Source: Bryobacteraceae bacterium (GTDB taxonomy: Bacteria; Acidobacteriota; Terriglobia; Bryobacterales; Bryobacteraceae). Taken from it: a DNA stretch of 42,493 nucleotides. Numbering within the stretch: position 1 is the first letter of the stretch; each line of letters opens with the position of its first letter. Under the pieces are notes generated by a model that saw nothing but the letters and a program-made list of their open reading frames with translations, did not search any database and was not told the origin of the DNA. Shown here piece by piece: positions 1 through 42,493 of this stretch. A program made the translations under genes and the position numbers. The stretch lies in assembly GCA_014860455.1 (NCBI GenBank), contig JACZJQ010000272.1:1-42493 (forward strand), read 5' to 3'.

Positions 1-26
1 AAGCAGAGGACGGTTCGAGAGTTCAT
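1..26 (-). CDS. 5' end of a gene leaving the left edge
   Basis: On the minus strand a perfect AGGAGG (complement of positions 31-36) lies four bases upstream of an ATG (complement of 24-26). The open frame continues to the edge and begins MNSRTVLC. The ribosome binding site and spacing are strong, so a real gene probably starts here, divergent from the beta-lactamase-like gene. Only eight residues are visible, so no function can be given. Confidence 0.5.
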
Positions 27-147
27 ATTGCCTCCTCTGTCTATCGGCGCAGGCGGCCGTTTGCCTTAGAGAGAATAACGGGGCAGCGGCGGAATGCGGC
101 TTGATCCGGGACGATTTCGGGACCTGCCTGGGCAGGGCGGCCTCGGC

Positions 148-153
148 TATCCT
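148..153 (+). promoter_or_regulatory. Candidate -10 element for a leaderless start
   Basis: TATCCT lies six bases before the GTG at 160, with no Shine-Dalgarno between them. This spacing would put the transcription start at or next to the GTG. No convincing -35 is seen. It belongs to a recurring pattern in this window and supports GTG 160 as the start. Confidence 0.35.
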
Positions 154-159
154 GCTTAT

Positions 160-1053
160 GTGAATCTGATACAGTCCGCCGCCATTTTCTCCCTGGCCTC
201 CGCCGTGCTCGCCTGCGCCGCCCACGGCCAGACCTCGGTCGAGGACCTGCTCTGGAACCGCTTCGAACAGCGCATGTCGGACTACACCTCGGAGGTGGAC
301 GGCGCGTTCGGCTATGCGGCGATCGACCTGACCACGGGCCGGGTGGCTTCAAGAAACGGAGACGTCGCCTTTGCCCAGGCGTCGGCGATAAAGATCCCGA
401 TTCTGGTGACGCTGTTCCGGGATGTGTCGCAGGGGCGGCTGAAGCTGGACGGCGTGGTCACGCTGACGGCGCGCGACGCCGTGGGCGGCTCGGGCGGCCT
501 GCAGGACAAGATCAAGACGGCGAACCAGACGCTGACTCTGCGGGAGCTTGCGCTGCTGATGATCCGGGATTCGGACAACACGGCCACCAATGTCCTGATC
601 GCCAAGGTTGGCATGGAACGGGTGAACGCGCTGATGACGGAGCTGGGGATGAAGTCGACGCGGCTCAGGCGGGTGATGATGGACGCGCAGGCGGCGCTGC
701 GGGGCGATGAGAATGCGTCGACGCCGCTGGAGATGGCGCGGCTGGCGGCAATGATCCACCGCGGCGAGGTGGCGGGGGCGGGCGAGATTGTCAGCATATT
801 GAAGACGGTGAAGGCGGCTGTGAGGCAGGCCGTGCCGGCCCGTGTCGAAGTGGCGTCGAAGCCGGGCGGCATCCCGGGCGTGAACACTGAGACGGCCATC
901 GTCTATTTGGAGGGGCGGCCGTTTGTCTTTACCGCGGCGGGGACGGCGCTGGCCGAGGGCATCTCGAACCCTGTGCAGCGGGCGGCGGGAATTGCGTTCG
1001 ACCACTTTGAGAGACTGGCCCGGACGAACGCCTACGGACATCGGGTGAGGTGA
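160..1053 (+). CDS. Class A beta-lactamase-like serine hydrolase
   Basis: This is an exported serine hydrolase of the class A beta-lactamase / penicillin-binding fold. I chose GTG 160 over ATG 94 because it directly begins a hydrophobic signal peptide (residues 1-24, ending near HGQ) and has a -10-like box six bases upstream. Counted from the GTG, SxxK is S75-A-I-K78, SDN is 138-140, a Glu in the omega-loop region is E184 (E-N-A-S-T), and the KTG-like box is K234-P-G-G. All catalytic landmarks are therefore present, though KPGG replaces KTG. Length (297 aa) is normal for the family. Whether it cleaves beta-lactams or acts on peptidoglycan or another ester cannot be told; many environmental members are not resistance enzymes. 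It appears to be monocistronic. Confidence 0.88.
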   Translation: MNLIQSAAIFSLASAVLACAAHGQTSVEDLLWNRFEQRMSDYTSEVDGAFGYAAIDLTTGRVASRNGDVAFAQASAIKIPILVTLFRDVSQGRLKLDGVVTLTARDAVGGSGGLQDKIKTANQTLTLRELALLMIRDSDNTATNVLIAKVGMERVNALMTELGMKSTRLRRVMMDAQAALRGDENASTPLEMARLAAMIHRGEVAGAGEIVSILKTVKAAVRQAVPARVEVASKPGGIPGVNTETAIVYLEGRPFVFTAAGTALAEGISNPVQRAAGIAFDHFERLARTNAYGHRVR

Positions 1054-1068
1054 GGCTGGTCGAAAGGC

Positions 1069-1074
1069 TAAACT
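1069..1074 (+). promoter_or_regulatory. Candidate -10 element for a leaderless start
   Basis: TAAACT ends seven bases before the ATG at 1082, in a gap of only 28 bases after the preceding stop, and no Shine-Dalgarno is present. The geometry fits leaderless transcription of the PfpI gene. Confidence 0.35.
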
Positions 1075-1081
1075 AATCCAC

Positions 1082-1609
1082 ATGGAACTGACAGGCAGGA
1101 AAGTGGCCGTTCTGGTCGATCAGCAGTATCAGGAAATGGAAGTCTGGTACCCGTATTACCGGCTGGTGGAGGCGGGCGCCGAGGTGGAATTGGTTGGGGC
1201 TGAAAAGGGCAAGACCTATCCGTCAAAGGTGGGCTACCCGGCGGTGGCCGACAAGTCGTATGACGAGGTGAGCGCCGCGGACTATGACGGAATCATCTGC
1301 CCCGGCGGGTTCGCGCCGGACTTCATCCGCCGCCACCCGAAGGCCAACTTATTCGTTGCCGATTTTGACAAGCAAGGCAAACTGGTGGCGGCCATCTGCC
1401 ACGGGCCGTGGTGCTTGTGTTCGGCGAAGATCCTGAAGGGCCGCAAGTGCACGTCGTTTTTCGCCATCAAGGACGATGTGGAACACGCCGGCGGCATCTG
1501 GGAAGACGCCGAAGTGGTGGTGGACCGCAACCTGGTTACGTCGCGCAAGCCGGCTGACCTGCCGGCGTTCATGCGCGCCTCGATTGCGGTGCTTGCCGCG
1601 CAGAAGTAG
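1082..1609 (+). CDS. DJ-1/PfpI family protein
   Basis: A 175-residue single-domain protein of the DJ-1/PfpI (class I glutamine amidotransferase-like) superfamily. The nucleophile elbow is visible as A-A-I-C106-H107-G-P, the signature Cys-His pair of the PfpI branch. An acidic residue near E18/E20, in the segment after the first strand, would complete the usual active site, and the GGFAPD loop at 75-80 is typical. Members act as deglycases, glyoxalases or stress hydrolases; the exact substrate cannot be read from the sequence. No signal peptide, so cytoplasmic. It ends five bases before the ABC transporter ATPase and may share its transcript. Confidence 0.9.
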   Translation: MELTGRKVAVLVDQQYQEMEVWYPYYRLVEAGAEVELVGAEKGKTYPSKVGYPAVADKSYDEVSAADYDGIICPGGFAPDFIRRHPKANLFVADFDKQGKLVAAICHGPWCLCSAKILKGRKCTSFFAIKDDVEHAGGIWEDAEVVVDRNLVTSRKPADLPAFMRASIAVLAAQK

Positions 1610-1614
1610 CCCCC

Positions 1615-2541
1615 ATGGCCGAGCCGGCGATCGTCGTCCGAAGTCTTCACAAGAGGTACGGCGACTTCGAGGCGGTCCGCGGGATCGACTTTGAAGTGGC
1701 CGAGGGCGAAGTGTTCGGACTGCTGGGTCCGAACGGCGCGGGCAAGACGACGACGGTTGAAATCCTTGAAGGACTGAGGCCGCGCTCGTCGGGCGAGGTG
1801 CGGGTGCTGGGGTTGGACCCGGCTCACGAGGCGCCGGCGGTGAAGGACCGCGTGGGCGTGTCGCTCCAGGCGACCAACCTGCCCGACAAGATGACCGTCC
1901 ATGAGGCGGTGGAACTATTCGCGTCGTTCTATAGCCGCCAGGCGAAGCTCGAACCGCTGCTGAGGCGGTTCCAATTGTGGGAGAAGCGGGCGGCGTTTTA
2001 TTCCACGCTGTCGGGTGGGCAGAAGCAGCGATTGGCGCTGGCGCTGGCTCTGGTAAACGAACCGTCGATCGTGTTTCTGGACGAGCCGACGGCGGGCCTG
2101 GATCCGCAGGTGCGGCTTGAGATCCACAACCTGATTCTTGAGTTGAAAGCGGCGCGGACGACCATCCTGCTGACGACGCATTACATCGAAGAGGCCGAGC
2201 GGTTGTGCGACCGGGTGGCGATTGTCGACGAGGGCCGGATTGTCGCCATCGGGCCGCCGCAAGACTTGCAGCAGCGGGTGCTGGGCCACTCGCGGGTGGA
2301 GATCAGTTGCGAGTTGCCGGCGCCGGAGACGTTGCCGGCGGGCTGGCCCGAGCAGTATCCGGTTCATTTCAGCGACGACCGGAGACGGCTGTGGGTGGCG
2401 CATCCAAGGCCGGCCAAGGCGGTGTTGGAACTGGTGAAGTGGATCGACTCAAACGGCGCCGTGCTCGACGACCTGCAAATCCGGCGTCCGACGCTCGAAG
2501 ACGTCTTCATTGAACTGACGGGGAAACGCTTGCGTGATTAA
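1615..2541 (+). CDS. ABC exporter ATP-binding protein
   Basis: The cytoplasmic ATPase of an ABC-2 (DrrA/CcmA-like) exporter, 308 aa. Walker A is G38-P-N-G-A-G-K-T-T46, the ABC signature LSGGQ is at 132-136, and Walker B with the catalytic Glu is IVFLDEP at 152-158, followed by a D-loop and an H-loop (TTHYIEEAE). The C-terminal 80 residues form the accessory domain usual for this subfamily. Its stop overlaps the next gene by eight bases, so the two are translationally coupled and the partner is the adjacent permease. The substrate (drug, lipid or polysaccharide) is unknown. Confidence 0.95.
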   Translation: MAEPAIVVRSLHKRYGDFEAVRGIDFEVAEGEVFGLLGPNGAGKTTTVEILEGLRPRSSGEVRVLGLDPAHEAPAVKDRVGVSLQATNLPDKMTVHEAVELFASFYSRQAKLEPLLRRFQLWEKRAAFYSTLSGGQKQRLALALALVNEPSIVFLDEPTAGLDPQVRLEIHNLILELKAARTTILLTTHYIEEAERLCDRVAIVDEGRIVAIGPPQDLQQRVLGHSRVEISCELPAPETLPAGWPEQYPVHFSDDRRRLWVAHPRPAKAVLELVKWIDSNGAVLDDLQIRRPTLEDVFIELTGKRLRD

Positions 2542-4237
2542 CCTGACCGCATACCGCGCCTACACGGTGGCGACGTTGCGCCTGACGATGCGCGACCGCG
2601 TGGTGTTGTTTTTCAGCTACCTGTTTCCGGTGATCTTCTTTTTTGGATTTGGCGAGGGGTTCGACGCGGCGAAGTCAGCGGGCAACACGGCCCAGGTGGT
2701 TTCGATGGTGCTGGTGCTGGGCGTGCTCGGTAACGGGTTTTTCGGCGGCGGCATCAGGGCGGTTGTTGAGCGCGAGGCGGGCATCCTGAGGCGGTTCAAA
2801 GTGGCGCCGATTTCCGCCGGGCCGATCCTGGTTTCGTCGATCGTGACGGGCTGGGTGATCTATATGCCGGCGGTCGCGGCGTTCTTCCTGCTGGCCCACT
2901 GGCGGTACCACATGCCGGCGCCAGAGAACCCGGTTTCGATCGCGATCCTGTTGTCGCTGGGCATCATCGCCTTCCGGGCCATGGGACTGATCATCGCTTC
3001 GGTGGTGAACACGATGGGCGAGAGCCAGGTGCTGGTTCAACTTTTGTACTTCCCGATGCTGCTGCTGAGCGGGGCGACAATTCCGTTGTCGACGATGCCG
3101 GACTGGCTGCAGGTGGTTGCGCAGTTTCTGCCGGCGACGCACCTCTATCTGGGTCTGCAGGGGATGCTGCTGGATGGCGAGTCACTGGCGCAGAACCTGG
3201 CAGGGGCGGGGGCGCTGGCGGTGGCGGCAATGACGGCGCTTTTCGTTTCATTGAAACTGTTCCGGTGGGAGAAGGAGGAGCGGCTGAGGACTTCGGCCAA
3301 ACTGTGGGTGGCGGCGGCGCTGGCTCCGTTTCTGCTGCTGGGCGCGTGGCAGGCAGTGACGCTGGAAAATCTGGAGAAGACGCGGATACTTGAACGGCGC
3401 CAGAACCGCGCCATGGCGTGGCTGATTCGCAGCGTCAGGATTGTAACGGGCGACGGCCGGGTGATCGACAGCGGGTCTGTGCTGGTGCGTCAGGGCGTGA
3501 TCGAGAGCGTAACCGAAGGCAACGCGGCCGACGCTGACGCGCAGAACGCTGAGGTTCTCGATGCCGCGGGCCGGACGCTGATGCCGGGATTGATTGACCT
3601 TGCGGTGGTGTTGCCAGCAGGAAACGAGGAACGCATCGCTGGTGCGCTCAAGTCGCACCTGTATGCGGGCGTTACGGGTGTCGTGGCGGTGGGGCCACAG
3701 TCGCCTGTCTCGGCCGCGGCCGTCATGGGGCGCCTGGAATCGGGCGCTCTGCTGGGCGCAAGCATCCTCGCAGTGAATCCGAGCGTACCGGAGGCGCGAC
3801 CGCTTGTGTTTAGCGAGTGGCTCGAGGATTTGGCCGCGGGACGCCAGCCTGCGCTTCTTTCCAGGTCGCTCGCACAGCAGGTATCGGCGTCGAATCCAAG
3901 GCCGGCGGTGGTCGAGCAGGACGCTGAGGGCGTGGGCGCGGCGACGCCGTTTTCGTTGGCTGGGCGTGCGGGACTGCCGCATGGGCCGTCGCTGCACAGG
4001 CAATTACAGCTGATGGTGAAGTCAGGGATGTCGCCGGCTGAGGCGTTGTTCCAGGTGACGGGCGGCGCGGCGCGGGCGTTGGGCAAACCGGTGGGGCGGA
4101 TCGCCCCCGGCCTGGATGCGACGCTGGTGCTGGTGGACGGCAATCCGCTGGAGGACATCGCCGCCACCGAACGCATTGTGGTGGTTTTCCTCAAGGGCGA
4201 ACGGGTGCGCCGAGGCGAGTTGCTCAATCAGAATTAA
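2534..4237 (+). CDS. ABC-2 permease fused to degenerate amidohydrolase
   Basis: One uninterrupted 567-residue frame holds two unrelated parts. Residues 1-~245 are an ABC-2 type permease: a hydrophobic segment at 24-40, conserved EREAGILRR at 80-87, and further membrane segments to ~242. Another hydrophobic helix lies at about 257-275. From ~297 the sequence is like imidazolonepropionase/dihydroorotase-type amidohydrolases: an N-terminal composite-domain strand set (SVRIVTGDGRVI), a proline-glycine turn M350-P-G-L-I-D355, and a C-terminal signature with LHRQL, PAEALFQVT, GRIAPGLDATLVLVDGNP and LEDI. The two histidines that should follow (HxH) are A357 and V359, and the barrel is shortened to ~190 residues. 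Catalysis is therefore unlikely; a structural or sensing role is inference. It overlaps its ATPase by eight bases. Confidence 0.85.
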   Translation: MINLTAYRAYTVATLRLTMRDRVVLFFSYLFPVIFFFGFGEGFDAAKSAGNTAQVVSMVLVLGVLGNGFFGGGIRAVVEREAGILRRFKVAPISAGPILVSSIVTGWVIYMPAVAAFFLLAHWRYHMPAPENPVSIAILLSLGIIAFRAMGLIIASVVNTMGESQVLVQLLYFPMLLLSGATIPLSTMPDWLQVVAQFLPATHLYLGLQGMLLDGESLAQNLAGAGALAVAAMTALFVSLKLFRWEKEERLRTSAKLWVAAALAPFLLLGAWQAVTLENLEKTRILERRQNRAMAWLIRSVRIVTGDGRVIDSGSVLVRQGVIESVTEGNAADADAQNAEVLDAAGRTLMPGLIDLAVVLPAGNEERIAGALKSHLYAGVTGVVAVGPQSPVSAAAVMGRLESGALLGASILAVNPSVPEARPLVFSEWLEDLAAGRQPALLSRSLAQQVSASNPRPAVVEQDAEGVGAATPFSLAGRAGLPHGPSLHRQLQLMVKSGMSPAEALFQVTGGAARALGKPVGRIAPGLDATLVLVDGNPLEDIAATERIVVVFLKGERVRRGELLNQN

Positions 4238-4265
4238 GCCCGGCGGGCGGCGATCCCGGCACGCC

Positions 4266-5024
4266 TCAGACCTTCTTCTTTGTCGTCTTGAACAGTGCTT
4301 TCTTTTCGGGCGGCATCTTCTCGCAGGCGATGGTGATGATGGGCCGGGAGGCGGTGTCTTTCCATTCGGCGAGGAAGGACTCGGCCGTGGCGGGTTCCAG
4401 CTTCCAGGCCTCTTTGATCAGCCAGCCGAGGCCCTGTTGGACGACCTTTTCGCGGTCCGCCATCATCGGCCCGACGAAGGCGAGCGCTTTCTTCGGCCCG
4501 CCCGTAGTCTTGAGCAAGCCGAGCATGACGACAGCGGCTGCGCGGCGCTGGAAGCGGTGGGTCGACACACGCCAGGCGGAGAAGGCAGAAGGTTTCAATT
4601 GTCCTGCTTCGACGAGAGGCGACAGGACTTCGCCGCAGAGCACGTCGACATGGGCCCAGTTTCTGACGCCGCCGTCGAACCAGGCCGTGAGAGCGGCTAT
4701 GTGCGCATCGCTGATCTGTTCGCGGAGGGGCTTGAGGAAGCGGATCGCCAGCGCGCCTTCCTCGTACTTTCCGCTCTTGAAGAGTTCGCGGCCGGCCTCG
4801 ATGAAGCCGTCGACGCCCAGCGCGGCGAACTCGGCGGACCAGGCGTCCTGCTGCGTGGTGAAAATGGGATGGTCGCGGTCCAGCAGGCCCCAGGAGTCGT
4901 AGCCTTCGGAGAAGTAGCGCGCCCACTTGTTCGCCTTCTCCGGCTGGGCGTTGGACTGGCAATAGGTGCGGATCACTGTCACCAGACTGTCCGGCGATAC
5001 GGCCGGTCTCTTTTTCACGGGCAT
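4266..5024 (-). CDS. DNA alkylation repair protein, AlkD-like
   Basis: A 252-residue all-helical HEAT-repeat protein of the AlkD/AlkC superfamily, which removes bulky or positively charged alkylated bases without base flipping. The family motif N-W-x-x-V-D is seen as N122-W123-A-H-V-D127, and the second tryptophan motif (QGLGWLIKEAW, W201 and W207) is in place; these correspond to the DNA-contacting Trp/Asp/Trp set of Bacillus AlkD. The C-terminus is lysine-rich (KTTKKKV). It is convergent with the ABC permease fusion across 28 bases and is transcribed alone. The family call is good; the lesion repaired is not determined. Confidence 0.85.
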   Translation of the reverse strand: MPVKKRPAVSPDSLVTVIRTYCQSNAQPEKANKWARYFSEGYDSWGLLDRDHPIFTTQQDAWSAEFAALGVDGFIEAGRELFKSGKYEEGALAIRFLKPLREQISDAHIAALTAWFDGGVRNWAHVDVLCGEVLSPLVEAGQLKPSAFSAWRVSTHRFQRRAAAVVMLGLLKTTGGPKKALAFVGPMMADREKVVQQGLGWLIKEAWKLEPATAESFLAEWKDTASRPIITIACEKMPPEKKALFKTTKKKV

Positions 5025-5104
5025 ACTGAATGCAGGCTACCTGGAGCGGATGCCGATGGCAAGGGGGGATCGCCTGAGTGGTGTTGAAGGTGAGTTGAGC
5101 GAGG

Positions 5105-6856
5105 TCAGCGGGCGTGGGCGTCCAGCGGCGGAATCATCAGCACGCTATAGCCGTCAGGTCCGGCGGGACCAACGCGCTTCCAATCGCCGGGAGTCGTGGC
5201 GGGCGGGGCGCCCCGGCAGATCAGCGCCCGGACGCCAAGCCGGGCGAGCGCCTGCCTGGCGCGGCTCCAGTCCTCCGGAGCCGGGACGGGGGCCTGCTGG
5301 CCGGCAAAGACATGGGCGACGATGCGGGAGCCGAGATAGCGGGCGTAGTAATCGGTGAAGGCAGGGCCAACGGTCGCGATAGGGTCGCCTCTTTTTATGC
5401 CCGCGGCGAGCAGGTCGTGGGCCGTCTCGATGTAGGCGGGCGTTCGAGTCCCGCGAGCTGCGGAGAGAGCCTGGGCTGCGAGTTTGGGCAGGCCCGAAGC
5501 CAGTTGGATGAGGACCACGAGAGCGACGCAGACATGAACAGCCCGTTTGGCCTGCACGCTCACATCAGAACCTAGATGGCGGTACAGGGCGGCCCATGCG
5601 GGCACGATGAAGGCCGCAACGTAGCGGTATTCGGCGTGCACCAATGCGAACAACACCATGGCTGCGCCCGCCCAGCAGAGCAGCACGGCGTCCAGCCGGC
5701 GGGGCCAGCGGGCCGCGGCTGACAGGCCGGCCAGCGCGAGCAGGGCCAGCGCGCCGCCGATCAGAATGGTCTGCATCTGTGCCGACCACCAATAGACCTG
5801 GACGTTCATGATGAGCGCATTCACCTGATCGCGCGCGGAGAATCTGGGTTGCGCGCCGGCGTACCAGTAAGCGGGGTCGTACCAAAGCGGATAGGTCCCT
5901 TTGACGGGAGTGCCGAATTCGAGGACCTGCGGGACGTCCATGAGCTTCCGCGGCGGGTGAACCGGTACGCCGTGGCCCGGGCCGTCATCGCCGGTCCAGC
6001 CCACCGGCTTGAGGCCATTCACGTGCCAGATGTAGTTCAGACGCCCGGCCTCGCCCAGGCTGAAGCGGCCCACTCTTGCGGACAACAGTCCGATCAACGG
6101 CGATGCAACCAGGAGGAACACGGCGGCCGGCAGCAGGAGCCTGCGGCGGTTGAACCCCTGGGGCGGCCAGATGCAGATGAGCCCGAGAAGCAGAATTCCC
6201 ATCGGCAACATCGGCGCTTTCGCGTAATATCCGAGTCCCAGGATCGCTCCAAAAGCGGCAAGAAGGCGGTTGCCGGCCACTCCCGAGTAAATCCGGCAGC
6301 AGATCCCGGCGGCAAAAAGCGCGATTCCGGCGACGAGCATGTCCGGTGCAACTTTGAGCTGGCCGATGAACTCGATGGAGATCCAGAGGAACACGGCGAA
6401 GGCCAGCGGGATTTGCGCGCGGTCTGGAGCGGGCGGCTTGTCCGTGACGGGTGAGGCGATCCAGTTCTTCAGGAAATAGGAGAAACCAGCCAAGGCCAGG
6501 CAAAAGGCCGCGAAGGTGATGAGGTGGGCAAGTGGGAACTCGGCAGCCGGACCAGGGTTGAAGATGGCTAAACCAGCCGCCAGTAGGGCCGGAAAGCCGG
6601 GGCTCCACAGAGGGTTGATCAGGCTGGATGGTCCCTGCCGGAGGGCTTCGGCCGCCATGTCGAGGTAGACGGCGCCGTCGGGGTTCATTTCATGGGCGTG
6701 CGCACCGGCGTGAATGGCGGCAGGGATGAGGCACAGCAACCACCACCAGCGAAAGCTCTCCAGCGGCGCCGGCGGCTTCGCATGCTGATGGGCTGGAGTC
6801 TTATCGAATTGTTCCTCACTTTGCGCACCCGTTCCCCCGGAACCTTTTGACGGCAT
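5105..6856 (-). CDS. GT39-like polytopic glycosyltransferase candidate
   Basis: A 583-residue integral membrane protein with a hydrophilic N-terminal tail of about 35 residues and then roughly eleven hydrophobic segments. After the first helix comes an acidic loop, N-P-D60-G-A-V-Y-L-D66, of the type that carries the catalytic Asp in GT-C enzymes such as GT39 and ArnT. A soluble C-terminal part of ~120 residues follows the last helix. Such enzymes transfer sugars from polyprenyl-phosphate donors on the outer face of the membrane. The donor and acceptor are unknown. The start has no obvious ribosome binding site. Three other polytopic proteins of similar plan lie in the window. Confidence 0.65.
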   Translation of the reverse strand: MPSKGSGGTGAQSEEQFDKTPAHQHAKPPAPLESFRWWWLLCLIPAAIHAGAHAHEMNPDGAVYLDMAAEALRQGPSSLINPLWSPGFPALLAAGLAIFNPGPAAEFPLAHLITFAAFCLALAGFSYFLKNWIASPVTDKPPAPDRAQIPLAFAVFLWISIEFIGQLKVAPDMLVAGIALFAAGICCRIYSGVAGNRLLAAFGAILGLGYYAKAPMLPMGILLLGLICIWPPQGFNRRRLLLPAAVFLLVASPLIGLLSARVGRFSLGEAGRLNYIWHVNGLKPVGWTGDDGPGHGVPVHPPRKLMDVPQVLEFGTPVKGTYPLWYDPAYWYAGAQPRFSARDQVNALIMNVQVYWWSAQMQTILIGGALALLALAGLSAAARWPRRLDAVLLCWAGAAMVLFALVHAEYRYVAAFIVPAWAALYRHLGSDVSVQAKRAVHVCVALVVLIQLASGLPKLAAQALSAARGTRTPAYIETAHDLLAAGIKRGDPIATVGPAFTDYYARYLGSRIVAHVFAGQQAPVPAPEDWSRARQALARLGVRALICRGAPPATTPGDWKRVGPAGPDGYSVLMIPPLDAHAR

Positions 6857-7115
6857 TTAGATGCAATTACAGCAACTCGGCTGGAGAAGTGTCAATGCCG
6901 GGACGGAGGGCGGAAACGGATGTCACGGCGACGCACAGCGTGAGCAGGCCAGGTGTGGTGAGAGGGCGTAGCGGCGGGTCAGAAGCGGATCAGGATGCGG
7001 TTTTCCCCGGGGCCAGCAGGGCGGCCCAGGCCACCAGACCCTGGTCATCGGATCGCCCTGGGCGCATACTGTTCTGTGGTGGATGACAGCCGCCAAGGCG
7101 CGGATGGAGGCGACC

Positions 7116-7679
7116 ATGATCGATGGCAAACGATGGTTGGTGCTGGCGCTGGCTCTGATGATGACGGGCTGCACGGATCTGTTGTCGGTCCATCCGCTGT
7201 CGCTGCCCGGCGATTTGGCGTTTGAAGCGACGCTGATCGGCGAGTGGGTGAACGTGGATGAAGACGGCACGGCGACGGCGATGATTCGCGCTTCGACGGC
7301 GCAGGCGCGGGTCTATGACATTTTGTGGATTCCGCCGGAGGCCGATGAGGAAGCGCTGCGGCTGCAGGGGCGGCTGGTGCGGATCGGCGACAGGCTGGTG
7401 TTTGACCTGGTGAAGGCCGAGCGGCCGGAGATGGGCGTGGCGGGCCACTTCTTCATGCTTGTCGAGAAGCAGGGCAATGAATTGAAACTGCACTGGCTGG
7501 ATTCGGAGTGGTTGCGGGAGCGGGTCGTGCGGTCGGAGAAACTGGCCTTCGTCGTTGTCGACGGCAAGCCGGTGATCACGTCGGCGACGCCGGTGGTGCT
7601 GGAGTTCATGCGCATGTACGGCCTGGACGCGAAGGCCATCAGCGGCACGATCACGTTCACGCGGGCCAAGGCGCGTTGA
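7116..7679 (+). CDS. Small lipoprotein of unknown function
   Basis: A 187-residue predicted lipoprotein. I chose ATG 7116 because GGAGG lies five bases upstream (7106-7110) and the frame then opens with a compact signal peptide ending in a lipobox M-M-T-G-C19. Upstream in-frame ATGs at 7083 and 7104 would only add a charged, non-signal extension. The mature part begins with a WVNVDEDGTATAMI-type strand pair and looks like a small beta-rich domain; I recognise no catalytic motif. It stands alone, convergent with the acyltransferase gene four bases away. Confidence 0.75.
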   Translation: MIDGKRWLVLALALMMTGCTDLLSVHPLSLPGDLAFEATLIGEWVNVDEDGTATAMIRASTAQARVYDILWIPPEADEEALRLQGRLVRIGDRLVFDLVKAERPEMGVAGHFFMLVEKQGNELKLHWLDSEWLRERVVRSEKLAFVVVDGKPVITSATPVVLEFMRMYGLDAKAISGTITFTRAKAR

Positions 7680-7683
7680 GCGG

Positions 7684-8880
7684 TCAGATGCGGATGAGGA
7701 TGCGGTTCTTCGACATCCAATAGAGGATGAGCCAGAAGACGATGAGCACGCCCAGGCCCATCATGACGGGCACGAGGGGCTCGCCGAAGATGGAGAAGAA
7801 GCCTGTGCCGATGTGGGTCTTGAAGGCCGACAGGATGTAGCCTTCCATGGTGTGGGCCATGATGTAGGCGGCGATGGAGTTCATGCCGACCACCATCAGC
7901 GGGAAGGCCCATTTCACCCAACCCTTGATCTCCATGAGGGCATAGAAGGCGGCCAGCATCAGGATGACAATGCCGCCGCTCCAGAGGGTGAATGCGGGGG
8001 TCCAGATGCGTTTGACCACCGGGCAGATGCCCGCACCGTGAAGCAGTGCCCCGGTGGCGATGAGGGCGACGCCGGCGATGGCCATGCCGCGGAGCTTGTC
8101 GAGCGGGGTGCGATCGGATTTAAGCCAGCCGCCGGTGAGCAGGCCGAGGATCATGGTGCCGAGGGTGGGGATGAAGCTGAGTGTGGAGTAGCCGCCGCCG
8201 TTGTATTCGAAGGGCCTGACGCGGGGAAACAGGTTCATGAACCAGGTGTCGAAGGACCAGGCGAGGTTGGAGTTCTTATTCCAGTGGCTCATAAAGCCGG
8301 TGTAGTGGTGTTCCCAGTTCTGCTTGACGCCGACTTTGGCGTAGTCGAAATCGGGGGAGGGGGCGGGGAACAGAGCGAAGGCCGCCCAGTAACCGACGAG
8401 GATGACGGCCAGTGCGGCGATCTGTTTCTTGATGGAGACGAAGCCGAGCAGGAAGAGGAAGAAGTAGCCGAGGCCGATCTGGGTGAGGGTGTCCTCGAAG
8501 GTGTAGTTGGTCATGGGCCGGCCGTCGGAGCGCAGGAAGATGCCCAAGGCACAGAGCAGCACGGCGCGCCAGGCGGCGTGGGCACACATTTTGGCAAACG
8601 ACTGGCCCTTGGCCTGGCGGGCGGCGATGGAGTAGGGCAGGGCGGCGCCGACCAGGAAGGTGAAGCCGGGTTGGATCATGTCGTGCAACGAACCCCAGGC
8701 CCAGACGACGTGGGACTGGTGAAAGGCGAGGACGCCGGCGATCCAGGAGTCTGGCAACGCGCGGGGCAGCATGGGCAGGCGCATGACCTCGGCCAGCATG
8801 AGCGTCATGACGAAGCCGCGGAAGGCATCGATGGAGAGGACGCGTTTGGGCTTTGGGCGGGCGACTGCGGATGCGGCCAT
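7684..8880 (-). CDS. DUF5009/HGSNAT-like membrane acyltransferase
   Basis: A 398-residue polytopic protein of the heparan-alpha-glucosaminide N-acetyltransferase / DUF5009 (NagX-like) family. The diagnostic opening motif is L15-S-I-D-A-F-R-G22, followed by a helix and a loop with the conserved W-G-S-L-H-D segment carrying a likely catalytic His. About ten hydrophobic segments follow. Characterised relatives move acetyl groups across the membrane onto amino sugars. The start is the ATG at 8880; a longer frame exists but would run through the divergent sulfatase gene. Divergent from the sulfatase by 43 bases, so the two may be co-regulated, and both are consistent with glycan processing (inference). 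Confidence 0.85.
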   Translation of the reverse strand: MAASAVARPKPKRVLSIDAFRGFVMTLMLAEVMRLPMLPRALPDSWIAGVLAFHQSHVVWAWGSLHDMIQPGFTFLVGAALPYSIAARQAKGQSFAKMCAHAAWRAVLLCALGIFLRSDGRPMTNYTFEDTLTQIGLGYFFLFLLGFVSIKKQIAALAVILVGYWAAFALFPAPSPDFDYAKVGVKQNWEHHYTGFMSHWNKNSNLAWSFDTWFMNLFPRVRPFEYNGGGYSTLSFIPTLGTMILGLLTGGWLKSDRTPLDKLRGMAIAGVALIATGALLHGAGICPVVKRIWTPAFTLWSGGIVILMLAAFYALMEIKGWVKWAFPLMVVGMNSIAAYIMAHTMEGYILSAFKTHIGTGFFSIFGEPLVPVMMGLGVLIVFWLILYWMSKNRILIRI

Positions 8881-8884
8881 AGCT

Positions 8885-8921
8885 GAACAGCATATCAGTG
8901 TGGTCCCGATGTATGCTGTTC
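8885..8921. promoter_or_regulatory. Divergent promoter with perfect inverted repeat
   Basis: GAACAGCATA (8885-8894) and TATGCTGTTC (8912-8921) are perfect ten-base inverted copies separated by 17 bases, filling the 43-base gap between two divergent starts. Each arm contains TATGCT, a -10-like hexamer, placed six bases before the sulfatase ATG and eight bases before the acyltransferase ATG. Neither gene has a Shine-Dalgarno. It could be a pair of mirror-image leaderless promoters, an operator, or both. Confidence 0.5.
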
Positions 8922-8923
8922 GC

Positions 8924-10321
8924 ATGTTGCAGGACCGCCGCACGTTTCTCTCATCTCTTGGTGCAGCCGCTTTCATGCAGCGGCCTGCGAGGTCGAATAT
9001 CGTTGTTTTGTTCACCGACGACCACCGGTTCGACATGCTGTCGGGGCTGGGCCACCGGGACGTGAAGACGCCGAACCTGGACCGGCTGATGCGGCGCGGC
9101 GTGACGTTTACGCACGCCTGTACGCAGGGCGGGCCGCATGGGGCGGTGTGCGTGGCGACGCGTGCGCAACTGATGACAGGGCGGAGCGTGTTCCGGGCGA
9201 ATGAGTTTGTGATGAGCCGCAAGGAGGGTCCGGATCCGGCGGTGAAGACGTTTCCGGAACTGCTGCGGGCGGCCGGGTATGAGACGCACGGGATCGGCAA
9301 GTGGCATAACGGTCCGGCGCTGTATCAGCGGTCGTTTTCCAGCGGCGGGCCGATTTTCTTTGGGGGCATGAGCGACCACGACAAGGTGCCGGTGCATGCG
9401 TACGACGCGGCGGGACAGTACGGCAAGGATCGCATCGAGATCGCGGAGGGTTTTTCGAGCGAGCTGTTTGCCAACGCGGCGGTGGATTTCATCAATGGAC
9501 GGGGGCGCGAGGCCAAGCCGTATCTGCTCTATACGGCGTTCACGTCGCCGCATGATCCGCGGATGGCGCCGGGCCGGTTTGCCGATATGTACGATCCGGC
9601 GCGGGTGGAGATGCCGCGGAATTTCATGGCGTCGCATCCGTTTGACAACGGCGAGATGAAGGTGCGGGATGAAATGCTGGCCGCGCATCCGCGGACCGAG
9701 GCCGAGGTGCGCAAGCATATCGCGGCGTATTACGGGATGGTGTCGGAGGTGGATCACCAGATCGGCAGGATCATCGATGCGGTGGACCGGTCGCCCAATG
9801 GGAAGAACACGTATATCGTCATGGCGGGCGATAACGGACTGGCGGTGGGTCAGCACGGGCTGATGGGCAAGCAGAGCCTGTATGACCATTCGTGGCGGGT
9901 GCCGATGATCGTTTCGAGTCCGTTCGCCGAGGGCGGGCGAAGGTGCGAATCCCTGTGCCACATCATGGACCTTTGCCCGACGATTTGCAGGTTTGCGGGC
10001 ATTGCGCCGCCGGCGGGGATCGAGGCGCAGGGGCTGAACGTAGCGCTGAGAAATGAGAAGACGGTGGTGCGTGAGTCGATTGTCGCGCAGTATAAGGATT
10101 GCCAGCGGGCGCTGCGGACCGATGAATGGAAGCTGATTCTGTATAACGTGAATGGCGTGAAGACGACGCAGTTGTTCAATGTCCAGAAGGATCCGTGGGA
10201 GATGACGAACCTCGCCGAGAAGCAGCCGAAGCTGGTGGCGAAGATGAAAGCTGAGTTGCAGGCGCAGTTGACGGCGGTGGGCGACAGGACGGTGCTGGAC
10301 GCGCCGAAGTGGGTGGTCTAG
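8924..10321 (+). CDS. Sulfatase with Tat-like signal
   Basis: A 465-residue alkaline-phosphatase-superfamily sulfatase. The chosen ATG gives an N-terminus LQDRRTFLSSLGAAAF, a twin-arginine-like signal; the -10-like box six bases upstream also favours it over ATG 8909. Metal ligands begin with the D32-D33 pair in VLFTDDH. The formylglycine motif is C76-V-A-T-R80, followed by AQLMTGR; it keeps Cys and Arg of CxPSR but has Ala and Thr at positions 3 and 4. A second metal-site segment (D-N-G-L-A-V-G-Q-H-G) and a late Lys are present. It probably removes sulfate esters from polysaccharides in the periplasm. The maturase is not in the window. Two molybdenum hydroxylase genes follow after nine bases. 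Confidence 0.9.
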   Translation: MLQDRRTFLSSLGAAAFMQRPARSNIVVLFTDDHRFDMLSGLGHRDVKTPNLDRLMRRGVTFTHACTQGGPHGAVCVATRAQLMTGRSVFRANEFVMSRKEGPDPAVKTFPELLRAAGYETHGIGKWHNGPALYQRSFSSGGPIFFGGMSDHDKVPVHAYDAAGQYGKDRIEIAEGFSSELFANAAVDFINGRGREAKPYLLYTAFTSPHDPRMAPGRFADMYDPARVEMPRNFMASHPFDNGEMKVRDEMLAAHPRTEAEVRKHIAAYYGMVSEVDHQIGRIIDAVDRSPNGKNTYIVMAGDNGLAVGQHGLMGKQSLYDHSWRVPMIVSSPFAEGGRRCESLCHIMDLCPTICRFAGIAPPAGIEAQGLNVALRNEKTVVRESIVAQYKDCQRALRTDEWKLILYNVNGVKTTQLFNVQKDPWEMTNLAEKQPKLVAKMKAELQAQLTAVGDRTVLDAPKWVV

Positions 10322-10330
10322 ACGAACACC

Positions 10331-10801
10331 ATGGCGAAGCTGACATTCACGATCAACGGGACACGGCGGACGCTGGACGCCGCCGCGGGGGCGCGGCTGA
10401 TCGATGTGCTGCGCGATGGGTTGGGGTTGACCGGGACGAAGCCAGGATGCCGGGAGGGGACTTGCGGCAGTTGCACGGTGCTTGTTGACGGGCGGGCGAT
10501 GCGGTCGTGCATCACGCCGGCGGCGAGTGTGGCGGGCAAGCGCGTGACGACGATCGAGGGCCTGGCTACGGCAGGGAAACTGCATCCTCTGCAGCAGGCG
10601 TTTCTCGACTATGAGGCGTATCAGTGCGGCTACTGCACCCCGGGGATGATAGTCGGCGCGGCGGGGTTGATTGCCCGCAACGCGTCGCCGGGCGAGCAGG
10701 CCGTCAGACAGGCGCTTGATGGACACATTTGCCGGTGCGGGTCGCAGCCGAGGATTGTTCAGGCGGTGCGGGCGGCGGCGGAGGTGATGCGCCGTGGCTG
10801 A
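10331..10801 (+). CDS. 2Fe-2S subunit of molybdenum hydroxylase
   Basis: A 156-residue xanthine-dehydrogenase-family small subunit (IorA/CoxS-like) that passes electrons from the molybdenum site to an acceptor. The plant-type ferredoxin cluster is C40-x4-C45-x2-C48 with C60; the second, all-helical cluster domain uses C99-G-Y-C102 and C134-R-C136. Length and order of the two domains are normal. No signal peptide of its own. Its last eight bases overlap the large subunit, so the two are translationally coupled. No FAD subunit is nearby, which matches two-subunit IorAB-type enzymes that usually donate to cytochromes. Confidence 0.93.
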   Translation: MAKLTFTINGTRRTLDAAAGARLIDVLRDGLGLTGTKPGCREGTCGSCTVLVDGRAMRSCITPAASVAGKRVTTIEGLATAGKLHPLQQAFLDYEAYQCGYCTPGMIVGAAGLIARNASPGEQAVRQALDGHICRCGSQPRIVQAVRAAAEVMRRG

Positions 10802-12656
10802 CCTGACGTTGCTGGTGGAATACAAGCGCCGCGAATTCCTGAAGGTGCTGGCGTCGGGTGCGTCGCTCACCATTCCTGTCGAACTTCAGGGCGCCGAGAC
10901 GCGTGTCCATGTGCGGCGCGCGGCGGACGGCAGGATCGACGCCTTCACAGGCAAGATCGATATGGGGCAGGGGCTGCGGACGCTGCTCTCGCAGTGCGTG
11001 GCGAATGAACTGGGCGTCCCGGTGGAGGAAGTTCGTTTGGTGATGGGCGACACGGACCTGACGCCCGATGACGGCGGGACCTGGGCTTCACTGACCACGC
11101 CTGAAACGGTTCCGGCGATGCGCAAAGACGCCGCGGCGGTGCGGGGCGCGCCGCTGCGGGAGCCGAAGGAGTGGACGGCGCTGGGCAGGTCACAGAGGAA
11201 CCTGAACGGGCCGGATATTGTCACCGGCGCGTTCAAGTACAACAGCGACGTGAAGGTGGACGGCATGTGGCACGGCGTGGTGCTGCGGCCTGCCGAATAC
11301 CGGGCGAAGCTGGTTTCCGCCGAGGGGCAGGGCGTTGTGCGTCAGGGCGACTTTGCGGGCATCTGCGCGCCGACGCTGGCCGAAGCCCGCGCGCTCGCTG
11401 CCAAGGCGAAGGCCGAATGGGCGTACGAGCCGTTGCCTGCGTTCGACAAGATGATTGCTGCGTTCAAGGCCGAGGGGAAGCCGCCGGTTGAGAACAACCA
11501 GGTTCGATACCCGCCGCTGATCCGGCGCGGCGATGCGGAGAAGGCGCTGGCGACGGCTTCGCAGCGCAGGTCGCTGGCGTTCACGTTGGCGCCGATCGCC
11601 CATGCCGCGCTGGAGCCGCGCTCGGCGATTTCCAGCTTCGGCGAGGACGGGCGGTTGACCATCCGCTGCGGCAAGCAGGCGCCGTTTGTGGTGCGGGCCG
11701 AGGTGGCCAAGGCGATGGGGATGAAGGAGACCGACGTCCGCATCATCGTCGATATGCCGGGCGGCGGGTTCGGGTGCAAGCAGCGTTCGGATGTTGAAGT
11801 GGAAGCGGCGCGGCTGGCCAAGGCTTCGGGCAAGACGGTCCGTGTCGAATGGTCGCGGGCCGATGAGTTCGTTTGGTCGTATGCGCGGCCGGCCGCGCTG
11901 ATCGAGACCGAGACGGGCGTGGCCGCCTCGGGCCGGATCGTCTCGTGGCGGCAGCGGAACTACAACGCCGGTGCGCCGGGTCTGCGGCCGCCGTATGATT
12001 TCGCCGACCACTCGAACGAGTTCTGGGCCACGCGCGCGCCGCTGCGGCAGGGGTCGTACCGGGCCCTGGCGGCGACGGGCAACAACTTCGCCCGCGAATC
12101 GACCGTCGATGAATGGGCCTCGACGCTGAACCGCGATCCGCTGGAGTACCGCCTGGCGCATATAGCCGACCAACGGCTGAGGGCGGCGCTGGAGATGGCC
12201 GCTCAGCGGTTCGGCTACAAGGGGCGCAAGGTAGGCGTGGGGCTGGCCTGCAATTTGGAAAAAGAGGGCCGGATGGCGCTGTTTGTCGAATGCGCGATGG
12301 AGCCGTTCCGCATCCTGCGCATGACGTGCGTGGCCGATTTCGGGGCGGCGCTGAATCCGTCGAACTTGCAAAATCAAGTCCAGGGCGCGCTCATCATGGG
12401 CATCGGCGGGGCGCTGTGGGAGCGACTGGAATTCGACTCAACGAAGCAGTTGACCACGCGTTTGACTAACTACAGAGTGCCGCGGTTCACGGATGTTCCA
12501 GCGATGGATGTGCACATTGTGGACCGGCGCGAGATCACGGCCGCCGGGGCAGGAGAGGCGGGAATCACGCTGACTGCGCCGGCGCTGGCTGCGGCGATCT
12601 TCTCGTTGACCGGCAAGCGGCCGATGTCGATGCCGATGCGAGTTCAGACGCCCTGA
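10794..12656 (+). CDS. Molybdopterin-binding aldehyde oxidase-like subunit
   Basis: A 620-residue large subunit of the xanthine dehydrogenase / aldehyde oxidase superfamily, nearest in plan to IorB. It hydroxylates an N-heterocycle or aldehyde at a molybdopterin site. An N-terminal R-R-E-F-L-K followed by a hydrophobic stretch is a good twin-arginine signal. Cofactor-binding landmarks include I-D-M-G-Q-G near residue 55, P-G-G-G-F-G-C-K near residue 325, and the catalytic glutamate E588 in G-A-G-E-A-G before the APALAAAIF helix. It is shorter than IorB proteins of 700 or more residues, with a reduced linker. The substrate is unknown. The 3' end overlaps the opposite-strand zinc-ribbon gene by 13 bases. 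Confidence 0.9.
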   Translation: MADLTLLVEYKRREFLKVLASGASLTIPVELQGAETRVHVRRAADGRIDAFTGKIDMGQGLRTLLSQCVANELGVPVEEVRLVMGDTDLTPDDGGTWASLTTPETVPAMRKDAAAVRGAPLREPKEWTALGRSQRNLNGPDIVTGAFKYNSDVKVDGMWHGVVLRPAEYRAKLVSAEGQGVVRQGDFAGICAPTLAEARALAAKAKAEWAYEPLPAFDKMIAAFKAEGKPPVENNQVRYPPLIRRGDAEKALATASQRRSLAFTLAPIAHAALEPRSAISSFGEDGRLTIRCGKQAPFVVRAEVAKAMGMKETDVRIIVDMPGGGFGCKQRSDVEVEAARLAKASGKTVRVEWSRADEFVWSYARPAALIETETGVAASGRIVSWRQRNYNAGAPGLRPPYDFADHSNEFWATRAPLRQGSYRALAATGNNFARESTVDEWASTLNRDPLEYRLAHIADQRLRAALEMAAQRFGYKGRKVGVGLACNLEKEGRMALFVECAMEPFRILRMTCVADFGAALNPSNLQNQVQGALIMGIGGALWERLEFDSTKQLTTRLTNYRVPRFTDVPAMDVHIVDRREITAAGAGEAGITLTAPALAAAIFSLTGKRPMSMPMRVQTP

Positions 12657-12940
12657 ACTGTCGGCCTGTCTGCAACCCGCGCAGTTAAGTCCGACATGCA
12701 CTTCGGACACTTCACCGCAAGACGGTGGATGGAACTCCGGCAATACGGGCAGGGCTTCCCCTTGTTGAACAGGAATGCGAGCAGCAGAACCACTGGTGCG
12801 AAGACGAAGGAACAGAGCCCGGCCAGTCCCCAGAGTATTCCACTCCCGCCCCGTATCGATGCTGTCACCCCAGCGAGCAGAGCGCAAAACGGCCACAATG
12901 CGAACAGAATAAGCAGTTCTGGTAATCCAATTGACCGCAT
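12644..12940 (-). CDS. Small two-helix membrane zinc-ribbon protein
   Basis: A 98-residue protein starting at ATG 12940 (an in-frame TTG four codons earlier is less likely). Two hydrophobic helices occupy residues ~9-27 and ~35-58, and a cytoplasmic zinc ribbon follows with C64-P-Y-C67 and C78-P-K-C81. Proteins of this design are common and mostly uncharacterised. It lies downstream of the BMC-T gene on the same strand after a 108-base gap, and it is convergent with the molybdenum hydroxylase gene. Two clean CxxC pairs and the helix pattern make a real gene likely; no specific function can be given. Confidence 0.65.
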   Translation of the reverse strand: MRSIGLPELLILFALWPFCALLAGVTASIRGGSGILWGLAGLCSFVFAPVVLLLAFLFNKGKPCPYCRSSIHRLAVKCPKCMSDLTARVADRPTVQGV

Positions 12941-13048
12941 TGCAACAGTCAATCACAACCGTGCTTCGGGGGCAAGCGGCTGCAGCCAGACGAGTCCTGA
13001 TCGAGATCCGGCGCAAGGACTGGACTCTCTTGCCGATCCCTGCTCGTA

Positions 13049-13597
13049 CTAAATCAACTCGCTCAACAACTCCGGGCGCGGGTTGGGGATGACGACTTTG
13101 TTCACCAGCAGGCCCTTGCGGCCGATCACCTGAGCGCCGGCCTCGACAGCGCTGCGCACGGCCGAGACGCTGCCGGTAACAACGGCGAACGCCTTGCCAC
13201 CCAGGGCCATGGCCAGGCGAACTTCCATCAGTTGAACATTGGCCGATTTCACCATCTGGTCGGCGGCTTCGATCAGGCTGGCGACGGAGAACGATTCGAC
13301 GATGCCGATGGCCTCCATGGTGCCGATATTGAGCGTTCCGGCGATGGCGGGGAACAGCGAATCGTCCACGTTGGGGATGACAAAGGTGTCGATGACGCTG
13401 AACTCGTTGCGGGTGCGTCCGGCGGTGACGGCGGATTCCACAGCCGCCACGTCGCCCTTCACCATCACCATGTACTTGCCGCTGCAAATAGTCCGTGACA
13501 GGACGAGCGAGACATCGGACTCCTTCAGCATGGCGTCGCAGACCTCGAAGCCGGCGGCGATGCTGGAAAGTTCGATCAGTCCGATTGAGTAGCTCAT
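13049..13597 (-). CDS. pduT: Tandem-domain BMC shell protein, PduT-like
   Basis: A 182-residue BMC-T protein: two bacterial microcompartment domains (about 1-90 and 95-182) that together form pseudohexameric trimers in the shell facet. Domain 1 opens S-I-G-L-I-E-L and domain 2 A-I-G-I-V-E-S. The segment S-R-T-I-C38-S-G-K matches the PduT loop in which one Cys from each of three subunits holds a 4Fe-4S cluster in the central pore, and the Cys is at the same residue number (38) as in Salmonella PduT as I recall it. It overlaps the upstream PduS-like gene in an ATGA, so the two are coupled. This suggests an electron-conducting shell tile. No BMC-H or BMC-P gene is in the window. Confidence 0.9.
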   Translation of the reverse strand: MSYSIGLIELSSIAAGFEVCDAMLKESDVSLVLSRTICSGKYMVMVKGDVAAVESAVTAGRTRNEFSVIDTFVIPNVDDSLFPAIAGTLNIGTMEAIGIVESFSVASLIEAADQMVKSANVQLMEVRLAMALGGKAFAVVTGSVSAVRSAVEAGAQVIGRKGLLVNKVVIPNPRPELLSELI

Positions 13598-14907
13598 CTG
13601 GAAATCTCCACGAATTCGGCGGTGGCCGCGGTCACTGTTCCGTCGATGCTCGAATGGACGTCGGCGCCGAGTTCGCCTTCGTTCATGCGGGCCACGCTCT
13701 GGCCGCGTTTCACTTTTTCGCCCACCTTGACGATGACGGTGGCCGGCTTGCCGGCGTGTTGAAGCGTCAGGATGCGGACCTTCTCCGGCTCGGGTTCTTT
13801 GGCGGTGAACGGCGTGGGCGCCTCGTAGCGCTCGACGTTCAGGCGCTGACGCAGTTGGGCCAGGGGGACGCGGCGGTACTCCTTCATCGGATGGACCTTG
13901 ACCGGCTTCTCCTGGACGAACTTGATGCCGGCGGCGCGCAGATCGGTCTTGGCCTGGTCGCAGGCTTCCTTGGGGAAGAGGTCTTCGGGGCAGGCGTAGA
14001 GGGTGCAGAGTCCGCAGGCGCAGCAGAGCTGGCCCCACTGGTTCCAGTTGTCGGCGCCGGCGAGGGTGAAGCCGAGGGTGCGCATGACTTTGTGGGGCTG
14101 GACGTCGTAGCCGAGCAGGTAGCGCGGGCAGAACTCGGTGCAGTAGCTACACTGGTCGCAGGCGGATTTGCCGATGTGGGCCTTGGCTTCCTTGGGCCGC
14201 GCGCGGCGCTCGACCAGCATGTGGTCGGCGGGCAGGACGATGAGACCGCCGGTGGTCTTGGTGACGGGCTGGTTCCAGTCGAAGCTGAGCGTGCCCATCA
14301 TGAGGCCGGAGACGAAAAGGCCGGCGTCGTCGACGGTCATGCCGCCGGCCATTTCGATGAGTTCTTTGAACGGCGTGCCGACGGCGACCCAGAAGCTGGA
14401 GGGGCGGCGGACCGCGCCGTTGATTGAAACGAACTTGCGCGTGACGGCTCGGCCTTCGACGGCTTCCTGGACGTTATAGAAGGTTTCGACGTTGTTGACG
14501 ACGCAGCCGACGTGGAGCGGGATGCCGCCGGCGGGGATGAGGCGGCCGGTGGCGGTGTAGACGAGTTCGTATTCGTCGCCGGAAGGGTAGAAGTCGCCGA
14601 GGTAGGTCATGCCGATGCCGGCGGCGGTGGCGAGCGGTTCGATGGCGTCGACCGCAGCCTTGTTTTTGTCTTTGATGCCGAACAGGGCGGTGCGGGCTTC
14701 GGTGGATGCGCGCATGGCCTTCATGCCCTCGATGATGGGGGCAGGGAAGTTCTTCATCAACTCGTAGTCTTTATGAAGAAGCGGCTCGCACTCGGCGCCG
14801 TTGGCGAGGAGGTACTCGACTTTGGAATCGGCCTTGACCGCGGTGGGGAATCCGGCGCCGCCGGCGCCGACCACGCCCATGGCGCGCAAACTCTGGCTGA
14901 GAGTCAT
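13594..14907 (-). CDS. pduS: PduS-like RnfC-family Fe-S flavoprotein
   Basis: A 437-residue protein of the RnfC/PduS family. The N-terminal Rossmann-like FMN/NADH region begins with V-G-A-G-G-A-G-F-P; an SLBB-like region follows. Two 4Fe-4S motifs are seen: C250-x2-C253-x2-C256-x3-C260, and a second set around C295, C298, C301 and C306. The C-terminal ~60 residues form a sandwich-hybrid (lipoyl-like) domain with KVGEKVKRGQ. Salmonella PduS is a cobalamin reductase that partners PduT. I start at ATG 14907, with AGGA upstream; an ATG four codons earlier is possible. It overlaps the BMC-T gene by four bases, the arrangement expected for a redox pair at a shell. Confidence 0.9.
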   Translation of the reverse strand: MTLSQSLRAMGVVGAGGAGFPTAVKADSKVEYLLANGAECEPLLHKDYELMKNFPAPIIEGMKAMRASTEARTALFGIKDKNKAAVDAIEPLATAAGIGMTYLGDFYPSGDEYELVYTATGRLIPAGGIPLHVGCVVNNVETFYNVQEAVEGRAVTRKFVSINGAVRRPSSFWVAVGTPFKELIEMAGGMTVDDAGLFVSGLMMGTLSFDWNQPVTKTTGGLIVLPADHMLVERRARPKEAKAHIGKSACDQCSYCTEFCPRYLLGYDVQPHKVMRTLGFTLAGADNWNQWGQLCCACGLCTLYACPEDLFPKEACDQAKTDLRAAGIKFVQEKPVKVHPMKEYRRVPLAQLRQRLNVERYEAPTPFTAKEPEPEKVRILTLQHAGKPATVIVKVGEKVKRGQSVARMNEGELGADVHSSIDGTVTAATAEFVEISR

Positions 14908-14933
14908 TGCTAATATCATCCTACGGATTGGGG

Positions 14934-16673
14934 CTATTCGACGAATCCGAAGGCGACGATGGGTGCGCCGAGGGGCGAGCCGTGGTGGCCTTTGGGGCGG
15001 TAGGGGACTGGGAAACGGATTTCGATGGGGACGGGGTTATGCGCTCGGGCGGTGGAAGAACCCGCTCCCTGGCGGTCGCGGCCTCCGCGGTCTTGGCCTC
15101 TGTGGTTTTGATCGGGGGGGAGGGTCCAGCGGTGGGTGAGCCAGCCGTTGGTGGTGAAGCGGTGGACGCCGAGGGGTTGGCCGTCGATGACGGCTTCGAA
15201 CTGGACGCTGCCCTGGTAGGCTAACTGGCGGGGGCTGACGTTGATTGTGACTTCGAAGAAGCGGGCGTCCGGCGGGCGGTGGAGAACGGCGGCTGCTTTC
15301 GTGCCCGTCCACCAGAAGCGCCCGCCGGACCAGAGGAAGCCTTCGCGCAAGGCCCAGATGGGGGCGCCGTCGCCGAAGGCGAAATGGGTGGGGAAGGGGG
15401 CGGCGGGGTCGCGGACGGTCATCAGCAGTTGCCTTTCGAAGGGCTTCCAGTTGGCGATGGCGAGGTTGGGTTCAAGCAGGAGGGCTTTGCCTTCGGGCAG
15501 GTCGGCGTGGCTGATTTTGAACTGGGGGCTGCGGTAGAACCACTGGAAGGCCGCTTCGACGCCCCAGGATTCGAGCTGTACGGGGCGGGATTCCGAGACG
15601 ATGTGGAGGACGGCCGGGTTGGACTGATGGAAGTGGCCGGCGGCTTCGACGTATGGTTTTACGACTTCGGCGGCGGCGAGTGTGGCTTTGCGCTTGTCGC
15701 GCATGATCATGTAGTTTGCCGGGATCCAGAGGGCCAGGGCGGCGAGAAGGACCCAGGTGCGGCGTTTTTGCGAAACGAAGGCCAGGACGATGGCGAGGGC
15801 GGCGGTGGGCAGGTAGAGGTAGACGCTGAACAGGCGGCCGGGGAGGAACCAGAGCGGGCCCACGAGGATGACGGCTCCGGCGATGCCGAGGCGGACGAGG
15901 TTGTCCCTGGTTAGGAAGAACGCCGGGATGAGGAGCAGGCCGGCGTAGGGGAGGAAGAGGATTTCGGAGGAGTAGAAACGGATGGTCTGCCAGATGGCTT
16001 GAGGCGAAAAGACGAGGGCGTAGGAGTTCTGTCCCCAGATCAGGGCCTGGGCGGTGAACCAGATGGCGATGGCGGCGAACGGGGCGAGGCGGCGCCAGCG
16101 GGGGTGGCCGGACCAGAGTTCGTAGAGGGCGAGGAAGGCGGGCAGGGCGACGGCCATCTCCTTGGACTTGTAGGCGAGCCAGAAGGTGAGGAGGGCGGCG
16201 AGCCAGTAGCGGGAGGTGTAGAGGAGAAGGGTGAGCAGGGAGAAGAGGCAGACCAGAAGGTCGAAGACGAACATGGGTTTCCAGAAGGCGTCGAACAGGG
16301 CCATGTGGAACGACCAGGCGAGGGCGGCGAACGCGGCGGCGCGGGGCTCGGCGCCGAGGCGGAGCAGGACGCGCCAGAGAAGGAAGACGTTCAATAAATG
16401 GAGGAGTTGGATGAGCCAGACGTAGGGGGGGAAGTTGAGGCCGAAGGTATGGCCCATGATTTGGAAGATGAAGTGGCCGGTGGGGCGGTAGTTGGAGTTG
16501 GAATACCAGGGGGAAACGAGGCCCTTGAGGTGGTCGAGGGGGGTGGAGTGGGAGGTCCAGAAGAGGTTGTTGAGGTCGTCGGCCGAGAAGTAGCCTTTGT
16601 ACGCGCCGCGGTTGGCGATCCAGAACAGGGCGGCGACGGCCAGGATGACGGCCGCCGTGCGGAGATGCTTCAT
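14934..16673 (-). CDS. Polytopic membrane protein, GT-C-like
   Basis: A 579-residue protein beginning MKHLRTAAV. A first helix is followed by a loop with Y-F-S-A-D-D-L-N, the acidic-pair position expected of GT-C glycosyltransferases, then about ten hydrophobic segments to residue ~340. The last ~230 residues are soluble and beta-rich and probably face outward; the final 60 are rich in Arg, Gly and Pro. The start at 16673 follows a TAGACT box by eight bases. It ends 26 bases before the PduS-like gene on the same strand, so a shared transcript is possible, but I see no functional link. Sugar transfer is a family-level guess. Confidence 0.6.
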   Translation of the reverse strand: MKHLRTAAVILAVAALFWIANRGAYKGYFSADDLNNLFWTSHSTPLDHLKGLVSPWYSNSNYRPTGHFIFQIMGHTFGLNFPPYVWLIQLLHLLNVFLLWRVLLRLGAEPRAAAFAALAWSFHMALFDAFWKPMFVFDLLVCLFSLLTLLLYTSRYWLAALLTFWLAYKSKEMAVALPAFLALYELWSGHPRWRRLAPFAAIAIWFTAQALIWGQNSYALVFSPQAIWQTIRFYSSEILFLPYAGLLLIPAFFLTRDNLVRLGIAGAVILVGPLWFLPGRLFSVYLYLPTAALAIVLAFVSQKRRTWVLLAALALWIPANYMIMRDKRKATLAAAEVVKPYVEAAGHFHQSNPAVLHIVSESRPVQLESWGVEAAFQWFYRSPQFKISHADLPEGKALLLEPNLAIANWKPFERQLLMTVRDPAAPFPTHFAFGDGAPIWALREGFLWSGGRFWWTGTKAAAVLHRPPDARFFEVTINVSPRQLAYQGSVQFEAVIDGQPLGVHRFTTNGWLTHRWTLPPDQNHRGQDRGGRDRQGAGSSTARAHNPVPIEIRFPVPYRPKGHHGSPLGAPIVAFGFVE

Positions 16674-16681
16674 CGATGAAC

Positions 16682-16687
16682 AGTCTA
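16682..16687 (-). promoter_or_regulatory. Candidate -10 for leaderless membrane-protein gene
   Basis: On the minus strand TAGACT is followed by eight bases and then the ATG at 16673, with no Shine-Dalgarno. It matches the spacing seen at other operon-first genes here. Evidence is the hexamer and spacing only. Confidence 0.3.
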
Positions 16688-16706
16688 GCAGGCAGGGGCC
16701 GAAGTC

Positions 16707-16712
16707 TATAAT
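16707..16712 (+). promoter_or_regulatory. Candidate -10 of the MFS-queC-queE operon
   Basis: A perfect TATAAT, unusual in this GC-rich sequence, lies 22 bases before the chosen MFS start in the divergent gap with the membrane-protein gene. GGAGGGAA follows immediately and may be the ribosome binding site. I find no good -35 at 16-18 bases upstream. Confidence 0.35.
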
Positions 16713-16734
16713 GGAGGGAAGTCCACCTAAACCA

Positions 16735-17934
16735 ATGACATCCGACACAGCCAGCAGCGCCGTTTTGCCCCGTGGAACCGTACTGGGGATGAGCAGCGCC
16801 GCGAGTACGCTGTTTCTCCTTTCATTCGCCCACCTGTTTGTTGACCTTCATGCCGGGGCGCTGGGGATCTTTCAGCCGTTGCTGGTGAAGAAATTGGGGT
16901 TGACGTTCACTGAGGCGGGTCTGCTGGGTGGGGTGCTAGTGTTTTCGAGCTCGGTGACGCAGCCGCTCTATGGATATCTGAGCGACCGGATAAGGAGCCG
17001 GATGTTCACGGTACTGGCGCCGGCGCTGGCGGCGGTGTTCCTGACTGGGTTGTGCCTGGCGAGTTCGTTCGGTTGGGCCTTGGTGGCGGTTTTCCTGGGC
17101 GGGGCGGCGGTGAGCGCATTTCATCCGCAGGGGGCTTCGTGGGCGGCGGCCGGGTTCACGAGGAACCGGGGGCAGTGGATGGCGGTCTTCATCAGCGCCG
17201 GGACGTTGGGGATGGCTCTGTCGCCATCATTCTACAGTTACTCGATCGACAAGCTTGGATTCGACAACCTGATGTGGACGGCGATTCCGGGCGTGGCGTT
17301 CACTGTGGTGCTGGCGATTGCGCTGCATCCGGCTGAGATGTCGGCGGCGAGGCAGAGGTTTGATGGCGCGGCGTTGCGGTCGGCGGCGCGGCCGTTGACG
17401 TATCTGTTCCTGGCGGTGTTTTTCCGGTCGGCGGTGCAGGTCTGTTTCGCGCAGTTTCTGGCGTTATACTTGAACGCGCAACTCAAATTGGATCTATCTG
17501 TTGCGGCACATGTTCTCACGTTTTACTTAACCGCAGGTGCGGTGGGCGGATTCCTTGGCGGGCGGATGGCCGACAGGTTTGGGGCGCGGCGGGTGATCAT
17601 GGCGTCGTTCCTGTTTTCGGTGCCGTTCATGGCGGCGTTTTTCCACACCACAGGGCTGTTGTCGTACGTGATGCTGGCGGTGGGCGGATTCATTCTCTTG
17701 TTTACTATTCCTGTGAATGTTGTTGTTGCGCAAGAACTTGTTCCGTCTCAAGCAGGCGCGGTATCGGCGTTGATGATGGGATTTGCGTGGGGTACGGCCG
17801 GGATGGTGTTTATTCCGCTGACGGGCTGGATCTCTGACCAGACCTCGCTTGGATTCGCGCTGCAGTTGCTGCTTGTCTTTCCGCTGCTGGGGCTCTGGGC
17901 GACGAGCCGGATCCCGCGGGAGGCGGTGCCATGA
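16735..17934 (+). CDS. MFS transporter, Fsr-like
   Basis: A 399-residue twelve-helix major facilitator of the fosmidomycin-resistance (Fsr) type. The family sequence is recognisable in [17 protein letters not shown], the loop-2 signature [11 protein letters not shown] and FHPQGASW, where Fsr proteins have FHPEAA. A second half-repeat carries [12 protein letters not shown]. Start choice is uncertain: ATG 16735 gives a short N-tail; ATG 16711 and 16789 are alternatives. Its last four bases (ATGA) overlap queC, so it is coupled to deazaguanine synthesis. Substrate unknown; export of a drug or movement of a purine-like compound are both possible. Confidence 0.85.
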
Positions 17935-18623
17935 AGCGGGCGGTTTGCCTGTTGAGCGGCGGGCTGGATTCGGCGACGAGCCTAGCCTGCGCGCGGCATA
18001 ATGGGTTTGTAACTTACGCTTTGTCATTTGATTACGGGCAAAGGCATAAAGTAGAAATTGATGCGGCACGGCGTGTAGCCGGGGCGCTTGGGGCGGAGCG
18101 TCATGAGGTGACACGGATCGATTTGCGGCTGTTCGGAGGGTCGGCGTTGACCGCTGATTTGGATGTGCCGAAGGGGCGGGATACTGGCGAGATGTCGCAT
18201 GGGATCCCGATTACGTACGTGCCGGCGCGGAACACGATTTTCCTTTCGTTTGCGCTGGCTTGGGCGGAGGTGCTGGGGGCGTCGGACATTTATCTGGGCG
18301 TGAACGCGGTGGACTACTCCGGATACCCGGATTGCCGGCCGGAGTATATCGACGCCTTCAGGAAGATGGCGAACCTGGCGACCAAGGCGGGCGTGGAAGG
18401 GGAGGTGGAACTGAAGATCCACACGCCGCTGATCAGGTTGTCGAAGGCGGAAATCATCCGGTTGGGGGTGTCTTTGGGCGTGGACTACGGGCTGACGCAT
18501 TCGTGTTACGACCCGGACGGGGCCGGGCGGGCGTGCGGGCGGTGCGACTCCTGCCTGTTGCGACTGGCCGGGTTTGCCGAAGCCGGCATTGCGGATCCGC
18601 TGGACTATCAGGCGGCGCCATGA
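17931..18623 (+). CDS. queC: 7-cyano-7-deazaguanine synthase QueC
   Basis: QueC converts 7-carboxy-7-deazaguanine to preQ0 using ATP and ammonia, a step in queuosine synthesis. The 230-residue protein has the PP-loop S9-G-G-L-D-S14 at the N-terminus and the zinc-binding cysteines C192, C202, C205 and C208 in the [19 protein letters not shown] region, all as in characterised QueC. It overlaps the MFS gene before it and queE after it, each by an ATGA, giving a tightly coupled three-gene unit. queD, queF and the transglycosylase gene tgt are not in the window. Confidence 0.97.
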
Positions 18624-19306
18624 AGATCAGCGAGGTCTTCGCGAGCATTCAGGGGGAGGGGATCCTGGCCGGGGTGCCTTCGCTATTCATTCGCACCAGC
18701 GGATGCAACCTGCGCTGCCGCTGGTGCGACACGCCGTATACGTCCTGGGCGCCGGAAGGCGAGGAGTGGGCGATCAATCGGATCATGGAGTGGGTGGAGG
18801 GGAACCGGGGCTACCGCCATGTGGTGTTGACCGGGGGCGAGCCGATGATCCAGCCCGAACTGCCTGTTCTCGCCCGGAGATTGGGTGATGCGGGGTTTCA
18901 TATCACCGTGGAGACGGCCGGGACAGTTTATGTGGAACTGGTCTGCCACCTGATGAGCATCAGCCCAAAGTTGGCCAATTCGACGCCCTGGGAGATGGAG
19001 GGCGGCAGGCGGGCGGAGGCGCACGAGAAGCTCAGGATCAATGGCGAGGTGCTGCGGCGGCTGGTGAGCAAATATGACTACCAGCTCAAGTTTGTAGTTG
19101 GCGAACCTGGGGATGTGGAAGAAATCAGGCAGGTTATCCAGATGTGTGGGGGGGCGCCGGAGCGGGTGCTTCTAATGCCGGAGGGGCGGACTGCGGAGGT
19201 GTTGAGGAAGCGGGCCGGGTGGCTCGTGGAGCTCTGCAAGCAGCACGGTTACCGGTACTGCCCGCGGATGCACGTGGAAATCTACGGTGACCGGCGCGGG
19301 GTTTGA
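18620..19306 (+). CDS. queE: 7-carboxy-7-deazaguanine synthase QueE
   Basis: A 228-residue radical SAM enzyme that contracts 6-carboxytetrahydropterin to 7-carboxy-7-deazaguanine, the substrate of QueC. The cluster motif is C29-x3-C33-x2-C36, followed by D-T-P-Y. The GGEP SAM-binding motif is in [10 protein letters not shown], and the N-terminal F-A-S-I-Q-G-E-G is a QueE hallmark. The start is the ATG inside the ATGA overlap with queC. Coupled synthesis of QueC and QueE fits consecutive pathway steps. Nothing is missing or truncated. Confidence 0.96.
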
Positions 19307-19327
19307 CTCCCATTATGGGGTCGGGGT

Positions 19328-19394
19328 ATCACCTTAGAAAACCCTATTGAATGACTGAAGCAGTCCTGTTCATCCTGGACAGTTCTAGGGTGAT
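19328..19394 (+). ncRNA. Possible structured RNA leader or inverted repeat
   Basis: Between queE and cpaE, bases 19328-19339 pair with 19383-19394 over 12 base pairs (one G-U). This outer stem encloses two flush hairpins: 19353-19357 with 19361-19365 (loop AAG) and 19366-19372 with 19376-19382 (loop TCC, one G-U), a compact three-way junction with a single 13-base joiner. The joiner base run ACCCTA (19341-19346) can instead pair perfectly with 19386-19391, displacing the outer stem. It ends 53 bases before the cpaE start. No U-run follows, so it is not an ordinary terminator. I match it to no known riboswitch class. A DNA operator is an alternative. Confidence 0.4.
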
Positions 19395-19447
19395 TTGCCG
19401 ATTGTTGGACTGAGCAGCTTTCTCTACATTGAGGGTGGAGGAATGCG

Positions 19448-20644
19448 ATGCTGCGGGGATTGCTGATCTGTCCGGACACCGAACTTTCCGAAGCGCTGGT
19501 CCTCGCGCTGGAGGAAACCAAGCAGGTTGCGCTGGTCAAAGAGGTTGACCGTTATCCTGCGGATCTTGAGTTGATGCGGATTGTGATGGCGCACGCCCCG
19601 CAGGTGCTGTTTGCCAGCGCCGAATCGCTCACCAAGCTGTATGAGATAGTGAAGTCGGTCGAGGCCAACGCCCAGGGCATTCAGGTGGTGGCGATCGGGC
19701 GCAACTGCGAGCCCACGTTGCTGCTGGAACTGATGAGGGCGGGGATCCGGGAGTTTCTTCCGCTGCCGTTCGAGCGGGAAACGGTATTTCAGGCGCTGAC
19801 GCGCGTTGAGGAGATGATCGACAAGAATCCGCCGCAGTTGAGCATCACAGACCAGTTGTACGCCTTTCTGCCGGCGAAGCAAGGCGTCGGCGCCTCGACG
19901 GTGGCATTGAACACGGCCTGGGCGCTGGGCGTGCATAAGGACACTTCGACGCTGCTGATGGATATGGACCTGACGTCGGGCATCCAGGGATTCATGCTGA
20001 AGATCAATCCGATTCGGACGATCGTGGATGCGGCGCAGAACGCGCACAGCCTGGATGAATCCCTGTGGCCGCAACTGGTGACCAAGAAGGGGCCGATTGG
20101 TGTATTGCCGAGCGGCGGGCTGAATCCGGAGTTTAGGGTGGACAGCACGCAGGTGCGTTACCTGATCGAGTTCGCCAGGCGGCATCACTCGGCGATTTGC
20201 GTGGACCTGTCGGGCAACATGGAGCGTTACTCGGTGGAGATCATGCACGAGTCCAAACGGATCTTCATGGTGGTGACGCCCGAGATCCCGACGCTGCATC
20301 TGGCGCGGGAAAAGCTGAAGTATTTGAACAGCATTGAGTTGGGCGACCGCATTTCCGTGGTGTTGAACCGCAACCACAAGCGCGCGGTGATTACGCCGGA
20401 GCAGGTGGAGAACTTATTGGGCGTGCCGGTGATGACATGCCTGTCGAACGACTATCAGGGTGTTCACAGGGCGCTTCAAACGGGACGTTGCGTGGAGCAG
20501 GGCAGCGAGTTGGGCCGCCAGTTCACCGCATTCGCCGGGGCGATTCTGGACCGCGCAACACGCGAGGTGGAGACGCCGAAGTCACGCCGCCTTGTAGACT
20601 ATCTTTCGATCCTGCCGGGGCGCTACAGCGCCGCCAACGACTAG
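19448..20644 (+). CDS. CpaE/TadZ-like pilus-assembly ATPase
   Basis: A 398-residue protein with two parts. Residues 1-~125 form a receiver-like domain in which the usual phospho-acceptor Asp context is not evident. Residues ~135-370 form a MinD/ParA-type ATPase. The deviant Walker A is P142-A-K144-Q-G-V-G-A-S-T151: K144 matches the signature lysine but Gln replaces one Gly and Ala replaces the P-loop Lys, as in many TadZ/CpaE proteins. The Walker A-prime region is LLMDMDL. CpaE/TadZ marks the cell pole or site for tight-adherence pilus assembly. No other tad/cpa gene is in the window. GGAGGAA four bases before ATG 19448 fixes the start. Confidence 0.88.
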   Translation: MLRGLLICPDTELSEALVLALEETKQVALVKEVDRYPADLELMRIVMAHAPQVLFASAESLTKLYEIVKSVEANAQGIQVVAIGRNCEPTLLLELMRAGIREFLPLPFERETVFQALTRVEEMIDKNPPQLSITDQLYAFLPAKQGVGASTVALNTAWALGVHKDTSTLLMDMDLTSGIQGFMLKINPIRTIVDAAQNAHSLDESLWPQLVTKKGPIGVLPSGGLNPEFRVDSTQVRYLIEFARRHHSAICVDLSGNMERYSVEIMHESKRIFMVVTPEIPTLHLAREKLKYLNSIELGDRISVVLNRNHKRAVITPEQVENLLGVPVMTCLSNDYQGVHRALQTGRCVEQGSELGRQFTAFAGAILDRATREVETPKSRRLVDYLSILPGRYSAAND

Positions 20645-20653
20645 ACCGAACAG

Positions 20654-21388
20654 TCACATGTACATGCCGCCGTTGACCTTGATCACCGCACCGGTGACAT
20701 AGTTGGCGTCTTCGCTGGCGAGGAATTTGACGGCATTGGCGATATCGGAGGGCTTGCCGAAGCGCTTCAGGGGGATGGTGGCCATCATTTGGTCCTTCAC
20801 TTCCTGGGGCAGCACGGCGGTCATATCGGTTTCGATGAAGCCTGGGGCAATGGCGTTGACGGTGATGTTGCGGCTGGCGAGTTCCTTGGCCAGGCACTTA
20901 GTGAGTCCGATGAGGCCGGCTTTCGACGCAACGTAGTTGGCCTGACCGGGGTTGCCCATTTCGCCAACAACGGAGGCGATATTGATGATGCGGCCCCAAC
21001 GCTCCTTCATCATGGCCGGGATGACGGCCTGGGCGACATAGAAGGCGCCGGTGAGGTTGATCTGGAGCACGAGGTTCCAGTCGGCGGGCTTCATGCGCAT
21101 GGCGAGGGCGTCGCGGGTGATGCCTGCGTTGTTGACAAGCACGTCGATGCGGCCCATTTCCTTCATCGCGGCCGAGACGCCTTCCTTCACCGATTCCTGA
21201 GAGCTGACATCGAGATTGAGCGTCATGGCACGGCCGCCACAGGCGCGGATGGTCTCGGCGACGGTTTCGTTGTTCTCGACTTCGGGCGAGGCCACGATGA
21301 TGTCGTAGTTCGATTTGCAGAGCGTCTGGGCGATTTCGCGGCCGATTCCGCGGCTGGCGCCGGTGACCATGGCGACACGATGAAACAT
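20654..21388 (-). CDS. fabG: 3-oxoacyl-ACP reductase FabG
   Basis: A 244-residue short-chain dehydrogenase that reduces 3-oxoacyl-ACP with NADPH in fatty acid elongation. The cofactor loop is T-G-A-S-R-G-I-G near residues 9-16, the NNAG motif is present, the catalytic Ser lies in INIASVVG and the catalytic pair is Y-V-A-S-K. The C-terminus (NYVTGAVIKVNGGMYM) is the FabG-type ending. The start is the ATG at 21388, with AAGGAG 12 bases upstream; a longer frame would read into the divergent ubiD gene. It is convergent with cpaE at nine bases. Other fab genes are absent, so a related SDR role cannot be wholly excluded. Confidence 0.9.
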   Translation of the reverse strand: MFHRVAMVTGASRGIGREIAQTLCKSNYDIIVASPEVENNETVAETIRACGGRAMTLNLDVSSQESVKEGVSAAMKEMGRIDVLVNNAGITRDALAMRMKPADWNLVLQINLTGAFYVAQAVIPAMMKERWGRIINIASVVGEMGNPGQANYVASKAGLIGLTKCLAKELASRNITVNAIAPGFIETDMTAVLPQEVKDQMMATIPLKRFGKPSDIANAVKFLASEDANYVTGAVIKVNGGMYM

Positions 21389-21455
21389 GATGAGGGCTTG
21401 CTCCTTTTCGATTTCAGACTTCATCATAGTAAATGGAAGGGGCAAGACGCTCGAC

Positions 21456-22904
21456 ATGGCATACAACGATCTCCGGGAATTTCTGCAAGCTCTTGAAAAG
21501 AATGGGGAGCTGAAGCGGGTTCCGTTTGCGGTGGACACGCGGCTGGAGATGACGGAGTTTGCCGACAGGTCAGTGAAAACCGGCGGTCCGGCGCTGTTGT
21601 TTGAAAAACCGGGCTCCGGGACGATGCCGGTGGCGATCAACCTGTTCGCGTCGATGCGGCGGATGGAGATCTCCTTGGAAGTGGATTCGGTGAGCGAAGT
21701 CGCCGCGCGGATCACCGAGATGCTGGAGATGCGGATGCCGCAAGGGCTGATCAACAAGCTCAGAATGCTGCCGAAGCTGGCGGATATGGCGAATTTCTTC
21801 CCGAAAATGGTCAACTCGGGGCCGTGCAAGGAGCGGATCCGGCATGATGGATTTTCGCTGGCCGAGTTGCCGGTGCTGACCTGCTGGCCGGGCGACGGCG
21901 GACCGTTCATCACGCTGCCGATGGTGTTCACGCGCAACCCGGTGACGGGCAAGCGCAATTGCGGAATGTACCGGATGCAGGTCTACGACGACCGGACCAC
22001 CGGGATGCACTGGCAGACGCACAAGCAGGGCGCCGAGCACTACCGAAGGCTCCAGCAGGAGGGCAAGGAGGCGCGGATGCCGGTGGCGGTGGCGCTGGGC
22101 TGCGATCCGGCGACGATGTATTCGGCGATCTTGCCGCTGCCGCCGGACCTGGACGAAATGATGATCGCCGGGTTCCTGAGGAACAAGCCGGTGGAGATGG
22201 TGAAGTGTGAGACCTGCGACCTGGAAGTGCCAGCCCAGGCCGAGATCGTGCTGGAAGGCTATGTCAACATCGGCGAGACGAGGCGCGAGGGTCCGTTTGG
22301 CGACCACACGGGGTTCTATTCGCTGGACGACGACTTTCCGGTGTTCCACGTCACCTGCATGACGACGAGGAAGGATCCTATCTATCCGGCGACGATCGTG
22401 GGCCGGCCGCCGATGGAGGATTACTACATGGGCCGGGCGATCGAACGGATCTTCCTGCCGCTGATGCGGATGCAGATTCCCGAGATCCGTGATATTGCGA
22501 TGCCGGCCGAGGGTGTGGTGCATAACCTGATGCTGGTGTCGATCCGGAAGTCGTATCCGGGGCAGGCGCGCAAGGTGATGCACGCGATCTGGGGTCTGGG
22601 ACAGGCGATGTTCACCAAGGCGATTGTGGTGGTGGATGAAGACGTGGAGGTGCAGAATTTCTCGGAGGTGGCGTGGCGGGCGCTGGGCAATATCGACCCG
22701 GAGAGGGATATTGAATTCGTGCATGGGCCGGTGGATACGCTGGACCATGCATCGCGGCTGCCGGATTACGGGTCGAAAATGGGCATCGATGCGACGAAGA
22801 AGTGGGCGGGGGAAGGATTTACACGGCGGTGGCCGGACGTGATCACGATGCCGGAGGACGTGAAGCGGCGGGTGGACGAGATGTGGAAGCGCGCGCGGCT
22901 GTAG
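21456..22904 (+). CDS. UbiD family prenyl-FMN decarboxylase
   Basis: A 482-residue UbiD-family enzyme, reversible (de)carboxylation with prenylated FMN. The core R-R-E-G-P-F-G-D-H-T-G-F-Y-S is intact, with its glutamate, and the upstream N-x-G-M-Y-R-M-Q and downstream D-Y-Y-M-G-R segments are typical. Length is standard. I start at ATG 21456 (AYNDLREFL is the normal UbiD N-terminus). Acidobacteria generally use menaquinone, so a role in a quinone pathway decarboxylation is likely, but an aromatic-acid function is possible. The flavin prenyltransferase UbiX is not in the window. Divergent from fabG across 67 bases. Confidence 0.93.
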   Translation: MAYNDLREFLQALEKNGELKRVPFAVDTRLEMTEFADRSVKTGGPALLFEKPGSGTMPVAINLFASMRRMEISLEVDSVSEVAARITEMLEMRMPQGLINKLRMLPKLADMANFFPKMVNSGPCKERIRHDGFSLAELPVLTCWPGDGGPFITLPMVFTRNPVTGKRNCGMYRMQVYDDRTTGMHWQTHKQGAEHYRRLQQEGKEARMPVAVALGCDPATMYSAILPLPPDLDEMMIAGFLRNKPVEMVKCETCDLEVPAQAEIVLEGYVNIGETRREGPFGDHTGFYSLDDDFPVFHVTCMTTRKDPIYPATIVGRPPMEDYYMGRAIERIFLPLMRMQIPEIRDIAMPAEGVVHNLMLVSIRKSYPGQARKVMHAIWGLGQAMFTKAIVVVDEDVEVQNFSEVAWRALGNIDPERDIEFVHGPVDTLDHASRLPDYGSKMGIDATKKWAGEGFTRRWPDVITMPEDVKRRVDEMWKRARL

Positions 22905-22959
22905 ATGCATCCAGTAGTGCCTGAATCACGCAAGTTCTGGTAAACTAGGGATATTCCGC

Positions 22960-23037
22960 GGCGCGCGTAGCTCAGTTGGTAGTAGCGCCAGATTGTGGTT
23001 CTGGATGTCGTGGGTTCAAATCCCACCGCGCGCCCCA
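22960..23037 (+). tRNA. tRNA-His (GTG anticodon)
   Basis: A complete cloverleaf. The acceptor GCGCGCG (22961-22967) pairs fully with 23027-23033. The anticodon stem CCAGA/TCTGG flanks the loop TTGTGGT with anticodon GTG at 22995-22997. The T arm is GTGGG-TTCAAAT-CCCAC (23010-23026). The discriminator is C (23034) and CCA is encoded (23035-23037). A genomic G at 22960 can pair with C73, the G-1 identity element of tRNA-His. The D stem has one C-T mismatch. A weak TAAACT lies upstream at 22931-22936. Confidence 0.97.
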
Positions 23038-23437
23038 TCCGCTGACACCCCGTTCGATTGCACAAGCCCATGTTTGCGCAAGGCATGGTCATGCTAGACC
23101 CGCACCCCCTCCCTTTCAACCTGTAGGCTCGCCTCCAAGAGCCAATTCCTCACTCGCCACCAATGCCCGAGATGGATTTTCGCACTGCCCCGAGAGGCGG
23201 GAACACCTGCAAGAGCCACATGCCTACCGGCTGGGCCAAGGCCCACCGGGAGGTCGACCGCATGGAGCCCGGCGAAGTAGGGCCCGCCCGCGTTGCCTGT
23301 GCTCGGACGGTTGCCTTCGCCGTCGAGGCCGTAATTGTCGGCGCGCAACTCCAGCAATCGAGGCCCGCAACCGACAGCAAATACCGCTTCGTGTGCCGAG
23401 GTGCTGCCGCCATGATCGCTGCCAGGCCGGCTTCACC
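23038..23437. other. 400-base gap without a convincing gene
   Basis: This stretch lies between tRNA-His and the response regulator. Short open frames exist on both strands, the longest stop-free one on the minus strand (about 23094-23420), but none has a ribosome binding site or a protein I recognise. It could hold a decayed gene. I see no repeat, terminator or RNA fold of note. Confidence 0.4.
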
Positions 23438-24079
23438 CTAGAAATCGATCGCCGACAATAGGTCGCTTGGTTTGGTGTCGAAAGCGCGGGCGATGGCCAG
23501 CAGGCTTTCGATCGATGGGAGGTTGGCGCCACGTTCAATCGACGAAAGCTGCGAAACCGACAGATGCGCCGCTTCTGCAAGGTCTTTGAGTGACCAGTCG
23601 CGCTCGGCGCGCAACATGCGCACGCGGTGGCCCAGGCGTTCCCGCAGCCGGTCCTGGGGCGACTTGCCAAGCGAGTAGGTTTCGATGGCGTTGGCCAGCA
23701 CCTGGCGCAACTGGGCGATGGAGAAGGGTTTGGCGATGTAATCAAACACCTTCATCTTGAAGGTCGCGCGCATGTCTTCAAGCGACGGGTAGCCGGTGAC
23801 GACGATGACGCACAGCCCCGGCCAGCGGGCGAGAAGTTGTTCCAGGACCTTATCGCCGCGGACCTTGCCCATCTTCATGTCCAGCAGCACGATGCCCGGC
23901 TGCCGGGCCTCGGCGGCGGCGAACAACTGGTCAGGATGCGAGAACGACAGGACCTTATACTGGCCCTCGTCGGCGAGCAGGTCTTCGACGTACTGCCGGA
24001 AATCGGCGTCGTCGTCGAGGATGGCGACTTCGACCAGGGAGTCGGGCGGGTCAACCGCCGAGTCGGGCTTGGTGCTCAT
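23438..24079 (-). CDS. Response regulator with XRE-type DNA-binding domain
   Basis: A 213-residue regulator. The receiver domain (about 15-130) has the acidic cluster D22-D23-D24, phospho-acceptor D67 in V-L-L-D-M-K-M, T95 and K117 (in I-A-K-P-F). Instead of the usual OmpR, NarL or Fis output, the C-terminus (~145-205) is a Cro/C1-type helix-turn-helix: R-A-E-R-D-W-S-L-K-D-L-A-E-A-A-H-L-S-V-S-Q-L. The start at 24079 overlaps the kinase stop in an ATGA, so kinase and regulator are coupled. A longer start at 24088 is possible but lies inside the kinase. By position it may control the divergent ACIII-caa3 operon. Confidence 0.9.
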   Translation of the reverse strand: MSTKPDSAVDPPDSLVEVAILDDDADFRQYVEDLLADEGQYKVLSFSHPDQLFAAAEARQPGIVLLDMKMGKVRGDKVLEQLLARWPGLCVIVVTGYPSLEDMRATFKMKVFDYIAKPFSIAQLRQVLANAIETYSLGKSPQDRLRERLGHRVRMLRAERDWSLKDLAEAAHLSVSQLSSIERGANLPSIESLLAIARAFDTKPSDLLSAIDF

Positions 24080-25599
24080 GATTTGCACTCCTCGCTATCG
24101 GGCATTGAATCGGGCGCAGGTAGCGTCACCTCCAGCCGCGCCCCGCCGCCCGAGCAGTTCATGGCGGTGATGGTTCCACCGTGCTGATGGATAATCCCCT
24201 CGGCGACGGTGAGCCCGAGGCCGGTGCCACGGTCGTCGAGCCGCGTGGTGACGAAGGCTTCGAAGATATCGGGCAGGACATCGGGCGGGATGCCGGGTCC
24301 GTTGTCGTCCACGCGGATAGCCAGGGCGCGGCGGTCACCGAGGCGCGCTTCAGCAGCGGAAACGCGGATGCGGCCGTCCGGCGGCACGGCGTTGAGCGCG
24401 TTGCGCAGCAGGTTGACGAAGACCTGCACCAGACGGTCCGCATTGGCCAGCACGCAATCCGGCGGGTGGACCGAGTTGATGAAGGTGACATCGCCCGCCT
24501 TTTCGTCGATGGCGACCAGATGCCACGCCTCCTCGATCAGCGGCCCAACTGCAACTGCCTGGGTCTGCTGGGTGCGGACGCGGGCGAAGTCGAGCAAGCC
24601 CGTACTGATCTTCCTCAGCCGGTCGGTCACCCGAATCATCCGCTGCAGACGCGCCTGGGCGCCGGCATCGGAGACGGTTTCCATCAGCTTTTCGATCGAT
24701 CCATGCAGCACCGCCAGCGGCGTATTCATCTCATGCGCCACCCCTGCCGACAACAAACCCAGTGACGCCAGACGGTCCTGCGCCTCCAGGTTCCGTTTCG
24801 CCGTCTCCAATTGCTCGTTCTTCGCCCGCAGGTCCTTTGCCGTCGATTCCAGCCTCCGCAGCGCCTCCTCCAGCACGTCCTCCTGCATGCGCAACGCCTC
24901 AACTGTGTCGTTGCGCGAGCGCATGATCTGGCCGATCTCATCGCCGGGGATGAGCGGCTCGGGGACGATTTCGCGGTCGCGGTCGCCGTGGCGGGTGGCG
25001 GCGTCGGCCTCCAGGAACAGCCGGATCGGCTGGTACACGTGCTTCGGCATGATGACCAGTTCCAGCAGCAGCACGGCCAGGATGTAGCAGACGCCAAGGA
25101 CGGCGAACATGACAAGTTTGATGGACGCCAGGATGCCGTCATAGAAACCCAAGGGCAGAGTGAGGCGGTAGAAACGGTTCTGCGAACCCTCGACTAACTT
25201 ATAGATCGACTCCGAATGCGAGTCGCGCTGCCAGATCCGTCCGGGGTAGCGCAGCATCCAGGACTGGGCCGATTCTGTGAGGCCAAACTCCATGCCCGTG
25301 CCCGTCTTGAGGTCGTAGAAACGCAACTCCTGCTCACCGTTTTCAGCCGTCAGCGCCGAGAACGTGTTCCAGATCAAGGTGATTTCGCGGCTGCGGGCCG
25401 CCGCCAGGCGTTCCTCGACCAGCGGGATGAGGGAAAAATAGACGGCCAGGGTCAGAATAAGGAAAAACAGGTTGTGCAGAACCATCAGCTTCGGCCGAAC
25501 GCGCAAGTCACTGAACCGGCGGTCGATGCCGGTCAGCGGCCTAGCTTCCGAGATCGTTGCGACCTCGTTCCGGTGCGCTGCATCATTACTGCCAGACAA
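24076..25599 (-). CDS. Membrane sensor histidine kinase
   Basis: A 507-residue kinase with a TTG start: AGGAG lies nine bases upstream and no ATG occurs in frame before residue 39. Transmembrane helices at about 39-61 and 165-185 bracket a ~100-residue periplasmic sensor region. A HAMP-like linker and a coiled coil follow (about 200-275). The phospho-acceptor is H289 in V-A-H-E-M-N-T-P-L. The ATPase domain has an N box (NLLRNALNAVPP), G1 (DDNGPGIPPD) and G2 (GTGLGLTVAEG). The signal sensed is unknown. Coupled to the regulator, and divergent from the respiratory operon, with 163 bases to actA. Confidence 0.93.
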   Translation of the reverse strand: MSGSNDAAHRNEVATISEARPLTGIDRRFSDLRVRPKLMVLHNLFFLILTLAVYFSLIPLVEERLAAARSREITLIWNTFSALTAENGEQELRFYDLKTGTGMEFGLTESAQSWMLRYPGRIWQRDSHSESIYKLVEGSQNRFYRLTLPLGFYDGILASIKLVMFAVLGVCYILAVLLLELVIMPKHVYQPIRLFLEADAATRHGDRDREIVPEPLIPGDEIGQIMRSRNDTVEALRMQEDVLEEALRRLESTAKDLRAKNEQLETAKRNLEAQDRLASLGLLSAGVAHEMNTPLAVLHGSIEKLMETVSDAGAQARLQRMIRVTDRLRKISTGLLDFARVRTQQTQAVAVGPLIEEAWHLVAIDEKAGDVTFINSVHPPDCVLANADRLVQVFVNLLRNALNAVPPDGRIRVSAAEARLGDRRALAIRVDDNGPGIPPDVLPDIFEAFVTTRLDDRGTGLGLTVAEGIIHQHGGTITAMNCSGGGARLEVTLPAPDSMPDSEECKS

Positions 25600-25762
25600 G
25601 AAAAATTTCTCCTATTGCGGAATTCTTACGGCTATGGTAGAAAAGTTCTAATCCTCCCCGCTACCGGGGAAGCGCATCCGACTCCATCTCTACTTATACA
25701 TGATGGACCGGAACAGCCCTCAGAGGGGCGGCAAGGTTTCACAAGAGAAAGAACATTCGCGA
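25600..25762. promoter_or_regulatory. Divergent control region, kinase and ACIII operon
   Basis: This 163-base gap must hold promoters in both directions. A possible plus-strand promoter is TTGCGG (25615-25620) with TAGAAA (25638-25643), spacing 17; both boxes are weak. A hairpin with stem TCCCCG/CGGGGA (25655-25660 and 25665-25670, loop CTAC) would lie in the leader of the act operon. The minus-strand side carries the kinase ribosome binding site. These are candidates only. Confidence 0.35.
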
Positions 25763-26410
25763 ATGAGCGCCATCTTCTCAAAGAAGTTTGACACGACGCT
25801 GCGGCTCGCGGCTGCCGGCGTCGTCCTGGTCCTTGCAACCGGCGGCGGAATCGCTGCCTATCTCCTGCATCCTAATCAGGTGGACACGGGCTACACACCG
25901 ACCCAGCCAGTGGAATACAGCCACAAGCTGCATGCGGGCAACCTCGGCATGGACTGTTATTACTGCCACACGACGGTCGAAAAGTCCAGCTTCGCCGCCG
26001 TGCCCACCACCGAGACCTGCATGAACTGCCACCACCGGGTCAAGGAGAAGAGCCCCAAGCTGCAGATGGTCCGCGAGAGCTATTCGACGGGCCAGCCGAT
26101 CCCGTGGGTGAAGGTCCACCGGCTGCCTGATTACGTCTACTTCAACCACCAGGCGCACGTGACGTCGGGCGTATCCTGCGTCTCCTGTCACGGGCGCGTC
26201 GACCAGATGGTGGAAGTGAAGCAGGTAGAACCGCTGACAATGGCCTGGTGTCTGGACTGCCACCGCAACCCCGCCCCCAAAGTCCGCCCGGCTGAATTCG
26301 TGACCAAGCTCGACTGGTCGCCCGAGGGCGATCCCGTCGAACTCGGTCTCAAGATCGTGCAGGCCAAGGGCATCCAGCCGCCCACGCACTGCTCGGGATG
26401 CCACCGCTAG
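25763..26410 (+). CDS. actA: ACIII pentaheme cytochrome c subunit ActA
   Basis: A 215-residue subunit of alternative complex III, the quinol:electron-acceptor oxidoreductase that replaces bc1. One N-terminal membrane helix (about 13-35) anchors a periplasmic domain with five CxxCH heme sites at C65, C86, C139, C163 and C210, the count expected for ActA. I use ATG 25763 because the helix follows directly; an earlier ATG at 25700 would add 21 charged residues. First gene of a twelve-gene respiratory operon, 25 bases before actB. Confidence 0.95.
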   Translation: MSAIFSKKFDTTLRLAAAGVVLVLATGGGIAAYLLHPNQVDTGYTPTQPVEYSHKLHAGNLGMDCYYCHTTVEKSSFAAVPTTETCMNCHHRVKEKSPKLQMVRESYSTGQPIPWVKVHRLPDYVYFNHQAHVTSGVSCVSCHGRVDQMVEVKQVEPLTMAWCLDCHRNPAPKVRPAEFVTKLDWSPEGDPVELGLKIVQAKGIQPPTHCSGCHR

Positions 26411-26435
26411 AGCCGGAAGCGAAGGAACTGACGCG

Positions 26436-29417
26436 ATGAGCCAATTCGTTCAAATCAATCCCACAACCACCACCGGCAGGAAATACTGGCGCAGTCTGAA
26501 CCAACTCTCGGGCACGCCCGAATTTAAGCAGTGGGTGGAGCGCGAGTTTCCGGAAGGCGCGACTGACGCCGCCTCGGCCGGTTCGCGCCGCAGCCTGCTG
26601 AAACTGATGGCTGCCAGCTTCGGCCTGGCCGGACTGGCCGCCTGCCGCCGCCCTGTCGAAAAGATCCTGCCGCACGCCAAGGGCGTCGAGGGCCTGATTC
26701 ACGGCAAGCCGCTGCATTACGCCACCGTCGCCACCGTCGGCGGCGCCGCCACGGGCCTGATGGTGGAAACCCACGAAGGCCGCCCGACCAAGGTCGAAGG
26801 CAACGCCAAGCACCCCGCCTCGCTGGGCGCGACCTCGGCGCACATGCAGTCGCTGGTGCTGAGCCTCTATGACCCCGACCGCGCCAAGGGCGTTCGCAAG
26901 GTGGGCGCGCGCTCGTCCTGGGACGAATTCACCGCCTGGGCCAACGGCGAGTTTTCTACCGAAAAGCAGGGCGACGGCTCTGGCCTCCGCATCCTGGCCG
27001 AACGCTCATCGTCGCCGTCGCTCAAATTGGTCCATGAGCAATTGGCGAAGAAGTTCCCCAAAGCCCAGTGGGTTGAGTACGACTCGGTCAACCTCGACAA
27101 CGCGCGTCTCGGTACGCAGCTTGCCTTCGGCCAGCCGCTGGAAGCGCACTATGCGTATGACAAGGCCGATGTCGTCGTCGCCCTCGACGCCGACTTCCTG
27201 GGCCTCGATGCACAGTCGATCCTGCCGGTGAAGCAGTTTTCGGCCAAGCGGCGGGTCGCCAATCACCAATCGAAGATCAACCGGCTCTATGCCGCCGAGT
27301 CCAACTACACCATCACCGGCGCCATGGCCGACCACCGGCTCCGCCTGCGGGCGTCCGACGTCGGCGCGCTGGCCGTCGCCCTGGCCAAGGAACTGAAAGT
27401 CGGCGGCGGTGAGTTGAAGGTACTCTCCTCCAAAGCCGGCGCGGCTGAGAAGTTCGTCGCTGCGGTAGCGAAGGAGCTTGACGCGGCTAAGGGCCGCTCG
27501 ATCGTCGTCGCCGGACCGCGCCAGTCGAAGGAAGTCCACGCGCTTGTCGCGCTGATCAACCAGGCGCTTGGCAACACGGGCGAGACCGTCACCTACACCG
27601 CTCCGGTCGTCAATCCCGACGATTCCGTGGCCGCCGTCAAACAGCTTGTCTCCGACCTCAACGGCGGACAGGTGAAGACGCTCGTTGTGCTGGGTGGCAA
27701 CCCGGTCTACACGCTGCCTGGTGATTTGAACTTCGCCGACGCGATGAAGAAGGCAGCCTCGACGGTCGTCCTCGCCGCCGACGAAAACGAAACCTGGGTC
27801 GCCGCCCAGTGGCAGTTGCCCGAAGCGCATCCGTTCGAAGCCTGGGGCGATGCCCGCGCGCTGGACGGCACGGTGTCGATCCAGCAGCCTCTGGTTGCCC
27901 CGCTCTACTACGGCAAGCCGGCGATTGAAGTGGCCGCCATGATCGCCGGACTGGAAAAGACCTCGGCGCATGAGATCGTCAAATCCCACTGGTCGGCCCA
28001 GTGGGGCGCCGCCGCAGAGAAGACCTGGAAGCTGTCGCTGTACAACGGTTTTATCGAAGGCACGAAGTCTGAGGCTGTGAAGCCCACGGCCGACATTGCC
28101 AAAGTCTACGCCTCCATCGCCCCTGCTTTGAAGGCCGCTCCGGCGGGCCTTGAAATCGTCTTCTACCCCGGCCACTCCACCTACGACGGCCGCTTCGCCA
28201 ACAACGCCTGGATGCAGGAAGCGCCCGACCCCATGACCAAACTGGTTTGGGACAACGCCGCGCTGCTCTCCGCCACCACGGCAGACAAGATCGGCGTCAC
28301 CACCGGCAGCATCGTCAATGTCCAGGTGGGCGGGCGTGGCACCGACGTGCCGGTGATGGTCCAGCCCGGCCACGCCGACGATTCCATCTCTCTCACCCTC
28401 GGCTACGGTCGCGCCGCTTGCGGACGTGTCGGCCGCGGCGTCGGCCACCGCGTTGAATTCGTCCGCACCGCCGCCGCTTTCCACTTCGCCCGGGCATCGG
28501 CGACGCCCAACGGCAACACCTACGAACTGGTGACAACCCAGGAACATCACACTCTGGAAGAGCCCATCACCGGCAAGACCCGCCCCATCGTTCTCGAAGC
28601 CACGATGGAGGAGTACCACCATCACCCCGACCACTTCGAGCACGCGGTCCACGTGCCTGAAGTCGTCAACATGTTTCCGCAGTTCGATTGGTCCAAAGGC
28701 GCCCAGTGGGGCATGACCATCGACCTCAACGCCTGCACCGGCTGCAATGCCTGTCTGGTGGCCTGCCAGGCCGAAAACAACATCCCCGTCGTCGGCAAAG
28801 ACCAGGTCAAGCGCGGACGCGAAATGCACTGGATCCGCCTCGACCGCTACTTCACCGGCGATCAAAACGACCCGCAGGTGGTCAACCAGCCCATGGCCTG
28901 CGTGCAGTGCGAAAACGCGCCCTGCGAAAGCGTCTGCCCCGTGGCCGCCACGGCGCACTCGCCCGAGGGGCTGAACGACATGGCCTACAACCGCTGCGTC
29001 GGCACCCGCTACTGCGCCAACAACTGCCCCTACAAGGTCCGCCGCTTCAACTTCCTCAACTGGAACAAGGACCTCGCCGAGTCGCAGAAGATGGTCTTCA
29101 ACCCCGACGTCACCGTCCGCATGCGCGGTGTCATGGAGAAGTGCAACTACTGCGTCCAGCGCATTCAGGAGGCCAAGATCGAGGCCAAGGCCAACAACCG
29201 CGCCGAACTCAAGGATGGCGACGTGCGCTCGGCCTGCCAGCAGGTCTGCCCCGCCGACGCCATCGTCTTCGGCAACATCAACGACCCCAACAGCAAGGTG
29301 GCGCAGATGAAGAAGCAGCAGCGCGACTACATCCTGCTCGAAGAACTGAACATAAAACCGCGCACCAGCTACCTTGGCAAGCTGCGCAATCCCAATCCGG
29401 AGCTGATTCATGGCTGA
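26436..29417 (+). CDS. actB: ACIII iron-sulfur subunit ActB
   Basis: A 993-residue periplasmic subunit made of a molybdopterin-oxidoreductase-like domain, which in this family has lost the cofactor, and a C-terminal ferredoxin region. A twin-arginine motif S50-R-R-S-L-L-K precedes a hydrophobic stretch ending in L-A-A-C70, a lipobox-like site. Four iron-sulfur motifs are visible: C767-x2-C-x2-C-x3-C, a set from C822 ([14 protein letters not shown]), one from C854 ([12 protein letters not shown]) and one from C903 (CNYCVQ) completed by CQQVCP. They carry electrons from ActC to the hemes. The 3' end overlaps actC by eight bases. Confidence 0.95.
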
Positions 29418-30795
29418 TCTCGCCCTTGATCCTCGCGCCGAACTTAATCCGACCCTGGTTCAGGGCGATGCGACGTATGCCGGCGTCACCGACGCCATCA
29501 GCGTCATCACCGAATCCAAACCCCCCAAGCAGTGGTATTACGCCATGGCCGTGGCCATCCCGCTGGCCGGCCTATTGTTCTTCTGCCTCGGCTATCTGGT
29601 CATGAACGGCATCGGCGTCTGGGGCAACAACTCCCCCGTCGGCTGGGGCTGGGACATCACAAACTTCGTCTGGTGGATCGGCATCGGCCACGCCGGAACG
29701 CTGATCTCGGCCATCCTCTTCCTGTTCCGTCAGAAGTGGCGGACCTCCATCAACCGCGCCGCCGAAGCCATGACGCTTTTCGCTGTCGCCTGCGCCGGCA
29801 TCTACCCCCTGTTCCACACTGGACGCCCCTGGCGCGCGGCGTACTGGCTGTTCCCCATGCCGAATGAGCTGCTCGGCATGTGGCAGAACTTCCGCTCTCC
29901 GCTTATGTGGGACGTCTTCGCTGTTTCGACCTACGCCACCGTCTCCGCCCTGTTCTGGTACGTCGGCCTGGTGCCTGACCTGGCCACGCTGCGCGACCGG
30001 GCCAAGGGCCTGCGCCAGCAGATCTTCGGCATCCTGAGCCTCGGCTGGCGCGGATCCGCGAGGCAGTGGAAGCACTACGAACTGGCTTACCTGATCCTGG
30101 CCGGTCTCTCCACGCCGCTGGTGCTTTCGGTGCACTCGATCGTTTCGTTCGACTTCGCCACGTCGGTCATCCCCGGTTGGCACACGACGATCTTTCCGCC
30201 CTACTTCGTCGCCGGCGCCATCTTCTCCGGTTTCGCCATGGTCATCACGCTGATGGTGCTGGCCCGCTGGGTCTACAACCTCCAGCACCTGATCACGATC
30301 AAGCACCTGGAAAACATGTGCAAGGTGATTCTGGCCACCGGCATGATTGTGGGCTTCGCCTACGGCACCGAGTTTTTCATCGCCTGGTACAGCGCCAACC
30401 AGTATGAGAAGTTCGCCTTCCTCAACCGCGCCTTCGGTCCCTACGCCTGGGCCTACTGGTCGATGATCACCTGCAACGTGATCTCGCCACAGTTCTTCTG
30501 GTTCAAGAAGGTCCGCACGTCGATCCCGGCCATGTTCATCCTAGCCATCTTCATCAACATCGGCATGTGGTTTGAGCGCTTCGTCATCATCGCCACTTCG
30601 CTCCACCGCGACTTCCTGCCGTCGTCCTGGGGCTACTTCTCGCCCACCTGGGTCGACATCGGCACCTTCGTCGGCACGATTGGCCTGTTCCTCACCTTGT
30701 TCCTTCTCTTCCTGCGCTTCCTGCCTGCCATCGCTATCAGCGAGGTGAAGGGCGTGCTGCACAACCAGCTTGTCTCCAACAAAGGAGGCCACTAA
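29410..30795 (+). CDS. actC: ACIII quinol-oxidising membrane subunit ActC
   Basis: A 461-residue NrfD/PsrC-family integral protein with about ten membrane segments; in ACIII structures this subunit holds the quinol site next to the ActB iron-sulfur chain. Sequence signatures include [20 protein letters not shown] and [10 protein letters not shown]. It is coupled to actB by an eight-base overlap and is followed four bases later by actD. ActF in this operon is its shorter relative. Confidence 0.95.
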
Positions 30796-30799
30796 AGCC

Positions 30800-31384
30800 A
30801 TGGCCGATCTCCTCGACAAACTGCCTCTGCCAGCCTTCCTCAAGCCTGCCGATACCGGCGGCCACTACGGCGTCATCGGCGACTTCGACACCCCCGAAGC
30901 CCTGCTGCGCGCCATCCGTACCGCGCGCACCGCCGGCTACACGAAGTTTGAAGCCTACACCCCGTTCCCCATCCACGGCATCGACGATGCCATGGGCGAG
31001 CCGCGTTCGCCGCTTGGCCGGATCGTCGTCGTCTGCGCGCTGCTGGGCCTCAGCGGGGCGGTGCTGCTGCAGTGGTGGACCGGCGCGGTCGACTATCCCA
31101 TCATCATCGCAGGCAAGCCGCTGTTCGCCATCGAACCGTCGATCCCCATCATCTTCGAACTGGGCGTCCTGCTGTCGGCCTTCGGTACGGTCTTCGGCAT
31201 GTTGGCTCTCAACAAGCTGCCCACTTACTACCACCCGGCCTTCAACTTCTCCAAGTGGGCCGGCGCCAGCAACGACCGTTTCCTGCTGGCCATCGAGGCC
31301 ATCGACCCCAAGTTCAACCCCGACGAGATCAAAGTGCTGATGGACTCGCTCGGCAGCCGCTGCACCGAGCTGGTCGAGGCATAG
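30800..31384 (+). CDS. actD: ACIII subunit ActD (DUF3341)
   Basis: A 194-residue protein with the DUF3341 N-terminal motif F-D-T-P-E-A-L-L-R-A-I and Y-T-P-F-P-I-H-G, and two membrane helices (roughly 74-95 and 115-140). ActD packs against ActC and ActF in the membrane arm; no cofactor is expected. AAGGAGG 11-17 bases before the ATG at 30800 supports this start, and the ribosome binding site sits inside the end of actC. Confidence 0.93.
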   Translation: MADLLDKLPLPAFLKPADTGGHYGVIGDFDTPEALLRAIRTARTAGYTKFEAYTPFPIHGIDDAMGEPRSPLGRIVVVCALLGLSGAVLLQWWTGAVDYPIIIAGKPLFAIEPSIPIIFELGVLLSAFGTVFGMLALNKLPTYYHPAFNFSKWAGASNDRFLLAIEAIDPKFNPDEIKVLMDSLGSRCTELVEA

Positions 31385-31396
31385 GACGTGACACCG

Positions 31397-32035
31397 ATGA
31401 GAATCACGCGAACCGATTCGATCCGATTCAACCGCCGCGCCGCCCTCATGCTGGCCGTCGTGGCCCTCGGCCTGCTCCAGTCGGCCTGCTCAAACTTCAC
31501 CACCCGCCAGCCTCCCGTCTGGGTCTGGACCGACATGAAGAAGCAGGACAAGTACAAGGCCCAGGCCGAAAGCCAGTTCTTCGCCGACGCACGCGCCTCG
31601 CGCCGTCCCGTTGAAGGCGCCGTCGCCCAGGAACTCTACGTCGCCGACACCCCCCGCGCAACCGGCGTCGAAGACAACGGCACTTACGTCGCCCGCAACC
31701 CGCTCCCCCTCTCCAAGGAAACCCTGCTCCGCGGCCAGCAGCGTTACAACATCTACTGCGCCCCCTGCCACGACCGCACCGGCACAGGACGCGGCGTTGT
31801 CCCGTCCAAGGCCGTCTGGGTTCCCGGCAATCTCCACGACCCGCGCATGGTCAGCATGGTCGACGGCGAGATCTACCACGTCGTCTCCTTCGGCCGCCGC
31901 TCCATGCCCGGCTACCGCTTCCAGGTGACTGAAAACGACCGCTGGGCGATTGTCGCCTACGTCCGCGCCCTGCAACGGGCCTCGCTCTCGACCATGGCCG
32001 ACGTCCCGGCCGACATGCAGGAGAAGGTGAAGTAA
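31397..32035 (+). CDS. actE: ACIII monoheme cytochrome c lipoprotein ActE
   Basis: A 212-residue lipoprotein. The signal peptide ends in a lipobox L-Q-S-A-C. The single heme site is C121-A-P-C-H125, with a likely Met axial ligand in R-R-S-M-P-G-Y. ActE sits at the periplasmic end of ACIII. I chose ATG 31397, ten bases after AGGA, rather than the GTG at 31388, which has no usable spacing. The reading frame lies between actD (12-base gap) and actF (two-base gap). Confidence 0.94.
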   Translation: MRITRTDSIRFNRRAALMLAVVALGLLQSACSNFTTRQPPVWVWTDMKKQDKYKAQAESQFFADARASRRPVEGAVAQELYVADTPRATGVEDNGTYVARNPLPLSKETLLRGQQRYNIYCAPCHDRTGTGRGVVPSKAVWVPGNLHDPRMVSMVDGEIYHVVSFGRRSMPGYRFQVTENDRWAIVAYVRALQRASLSTMADVPADMQEKVK

Positions 32036-32037
32036 CC

Positions 32038-33246
32038 ATGGCTCATACGCATCAAGACTCCGCCCTCTCGCGGGATAGCTACATCCTGAAGCCCGAGCTG
32101 TGGCAGCGGGTCCGCAACACGCTGGCCTTCGCCGCGCTGGTGGGTTGGATCGCCCTCGGCGCAGGCTTCGCCCTCAACCGCGACCAGTTCCACTTCTCCT
32201 ATCTCGTCGCCTTCGCCTTCTGCATCTCCATCACCTTGGGCGCTCTGTTTTACGTTCAGGTCCAGCACCTCACCGGTTCGGCCTGGAGCGTCACAGTTCG
32301 CCGGCTGATGGAAACCCTGATGCGCACCATCCCCGCCGGGCTGATTCTGTTTATCCCCATCGCCTTCGGCATCCACACGGTCTATGAATGGAGCCATGCC
32401 TCGGCCGCCTCGGACCCCATCCTGCAGCAGAAGGCCGCCTTCCTCAACTCCACCGGCTTCATCGTCCGCGGCTTCATCGTCCTCGCTCTGTGGAGCATCT
32501 GGGCCGTCCGCCTCTACTCGCTCTCACGGAAGCAGGATGCATCCGGCTCCCTGGAATTCACCAGGTCCAGCGAGAAATGGAGCGCCCCCGGCGTACTGAT
32601 CCTCTTCCTGTCTGCATCGCTGGCCTCATTCGACTGGATCATGTCGCTCGACCCGCACTGGTGGTCGACCATGTTCGGCGTCTACTTCCTGGCCGGCGGC
32701 GCTGTCGCTTTCATGGCCGTGCTCATCGCCGTCTGTCTCGGCCTGCGCAGCGCCGGTTATCTTTCCGACGCCATTAACGAAGAGCACTACCACGACCTCG
32801 GCAAGTGGCTCTTCGCCCTCACCGTCTTCTGGGCCTACGTCACGTTTTCGCAGTACATGCTCATCTGGTACGGCAACCTACCTGAAGAGGGCATCTGGTA
32901 CCACCGCCGCATGGTCGGCTCCTGGTCCGGTTTCATGCCGCTGATGATCATCGGCCACTTCATCATCCCCTTCGTCACCCTCATGCCGCGGTCGAGCAAG
33001 CGCAACCTGAAGATGCTCGGCTTTTTCTCCGGCTGGATGCTGGTGATGCACTACCTGGATCTGTACTGGCAGGTCATGCCCGTGCTGCATAAGACCGGCG
33101 TCGCTTTCCACTGGATCGACCTGGCCGCCCTGGTGGCGCTGGTGAGCACTTTCGGCCTCGTCTTCTGGTCCGGCCTGCGCGAACGCCCGCTGGTCCCGGT
33201 CGGCGACCCCAGGCTCGAACAGTGCCTCGGCTTCCATAACGCCTGA
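32038..33246 (+). CDS. actF: ACIII integral membrane subunit ActF
   Basis: A 402-residue NrfD-like protein with about ten membrane segments, the second large membrane subunit of ACIII and paralogue of ActC. The segment L-A-S-F-D-W-I-M-S-L-D-P-H-W-W-S-T is the family signature, and Y-M-L-I-W-Y-G-N-L-P-E-E further marks it. In known complexes it contacts the oxidase in the ACIII-caa3 supercomplex. It starts two bases after actE. Confidence 0.94.
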   Translation: MAHTHQDSALSRDSYILKPELWQRVRNTLAFAALVGWIALGAGFALNRDQFHFSYLVAFAFCISITLGALFYVQVQHLTGSAWSVTVRRLMETLMRTIPAGLILFIPIAFGIHTVYEWSHASAASDPILQQKAAFLNSTGFIVRGFIVLALWSIWAVRLYSLSRKQDASGSLEFTRSSEKWSAPGVLILFLSASLASFDWIMSLDPHWWSTMFGVYFLAGGAVAFMAVLIAVCLGLRSAGYLSDAINEEHYHDLGKWLFALTVFWAYVTFSQYMLIWYGNLPEEGIWYHRRMVGSWSGFMPLMIIGHFIIPFVTLMPRSSKRNLKMLGFFSGWMLVMHYLDLYWQVMPVLHKTGVAFHWIDLAALVALVSTFGLVFWSGLRERPLVPVGDPRLEQCLGFHNA

Positions 33247-33269
33247 TCACGAAACAAGGAACTCTGAAC

Positions 33270-33725
33270 ATGGCAGAAGAAAACAATCAGGTTCACCTTC
33301 CCACCGCGGAGGAAGGCTACGACCGCCACGAACCCCGGGCCGGCCTGGTCGTCCTGGTCTCCGGCATCACTGTCGCCGTGCTGGTGGTCTTCATTGTCGG
33401 CACCTACTGGCTCTATCAGGTCAGCTTCGAGGCCATCGAACAGCAGCAGTTCACCGGCGTCGCCAGCAAGGAACTTCTTGCGATTCGTGAACGCGAGGAC
33501 GCGCATCTACACAAGTACGCGGTCATCGACAAAACCAAGGGTACGGTGCGCATCCCCATCGACCGCGCGATCGAAATCGTTGCCTCCGATTACGCCCAAG
33601 GTAAAGTCTTCTACAACACGGCCACCTATGCCGTGAAACCCGAGCCCCCCGGCGGCGCCGCCGCCCCGGCCCAGGCGCCCGCAGCACCACAGAATGCCAA
33701 TGCCCAAACTGCTCCAGCTAAGTAG
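33270..33725 (+). CDS. Small single-helix protein at the actG position
   Basis: A 151-residue protein with one membrane helix (about 27-50), a conserved periplasmic segment R-E-R-E-D-A-H-L-H-K-Y followed by G-T-V-R-I-P-I-D-R-A-I-E, and an Ala/Pro-rich tail from ~125. The REDAxLxxY...VRIPIxRAM pattern occurs in small proteins next to SCO and oxidase genes in other phyla. Its role is not established; by place it could be an ACIII accessory subunit (ActG-like) or an oxidase assembly factor. A good AAGGAA precedes the ATG. The last 32 bases overlap the sco gene in another frame. Confidence 0.85.
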   Translation: MAEENNQVHLPTAEEGYDRHEPRAGLVVLVSGITVAVLVVFIVGTYWLYQVSFEAIEQQQFTGVASKELLAIREREDAHLHKYAVIDKTKGTVRIPIDRAIEIVASDYAQGKVFYNTATYAVKPEPPGGAAAPAQAPAAPQNANAQTAPAK

Positions 33726-34533
33726 CCTCGCCGCGCTGATCCTGGTCGCCCTGGCCCTGCCGGCCACCGCCCAGTCCGTCAGCACCGATAAGCTCCACGA
33801 ACTCGAAGGCGTCCAGGTCGACGAACACCTCGGCGCGCAGGTCGACCTCGATCTGCGTTTCACCGCCGAGGACGGCTACCAGCACTCCCTTCGCGAGTAC
33901 TTTTCGTCCGGCCGCCCGGTGATCCTCAACCTCGTCTATTACACCTGTCCCATGCTCTGCAATCTGGTCCTCAACGGCCAGGTCGCCGCCCTGCGCAAAA
34001 TCGACTGGACCCCCGGCAAGGAATACGAGATCGTCACCATCTCCATCGACCCCACCGAAAACTACGCCATCGCCAGGTCCAAGAAAGCCACCTATCTCGC
34101 CTCCTACGAGCGCCCCGCCCCCGGCTGGCACTTCCTCACTGACTACAATGGCGCGGTCGCCCGCCTCGCCTCCCAGGTCGGCTTCAACTACAAACTCGAC
34201 GACCGCACCGGCCAGTACGCCCACGCCGCCGTCATTTTCGTCCTCACCCCCGAGGGCAAAGTCTCCCGCTATCTCTACGGCATCAACTTCAAACCCTTCG
34301 ACGTCCGCCTCGCTCTGGTGGAAGCCGCCAAGGAGAAGTTCGGCGCTTCGTTTGAAAGCTTCCTGCTCTACTGTTTCCACTACGACCCGGCCGCCAAAAG
34401 CTACACACTGTTCGCCCGCAACATTATGCGCATCGGCGGCCTGTTTACTCTCCTGATCCTTGGCTTGATTCTGCTCCGGCTCTGGCGGCGCGACCGCGCC
34501 CCGTCCACCCACATCATGGTGAATGCAAAATGA
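33694..34533 (+). CDS. sco: SCO1/SenC copper chaperone
   Basis: A 279-residue thioredoxin-fold protein that delivers copper to CuA of oxidase subunit II. It has a cleavable signal (ends near A-T-A-Q), the copper motif Y-T-C85-P-M-L-C89, and a distal His in G-Q-Y-A-H-A-A. A C-terminal membrane helix (about 246-265) anchors it, which is longer than minimal SCO proteins. Start ATG 33694 lies inside the preceding gene; ATG 33700 is an equal alternative. It overlaps coxB by ATGA, so chaperone and client are coupled. Confidence 0.93.
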   Translation: MPMPKLLQLSSLAALILVALALPATAQSVSTDKLHELEGVQVDEHLGAQVDLDLRFTAEDGYQHSLREYFSSGRPVILNLVYYTCPMLCNLVLNGQVAALRKIDWTPGKEYEIVTISIDPTENYAIARSKKATYLASYERPAPGWHFLTDYNGAVARLASQVGFNYKLDDRTGQYAHAAVIFVLTPEGKVSRYLYGINFKPFDVRLALVEAAKEKFGASFESFLLYCFHYDPAAKSYTLFARNIMRIGGLFTLLILGLILLRLWRRDRAPSTHIMVNAK

Positions 34534-35471
34534 ACTGGTTCCGTGATTTCCTACTGCCGAAGTCGGCCGCCTCCAACACTGGCGACGTCGATGGACTCTT
34601 CATGTTCATCAGCTGGCTGACCGTCTTCTTCTTCTTCTTCAATGGCGGACTCATCTGGTATGCCGTCCGCAAGTGGCGCCGCCGATCGAACAACGACATC
34701 ACGCCCCACATTACCCACGACACCAAGCTCGAAGTCATCTGGAGCGTCATACCGCTCATCGTCGTGATGTTCATCTTCTTCTGGGGCTTCCGCGGCTACG
34801 TCCGCGCCTGGGTGGTCCCCAACGACGCCCTGGAAATCGTCGTCACCGGCAAGAAGTGGGTCTGGGAGTTTGAATACCCCGACGGCTCCCGCAGCTTGAA
34901 TGACCTCCACGTCCCGCTCAATAAACCCGTCAAGCTCGTCATGCACTCCGAGGACGTCATCCACAGTTTCTTCGTGCCGGCTTTCCGCATCAAGCGCGAC
35001 GTCATCCCCGGCCGCTACACCGAACTCTGGTTCACCGCCACCGAGCCGGGCATCCATCAGGTCTACTGCACCGAATACTGCGGCCGCGGCCATTCAGACA
35101 TGCTCGCCCGCATCTTTGCCGACACGCCAGAACAGTACGAAGTCTTCCTCCGTGAAGGCGACGAACAGGTGCGCAAGATGCCGCTCAAGGAACTCGGCAA
35201 GCTGGTCTATGAGAACAAGGGCTGCGCCACCTGCCACTCCATCGACGGCACCCGCGGCCAGGGTCCGAGCTTCAAAGGCATCTACGGCCACGAACTCAAG
35301 GACGCCGCCGGCAAGACCCACACCGTCGACGCCAACTACATCCGCGATTCCATCCTCAACCCGCAGGCCGTCGTCGTCGCGGGCTACGAACCCATCATGC
35401 CCACCTTCCAGGGCCTACTGCGCGAGCGCGAGATCCTGGGCATGATCGAGTACATCAAGTCGTTGCAGTAA
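34530..35471 (+). CDS. coxB: caa3 oxidase subunit II with cytochrome c domain
   Basis: A 313-residue subunit II. Two membrane helices (about 22-45 and 67-90) precede the cupredoxin domain, where CuA ligands appear in [10 protein letters not shown] and C180-T-E-Y-C184-G-R-G-H188-S-D-M191. A fused C-terminal cytochrome c domain has C232-A-T-C-H236 and a Met ligand in P-I-M-P-T-F, which defines the caa3 type. The fused heme lets the enzyme accept electrons directly from ACIII. Coupled to sco upstream; coxA follows after 17 bases. Confidence 0.96.
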
Positions 35472-35488
35472 ACAGGAGAACTACGAAA

Positions 35489-37135
35489 ATGGCAGACGCA
35501 ATGACCCCAACCGCGGCCCACAGCCACCCCGACTACCTCTCCGAAAACAAGGGCCTCTGGAACTGGCTCACCACCGTCGATCACAAGCGCATCGGCTTGA
35601 TGTACCTCTGGTCGGTCGCCACTTTCATGATCATCGGCGGCCTGCTCGCCCTGGTCATCCGACTTGAATTGCTCACCCCCAAGCAGACCATCATGTCGGC
35701 CGAGCTTTACAACCGCGCCTTCACGCTGCATGGCGCCATCATGACGTTTCTCGTCATCATCCCCGCCATCCCAGCTATTCTGGGTAACTTCGCGCTCCCA
35801 TTGCTTCTCGGCGCCAAAGACGTCGCCTTTCCCCGCCTGAACCTCGCCTCGCTCTATGTGTACTGGATCGGCGCTGCCATGGCCGTCTCCACCCTGCTGC
35901 TGGGCGGCGTCGATACCGGCTGGACCTTCTACACGCCTTACTCCACCACCACCGGCGGCGGCGTCTCGATGATGGTTCTGGCCGCCTTCGTCCTCGGCTT
36001 CTCGTCCATCTTCACCGGCCTGAACTTCATCGCAACCACTCACAAGCTGCGCGCCCCCGGCATGGGCTGGTTCCAATTGCCTCTGTTCGTCTGGGGCATG
36101 TACTCGACGGCCATCATCCAGATCCTGGCCACGCCGGTGCTGGGCATTACGCTCCTGCTGCTGGTCATGGAACGCGTCTTCCATATCGGTATCTTCGATC
36201 CCCAGCTGGGCGGCGACCCCGTGCTTTTCCAGCACTTCTTCTGGTTCTACTCCCACCCGGCCGTCTACATCATGATCCTGCCGGCCATGGCCGTGATGTC
36301 GGAAGTGATTCCGACCTTCTCGAAGAAGTCCATCTTCGGCTACAAGGCCATCGCCTTCTCCTCGGTCGCCATCGCGCTGCTCGGCTTCCTCGTCTGGGCC
36401 CACCACATGTTTGTCGCAGGCATGAGCCTGTTCGCCGGAGCCATCTTCAGCTTCCTCACCTTCTTCATCGCCATCCCCTCGGCTATCAAGGTCTTCAACT
36501 GGATCGCCACAATGTGGCGTGGATCAATTGACCTCAAAGTCCCGATGCTCTACGCCATCAACTTCCTGTTGATCTTCACCATCGGCGGCCTCACGGGCCT
36601 GTTCCTGGCCTCGCTGTCCACCGACGTCCACCTGCACGACACTTACTTCGTCGTCTCACACTTCCATTACGTCATGGCTGGTTCGAACATGATTGCCCTG
36701 CTCGCCGGGCTGCACTACTGGTGGCCCAAGATGTACGGCCGCATGTACAACAACACGCTGGCCACCATCGCCTGCACGCTCATCTTCATCGGCTTCAACG
36801 CAACATTCCTGCCGCAGTTCGTCATGGGCAGCCGGGGCATGCCGCGCCGTTACTACAACTACCTCGAACAGTTCCAGACCATGCACGTCGCCTCGACCAT
36901 CGGCAGTTGGATCCTGGCCGCGGGCCTGTTCCTGGCGCTGGCCACGCTGCTGGCCAGCTTGCGCAAGCCCAAGGACGCCGTCCCGAATCCCTGGAATGGA
37001 CGCACCTTCGAGTGGGAAGCCGGCTCGCCGCCCATCACCCACAATTTCGAACACACGCCGGTCTGCATCTACTCGCCCTACGACTACCGCGAGAATCCAG
37101 TCCCGATCGCCGAAGAGGAGAAGTCCGCGCACTAG
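35489..37135 (+). CDS. coxA: Heme-copper oxidase subunit I, A2 type
   Basis: The 548-residue catalytic subunit, with twelve helices. Low-spin heme ligand H81 (T-L-H-G); CuB ligands H256, H305 and H306; crosslink Tyr Y260 in H256-P-A-V-Y; and H391 and H393 in V-V-S-H-F-H-Y for the hemes. The motif is Y254-S-H-P-A-V rather than G-H-P-E-V, so the helix VI glutamate is absent and a Tyr-Ser pair replaces it: this is the A2 subclass, as in Rhodothermus caa3. It reduces oxygen to water and pumps protons. Follows coxB by 17 bases. Confidence 0.97.
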
Positions 37136-37156
37136 CAGCGCGCGCATAGGATTACC

Positions 37157-37834
37157 ATGAGCGACGTTACTACCACCGTCCACACTGATCATCAAGACCA
37201 CGCCCATCCCCCCGGCCTGCAGCATCATTTCACCAACATGACGCAGCAGTTCGAGGCCGCCAAGCTCGGCATGTGGCTCTTCCTGGTCACCGAAGTCCTG
37301 CTGTTCGGCGGGCTGTTTGTCGGCTACGGCATCATGCACTCAAAGCATCCGGAGGCCTTCGTCGCCGCCCACCACCACCTGGACTGGCGCCTCGGCGCGT
37401 TGAACACCATCGTGCTGCTGCTGTCGTCGTTCACCATGGTCATGGGCGTCTGGGCCGCACAGACCGGCCAGCGCAAAAAGCTCATCGCTTTCCTGCTGCT
37501 CACCATCATCCTCGCCATGGTCTTCATGGGCGTCAAGTACGTCGAGTACTCGCACAAGTTCCATGAGGGACTGCTGCCAGGCAAGTTTTATTCCCACCAG
37601 GGCGACACAGTGCCGGGCCAGTTCATGTTCTTCAGCTTCTATTTCATGATGACCGGCCTGCACGGTATCCACGTCCTGCTGGGCATCGTCGCCATCCTGT
37701 GGATCACGTTTCGCGCCTGGCGCGGCCACTTTTCGGCCCAGTACTATGGCCCCGTTGACATTGTCGGCCTCTACTGGCACCTGGTCGATCTGATCTGGAT
37801 CTACCTGTTCCCACTCATGTACCTGATTTCGTAA
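37157..37834 (+). CDS. coxC: Cytochrome c oxidase subunit III
   Basis: A 225-residue, five-helix subunit III that stabilises subunit I. The N-terminal K-L-G-M-W-L-F-L-V-T-E motif starts the first helix and G-L-H-G-I-H-V-L and Y-W-H-L-V-D-L-I-W-I-Y-L-F-P mark the later helices. The short, His-rich N-terminus (HTDHQDHAHPPG) is outside the membrane. It lacks the first two helices of the seven-helix mitochondrial form, as usual in caa3 operons. GGAGGCCACC precedes the next gene. Confidence 0.95.
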   Translation: MSDVTTTVHTDHQDHAHPPGLQHHFTNMTQQFEAAKLGMWLFLVTEVLLFGGLFVGYGIMHSKHPEAFVAAHHHLDWRLGALNTIVLLLSSFTMVMGVWAAQTGQRKKLIAFLLLTIILAMVFMGVKYVEYSHKFHEGLLPGKFYSHQGDTVPGQFMFFSFYFMMTGLHGIHVLLGIVAILWITFRAWRGHFSAQYYGPVDIVGLYWHLVDLIWIYLFPLMYLIS

Positions 37835-37850
37835 GGAGGCCACCCGAATC

Positions 37851-38258
37851 ATGTCCAACCACGCCGCTGACCACGCCCACGAAATCACGGGCCCCAAGAC
37901 CTACTCGATGATCCTGCTCGCGCTCATCGTGCTTACCGTCATCACCGTCGCCGCCGCCCGCTTTGACTTCGGCAATATGAACACCGTAGTCGCCATCCTG
38001 ATCGCGTCCATCAAGGGGTCTCTCGTTGCGCTCTTCTTCATGCACCTGCGTCACGACAAGTTCAACGCCGTCGTCTTCGTCCTCGGCCTGTTCTTCCTGG
38101 CCGTGTTCCTGATCTGGACGCTGTTTGACATCTCCACCCGCAAGACCGTGCTGCCGTCCAACCTGAAACAACCGGTCCAGGCCTTCCCCGGCGCGCCGCT
38201 GAACAAGCCGATCCGGCCTTCCACAGGCCAGCCGCTCGGCGCCCCGCCGGCCCAGTAG
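37851..38258 (+). CDS. coxD: Oxidase subunit IV (prokaryotic type)
   Basis: A 135-residue protein with a His-rich start (HAADHAHEITG) and three membrane helices (about 14-32, 44-66 and 73-92), the usual prokaryotic subunit IV fold (COX4_pro). The motif F-F-M-H-L-R-H-D-K-F-N is a clear family mark. The last 40 residues are Pro/Ala-rich. It is the last gene of the operon and has AAGGAGG ahead of its start. A terminator follows 26 bases on. Confidence 0.9.
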   Translation: MSNHAADHAHEITGPKTYSMILLALIVLTVITVAAARFDFGNMNTVVAILIASIKGSLVALFFMHLRHDKFNAVVFVLGLFFLAVFLIWTLFDISTRKTVLPSNLKQPVQAFPGAPLNKPIRPSTGQPLGAPPAQ

Positions 38259-38283
38259 ATCGATTCAAAGCAGATCAATATCG

Positions 38284-38316
38284 AAGCCGCCTCCTCCGAA
38301 GGGAGGCGGTTTCTTT
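38284..38316 (+). terminator. Rho-independent terminator of the act-cox operon
   Basis: CCGCCTCC (38287-38294) pairs with GGAGGCGG (38302-38309) around a seven-base loop, with AAG/TTT flank pairing and a T-rich tail (TTTCTTTCT) after the 3' arm. It lies 26 bases past coxD and just before the stop of the convergent gene. The strongest terminator I see in the window. Confidence 0.9.
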
Positions 38317-39699
38317 CTAGTAACAGAGGCAGCCGGTCGAAAAGCGGACCGTACTTGCGTCCAGCGGCCGCGATGGATCCTGCGTGACCTCAAACCGCAC
38401 CGGCGCTGACTCGCCCACGCGGTCGCGCCCGGTGGTGAAACGGTGTAGGACATGGACCGGCGCGCCCTTATCGGCATCGATGCGGATCCTGGCCGGCCTC
38501 CCCATCGTCAGATGCTTCGCCTCCAGGCTTGTCATGGCGCGGTTCATGCATCGCCCGATGCTGTAGATGTACATCTGGTTGCGCTGCGAGTGCGATGCCA
38601 GCACCAGCACCAAGAGCACGAGCAGGCACTGCATCAGGCGTTTTTTCTCCTTCCAGGCGTGCACCAGCAACAGAGCAAGCGCCGAGCTCAGCGCCAGGCC
38701 CGAAGCATACAGATAATGGCTTCCAATGCCCGCAATGAACAGGATCGGCGTCAGCGGAACAATGTAGCAGGCCAGGTAAAGCGCTGCCGCGCGCCTGCCG
38801 TAAACCGCGTTCAACGACCAGACCAGGACCACGTGCGCGAGGATGCCAAACGCCAGATACGCGACCGGCATCAGGCCGGCGCCGCCCGCGTCGGTGAGGT
38901 TACGCAGGAACGGGTAGGCGAGGTAGATCTCTATGCGCGAAATCGACCCCACGGCCGATAGCGCATAGTGCGGCGCGCTCGCGCTCCCCGAAACCGATGC
39001 TTCCAGGGCCGGCCACCGGAATGCCAGATACGCCGCCACCGGCGCCAGCGTCCCAGCCACCACGGCCGCCGCTCTGGACCTTGAGAACCAGGCCGCGCGG
39101 TTCGCCCACCCGTGCCACGCCAGCAGCAGCGCCGCCGCCGGCAGAACCACGGCGGTTTCCTTCGAAAACAGCGCCAGAACGGTCAATGCGAAGATGCCGG
39201 CTGCAGTGCGGGCCGCCGGCCGCCGTTCGGATGTCACTGCAACCCAGCCCGCCCCCAGCCCGAAGCTGACGTACAGCCGGTCCATCAGCGCGGCCGCCCA
39301 TCCGGTGGCGAACGTCGCCAGTGGCGAGATCGCAAACAGCAGCGCTGCCGGCAGCGCCGCCTCGCGCGTCGTCTCCATCCGCGCCAGCATGAAGAACAAC
39401 AGGCAGCACGCCGCCGCATGCATCAGCACCGACCCCAAATGAGTCAGGTACGGCGCCACGTACACCGGGTACGACAACGCCCCCTGCACCAGGAAGCTGA
39501 CCGGTCTGACCGGCGTCTCGAAGCATTCTCCCGGTTTGATCTGTGCGTACGTCTTCACATACTCCGCCAATCCCATGCTCTTGAGATCGTCGGCGCGCTG
39601 CAGTTCATCGTGGTTGTAGAAGCCCGGATTCGCGATCAGCGCGACATGCCAAACCACCGCCACAGCCACTATCAGCAGGCAAATCTTCAATCGCGCCAT
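38317..39699 (-). CDS. Polytopic membrane protein, GT-C-like
   Basis: A 460-residue membrane protein beginning MARLKICLL (an ATG three codons earlier, at 39708, sits hard against GGAGAG and is less likely). After the first helix comes F-Y-N-H-D-E-L-Q, an acidic loop like those of GT-C sugar transferases, then about ten hydrophobic segments and a soluble 90-residue C-terminus. The layout resembles the protein encoded at 14934-16673, which also has an N-terminal acidic loop and a beta-rich tail, so they may be distant paralogues. Sugar transfer is possible but unproven. Convergent with the respiratory operon. Confidence 0.65.
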   Translation of the reverse strand: MARLKICLLIVAVAVVWHVALIANPGFYNHDELQRADDLKSMGLAEYVKTYAQIKPGECFETPVRPVSFLVQGALSYPVYVAPYLTHLGSVLMHAAACCLLFFMLARMETTREAALPAALLFAISPLATFATGWAAALMDRLYVSFGLGAGWVAVTSERRPAARTAAGIFALTVLALFSKETAVVLPAAALLLAWHGWANRAAWFSRSRAAAVVAGTLAPVAAYLAFRWPALEASVSGSASAPHYALSAVGSISRIEIYLAYPFLRNLTDAGGAGLMPVAYLAFGILAHVVLVWSLNAVYGRRAAALYLACYIVPLTPILFIAGIGSHYLYASGLALSSALALLLVHAWKEKKRLMQCLLVLLVLVLASHSQRNQMYIYSIGRCMNRAMTSLEAKHLTMGRPARIRIDADKGAPVHVLHRFTTGRDRVGESAPVRFEVTQDPSRPLDASTVRFSTGCLCY

Positions 39700-39786
39700 G
39701 GAAGACATCTCTCCGCCGCGCGGCCTCGTCGGGCCGCTCCCGGATCATGCCAGTGTATCAGCCCCGATCCCCGCCCCTGCCCTCAG

Positions 39787-39792
39787 TACAAT
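39787..39792 (+). promoter_or_regulatory. Candidate -10 for a leaderless GTG start
   Basis: TACAAT, five of six bases to consensus, ends six bases before the GTG at 39799. There is no Shine-Dalgarno. The geometry matches the other leaderless candidates and supports the GTG as start. Confidence 0.4.
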
Positions 39793-39798
39793 GGTCCC

Positions 39799-41538
39799 GT
39801 GCCGTCCACTCGACGACAACTCATCGCCGCGCTCGCCCCTCTCGCCATCGCTGGCTGCAACCGCGGTGTCCGCGATGACGCCCGCCTCGATCTCGCCTCC
39901 TTCAAGCCTCAGCAGAACCTCCTCCGCTCTGCCGCAGCCGGCCCAACTGCCCTGCGCGGACACCTCGGCCGCCGCATCCTCGATTGCGTAGAAAACCGCA
40001 TTCTCGCCCAGGACCTCGATCGCCTTGTCCAGCCCTTCCGCCAACGCGACGAACGAAGCTGCTGGCAGACTGAATTCTGGGGCAAATGGGCACTCTCAGC
40101 CGCCTCGGCCTGGAAATGCACGCGGGACAACCGCCTAGCCGAAGCCCTCGCCCGCTCCGCGCACGCCCTCATCGCCACCCAATCCGAGGACGGCTACATC
40201 GGCAATTACGCCCCCAACCGCCACCTCGAGGCATGGGACATCTGGGGCCGCAAGTATACGCTGCTCGGCCTGCTGGCCTGCCATGAAGTCTGCGGCGAAA
40301 AGCCAGCCCTCGACGCCGCCCGCCGCCTCGCCGATCACCTGTTCACCGAAATCGGACCCGGCCGCGCCGACATCGTCCGCACCGGCAACTATCGCGGAAT
40401 GGCCTCCAGTTCCATCCTCGCCCCCGTCGTCGCCCTCTACCGCGCCACCAGCGACGAGCGATACGTACAACTCGCAGGCCATATCGTCCGCCGCTGGTCC
40501 TCCGACGACGGCCCGCAACTCATCGAGAAGGCTCTCGCAGGCGTCCCCGTTGCAGAACGCTTCCCCCGCCCGGCCAAGTGGTTCTCCTGGGAAAACGGCC
40601 AGAAGGCCTACGAGATGATGTCCTGCTACGAAGGACTGTTGGACCTCTACCGCGTCACCGGCACACGCCAGTATCTTGACGCCGCCATCAAGGCGTTCGA
40701 GAACATCCGCGACACCGAAATCCTCCCGGCCGGCTCCGGCTCCAGCCGCGAATGCTGGCACGGCGGCGCCCGCCAGCCCTACTTGCCCGGCCCGGAGATG
40801 ATGGAGACCTGCGTCTCGACCACCTGGATGAGCCTCTGCTCGAACTTGCTCACCCTCACCGGCGACCCCCGCTACGCCGACCAGATCGAACGCACCGCCT
40901 ATAACGCCCTGCTCGGCGCCCTCGCGCCCGACGCCAGCGTGTTCGCCAAATACAGCCCGCTCGACGGCGTACGCTCCCACGGCGAAGCCCAATGCGGCAT
41001 GGGCATCCATTGCTGCACCGCCAACGGACCCCGCGGTCTCCTCCTGCTGCCGGAAATCGCCGCCATGCAGGACCCCGCCGGCATCACCATCAACCTCTTC
41101 ATCGATTCCGAACAAACCCTCCCGCTCCCCGGCGGCGGTACGGTCCGCCTGGCTATAGAAACCGCATACCCCGCCTCCGGCGCCGTCAAAATCACCCTCC
41201 ACCCTAGCTCCCCCACTCGCTTCTCCCTCCGTCTCCGCAATCCCGCCTGGAGCGGCGCCTCCGGCTACCGCACCTTCGACCGCCTCTGGCGCCCAGGCGA
41301 CCACGTCGAATTCGATCTCAACATGGACATCCGCACCATCGCCTCCGGCCCCTTCACGGCCTATGCCCGCGGACCCGTTCTGCTCGCCCGCGACTCGCGC
41401 GGCCCCGATGCCGATGCCTGGATCACCGCCCAGACCCCCGCCGGCGAGTTGTGCGACTTCTCCTCCGCCGGCAACACCTGGGACGAGCGTTCCCGCTATC
41501 GAGTCTGGCTCCCGCCCGCCGACCCGCGCAGCCTGTAG
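39799..41538 (+). CDS. GH127/DUF1680-like glycoside hydrolase lipoprotein
   Basis: A 579-residue exported enzyme. GTG 39799 begins a short signal with R5-R6 and a lipobox I-A-G-C20, so it is probably a lipoprotein, possibly Tat-exported. The alpha/alpha-barrel of DUF1680 (beta-L-arabinofuranosidase family GH127) is recognised by Q-N-G-Q-K-A-Y-E-M-M-like repeats, M-E336-T-C338-V-S-T-T-W and H-C405-C406-T-A-N-G-P-R. In Bifidobacterium HypBA1 the equivalent Glu and three Cys bind zinc, one Cys being the nucleophile. A C-terminal beta domain follows. It likely removes arabinose from plant or microbial glycans; substrate not proven. Its 3' end overlaps the next, convergent gene by 43 bases. Confidence 0.88.
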   Translation: MPSTRRQLIAALAPLAIAGCNRGVRDDARLDLASFKPQQNLLRSAAAGPTALRGHLGRRILDCVENRILAQDLDRLVQPFRQRDERSCWQTEFWGKWALSAASAWKCTRDNRLAEALARSAHALIATQSEDGYIGNYAPNRHLEAWDIWGRKYTLLGLLACHEVCGEKPALDAARRLADHLFTEIGPGRADIVRTGNYRGMASSSILAPVVALYRATSDERYVQLAGHIVRRWSSDDGPQLIEKALAGVPVAERFPRPAKWFSWENGQKAYEMMSCYEGLLDLYRVTGTRQYLDAAIKAFENIRDTEILPAGSGSSRECWHGGARQPYLPGPEMMETCVSTTWMSLCSNLLTLTGDPRYADQIERTAYNALLGALAPDASVFAKYSPLDGVRSHGEAQCGMGIHCCTANGPRGLLLLPEIAAMQDPAGITINLFIDSEQTLPLPGGGTVRLAIETAYPASGAVKITLHPSSPTRFSLRLRNPAWSGASGYRTFDRLWRPGDHVEFDLNMDIRTIASGPFTAYARGPVLLARDSRGPDADAWITAQTPAGELCDFSSAGNTWDERSRYRVWLPPADPRSL

Positions 41539-42493
41539 ATCCGGAATCCCTTCGTCTCCCCCACCTCTTCGTACCCCGCAAGCCACCCCCGCAGATCCTC
41601 ATACCGCTCGACGCCCAGCGCCGCGTTCAACTTGCCCAGCCCGTCGGCGATGAACGCCGGCCGCGTCCCGGCGAGTTCCCGCCTGAACCGCGCCGCCAGT
41701 TCCGGCGCCGACGCTGTTGAATCCCTCAAATGCCTGTCTGCGATCACCCCGGTCAGCGGCTGCGAATCGATGAACCTTGTCGCGCCCGGCAGTCCGGCCA
41801 TTACATTCAACTCCGGCCTGTAGCCCCAAACCAGCAGCGTGTCGCCCGGCCGCGCCATCCTCCGGATCTCGGCCGCCGCCTCGCGCGCATCAGTGAAAAG
41901 GGCCAGATCCCGCATCGCTCCCGCCTCGCCGCGGGCCGTGCCGATGTGACGCGCGCCGAACCGCACTGCCGGTAGAGCCAGAGCCACGGCCAGCATCGCC
42001 GTCACCCACCACCGCCTTGGCAGCGACACCCCCCGCGCCGCGGCGATCGTCAGGGCAGGCAACAGCGCAAAGTAGTACCTCGGAAAGAACCTCATCCCCG
42101 CAGCCACCATCACCATCGCCGCCGCGATCCACGCCGCCAGCCGCCACCAACCCTCCTCGCGCCTGGTAAAGTACAACACCGCCCCGACCACCAGCGCCGC
42201 GTGGAAGCCGGCCCAGTTCGCCGTCCTCAGTACTCCCTCGGCCAGCGGATCGGCAAACAGGCTCTCCCGCGAATACATCGCCCCCCACCGCCACACCGGC
42301 TCCATCCAGCCGCCTGCCGCCAGCCACACCCCCACGGCCGCCACCCCAAAGCCCGCCATCATCCGCGCGGCGTCCTTTGGCCTCCAGATCAGGATCACCG
42401 GCAGCAGCAGCAGCGCCTTGGCGTTGGCCAGCAAGCCCGCCGCCGCAATAATCCCCGCCGCCACCGGCCTTCCCGTCTGCACCGCCCACACCG
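41496..42493 (-). CDS. Polytopic membrane protein, 5' end off window
   Basis: The 3' portion (about 331 codons) of a gene entering from the right edge. The visible part has several hydrophobic helices, the charged loop F-T-R-R-E-E-G-W-W, and a soluble C-terminus of about 130 residues with an L-L-V-W-G-Y-R-P-E-L-N-V segment. It looks like the C-terminal half of a GT39/ArnT-like or related GT-C protein. The first codon inside the window is a GTG, but there is no sign that it is the true start. It is convergent with, and overlaps, the GH127-like gene. Confidence 0.7.
   Translation of the reverse strand, partial: VWAVQTGRPVAAGIIAAAGLLANAKALLLLPVILIWRPKDAARMMAGFGVAAVGVWLAAGGWMEPVWRWGAMYSRESLFADPLAEGVLRTANWAGFHAALVVGAVLYFTRREEGWWRLAAWIAAAMVMVAAGMRFFPRYYFALLPALTIAAARGVSLPRRWWVTAMLAVALALPAVRFGARHIGTARGEAGAMRDLALFTDAREAAAEIRRMARPGDTLLVWGYRPELNVMAGLPGATRFIDSQPLTGVIADRHLRDSTASAPELAARFRRELAGTRPAFIADGLGKLNAALGVERYEDLRGWLAGYEEVGETKGFRIYRLRGSAGGSQTR

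Follow-up and report, generated by a model that had tools for sequence, protein, structure and literature searches.

We found that a PduT-like shell protein and a PduS-like reductase are encoded by two overlapping genes that lie far from any other microcompartment gene of their genome. The pair, pduST, most likely serves as a satellite to an ACI-like metabolosome whose genes are dispersed over the genome. Our best reading, towards which we lean, is that PduS oxidises NADH inside this compartment and PduT passes the electrons outward. The window, meaning the whole stretch of DNA analysed (42,493 nucleotides), is an entire contig and leaves flanks of 13 and 28 kb on the two sides of the pair. 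Its relevant features are the following:

13049..13597, minus strand: pduT-like gene (BMC-T), 182 aa, assigned from two fused BMC domains, the fold and solved relatives
13594..14907, minus strand: pduS-like gene, 437 aa, with FMN/NADH (Complex1_51K), SLBB, 4Fe-4S dicluster and RnfC_N domains
13594..13597, minus strand: ATGA, in which the pduS stop and the pduT start overlap, from the ORF calls
13484..13486, minus strand: codon of C38, the cysteine that binds the trimer-axis 4Fe-4S cluster in PduT, from alignment to 3pac and 3nwg
13990..14160, minus strand: two PduS tetracysteine motifs, C250-x2-C253-x2-C256-x3-C260 and C295-x2-C298-x2-C301-x4-C306

The open reading frames, domains and coordinates bear out what the sequence-only reading had claimed, namely that a PduT-like and a PduS-like gene overlap in ATGA. 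The pairing is not due to chance, because in 34 of the 35 class genomes with both genes, pduS and pduT lie side by side on one strand, with gaps of -10 to 45 bases in 32 of them and of 170 and 185 bases in the other two; the exact ATGA overlap (-4) recurs in 5 of the 34 adjacent pairs. Only in G174 are the two genes found on separate contigs, and its pduS-only contig was dropped from the PduT rows. A chance resemblance or a decayed pair is ruled out by this adjacency together with the invariance of the cysteines. When we searched the contig with PF00936 and PF03319, nothing matched besides the pduT-like gene, and the sole BMC-type aldehyde dehydrogenase match lies on a different contig (C269), so that the pair is indeed remote from any BMC locus, as had been proposed. 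A molybdenum-hydroxylase gene pair (10331-12656, plus strand) adjoins pduST in convergent orientation; we saw no BMC connection for it. Cox genes are also present in the window, and judging from them the host organism probably respires oxygen.

The PduT-like protein consists of two BMC domains (PF00936, 2.9e-48), and its best solved relatives by sequence are the PduT-type entries 3nwg, 3pac and 3n79. The AlphaFold monomer model, for which 35 relatives served as input (pLDDT 91.6), returned 3n79, 3pac and 3nwg as the top entries of a structure search (TM 0.90-0.95; 0.90-0.92 to 3n79 and 3pac), with an identity to Salmonella PduT of 42-44% in the structural alignment. The pore motif reads CSGKY. 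C38 aligns with C38 of Salmonella PduT (3pac), and 3n79, titled as the C38S mutant, has Ser at this place. The residue is invariant in all 35 class members holding the pair and also present in 35 of the 36 named relatives, the contig of the remaining one ending short of this position. The suggested equivalence of C38 with the cluster cysteine of PduT is thus well founded, resting on the alignment to 3pac, 3nwg and 3n79 and on the 35/35 conservation. The aligned PduT structures would place C38 at the trimer axis, our own model being a monomer. With 124.8 bits the protein scores under the cut-off of the NCBIfam eut_PduT equivalog (250.3), and we therefore call it PduT-type rather than giving it the name of the equivalog; the PduT of L182, a locus that looks to be of ethanolamine type, stays under this cut-off as well (121.8 bits). 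The protein is probably an iron-sulfur shell tile, with a cluster predicted from sequence at the trimer axis.

In the PduS-like protein PF01512, PF10531, PF13534 and PF13375 (Complex1_51K, SLBB, Fer4_17 and RnfC_N) occur together, which is the PduS set as listed in PMC6325248, and its best solved matches by sequence are RnfC subunits. All eight tetracysteine residues are invariant in the 35 of 35 class members, and their spacing is identical to that given for Citrobacter PduS in PMC2982820. According to the same paper, the Citrobacter enzyme contains FMN along with two 4Fe-4S clusters, accepts electrons from NADH and copurifies with tagged PduT, the converse tagging giving no copurification; its clusters are oxygen-labile. 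By analogy, the protein encoded here is probably an NADH-linked flavo-iron-sulfur reductase, for which we predict NADH oxidation and bound FMN.

The genome is that of a Solibacter-like soil bacterium (5.29 Mb, 356 contigs, 95% complete) and contains six PF00936 domains at four places and three PF03319 proteins at one. A class II aldolase (PF00596), a BMC-H and three BMC-P follow each other on one contig (C135), which we regard as the main locus. The aldolase has, judged by eye, a helix-like C-terminal tail, a candidate for the encapsulation peptide expected of an ACI aldolase. On C269, a BMC-H is followed by a protein of 645 aa whose best matches are acylating acetaldehyde dehydrogenases and whose best NCBIfam match is TIGR02518, with a score below its cut-off. 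Another BMC-T is encoded on C65. The genome search for BMC-H and BMC-P genes that had been recommended as a check therefore finds both, on other contigs than the pair. None of the genes called within the 20-kb stretch that holds the main locus (22 of 22 scanned) matches the hydroxyacid dehydrogenase families PF00389/02826, and for this reason we write ACI-like and not ACI. The four components that define a PVM locus, acetate kinase, PduL, aldehyde dehydrogenase and aldolase, do not stand together in one locus here. PF06130 (PduL) has no match in the genome, which tells only that PduL is unused. We also saw no EutL-type protein among the PF00936 matches of the genome, while the same model scores the EutL of L182 at 49.7 bits; this argues against a hidden ethanolamine module. 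At the pair, PF00936 is the only one of PF00936/PF03319 present and the main locus is elsewhere in the genome, as in satellite loci in the sense of Axen 2014 and Sutter 2021, although under the stricter wording of Axen 2014 (PMC4207490) the pair would be satellite-like, since PduS is present.

A complete BMC operon located just past the window, which would have contradicted the sequence-only reading, is ruled out by the 13 and 28 kb flanks and by three relatives. The named relative L174 (99% identical) has no BMC gene within 8 kb on either side of the pair. In G097, a single contig, the pair lies at 0.83 Mb, BMC-P at 2.34 Mb and the aldehyde dehydrogenase at 2.82 Mb, which puts 1.5 Mb between the pair and BMC-P. 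G127, also a single contig, has the pair at 3.42 Mb, BMC-P at 0.17 Mb and the aldehyde dehydrogenase at 1.11 Mb, and the distance between pair and BMC-P is 3.2 Mb, or 1.6 Mb if the molecule is circular.

Across the class, the pair follows the shell. A full-length PduT-type protein was detected in 35 of 200 class genomes (27 at 66-100% identity and 8 at 46-50%); these 35 genomes also have PduS, with scores of 309 bits or more, the next best match having 112. BMC-P occurs in 79 of the 200, with G022 counted on a weak match (4.3e-5). The pair is present in 35 of these 79 and in 0 of the 121 genomes without BMC-P (Fisher 2e-17, a value that ignores phylogeny); when we counted by genus, doing so by hand, 25 of 50 stood against 0 of 29 (6e-7). 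In the eight genomes with an in-locus pair, the tie to BMC-P is plain gene linkage. The other 27, the satellite-type genomes, all have the BMC-P triplet (four BMC-P in G045) and all contain an aldehyde dehydrogenase of the type seen here (at least 47% identity), which we found in 71 of the 80 genomes searched, G010 among them. The satellite-type pair accompanies this dehydrogenase in 27 of 71 genomes and is found in 0 of 129 without it, where the 120 class genomes outside the searched 80 are counted as dehydrogenase-negative. Within the 27, the identities of PduS and PduT correlate (r = 0.78, not corrected for phylogeny). In the phylum, a PduT-like match (1e-15) was obtained for 48 of 297 genomes, 45 of which have BMC-P; these matches reach down to 27% identity, so some of them are other BMC-T proteins, and the class and phylum genome sets overlap and are not independent. 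The proposed test of co-occurrence thus gives a tight association in the class. Together with the BMC-H, the three BMC-P, the aldolase and the aldehyde dehydrogenase on other contigs, it upholds the idea of a satellite that serves a shell encoded elsewhere.

The 27 satellite-type loci were searched for BMC-H, BMC-P, both aldolases and both aldehyde dehydrogenases, none of which adjoins the pair in flanks of 0.7 to 7.7 kb (more in the window; shortest at contig ends, in G045 and G054), and the PduL, acetate kinase and DeoR queries gave no match there either; this search took in the G174 stretch around pduS as well. Looking by eye through the pair flanks listed, we recognised no shared neighbour that points to a pathway. 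The main loci of the 27 pair-bearing genomes and of 38 of the 44 pair-less BMC-P genomes (G022, G047, G052, G126, G191 and G193 were left out of this comparison) both hold BMC-H and BMC-P, and an aldolase is present in 18 of the 27 versus 37 of the 38. We saw no gap-filling enzyme when comparing these 27 with these 38 main loci, or 21 with 22 aldehyde dehydrogenase loci, a comparison that leaves out 6 of the 27 pair-bearing and 21 of the 43 pair-less genomes having this dehydrogenase. That the pair substitutes for a hydroxyacid or alcohol dehydrogenase that remakes NAD+ is unsupported by this gene clustering around the main and aldehyde dehydrogenase loci, in which a rough gene caller missed known BMC-H genes in some loci. 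The differences in gene content between pair-bearing and pair-less loci look like lineage effects. Since 44 of the 79 BMC-P genomes are without the pair and show no visible replacement near these loci, the pair is not essential to the compartment. A need for NAD+ recycling is likewise not demonstrated, because the pair-less genomes have no visible substitute at the loci compared.

We scanned GTDB genomes and obtained 46 loci, of which 10 (L210-L219) are not PduT-like and were removed before counting, leaving 36. One of the named relatives is Candidatus Solibacter PR.3.38 (99% identical), and further PduT-like hosts include Bryobacterales, Ignavibacteria, Bacteroidetes, Geobacteraceae, Desulfuromusa and Verrucomicrobia. 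PduS adjoins PduT in 35 of the 36 named loci, the remaining locus ending at a contig edge. BMC-H and/or BMC-P lie nearby in 7 of the 36 (within flanks that extend to 8 kb at most and to less where the contig is short), and L189 and L199 have a second BMC-T adjoining PduT. The in-locus pairs closest to ours are those of L182, L194 and L209, three of these seven loci (PduT identity 61-64%). L182 contains EutC, EutL, EutQ, an aldehyde dehydrogenase, which like the C269 enzyme has TIGR02518 as its best NCBIfam match and falls below the cut-off, and a fusion of PduL with a cobalamin adenosyltransferase domain; EutJ is present in L194. From these genes, the three loci look like ethanolamine (B12) loci. 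In the PduT tree, from which nine named-set rows contained in other rows had been removed beforehand, the 15 in-locus rows require 5 changes, at least 3 of them via well-supported branches. Hence pairs switched between main and lone position more than once, or were passed between lineages; the tree leaves the direction undecided.

Building on the observed genes, domains, cysteines, fold, dispersed layout and co-occurrence, we can outline how the pair could operate. The aldolase would form an aldehyde inside the shell, and the aldehyde dehydrogenase would oxidise it to acyl-CoA with formation of NADH. PduS would dock to PduT on the inner face of the tile and oxidise this NADH via FMN and two 4Fe-4S clusters. 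In the PduT trimer, the three C38 residues at the axis would hold a further 4Fe-4S cluster, by way of which the electrons would reach a cytosolic acceptor, and NAD+ would thereby be regenerated within the compartment. Cofactors, docking and NADH oxidation are assigned here by analogy with published PduS/PduT biochemistry, while the direction of the electrons, the acceptor and the uptake of the pair by the shell are what we infer. The published potentials of about -150 mV for the PduS cofactors and +99 mV for the PduT cluster would make the flow from NADH to PduT downhill (PMC2982820), and electron passage out of the compartment was already proposed by the authors of that paper. Many metabolosomes re-oxidise NADH with an alcohol dehydrogenase. 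At the BMC loci read here we saw no NAD+-regenerating enzyme, and a path from NADH via PduS and PduT to the cytosol is the simplest reading that suits a compartment with an NADH-making dehydrogenase. By analogy with the characterised proteins, a function of the pair as an electron gate is plausible. Several points count against this reading. The PduS clusters, if as oxygen-labile as the published ones, would have to work in a probably oxygen-respiring host; the pair is accessory, 44 of 79 BMC-P genomes being without it; and we found no aldolase in the main locus in 9 of 27 pair-bearing versus 1 of 38 pair-less genomes. The ethanolamine-type setting of the nearest in-locus kin, the separate contigs of the two genes in G174, the PduT score under the equivalog cut-off and the three PduT-like phylum genomes lacking BMC-P weigh on the same side.

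The serious alternative is that the pair acts, as in PDU, as a shell-anchored cobalamin reductase: docked to the shell by PduT, PduS would supply reduced corrin to an adenosyltransferase and a B12-dependent enzyme encoded elsewhere. Citrobacter PduS reduces corrin and binds PduT (PMC2982820), the nearest in-locus kin sit in the three ethanolamine-type loci, and given this kinship cobalamin reduction may be the ancestral job of the pair. However, the genome's PF00936 matches include no EutL-type shell protein that we could see, and the genes tested at the main locus (22 of 22), on C65 and beside the aldehyde dehydrogenase include neither a B12-dependent dehydratase nor an ammonia-lyase, and we consider this function unlikely for the present pair. 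It is more doubtful still that PduT mainly tunes shell permeability or assembly, with the redox activity of PduS as a side function or linked to a single substrate in some lineages. Satellite shell genes are generally thought to tune permeability (PMC8217296), and presence in 35 of 79 BMC-P genomes fits an accessory tile, but neither C38 nor any of the eight PduS cysteines varies and all 35 of 35 genomes retain PduS together with PduT, which would be unexpected if the redox chemistry were dispensable.

The sequence-only reading had left room for a shell-free redox pair, that is, a free PduT trimer working with PduS and no compartment. Three of the 48 PduT-like phylum genomes (G248, G274 and G284) have no BMC-P match and could represent such a case. 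Yet G248 (98% complete) has one BMC-H elsewhere, G284 has a BMC-H 2.4 kb away on the same contig, and G274, a genome of 440 contigs and 88% completeness, matches PduT over only 77 residues; moreover, none of the 121 BMC-P-negative class genomes holds the pair and all 35 pair-bearing ones have BMC-P. We accordingly regard this option as very improbable. Equally hard to credit, and if anything harder, is a role as electron donor to a glycyl-radical activase, an idea put forward for GRM compartments: GRM loci often contain a PduS/PduT pair (PMC6325248), but the tested genes at the BMC loci here include no glycyl-radical enzyme or activase, and the cox genes make the host a probable aerobe. Coming back to the electron gate, we tentatively suggest that the pair could be a self-contained and separately inherited module for electron export, which connects the aldolase metabolosome of Acidobacteriota that are probably aerobic to the electron flow of the cytosol or of respiration. 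This would be a metabolosome without a visible B12 or glycyl-radical enzyme, whose NADH might be re-oxidised across the shell. If true, this would be a naturally occurring case in which no task but this one is left to PduS/PduT.

Each of the elements is known from earlier work: satellite loci, dispersal of the ACI/FRAG kind, and PduS-PduT pairs. A lone PduS-PduT pair as the satellite of a compartment with an aldolase seems to be new. The literature on PduS in Acidobacteria, PduT satellites and Solibacter microcompartments, as far as its accessible passages go, gives no description of one, and supplementary catalogues may list it. The satellite and FRAG loci of PMC4207490 and PMC8217296 likewise have scattered shell genes and a main locus elsewhere, but the relevant passages describe no PduS-PduT satellite among them. 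With ACI as described in PMC8217296, our compartment shares the PF00596 aldolase, the BMC-H, the BMC-P triplet and an aldehyde dehydrogenase on a satellite. ACI differs by a hydroxyacid dehydrogenase in the main locus, which is missing from the 20 kb around ours, and it has been described chiefly for subdivisions 4 and 6, whereas our genome is Solibacter-like; the main text of that paper does not mention PduS/PduT. For Solibacter usitatus, split PVM-like loci were reported in PMC4207490. In our class, the PVM-type loci of G068, G010, G093, G080, G177, G091, G064 and G153 have a PduS-PduT pair whose PduT is 46-50% identical to ours. In seven of the eight, the full set of acetate kinase, PduL, BMC-H, BMC-P, aldehyde dehydrogenase, aldolase and DeoR adjoins it, and on the 5.4-kb contig of G010 the pair is accompanied by the PVM-type aldolase and a fragment of the dehydrogenase. 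These pairs, however, sit in the main locus and belong to another PduT clade than ours. The GRM pairs of PMC6325248 are also tandem and serve B12-independent compartments, and their motif C-P/S/A-G-K/R/S-Y/F fits CSGKY, but unlike ours they share the main locus with a glycyl-radical enzyme. The PDU pair agrees with ours in domain make-up, both tetracysteine motifs, C38 and fold; it sits in a B12-dependent operon, while ours stands alone and the visible enzymes of its compartment are an aldolase and an aldehyde dehydrogenase. The question whether electrons pass across the shell through PduT is confounded in PDU by corrin reduction and in GRM by radical-enzyme activation. The pair found here is encoded apart from both, and the loci of its compartment show only aldolase and aldehyde dehydrogenase, so that it provides a cleaner setting for a test. 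As a lone pair, it also presents the putative redox gate as a separable part, present or absent by lineage without visible change in the remaining shell.

The main BMC locus of the relatives differs in its aldolase content. Considering the main locus alone, no aldolase is visible in nine of the 27 genomes of the class that carry the satellite-type PduS-PduT pair (loci L109, L117, L118, L119, L121, L122, L123, L131 and L132, of which L131 starts at a contig end); among BMC-P genomes lacking PduS-PduT altogether, an aldolase was found in 37 of the 38 main loci. In G248, a 98% complete genome, we found PduT and one BMC-H and no match to BMC-P, which may reflect either a gap in the assembly or a pentamer-free shell. 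Two genomes mix parts of the dispersed, ACI-like type with those of the PVM type. G045 (locus L139) has, in addition to an ACI-like locus, PVM-type acetate kinase, PduL, aldolase, DeoR and shell genes, and G010 holds both a PVM-type PduS-PduT pair and an ACI-type aldehyde dehydrogenase.

Contig C65 of the Bryobacteraceae genome encodes a second BMC-T:

L012:8940-10582 (C65 18940-20582): BMC-T other than the PduT type, 211 aa, and aldolase gene

The aldolase gene, of the dihydrodipicolinate-synthase family, overlaps the BMC-T gene. A LacI regulator is encoded on the same strand, as are myo-inositol-like genes: KduI/IolB family, TPP enzyme, methylmalonate-semialdehyde dehydrogenase and transaldolase. 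This locus may be a further satellite that contributes an additional substrate.

The aldehyde dehydrogenase on contig C269 ends in a recurrent tail:

L011:8856-9005: C-terminal tail, about 45 residues, F-V-C-E-x-D-V-R ... T-P-S-A-R

Among the 45 matches listed, many fetched aldehyde dehydrogenase loci share this tail, whose motif presumably resembles that of EutT/EutQ-type proteins.

Two further gene sets lie in the window:

10331-12656, +: molybdenum-hydroxylase pair, convergent with the pduT-pduS pair
26436-37135, +: 4Fe-4S and NrfD proteins, then cytochrome oxidase subunits

The former comprises a [2Fe-2S] small subunit and a large subunit that binds molybdopterin and has a twin-arginine-like N-terminus. 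The latter is an aerobic respiratory cluster, in which the 4Fe-4S and NrfD proteins follow what we take to be the arrangement of alternative complex III.
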